A stretch of 12,830 nt of DNA from Desulfobacca acetoxidans (GTDB lineage Bacteria > Desulfobacterota > Desulfobaccia > Desulfobaccales > 0-14-0-80-60-11): contig DZCR01000095.1 of NCBI GenBank assembly GCA_022736495.1, forward strand, positions 1 to 12,830, in the 5' to 3' direction. Positions 1 through 12,830 of the stretch are shown in pieces; within the stretch, counting starts at the first letter, position 1; every line of letters starts with the position of its first letter. The translations under genes were made by a program, and so were the position numbers. The notes below the pieces were generated by a model. The model saw only the letters and a list, made by a program, of their open reading frames with translations, was not told the DNA's origin and made no database searches.

Positions 1-117
1 TGGCCCAAGTTCCCGAAGGGCTTGTACATAATTTTATATTATCAGATGTTTATAAAGAGCTTTTCTCCTTTAATAAAGTAAACGTTTGATAATATAAATT
101 ATGTAATCTTGGGCCAT
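1..117. repeat. AT-rich imperfect inverted repeat
   Basis: Positions 25-50 and 81-105 are inverted copies of one another with two mismatches and a one-base indel; both are almost pure A/T and share the core TGATAATATAAA. Outside them, TGGCCCAAG (1-9) is exactly mirrored by CTTGGGCCA (109-117), so the symmetry spans about 117 bp around a 30-bp centre. The left arm carries an extra 12-15 bases that themselves form a small hairpin (CCCGAAGGG). It lies 350 bp upstream of the integrase, so it could be an arm or recombinase-binding region, a small non-autonomous element or a cruciform regulatory site. Its function is unknown; the symmetry itself is directly visible. Confidence 0.7.
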
Positions 118-469
118 AATTATGCTCTTGTTTTATCCTTTTTAGATTTTTCTTCCTTTGGTTTCAGATTTCAGTTAATGACTCCCCTATTTCTCGCAGC
201 GCCCCGCCCCAAGATGAGCGCAGGCCGAGCCAACACCGGCAACAATTCCTTATGGCTTTAAGTGAAATTTGCCGGTGGCCCGGCCGGAGCGGGGCTGCTT
301 TTTCTCTCCGCGAAGCCGGGCCCGCGAAAAAACCTTGATTTCTCTCGGGGAAGTGCCGATAAATAAGAAGGGGCGGCGGCCTGACGGAGCCAGCTAACCT
401 TTCTCGAGATCCGCGGCGGCCCCCCAAGTTGCCGCGGATCTCGGGGATTATCCCACCGGGGGGCCTGGG
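118..469. other. Gene-free, hairpin-rich region upstream of the integrase
   Basis: No convincing gene is seen here. An 87-codon minus-strand frame (164-427) is rich in Arg, Gly and Pro, resembles nothing recognisable and looks like a by-product of high GC. The stretch holds GC-rich inverted repeats: GGCCCGGC (277-284) with GCCGGGCC (315-322), and the strong hairpin at 405-443 listed separately. The base composition changes sharply near 165-180, from AT-rich to GC-rich. The integrase promoter presumably lies here, but I cannot point to a good -35/-10 pair. Confidence 0.5.
405..443. repeat. 13-bp perfect hairpin upstream of integrase
   Basis: CGAGATCCGCGGC (405-417) is exactly complementary to GCCGCGGATCTCG (431-443) around a 13-base loop. 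There is no T-run after the stem on the plus strand, so a simple terminator is unlikely. It ends 26 bases before the integrase start and would lie in its leader. It could be an attenuation structure, a protein-binding operator or a recombinase site; the role is unknown. Confidence 0.6.
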
Positions 470-1363
470 ATGGAACGCATCATCGCAAGTTACTTGGGCG
501 TATACCGCTCAAGGCTCAAGGCTTCATCCTTCTCTGACTACGCCTCCATTCTGCGTCATCACCTGGCGCACTTCTCCACTCTGGAAGAATTGAATTTTGG
601 GCTTGAGGGCTATCTGTCGGGGCTCAAGGTCTCGGGCAAGCGGCGGAATAATATCCTGGCTGCGGCCAGGTCCTTCCTCGCCTGGTCGCTGAGGCGCGGC
701 CTGTGGGCTGGCCCGATTATGTATATTCCGCCATGGTCGAGCCGCCCAAATAAGATATTACCTCTGGCTCCAGAGGAAGCGCGCTTGATCATGGAGTTCA
801 GTCCTCAGCCCTACAAGGATTATTTTCAATTCGCTCTTGCCTCGGGTTTGCGGGTCGGGGAGCTCCTGGCGCTGCGCTTCGAGGACTTCGACCTGGCGGG
901 GGGAGTGTTGAAGGTGCGGCGGTCTATTTCGGCGGGGGAAGTTGGAACCACAAAGACCGTGTCTTCTGATCGTTCAGTGCCGTTATTTCGACCCTTACGA
1001 GAAGTGTATCTAAGGCGGCTCAGGGGCAATGAAAGAGATTCACCCTGGTTCTGCTATTCATCGAACCGCGGAACCTGGTCACACAAGACCCTGAGCCGGA
1101 TATGGAAGGGTTTGCTTGAGGCTTTCGGCATCGAGCACAGGCGTCTTTATGCGACTCGGCACACCTTCGCGTCGCTGGCGATAGCAGCCGGGGAGGACCC
1201 CTTGTGGATTGCTGAAATCATGGGGCATTCGCGGCCTGACCAGCTTCTCTTGAAGTACGCAACCTATTTGAAGGGGGTGAAGCCAGACGGTAGCAAGCTG
1301 ATGGGGATGCTCATTGGAAGTGAAACGCTTATGCAGCTAGTAAAAGCGGACCTCCCTGAATAG
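470..1363 (+). CDS. Tyrosine recombinase / phage-type integrase
   Basis: This 297-residue protein has an N-terminal SAM-like core-binding region (about 1-85) and a C-terminal catalytic domain (about 95-270). The visible active-site set is R128 (in SGLRVGE), K162 (beta-hairpin lysine), Y227-x-x-R230-H231, H253 (in MGHS) and the nucleophile Y263. The first histidine of the usual HxxR box is Tyr, as in many phage and island integrases. The ATG at 470 follows a GGGGGG purine run at suitable spacing. The gene is short for an island integrase and lacks a clear arm-binding N-terminal domain. Its stop codon falls inside a hairpin terminator, and 60 bp further lies the 3' end of a tRNA gene, so it probably integrates or excises an element at that tRNA. 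Catalytic assignment is firm; target site is inference. Confidence 0.93.
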   Translation: MERIIASYLGVYRSRLKASSFSDYASILRHHLAHFSTLEELNFGLEGYLSGLKVSGKRRNNILAAARSFLAWSLRRGLWAGPIMYIPPWSSRPNKILPLAPEEARLIMEFSPQPYKDYFQFALASGLRVGELLALRFEDFDLAGGVLKVRRSISAGEVGTTKTVSSDRSVPLFRPLREVYLRRLRGNERDSPWFCYSSNRGTWSHKTLSRIWKGLLEAFGIEHRRLYATRHTFASLAIAAGEDPLWIAEIMGHSRPDQLLLKYATYLKGVKPDGSKLMGMLIGSETLMQLVKADLPE

Positions 1364-1384
1364 ATAGGCCGGTCAGGGAGGTCC
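1348..1384. terminator. Bidirectional hairpin terminator between integrase and tRNA-fMet
   Basis: GGACCTCCCTGA (1348-1359) pairs perfectly with TCAGGGAGGTCC (1373-1384), a 12-bp stem with a 13-base loop that includes the integrase stop codon (1361-1363). On the plus strand it is followed by a short TTT. On the minus strand it is followed by GCTTTT, so it could end both the integrase transcript and the tRNA transcript. A second weaker hairpin (1392-1409) lies between it and the tRNA. Confidence 0.7.
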
Positions 1385-1423
1385 TTTGAATGGTTCCCGG
1401 GGGGAAACCGGGTGCCTTCAATG

Positions 1424-1500
<77 letters not shown>

Positions 1501-1515
1501 TCATTGACTTTAGTA

Positions 1516-1544
1516 TTTATAACAATTTACCTCTGCCTCGTCAA
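1516..1544 (-). promoter_or_regulatory. Promoter of tRNA-fMet
   Basis: On the minus strand, TTGACG (1544-1539) and TATAAA (1521-1516) are separated by exactly 17 bases. This is a near-consensus sigma-70 promoter, with transcription expected to begin about 8-10 bases before the mature tRNA 5' end at 1500. Confidence 0.75.
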
Positions 1545-1766
1545 TGGCCAAAATGGCCGGCCTCTGATCGGCTGGCCGCAGAAGTATTGAAACTTGTTAT
1601 AATAATTAAAGATTATGGATTTTGTGGCGCGAAAACTTTATCCTGGCGATCCCTTCGAAAAGCCTGCATGCCGTTAGTTCAGTTGTCCAGACTCACCTGA
1701 GCAACCTTCGACAGAGCTTGCGCTCCGGCTCAGTTCCTCAATCTAATCCAGCCCCCTGGCCTTACC

Positions 1767-3002
1767 CTAAAGGTGAGGCTCTCCGGCCGCAGCCAGATCA
1801 TTGGCCAGGTGAGGGAGCGCCGTGAAGATGAGCACGGCACCGGCGGCCAGGGCCACCAAGGTAAGCGAGACGCCCGATTCAAGGGTGCTCATATCCGCAA
1901 CCCAACCGATGATAAATGGCGAAGGCACATCTCCTACCAGATGAATGATCACAATATTCAAGGCCACAGCCTGGGCCCGGCGCCATGGCCCCGCCACGCT
2001 CACTACCACTGCGGTAAGCACCCCTGGATTGAGGAAGAGGAAAAAAATGGCCCCTGCCAGGCCTGGGATATAAAAGGTGGGGTTGGGAGCAAAAATGGCC
2101 AGGGCCGCCAGGGGCAGGGCCAACAGAATTCCCAGGCCACTGACCCACAGGGAGGCGCCCTGGGTATAAGTAAGCAGGCGATCTCCCAGGAACCCGCCCG
2201 TCAGAGTCCCCAGCCCCCCGGCCACGGTCACGGAGCCGAACAAAAGGAGATTGGCCTGCGACAGGCTGAGGCCCTTTGATACTTCCAGATAGTGGGGCAT
2301 CCAGAACGCCAGCCCCCCCAGGGCAAAGGTCACCATGCCGTAGCCCAAGTTGACCCGGCGCAGGGTGGGCACCTTAAGTAGCTGCCAATACGTGGCCAGA
2401 GGGGTAAGGGCAACCGGGGGCGCAGCCGTCGTCCGGGATTCGAGCTGCACCTCGCTGAGATGGTAAATCAGTCCAGCCATGAGCAAGCCCGGTAATCCCG
2501 CCAGGAGGAAGGCCGGCCGCCAGCCCCAATGGCTACCCACCAGACCGCCGACCAGATAGGCCAGCGCGGTACCCACCGGCAGGGCCAGGTAAAACAGGCT
2601 CAAGGCCCGGGCCCGGCGGTTAAAGGGCAGGATATCTGCCAGATAGGCCGGCGCCAAGGTGCCAAAGGAAGCCTCTCCCACCCCCACCAGACCCCGAGCT
2701 CCGACCAGAAAGGGATAGGAAGGCACCCAAAAGGTGAGGCTCGTGGCCAGGCTCCAGAGCACCGCGCCTGATGCCATGAGGCGCAGGCGACCCCAGCGGT
2801 CCCCTAAATAGCCAAATATGGGGGAGGTGAGAAAATAAACCAGGAAAAAGGCAGTGCCTAAAAACCCGAAGGCCTCATCGCTCAAATGGAAGTCGGCCTT
2901 CACCAGGCTGCCCAGGGAGGCCACCAGATACCGGTCCAGATAATCCAGGAGATTGAGAGAGGCCAGGATGAGGAGGGCGCGGGTGGCTAGAGGCAGGGGC
3001 AT
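1767..3002 (-). CDS. MFS transporter, Spinster (Spns)-like
   Basis: This 411-residue hydrophobic protein has the twelve-helix major facilitator layout. Visible signatures are LDYLDRY in helix 1 (D20, D23, R24), motif A GYLGDRWGRLR (64-74) in the loop after helix 2, GVGEAS (107-112) in helix 4, GWRPAFLLAGLPGLL (160-174), and a second-half motif A copy GGFLGDRLL (269-277). The combination of GVGEA, ALSLFYLALPVG and GWR is typical of the Spinster family, whose eukaryotic members export lysolipids and sphingosine-1-phosphate; bacterial substrates are mostly unknown. It lies in the inner membrane. An in-frame TAG just upstream forces the start to ATG 3002. It is 75 bp downstream of the acetyltransferase gene and is probably the last gene before the tRNA. 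The family call is fairly sure; the substrate is unknown. Confidence 0.88.
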   Translation of the reverse strand: MPLPLATRALLILASLNLLDYLDRYLVASLGSLVKADFHLSDEAFGFLGTAFFLVYFLTSPIFGYLGDRWGRLRLMASGAVLWSLATSLTFWVPSYPFLVGARGLVGVGEASFGTLAPAYLADILPFNRRARALSLFYLALPVGTALAYLVGGLVGSHWGWRPAFLLAGLPGLLMAGLIYHLSEVQLESRTTAAPPVALTPLATYWQLLKVPTLRRVNLGYGMVTFALGGLAFWMPHYLEVSKGLSLSQANLLLFGSVTVAGGLGTLTGGFLGDRLLTYTQGASLWVSGLGILLALPLAALAIFAPNPTFYIPGLAGAIFFLFLNPGVLTAVVVSVAGPWRRAQAVALNIVIIHLVGDVPSPFIIGWVADMSTLESGVSLTLVALAAGAVLIFTALPHLANDLAAAGEPHL

Positions 3003-3024
3003 GATAGGGTTCTATCATCTCTCC
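3000..3024 (-). promoter_or_regulatory. Start-codon hairpin and distant SD of the MFS gene
   Basis: On the minus strand a Shine-Dalgarno-like GGAGAG (3024-3019) is separated from ATG 3002 by 16 bases, too far for normal spacing. The intervening sequence is a perfect inverted repeat, ATGATAG-AACC-CTATCAT (3018-3001), whose right arm includes the first two bases of the start codon. Folding would either hide the start codon or bring the SD close to it. The DNA palindrome could equally be an operator. Confidence 0.5.
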
Positions 3025-3077
3025 ATAAGGCGGAAATGGTTAGGCCCGGAAACGGATGAATAATGAACCCCTTTTAT

Positions 3078-3548
3078 CTAACTACTTGGATAAGTTAATA
3101 ATAATTTCATGGTTAAGAAGCTGGTATCCTCATCATAATTTACCGTTGCAACTCGCATAACCTTAAATCCGAATTTTTCATAAAGTTTGATTGCGCCATT
3201 TTTAACGATATCAACATCCAATTCCACACACCGGAAGTGCCTTTGCCTAAATTGCTCCAGGGAGGCGGTAATTAATTTTGAGGCGATACCCCGGCCCCGA
3301 TGATCCGGATGTACGGCAATCCGCATAATGATTGCCCTCCTGGCGATCTCACAAGCACAGGCAATCAAAAATCCCAGGATTTTTTTTTCTTCTTCGAATA
3401 CCCAAAATAGTTCGTTTAGGGATGAGCTGAATTGAGGTTGGGACCATTGGGAATCAAAGGAAAGGCGTTCAATCTCTAATATGCTCTCCAGATCGCTCTC
3501 AGTGGCGGGCCTGATAGAGGCCTGGGCATCTAACCGGTTGCTTTCCAT
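3078..3548 (-). CDS. GNAT acetyltransferase, RimI-like
   Basis: This 156-residue protein is a single GNAT domain. IRPATESDLESILEIERLSF (12-31) is the alpha1 region typical of RimI-like enzymes, MRIAVHPDHRGRGIASKL (75-92) is the acetyl-CoA pyrophosphate-binding motif A with the R-G-R-G-I-A loop, and NGAIKLYEKFGF (117-128) is motif B. RimI acetylates the N-terminus of ribosomal protein S18, but related enzymes acetylate many small molecules or proteins, so the substrate is not fixed. I chose ATG 3548, preceded by GAGG at nine bases, over an in-frame TTG at 3563 that would lie within that ribosome site. It follows aroA by 118 bp on the same strand. It is visibly more AT-rich than aroA and the transporter, which may mean separate acquisition. 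Confidence 0.85.
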   Translation of the reverse strand: MESNRLDAQASIRPATESDLESILEIERLSFDSQWSQPQFSSSLNELFWVFEEEKKILGFLIACACEIARRAIIMRIAVHPDHRGRGIASKLITASLEQFRQRHFRCVELDVDIVKNGAIKLYEKFGFKVMRVATVNYDEDTSFLTMKLLLTYPSS

Positions 3549-3666
3549 GACCTTTTCCCTCAAACTTCAGCGGTATCGTTAATAATCAGTCACATTCGAA
3601 CCATAAAGCTGTCATCAGGAAAGGCATTTTAACACCGGGGCATGGGCCTGGTCAAGGCCGGTTTGG

Positions 3667-4932
3667 TTACTGCTTTTGATAAAGTTTCTCAAAAAACTCC
3701 CAAAAATTAGGGAAAGATTTTGCCACGCAGTCCGGATCAATGATGGCCATACCCGGCGCCCTGAGACCGGCCACTGCGAAGCTCATGGCGATGCGATGGT
3801 CGTTATAGGTTGCGATGGCGGCGCCCCGGGGTTCACCCCCCCGGATGACCAAGCCGTCCCCTGTTTCCCGCGCCTCGATACCCAGCTTGGTCAGTTCCGC
3901 GGCCACTGCCGCCAGGCGGTCCGACTCCTTGTGGCGCAGGTGGGCCACTCCCGTGATGACCGTTTGGCCCCGGGCAAAGGCGGCCAGCACCGCCAGGGTG
4001 GGGACCAGATCCGGCATAGTGGCCATATCCACGGTTATGCCTTGCATGGGGCCGCCCTGGAGGGTGAGCCCCTGGGGATCCTCGCTTACGGTACAGCCCA
4101 GGCGCTCCAGGACTCGGGGAAAGGCTGCGTCTCCCTGGCTGGATTCCAGGCTCAGATTGGTAATGGTGACCCGACCACCGGTCAGGGCCGCCGCAGCCCA
4201 GAAATAGGAGGCGCTGGAGGCGTCGGCCTCGATCTCGTAGTTTTGGGGAAGATAGCACTGGCCACCGGGGAGTTGGAAATGGCGGTAGCCTTCCCGGTAA
4301 TAGGAGATGCCGAAGTCGCCCAAGACTTCCAGGGTCAGGTCCACGTAAGGCTTGGATACCAGGTCGCCGGTGATTTCGATTTCTATTCCCTTCGCCGCCA
4401 GTGGCCCGATGAAGAGCAGGGCCGAAAGATACTGGCTGCTCGTGCCGCCGGAGAGTTGGGCCCGGCCACCGGTGAGGCCCCCAGTCACTCGCACCGGGGG
4501 GCAGTCATCGCCATTTTCTGATATGGCCCGCACCCCCACCTGGCCCAAGGCGTCCAGTAGCTCCCCCAAGGGCCGCTGGCAGAGGCGTTCGGTGCCGGTG
4601 AGGAGATACTCGCCTTCTCCCAAGGCCACCAGCGCGGTGAGGAAGCGCATGGAGGTGCCGGAGTTGCCTAGGTAGATGGGGTCCGAGACCGGCTGCCACC
4701 GCCCCCCCCGACCCGTTACCCGAATGGTGGTCCCCTGCCAGTCAAGGCCCGCGCCCAACTGCGCCAGGGCCCGGGCCGTGAGCTCGGTGTCTTCGGCCGT
4801 GAGGGCATTGGTGAGGACGCTCTCCCCGGTGGCCAGGGCCGCGGCCATCAAGGCCCGGTGGGTATAGCTCTTGGAGCCGGGGAGGGTGAGGGTGGCGTTT
4901 ATCGGCCCGTGGGGTTTGATTTCTTTATCCAA
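3667..4932 (-). CDS. aroA: 3-phosphoshikimate 1-carboxyvinyltransferase (EPSP synthase)
   Basis: This enzyme joins phosphoenolpyruvate to shikimate-3-phosphate in the cytoplasmic shikimate pathway. All catalytic landmarks are present over 421 residues, a normal length: PGSKSYTHR (18-26, with K21 and R26), GNSGTSMRF (89-97), TSSQ (164-167), MPDLVPTLAV (306-315, with the proton-transfer D308), RHKESDRL (333-340) and DHR (378-380), then K405. G92 and T93 match E. coli G96 and T97, as in class I enzymes, but the residue equivalent to E. coli P101 is Phe (F97). The start is TTG 4932, supported by AGGA nine bases upstream; the next in-frame ATG would delete the active-site lysine. It follows aroE on the same strand but across a 332-bp spacer, so it may have its own promoter. 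Confidence 0.97.
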   Translation of the reverse strand: MDKEIKPHGPINATLTLPGSKSYTHRALMAAALATGESVLTNALTAEDTELTARALAQLGAGLDWQGTTIRVTGRGGRWQPVSDPIYLGNSGTSMRFLTALVALGEGEYLLTGTERLCQRPLGELLDALGQVGVRAISENGDDCPPVRVTGGLTGGRAQLSGGTSSQYLSALLFIGPLAAKGIEIEITGDLVSKPYVDLTLEVLGDFGISYYREGYRHFQLPGGQCYLPQNYEIEADASSASYFWAAAALTGGRVTITNLSLESSQGDAAFPRVLERLGCTVSEDPQGLTLQGGPMQGITVDMATMPDLVPTLAVLAAFARGQTVITGVAHLRHKESDRLAAVAAELTKLGIEARETGDGLVIRGGEPRGAAIATYNDHRIAMSFAVAGLRAPGMAIIDPDCVAKSFPNFWEFFEKLYQKQ

Positions 4933-5264
4933 TTCTGTGGTTCCTAAAAGTTATTTTCGGAAATAAATCAACAGACCTTCCTCGAAAAACCTCATGACAT
5001 CCTCTATCGAAAGATTGCAAACGACCAAATTGTTACTATGACGCGCCTCTTTTTACTAGAAATAAGTATTAAAGAGGCAGTTTCTAGAAACAGATTCTTT
5101 AGCTCGTCAGTTCTCACCATATTAAAATAAGTTATGAAATCGTCGTGAGAAGCAAAGTGATCAGATAATGCTTGAAACGTATAATCCAAAATTTTTTTTA
5201 TTGCTAAGATAGCGAAGGTCTCACAACTCAGTACACCCCTGATTCTGATCAAACTAAAAATAAT
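4933..5264. other. AT-rich spacer between aroE and aroA
   Basis: This 332-bp stretch separates two shikimate genes and is much richer in A/T than either. An 82-codon minus-strand frame (5004-5252) needs a TTG start with no ribosome site, and its product matches nothing I recognise; I do not call it a gene. An 8-bp perfect inverted repeat, GCCTCTTT (5045-5052) with AAAGAGGC (5071-5078), could be a weak terminator after aroE, and TTTCTAGAAA (5081-5090) is a perfect palindrome. A 14-codon frame just before aroA (4951-4995) is listed separately. No clear promoter is seen. Confidence 0.5.
4951..4995 (-). CDS. Possible 14-codon leader peptide upstream of aroA
   Basis: A short minus-strand frame MRFFEEGLLIYFRK ends in TAA 18 bases before the aroA TTG start and in the same frame. 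It begins with ATG 4995, preceded by AGAGG at about five bases, a better ribosome site than that of aroA. Four of the fourteen residues are aromatic (three Phe, one Tyr), suggestive for a gene of aromatic biosynthesis. No terminator or anti-terminator hairpin is visible between it and aroA, so classical transcription attenuation is not supported; translational coupling would be the simpler role. Such a short frame can easily arise by chance in AT-rich DNA. Confidence 0.25.
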   Translation of the reverse strand: MRFFEEGLLIYFRK

Positions 5265-6095
5265 TCATTGTTCTAGACTCTGATACGCCGCCCGTGCCAT
5301 GACCTGCAAAGGCGCCACCTGCCCGGTCCATAATTCAAACTGCACGGTGGCCTGGTGGATAAGCATCTGTAAGCCGTCGATGGTAACCGCCCCCCGGGTC
5401 TGGGCTTCTTTCAGCAGCCGGGTTTGCAAAGGCTGATACACGATGTCCATGACGACCTGGAAGCGGGACAAAAGCTCCGGGTTGATGGGAATCCCGTCGA
5501 TATCCGGGGCCATGCCTACCGGGGTGGCGTTCACCAGGACGGTGGCAGGGCAATCTCCCACGGCGTTCAGGGGAACAGCTTCGCCACCCAGGTCTTTGAC
5601 TAACGCGATGGCGCGGGCTTGGTCCACATCCGTCAGGGTGACCCGGCCGCCTTCGTTAATAATGCCGAAGGCGATGGCCCGGGAGGCTCCTCCGGCCCCC
5701 AGGATGAGAACGTGCTGGCCTTTTAGATTGATCTTGGCCTGTAAAGCGGTCACCGCTCCCAGGCAGTCGGTATTATAGCCGGTGAGGCGGCCGTCCCGGT
5801 TGACTATGGTGTTCACCGCGCCGATCTCGACGGCCTGGGGGTCCAAGGCATCGATCAGGGGGATGACTTCTTCCTTGAAGGGGATGGTGACGCTCACCCC
5901 GCCGATGGCCAGGCCCCTTAAGCCCGCCACGGCCTGGGGCAGGTCCGTCACTGGAAAGGCCACGTAGACCGCGTTGAGGCCCAGGTGCCGAAACGCGGCG
6001 TTGTGCATGGCCGGGCTCAGGGAATGAGTCACGGGGCGGCCTAGAATGCCGAAGATTTTTGTATGGCCGTTGATATTTATGAAGTTATCAGCCAT
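5265..6095 (-). CDS. aroE: Shikimate dehydrogenase
   Basis: This 276-residue enzyme reduces 3-dehydroshikimate to shikimate in the cytoplasm. The N-terminal substrate domain shows SLSP (25-28), the catalytic K74 in VTIPFKEE, N95 in GAVNT and D110 in YNTDCLG. The Rossmann domain has GAGGASRA (133-140) and NATPVGM further on. The segment after the second beta strand reads LTDVDQAR (154-161), whereas NADP-specific AroE proteins carry a basic NRTxxR patch; the acidic D156/D158 suggests use of NAD. It starts at ATG 6095 with only a weak ribosome site, and an insertion-sequence remnant begins about 40 bp upstream, so its original promoter may have been displaced. It is followed on the same strand by aroA. 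Confidence 0.96.
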   Translation of the reverse strand: MADNFININGHTKIFGILGRPVTHSLSPAMHNAAFRHLGLNAVYVAFPVTDLPQAVAGLRGLAIGGVSVTIPFKEEVIPLIDALDPQAVEIGAVNTIVNRDGRLTGYNTDCLGAVTALQAKINLKGQHVLILGAGGASRAIAFGIINEGGRVTLTDVDQARAIALVKDLGGEAVPLNAVGDCPATVLVNATPVGMAPDIDGIPINPELLSRFQVVMDIVYQPLQTRLLKEAQTRGAVTIDGLQMLIHQATVQFELWTGQVAPLQVMARAAYQSLEQ

Positions 6096-6168
6096 GAGAG
6101 ATCAGCTTTCAGCAATGAGCAGTTACCAGACAGTGTACCGCACCCGGTTTCCTGGCCACAAGTTTTTA

Positions 6169-6666
6169 TTAAGCCGCTCGAGCGAGTGAGGCTTGGGCGA
6201 GCCACTGGGCTCTGGCTTGCCAGGGGCTTTTGAAGCCGTTTTTCTCCACCAGCCACTCGCGGTTGTATGTGTCCACAAAATGCCTGACCGCCTGCCACAC
6301 CTCCTGACGATTCTGGAACACCCGGCCATAGATGACTTGCTCCTTGAGGGTCCGGATGAAGCGTTCCGCCACGCCATCGGTCTGGGGCTGCTCGATAAAG
6401 GCGAAACTGGGGCTGATCCCCCAGTACTTGAGCTGGTTCTGAAAACGATCCGACAGGTATTGGGTGCCGTGGTCCATCCGCAGGGATAGGCCCCGGGCGG
6501 CGTCCACCGCCACCGAACCCGTGGTGGCCACCAGCCCTTGAGAAATGGGATCCAGGGCCGCAAACCGGGTTGCTTGTTTGCAAACGTGCCAGCCCACACA
6601 CTCAGCGTCCCAGTGCTCTACAGCCACGTAGGGTCTGGCGGTGGCGGCGGAGGCCGTGCAGCTCAT
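6169..6666 (-). pseudogene. IS3-family transposase OrfB, internally deleted
   Basis: The frame starts at ATG 6666 behind a perfect GGAGG and encodes 165 residues. The first 13 (MSCTASAATARPY) look like the normal N-terminus of this OrfB type, but the sequence then jumps to VAVEHWDAECVGWHV, which in full proteins follows the first catalytic Asp. The helix-turn-helix and the first D of the DDE triad are therefore missing, with the junction near 6627. The remainder is well preserved: D65 in RMDHGTQYLSD and E101 in GVAERF, 35 residues apart as in the DD(35)E integrase fold, then NRE-type C-terminal sequence. The deletion is inferred from recalled family sequence; roughly 130-150 residues are absent. 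It cannot catalyse transposition. Confidence 0.85.
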
Positions 6667-6703
6667 TTCCTCGACCTCCTTTTGGCTAAAGGGCCGGGGC
6701 GCC

Positions 6704-7096
6704 TCACCCGGGCCCACAACAACTCGTTTCCATGGTCAGTTCACCGAGGTGCTTCATGGCGTTGTCCAACTCGCCCTTGAGAGGGTCGCCGTTTCTGGTC
6801 TTGAGGGCCTCCTCCATGCCTGACAGGGCGGTGTCTCGCCACTTCTCCAGGCGGTAAAGCTCCAGGCCCAACTCACGGGAGAGAAGCTCCGTGGGCTCGC
6901 CTCGAAGGATGCGCAGCACCACCTCTCGTTTCCTGGGCGCCGTCCAACGTTGGCCCTGGGCCAATGGCCCCTCACCTCCCTGCCCAGTGGGGACTCCGGT
7001 CGGCCTACGGCCTCCCTCCGTCCCCACTGGGCCCACCTCACCCCGACCTTGGTCACTCTCCCGATCCTTTGCCATTTCCCGGTTCTCCTTGGTCAC
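6704..7096 (-). pseudogene. IS3-family OrfA, frameshifted near its end
   Basis: OrfA carries the helix-turn-helix DNA-binding half of IS3 transposases: RWTAPRKREVVLRILRGEP (about 50-68) followed by LSRELGLELYRLEKWRD. It ends in GELTMETSCCGPG, whereas the family has GELTMENELL. Adding one A to the AAA at about 6728-6732 restores MENELLWARVRRPGPLAKRR and moves the stop to TGA at 6665-6663, overlapping the orfB ATG as ATGA. This restored overlap is strong evidence for a single-base deletion. GTG 7096 follows GGAGG at seven bases; ATG 7075, behind AAGGAG, is also possible. Confidence 0.8.
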
Positions 7097-7223
7097 GTAT
7101 TATCCTCCAATCCCGTGTCCAAAAAAACCGGATCCACCTCAGCTTTAAATATTATCAGTTCTTTCCCATTGTCGCTTTTTTCCTTTCCCTTTCTCCTCGG
7201 CTATACTTTTGCAAAACTGTAGG

Positions 7224-7229
7224 TATAAT
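7224..7229 (+). promoter_or_regulatory. Candidate -10 box for xerD
   Basis: A perfect TATAAT lies 25 bases before the xerD start. No good -35 hexamer is found at 16-18 bases upstream (the sequence there is CTATAC), so this is only a partial promoter match. Confidence 0.35.
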
Positions 7230-7254
7230 CACAGAATATAGAGTATTCGATCCC

Positions 7255-8139
7255 ATGGACACCGCGCTTAATCAATTTTATCAGCATCTCGGGGTGGAGC
7301 GGGGCCTGGCTCCCTTGACCCTGGCGGCCTATGCCCGGGACCTCCAGGATTTCTGGGGTTTTCTTGCGGCTCAGGACCGGACCGACTGGGCCGCGGTGGA
7401 GCTTGCCGACTTCCAAGCCTATTTTGCCGCGCTGGCAGCCCGGGGGTTGTCGGCCAGGAGCCGCGCCCGCCGGTTGTCGGCGTTGCGGCAATTCTTTCGC
7501 TTCCTCCAGCGCGAGGCGGAGGTTAGCGCCAATCCCGTGGAGCTGCTGGATTCGCCCCGTCTGCCGCAGCGGCTGCCCCAGGTTATGGGGGAGGCGGACG
7601 TGGCGGCGCTCCTGGCCGCCCCGGACCCCGGCACTCCCGGAGGACTGCGGGACCAGGCGCTCCTGGAGGTGCTCTATGCCACGGGTCTCAGGGTCTCGGA
7701 GCTGGTGGGCCTGACCTTCAAGCAATTGGACCTGCGGCGCGGCGTGGTGCGCCCCCTGGGCAAAGGCGCCAAAGAGCGGGTGGTGCCCATGGTTCCTCTG
7801 GCCGTGGAAAAACTGCAGATCTACCTAAAAGAAGCACGGCCCCGGCTGCTGCGAGGCCGGGAGAGCCCTTTTGTGTTCGTTAATCATCGCGGGGGCCGGC
7901 TCTCCCGCCAGGGGTTTTGGAAACTCTTGAAACAATACGCCCTCAAGGCCGGGATCAAGACCCTGAGCCCTCACACCCTGCGGCATTCCTTCGCCACCCA
8001 CCTGTTGTCCCGGGGGGCCAATTTGCGGGTCCTGCAAATGCTCTTGGGCCATGCCGACCTGGCCACCACCCAGATTTACACCCATCTGGACGCCGTGCGC
8101 CTCAAACAGGTGCACAAAAAATCCCATCCCCGCCCATGA
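7255..8139 (+). CDS. xerD: Tyrosine recombinase XerD (chromosome dimer resolution)
   Basis: This 294-residue protein has the standard Xer size and layout: a core-binding domain (about 1-95) and a catalytic domain (about 108-285). Active-site residues are R146 (ATGLRVSEL), K170 (GKGAKERVVP), H240-x-x-R243 (SPHTLRHSFATHLL), H266 (LLGHAD) and the nucleophile Y275 (TQIYTHLD). The C-terminal VRLKQVHKKSHPR matches the XerD tail better than XerC. XerC/D act at dif near the replication terminus to separate chromosome dimers, together with FtsK. The open frame extends upstream to 6964, but that part is spacer and IS sequence, so ATG 7255 is taken although its ribosome site is weak. Its TGA overlaps the next gene's ATG, indicating translational coupling. 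Confidence 0.95.
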   Translation: MDTALNQFYQHLGVERGLAPLTLAAYARDLQDFWGFLAAQDRTDWAAVELADFQAYFAALAARGLSARSRARRLSALRQFFRFLQREAEVSANPVELLDSPRLPQRLPQVMGEADVAALLAAPDPGTPGGLRDQALLEVLYATGLRVSELVGLTFKQLDLRRGVVRPLGKGAKERVVPMVPLAVEKLQIYLKEARPRLLRGRESPFVFVNHRGGRLSRQGFWKLLKQYALKAGIKTLSPHTLRHSFATHLLSRGANLRVLQMLLGHADLATTQIYTHLDAVRLKQVHKKSHPRP

Positions 8140-10799
8140 CCAACCGGAACCACCGGAACGGCCAAACCGGGCCTGCGCCGCCTCGCACTCTGGAGGTGAT
8201 TACCACCCACCTCAACGCCGACTTCGACGCCATGGCCTCCATGGTGGCGGCTAAAAAGCTCTATCCTGAGGCGCTCCTGGTCTTTCCGGGCTCCCAAGAG
8301 CGCAATCTCCGGGATTTTTTCATCCGCTCCAGCTTTTATTTCGTGGATTTTACCCGGATCAAGCAGGTGCCGATGGAAGAGATCAAACGTCTCATCCTGG
8401 TGGACACCCGCCAGTCTTCCCGCATCGGCAAATTCGCCGAAGTGGCCGCCAGCCGCGAGGTGGACATTCACATCTACGATCACCACCCGGATACCGACGA
8501 AGACGTGCACGGCAGCCTGGAAGTGGTGGAGATGCTGGGGTCCACCACCGCCATCCTCACCCGCATTATCAAGGAACGGGGGATTGCCCTGGCGCCGCCG
8601 GAGGCCACCGTCATGGCCCTGGGGCTGTTTGAGGATACGGGCTCCTTTACCTTTACATCCACCACCCCCCAGGATTTTGAAGCAGGCGCCTTTCTCCTGA
8701 GCCAGGGAGCCGATCTCAACGTGGTCTCCGAGATCATCACCCGGGAGCTTAACGCCGAACAGGTGGCCCTCTTGAACGACCTTTTGGAACACTCCACCAG
8801 CTTCCATGTGGGGGGCCTCGAAGTGGTCCTGGCCCGCACCACCGCCCCGGAATACGTGCCGGATTTCGCAGTGGTGGCCCACCGCCTCATGGATGTGGAG
8901 AATATCCAGGTCCTCTTTGCCTTGGCCCAGATGGAGGACCGGGTCTTCGTGGTGGGGAGGAGCCGCCTGCCGGAAGTGGATGTGGCTGAGATTCTTTCCG
9001 ATTTGGGGGGCGGGGGGCATAGCTATGCCGCCTCCGCCGCCATCAAAGACCAGCCCCTGGCCCAGGTGGAGGAAAAATTGCGCCAGGTTCTCCAGGCCCG
9101 AATTCATCCCCGGCGCCTGGCCCGGGAAATTATGTCTTTCCCGGTCAAGTCCATAACCCCCGAGGTCACCCTGGAGGAGGCGGAAGTCATCCTCAACCGT
9201 TACAACATCAATGCTTTGCCGGTGCTGGCCGACGGCAAGCTCCTGGGCCTAATCAACCGGCAAACCGTGGAAAAGGGGATTTTCCACGGCCTGAGGCGTC
9301 ATCCGGTGAAAGACTATATGAACACCGAGGTGGCCACCGTGGACCCTGACGCCTCCATCGCGGAAATTCGGGACCGCTTGGTGATTAATAAACAACGCGT
9401 CCTGCCCGTGGTGGAAAACGGCAAAGTCATCGGTCTGGTCAGCCGCACCGATCTCCTCCACCTGCTCTTTGCCGAGCACGACGAGGCCCAGTGGTCCCAA
9501 CCGCTCCGCACCAAGAACATCGAATCCCTCATGCGGGAGCGTCTCCCTAAAGACATCCTGGAGATTTTAAAACAGGTGGGGCTGGCGGCGGCGTCGCTAA
9601 AGTTCAGCGCCTACGTGGTGGGTGGCTTCGTTCGGGACTTGCTGCTCAAACATGAAAACCTGGATATCGATATCGTCATTGAAGGGGACGCCATTGTGTT
9701 CGCCCGGCGTTTTGCGGCGCAATTCGGCGCCAGGTCCCGGGAGTTCCAGAAATTCAAAACTGCGGTGATCATTTTTCCGGGCGGCTTTAAGATTGACGTG
9801 GCCACAGCCCGGACCGAATATTACGAGGCGCCGGGGGCGCTGCCCATCGTGGAATATAGCTCCATCAAGATGGACCTCTACCGCCGGGACTTTACCATCA
9901 ATACCCTGGCCCTGAAGCTCAACCCCGGCGAGTTCGGCACCCTGCTGGATTTTTTCGGGGCCCAGCGGGATTTGAAAGAAGGCCGCATCAGCCTGCTCCA
10001 TAACCTGAGTTTCGTTGAAGATCCCACCCGGGTCTTCCGGGCCATCCGTTTTGAGCAGCGCTTCAAGTTTCGCATCACCAAGCTGGCCGCCAACCTCATC
10101 AACAATGCAGTCAAGAATAACTTTTTTGACCGCCTCTCGGGCGCCCGCCTTTTCGGGGAACTGCGGCTCATTCTCCAGGAGGACAACCCCATTCCGGCCA
10201 TCGCGCGCCTGGCGGAGCTTAATCTCCTGGTCGCCGTCCACCCCCGTCTGGTATTCGACGAGGGCACCCGCCGCCTGCTGGAGCAGGTGCTGGCGGTCCT
10301 CTCCTGGTATGACCTGCTCTACCTGGGTGACCGCTACAAACGGTGGTTGGTCTATTTCCTGGGATTGGTGGACCATCTGAGTTTAGTGGAACTGGAGGAG
10401 ATGCTGGGCCGCTTTAACCTGCCTCCCAAACAGGCCAGCACCATCAGCAAGGGCAAGACGGCGGCTGAGGAGGTCCTGCTCAGACTGTTCCGGTATGGGG
10501 AGCCGACCCGCCCCCAGATTTATCATCTTTTGGCTCCGCTGGAAACGGAGTTCATCCTTTATATGATGGCCAAGTCACGCCACGAGGGTTCCCGCAAGGC
10601 CATCTCGCTCTATTTCACTCACCTCAAGCATCTCAATCCCGAACTCAAGGGGCGGGACCTGGTGGCTATGGGCTATCAACCCGGACCCCTCATCAAAGAG
10701 ATGCTGGACCGCCTCCTGGAAGCCCGCCTCAACGAGAAAGTCAAAAGCCGCAGCCAGGAAAAGGACTTCATCCGCCGCGCCTTCGGCCCGCCTTCATAA
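8136..10799 (+). CDS. DHH-DHHA1-CBS-CBS-tRNA nucleotidyltransferase/poly(A) polymerase fusion
   Basis: This 887-residue protein joins three functional units. Residues 18-320 are a DHH/DHHA1 phosphoesterase: NADFDA (D29, D31), LVDTRQ (D90), YDHHPD (D115-H116-H117), LFEDTGSF (D167) and GGGGH (291-295), with all metal ligands intact. Two CBS domains follow (about 331-388 and 391-447), probable adenine-nucleotide sensors. Residues 488-887 are a class II nucleotidyltransferase: YVVGGFVRD (493-501), catalytic D510 and D512 (LDIDIVIEGD), RRDFTIN (583-589), EDPTRVFRAIRFE (628-640) and GARLFGELRLIL (669-680). Related long proteins in Aquifex and Deltaproteobacteria act on tRNA 3' ends, often as A-adding enzymes paired with a separate CC-adding enzyme; whether this one adds A, CCA or poly(A) cannot be read from sequence. 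ATG 8136 overlaps the xerD stop (ATGA). Confidence 0.93.
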   Translation: MTNRNHRNGQTGPAPPRTLEVITTHLNADFDAMASMVAAKKLYPEALLVFPGSQERNLRDFFIRSSFYFVDFTRIKQVPMEEIKRLILVDTRQSSRIGKFAEVAASREVDIHIYDHHPDTDEDVHGSLEVVEMLGSTTAILTRIIKERGIALAPPEATVMALGLFEDTGSFTFTSTTPQDFEAGAFLLSQGADLNVVSEIITRELNAEQVALLNDLLEHSTSFHVGGLEVVLARTTAPEYVPDFAVVAHRLMDVENIQVLFALAQMEDRVFVVGRSRLPEVDVAEILSDLGGGGHSYAASAAIKDQPLAQVEEKLRQVLQARIHPRRLAREIMSFPVKSITPEVTLEEAEVILNRYNINALPVLADGKLLGLINRQTVEKGIFHGLRRHPVKDYMNTEVATVDPDASIAEIRDRLVINKQRVLPVVENGKVIGLVSRTDLLHLLFAEHDEAQWSQPLRTKNIESLMRERLPKDILEILKQVGLAAASLKFSAYVVGGFVRDLLLKHENLDIDIVIEGDAIVFARRFAAQFGARSREFQKFKTAVIIFPGGFKIDVATARTEYYEAPGALPIVEYSSIKMDLYRRDFTINTLALKLNPGEFGTLLDFFGAQRDLKEGRISLLHNLSFVEDPTRVFRAIRFEQRFKFRITKLAANLINNAVKNNFFDRLSGARLFGELRLILQEDNPIPAIARLAELNLLVAVHPRLVFDEGTRRLLEQVLAVLSWYDLLYLGDRYKRWLVYFLGLVDHLSLVELEEMLGRFNLPPKQASTISKGKTAAEEVLLRLFRYGEPTRPQIYHLLAPLETEFILYMMAKSRHEGSRKAISLYFTHLKHLNPELKGRDLVAMGYQPGPLIKEMLDRLLEARLNEKVKSRSQEKDFIRRAFGPPS

Positions 10800-11109
10800 T
10801 TTATTGTAACGATTATTTTTCTTGATATAAGGTCGTTATTCTTTAATATAGATTATAAAATGAAAAATTTTACGGACAGAACGGCGAGAGATTCTGAAAT
10901 GCAAAATCAAATTGGCGCTGAAGATAACCTTGTTCAAGCTAAAAACCTGATTGGTGTTCTATGGCCGCATAGCATTTGCTTTACAGAAAGATCGGCTGTA
11001 CCTGAGAGATATAATCTGGCATAAGCATAACTGCCAACAGAATCAGTGAAAGATCGCTCTAAGAGAGGGCACAATTACGTAGTTGTTTTTTAAGGAAAAC
11101 CAGATCTCC
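10800..11109. other. AT-rich spacer upstream of the DAC-like gene
   Basis: This 310-bp gap is AT-rich compared with the genes on both sides. A 54-codon frame (10860-11024, starting MKNFTDRTAR) has no ribosome site and no recognisable product, so it is not called a gene. TATAAT occurs at 11010-11015 and TTGATA at 10822-10827 without well-matched partners; either could belong to a promoter for the downstream gene. TGGCA and TGCCA flank a 10-base centre (11017-11036). No T-tailed terminator is visible after the preceding gene. Confidence 0.5.
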
Positions 11110-12654
11110 ATGGCCAAAGCTTACGTTCGGACCCGGGAGTTCCTCACTGCCCGACTCCACTTCCTCATCAACACGCCTGAGGTCTTGCGCTTGGTGAACG
11201 ATATCACCACCTGCACCATCGACTGGTTGGACAGCCCCGACCTGGAAGCCCTGGAGGCCTCCGGTGGCCGGGAACTCTTTCCCTGCTTTACTACCTATCT
11301 CCAGCGCCACCTTATGGAAGTCCGGGGCGTCATTTATCCCAACCTGACGGAAAACGACCAGGTCATTTATCACGTCATTCGGCTGGAATTGGCGGATTTC
11401 CAGTTTTTTTTCCGCCTGCGCACCACCCAAACCGCCTTCTTGCTCTCTCCGTTTCACTGCCGCTTCCTCAGCATGCTCTTCGGGCGGCTGGTGATCATGC
11501 ACCTGTCGTTATCGGTGAGCGAAGAAGAAGGCATGTACCCCTTCACCCCCTACTCCCTGGAAGAACAGGTGGTAGCCGATTATCTCCAGAGTCTGACCCA
11601 GGCGCCCTGCGCGACCATCAAGCTGGACTCCCAGGACAACCCTTATATCGGCTCCATGCTCTACACCGCCGCCGACCTGCGCCGGTGCGCCATGCTCGAT
11701 AAAGGGCGGGGGGAAGCCATCATCCGGGCCTGGCGCCTCTTCAAGCGTCTCCTCTATTATTCGGTGGAAGGCGAGCGCCTGTATACCGGATTTGCCATGC
11801 TCACCAACTACCGCCCTCTGGATTACTACCGGCAACGCTGGCCCTCCCTCCTCTGGTTTCACGAAGCCAACTTTATCTCCCTGGACCAGGGGTTGCAGGG
11901 TCTCCGCCAATTTCTCCTCAATGCCGATGGGCGCTCCACCTTCCTGGCCATGTATGGCGGTCAGATCGTGGGCCTTCTTAAGCACGTCCAGGGTACGCAG
12001 CGACAGCTTGCCACCGCCGCATCCTGGCGCGCAATTTTGCCTCTGGCCAGCATCTCCAGCCGGGGCCGAATCAGCTTTTGGATAGCCTTGAAGGGTCGCA
12101 AGAACCGCCGTATCCGCCTCTCCGTCCTGGAATACCGCCAGGGCCACCTCCATATCCCCCTGTTCCAGGACTTTTTCTGGCAAGAGCTGGAGCGCCAGTT
12201 GCAGGAGGCCTGTCCCCACTGCCACATTGCCGGGGCCCTGCCCCGTTTCAAGACGCTGCTGGAGTTGGTGCGGAGGAGCGGCCACGGCGCCATCTTTCTC
12301 CTGGGCCTCACCCAGGCCCAACTCGATGACCCCAACACTCCCATCGAAAACCAGGTGAGTTTGGCGACCCCCGTGCCCATAGACGAACCGTGGATTCAAC
12401 ACCTGCAGGGCCTGGCCAAGTCCGACGGCGCCGTGATCTGCAACGACCGGTTGGAAGTTTGCCAATTCCGAGCTCGCCTGAAACCCGCCAACATCTGCCT
12501 GATCCCGGACCAGGACGACTTGGGCGGCGGCATGCGTCACCAGGTCACCCGGGAATTCTCGGCCTACGCCCCGCGCGTTTTAGGCCTCTGCGTCTCCCAA
12601 GACAGCTACATCTCCCTCTATCGCGGCGGTAAACTGATTACCCGGCTGTACTGA
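11110..12654 (+). CDS. DAC (DisA_N)-like protein with N-terminal sensor-like region
   Basis: The C-terminal 135 residues align by eye with diadenylate cyclase domains such as that of DisA. In 514-residue numbering, LAKSDGAVI (436-444) carries the D-G-A motif (439-441) and GMRHQ (474-478) stands where cyclases have GTRHR; VSQDSYISLYRGGKL (495-509) matches the terminal strands. DAC enzymes make cyclic di-AMP from two ATP. D-G-A and the R-H pair are kept, but Thr and the last Arg are replaced by Met and Gln, so activity or product may differ. Residues 1-about 275 are mixed helical, lack a signal peptide or membrane segment and match nothing I can name; N-terminal sensor domains attached to DAC domains are known. 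ATG 11110 is preferred over an in-frame TTG at 11083. The gene follows the nucleotidyltransferase fusion by 310 bp. Confidence 0.7.
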   Translation: MAKAYVRTREFLTARLHFLINTPEVLRLVNDITTCTIDWLDSPDLEALEASGGRELFPCFTTYLQRHLMEVRGVIYPNLTENDQVIYHVIRLELADFQFFFRLRTTQTAFLLSPFHCRFLSMLFGRLVIMHLSLSVSEEEGMYPFTPYSLEEQVVADYLQSLTQAPCATIKLDSQDNPYIGSMLYTAADLRRCAMLDKGRGEAIIRAWRLFKRLLYYSVEGERLYTGFAMLTNYRPLDYYRQRWPSLLWFHEANFISLDQGLQGLRQFLLNADGRSTFLAMYGGQIVGLLKHVQGTQRQLATAASWRAILPLASISSRGRISFWIALKGRKNRRIRLSVLEYRQGHLHIPLFQDFFWQELERQLQEACPHCHIAGALPRFKTLLELVRRSGHGAIFLLGLTQAQLDDPNTPIENQVSLATPVPIDEPWIQHLQGLAKSDGAVICNDRLEVCQFRARLKPANICLIPDQDDLGGGMRHQVTREFSAYAPRVLGLCVSQDSYISLYRGGKLITRLY

Positions 12655-12692
12655 TTTGAGAATGAGAAAAAGGTGGGGCGGACTCATGCCCG

Positions 12693-12830
12693 TCATTGGT
12701 CAGCAGCTTCAAACTTTTTTATAAAGCTCTTAGCAACGACAATTACCGCAATTACAGCAACAATGCCAACAAGCGCCAGGATCGACGAGCAAGCTCGTCG
12801 ATCCTGGTACTCCAAAGCAACGATTATCTT
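12693..12830 (-). CDS. C-terminal end of a probable membrane protein (partial)
   Basis: A minus-strand frame stays open from the window edge to TGA at 12695-12693, giving at least 45 residues. It contains a strongly hydrophobic stretch, ILALVGIVAVIAVIVVAKS, followed by a basic segment FIKKFEAADQ, the pattern of a C-terminal transmembrane anchor with a cytoplasmic tail. It converges with the DAC-like gene, whose stop is 38 bp away. The residues just before the helix (QDRRACSS) are encoded by one arm of a large palindrome. The start lies outside the window, no family is recognised, and a chance open frame cannot be excluded. Confidence 0.4.
   Translation of the reverse strand, partial: KIIVALEYQDRRACSSILALVGIVAVIAVIVVAKSFIKKFEAADQ
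12776..12807. repeat. Perfect 15-bp inverted repeat (32-bp palindrome)
   Basis: CCAGGATCGACGAGC (12776-12790) is exactly complementary to GCTCGTCGATCCTGG (12793-12807) with only AA between. No T-run follows on either strand, so it is not a standard terminator. Its compact shape is like REP/REP-like elements, which are usually dispersed in many copies, but only one copy is in this window. Confidence 0.75.

Follow-up and report, generated by a model that had tools for sequence, protein, structure and literature searches.

The question raised by this 12,830-nucleotide stretch of Desulfobacca acetoxidans DNA (hereafter the window) is whether a protein with a divergent diadenylate cyclase (DAC) domain makes a nucleotide messenger, receives one, or is on its way to being lost. 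The gene lies at positions 11110–12654 of the forward strand, stop codon included, as a single uninterrupted ORF of 514 codons, and its start codon is backed by a methionine (M1) that is invariant across the aligned relatives. The 514-residue product consists of an unassigned front half and a C-terminal DAC domain. The front half is made up of a predicted N-terminal alpha/beta domain that is weakly GAF/PHY- or roadblock-like (residues 10–142, positions 11137–11535) and a middle module (residues 148–352, positions 11551–12165), and the DAC domain is formed by the last 150 residues (365–514, positions 12202–12651), all on the forward strand. This product is a genuine, if divergent, relative of the cyclic di-AMP (c-di-AMP) synthases, and the front half joined to its DAC domain is strongly conserved.

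The preliminary description had called the protein DAC-like and would have given this up if there were neither a DAC profile match nor a DisA_N-like fold; both were found. The window protein matches PF02457 at 18.4 bits, below the curated cut-off of 27 bits, and its predicted fold is DisA-like. All 18 scanned family members match PF02457 (best E 2.2e-4); the copy L031 scores 26.7 bits (27 with neighbours in frame) and is marked above the cut-off, and the five other family copies in the same table fall below it. In the precomputed domain column PF02457 is given for some listed relatives and is absent for most.

The active site was read from an alignment of 173 rows, composed of the window protein and 172 different relatives taken from the best 120 of 251 and the best 120 of 264 proteins in two homology searches. 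The DGA motif (residues 439–441, positions 12424–12432, forward strand) is constant in all 172 covering rows. The canonical GTRHR reads GMRHQ in the window protein (residues 474–478, positions 12529–12543, forward strand), as had been described, with the R-H pair kept. Of the GMRHQ segment, whose fixation among orthologs had been proposed as a check, RHQ is fixed, being present in 171 of 171 covering rows so that a GxRHRxA pattern is found in none, but the preceding residue is not, being M in 122 rows, T in 26 and I in 23. The threonine has therefore been lost in 145 of 171 rows, window protein included, and GTRHQ is found in the deepest members read out (L018, L019, and L049, about 50% identical). 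Similarly, the (V/I)SEE pattern is replaced by SQD in the window protein (residues 496–498, positions 12595–12603, forward strand) and by S[Q/T/M]D in the covering rows, with S496 and D498 constant in 171 of 171. The departure of the active-site motif from the canonical form appears to be a trait retained in a larger group of such proteins rather than a sign of decay.

For comparison we collected nine conventional DAC loci from family-bearing genomes (L022–L030), eight of which were matched by the motif pattern. GTRHR is present in all eight, followed by SEE in one and by SET in seven (L022, L024–L029), so that the metal-binding glutamate of the textbook SEE is a threonine in most of these otherwise conventional enzymes. 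The contacts reported for CdaA with ATP include Asp, Arg, His, Ser, Thr and the metal-binding Glu124, but none is made by the third residue of RHR; the contacting Asp, Arg, His and Ser are constant in the covering rows of the family alignment. Asp498 is the candidate counterpart of Glu124, in a loop that is one residue shorter in the family, with an uncertain placement, as hhalign sets it opposite the T of SEET, one position off Glu124. Because SET stands in seven of eight GTRHR DACs of these genomes, however, the SEE motif is a loose criterion and Glu124 no safe guide. Changing RHR to AAA is reported to have abolished both ATP binding and activity in Mycobacterium tuberculosis DacA (PMC3328451) and activity in M. 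bovis CdaM (PMC13022847), but this exchange alters three residues at once and says nothing on a glutamine at the third position. Our search of open-licence papers yielded no RHQ DAC for which activity had been described.

In 395 genomes, a sample of one phylum centred on the genome of L011, a profile restricted to the DAC part gave four matches outside the family: two DACND-DACNH-DAC proteins (L096 and L097), a DACNV-DAC protein with GTRHQ and SQDG (L098) and a frame of 110 residues (L099). DACNV-DAC proteins (PF21751 plus PF02457) resemble the family in having a C-terminal DAC after an input region and in their DGA, RHQ and S-x-D motifs. Seven query proteins of the DACNV type yielded 733 relatives, and we examined the best 120 of these, which are not a random sample. 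Among the 119 covering rows RHQ was present in 103, RHN or KHN in eight, RHR in seven and RHK in one, with DGA and the S and D of S-x-D kept in all 119. The suggestion of an unusual subfamily is thus right as to the altered motif but not as to a lone oddity, RHQ being the majority form in these DACNV-type proteins. By hhalign the family DAC domain is nearest to that of DACNV-DAC (E 1.3e-16; E 2.3e-13 with seven sequences only), followed by DACNH-DAC (E 9.3e-10) and the conventional DACs (E 4.2e-4). The four groups each form one side of a branch when 81 DAC domains are placed in a tree, with modest support for DACNV (83/80), and the branch that sets the family and DACNV together on one side recurs in 931 of 1000 bootstrap trees and has an SH-aLRT of 71 (93/71).

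The whole-length alignment with DACNV-DAC covers residues 148 to 505 (E 6e-14). The family front half is longer, however, and the middle pieces alone are not significantly alike (E 0.041 or worse), so that the evidence supports a common arrangement but not a kinship between the front halves; the 18 scanned family members gave no match to the sensor domain PF21751 even with the E limit set at 5. An XRE-type helix-turn-helix domain is present in two DACNV relatives of 563 residues (P0260 and P0264), both annotated as transcriptional regulators, raising the idea that a DACNV-type sensor of this kind may act directly on DNA; PF02457 is absent from their precomputed domain list. What is already known is the DACNV-type DAC group, which is named in Pfam and shares the altered motif, and what is new is a lineage-bound member of the RHQ-type DACs with a front half of its own.

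The DACND-DACNH-DAC proteins (PF21749 and PF21750) likewise have a divergent C-terminal DAC behind a sensor half, with a colinear match to family residues 242–512 (E 8.6e-8, 15 proteins). They differ in that RHR gives way to ARYN or ARFN in 15 of the 15 proteins read (L096, L097, and L101–L113); this variant, which comes with S-x-D, forms a third class of active site that goes with a sensor type of its own. No DACND or DACNH domain was matched by Pfam in the 18 scanned family members, and the family middle piece alone aligns with DACNH at only E 0.017–0.057. The CBASS-linked DS-2 DAC probably belongs with the DACND-DACNH-DAC proteins. DisA consists of an N-terminal DAC, a linker and an HhH DNA-binding domain, whereas the family DAC is C-terminal, with RHQ in place of RHR, and Pfam found no HhH domain in the window protein or the 18 scanned members. 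The DAC is N-terminal also in M. tuberculosis DacA (PMC3328451). In 198 sampled genomes of the phylum no DisA was found above the cut-off. CdaA differs from the family by GTRHR with SEE or SET, its profile match being the weak one given above for conventional DACs, and its N-terminal membrane domain had no Pfam match in the 18 members, residues 1–142 being predicted as alpha/beta instead.

The front half had been described as lacking an assignable input domain, and a Pfam scan of the window protein and 18 members agrees, giving nothing convincing and only chance-level matches in single members; residues 10–142 are predicted as one domain, with weak GAF/PHY-like matches. Residues 148–352 are the most conserved part of the protein, above the DAC domain. 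In 36 diverse rows the mean entropy is 0.83 for residues 148–295 and 0.81 for 296–352, vs. 1.11 for the DAC domain and 1.57 for the N-terminal part, and columns at least 98% conserved number 37 of 148 and 17 of 57 in these two segments, vs. 25 of 150 and 17 of 147, respectively.

The organisms given in the best-120 lists are Desulfobaccales, Thermodesulfobacteriota, Deltaproteobacteria and, once, Desulfobacca acetoxidans, and the 21 loci compared are titled Deltaproteobacteria, Desulfobaccales, Desulfobacca, Syntrophobacterales or Syntrophales, with one uncultured bacterium. The full-length family profile matched 15 of the 395 sampled genomes, and no internal stop codon was present in the 16 matches (one of which, L051, covers only positions 13–295). 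One assembly, E21_metabat.bin.24, holds two copies (L003 and L004), only one of which has an amidohydrolase gene upstream, so that two paralogous lines are possible. DAC matches are near universal in the sample (354 of 395 genomes), and a review names Deltaproteobacteria among DAC holders (PMC10745434). All 15 genomes with a full-length match have a DAC match at E 1.4e-38 or better. Among the nine family-bearing genomes examined, each has a conventional DAC match of that quality and a match (E 1.2e-24 or better) to 7TM-HD, the domain of the c-di-AMP phosphodiesterase PgpH. This domain content suggests that c-di-AMP is probably made in these genomes without the RHQ protein. The earlier proposal of a new signalling system was therefore overstated, since near-universal DACs and a conventional DAC with 7TM-HD in nine of nine genomes make a wholly new one unnecessary.

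Neighbouring genes were tallied in 19 loci, namely the window and 18 of the 21 compared loci (L008, L012, and L020 being too short upstream). Immediately upstream, in the same orientation, 14 of the 19 carry an amidohydrolase gene, which is missing in five (L001, L004, L018, L019, and the window), a pairing that is common but not universal; that it reflects a functional tie to the RHQ DAC is a guess. For the two amidohydrolases scanned the best models were N-ethylammeline chlorohydrolase, TRZ/ATZ hydrolase and 5′-deoxyadenosine deaminase, and the MTA/SAH deaminase model scored lower on both, all below cut-off. In the window the upstream gene (7917–10799, forward strand) encodes a DHH-DHHA1-CBS-polyA polymerase fusion resembling A-adding tRNA nucleotidyltransferase (1000.9 bits, cut-off 1440). 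Because c-di-AMP phosphodiesterases have the same DHH-DHHA1 pair, it is tempting to connect this gene with the adjacent DAC, but among the 21 other loci, with flanks of differing length, a relative was seen only in L013, on the opposite strand. Elsewhere in the window, a tyrosine recombinase gene (470–1363, forward strand; Phage_integrase E 3e-16) stops some 60 bases short of a tRNA gene (1427–1500, reverse strand), an arrangement common where integrated elements end, and a 182-residue integrase-core (rve) match (6169–6717, reverse strand), among overlapping frames between 6077 and 7096 on that strand, looks like insertion-sequence remains.

The three functional options of the preliminary description (an unusual c-di-AMP synthase, an altered nucleotide choice and a non-catalytic sensor) were all still weighed. 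The explanation we favor, to which we give about an even chance, is a soluble, sensor-gated RHQ/SQD DAC, and it starts from what was observed, namely the fold prediction, the invariant motif, the closeness of the DAC domain to DACNV-type DACs and the status of a second DAC in the genome. From these we infer that the protein would be soluble, that the DAC domain would bind ATP and a divalent metal via Asp439, Arg476, His477, Ser496 and perhaps Asp498, that the conserved front half would bring two DAC copies face to face, that the paired faces would most likely make c-di-AMP or a close relative, and that the front half would switch this synthesis on or off in response to some cue. Against synthesis speak the lack of a described RHQ DAC activity in the open-licence papers searched, the effect of AAA in DacA and CdaM, the loss of the threonine and the uncertain counterpart of Glu124; moreover, where a conventional DAC is present the second DAC need not be an enzyme. 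It is possible, if doubtful, that the RHQ DAC is a receptor that binds the c-di-AMP made by the conventional DAC of the cell (or ATP itself) and signals to its front half or to a partner. The strong conventional DAC and 7TM-HD matches in nine of nine examined genomes are consistent with a receptor, as is the glutamine that in 171 of 171 covering rows replaces the third arginine of a motif that fails as AAA in DacA and CdaM; conservation is higher in the middle module than in the DAC domain, as a fixed partner would lead one to expect, and two DACNV relatives bear the XRE-type domain. A pure receptor, however, need not keep Asp439, His477, Ser496 and Asp498 without an exception seen in the covering family rows and the 119 covering rows from the best 120 of the 733 relatives of DACNV-type proteins. 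Because a site kept so strictly in two protein groups fits chemistry better than binding alone, catalysis by the RHQ DAC is somewhat more likely than a purely receptor role.

A cyclase with another product or substrate, in which the changes from Arg to Gln and from Glu to Gln/Asp mark a different nucleotide messenger, is in our view unlikely. The changes are fixed in the family and prevalent in DACNV-DACs, the ARYN/ARFN variant of the DACNH group, itself with S-x-D, suggests that active-site classes go with sensor classes, and a gene resembling adenosine-derivative deaminases adjoins in 14 of 19 informative loci. That gene is absent beside five of the 19 copies, however, the window's included; in CdaA the altered positions are found at phosphates or metal and not at the base, and so give no reason for another base, and we know of no such product. 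A decaying paralogue heading to loss would explain a PF02457 score under the Pfam cut-off beside a conventional DAC, but is very improbable and already contradicted by conservation, as the ORF is intact, the motif columns are constant where covered in the 172 listed relatives and the 16 full-length-profile matches are free of internal stop codons.

More tentatively, the RHQ/SQD DACs of the family and the DACNV group might be a functional class of their own and not degenerate cyclases, making or receiving a different nucleotide signal with an active-site signature for each sensor type. In the Desulfobacca-related bacteria this class would carry a previously undescribed sensor module (residues 148–352), which may read an adenosine-derived metabolite, a cue that would explain the often-conserved deaminase-like neighbor.

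The family lends itself to a clean test: it belongs to one lineage, its motif is invariant, a conventional DAC beside it can serve as control, and the residues of its sensor module include fixed ones. Should RHQ DACs prove active, the rule of an essential RHR would have to be refined, and several hundred poorly annotated proteins would turn into candidates for nucleotide cyclases; should they act as receptors, they would represent a class of c-di-AMP receptor built from the synthase itself.
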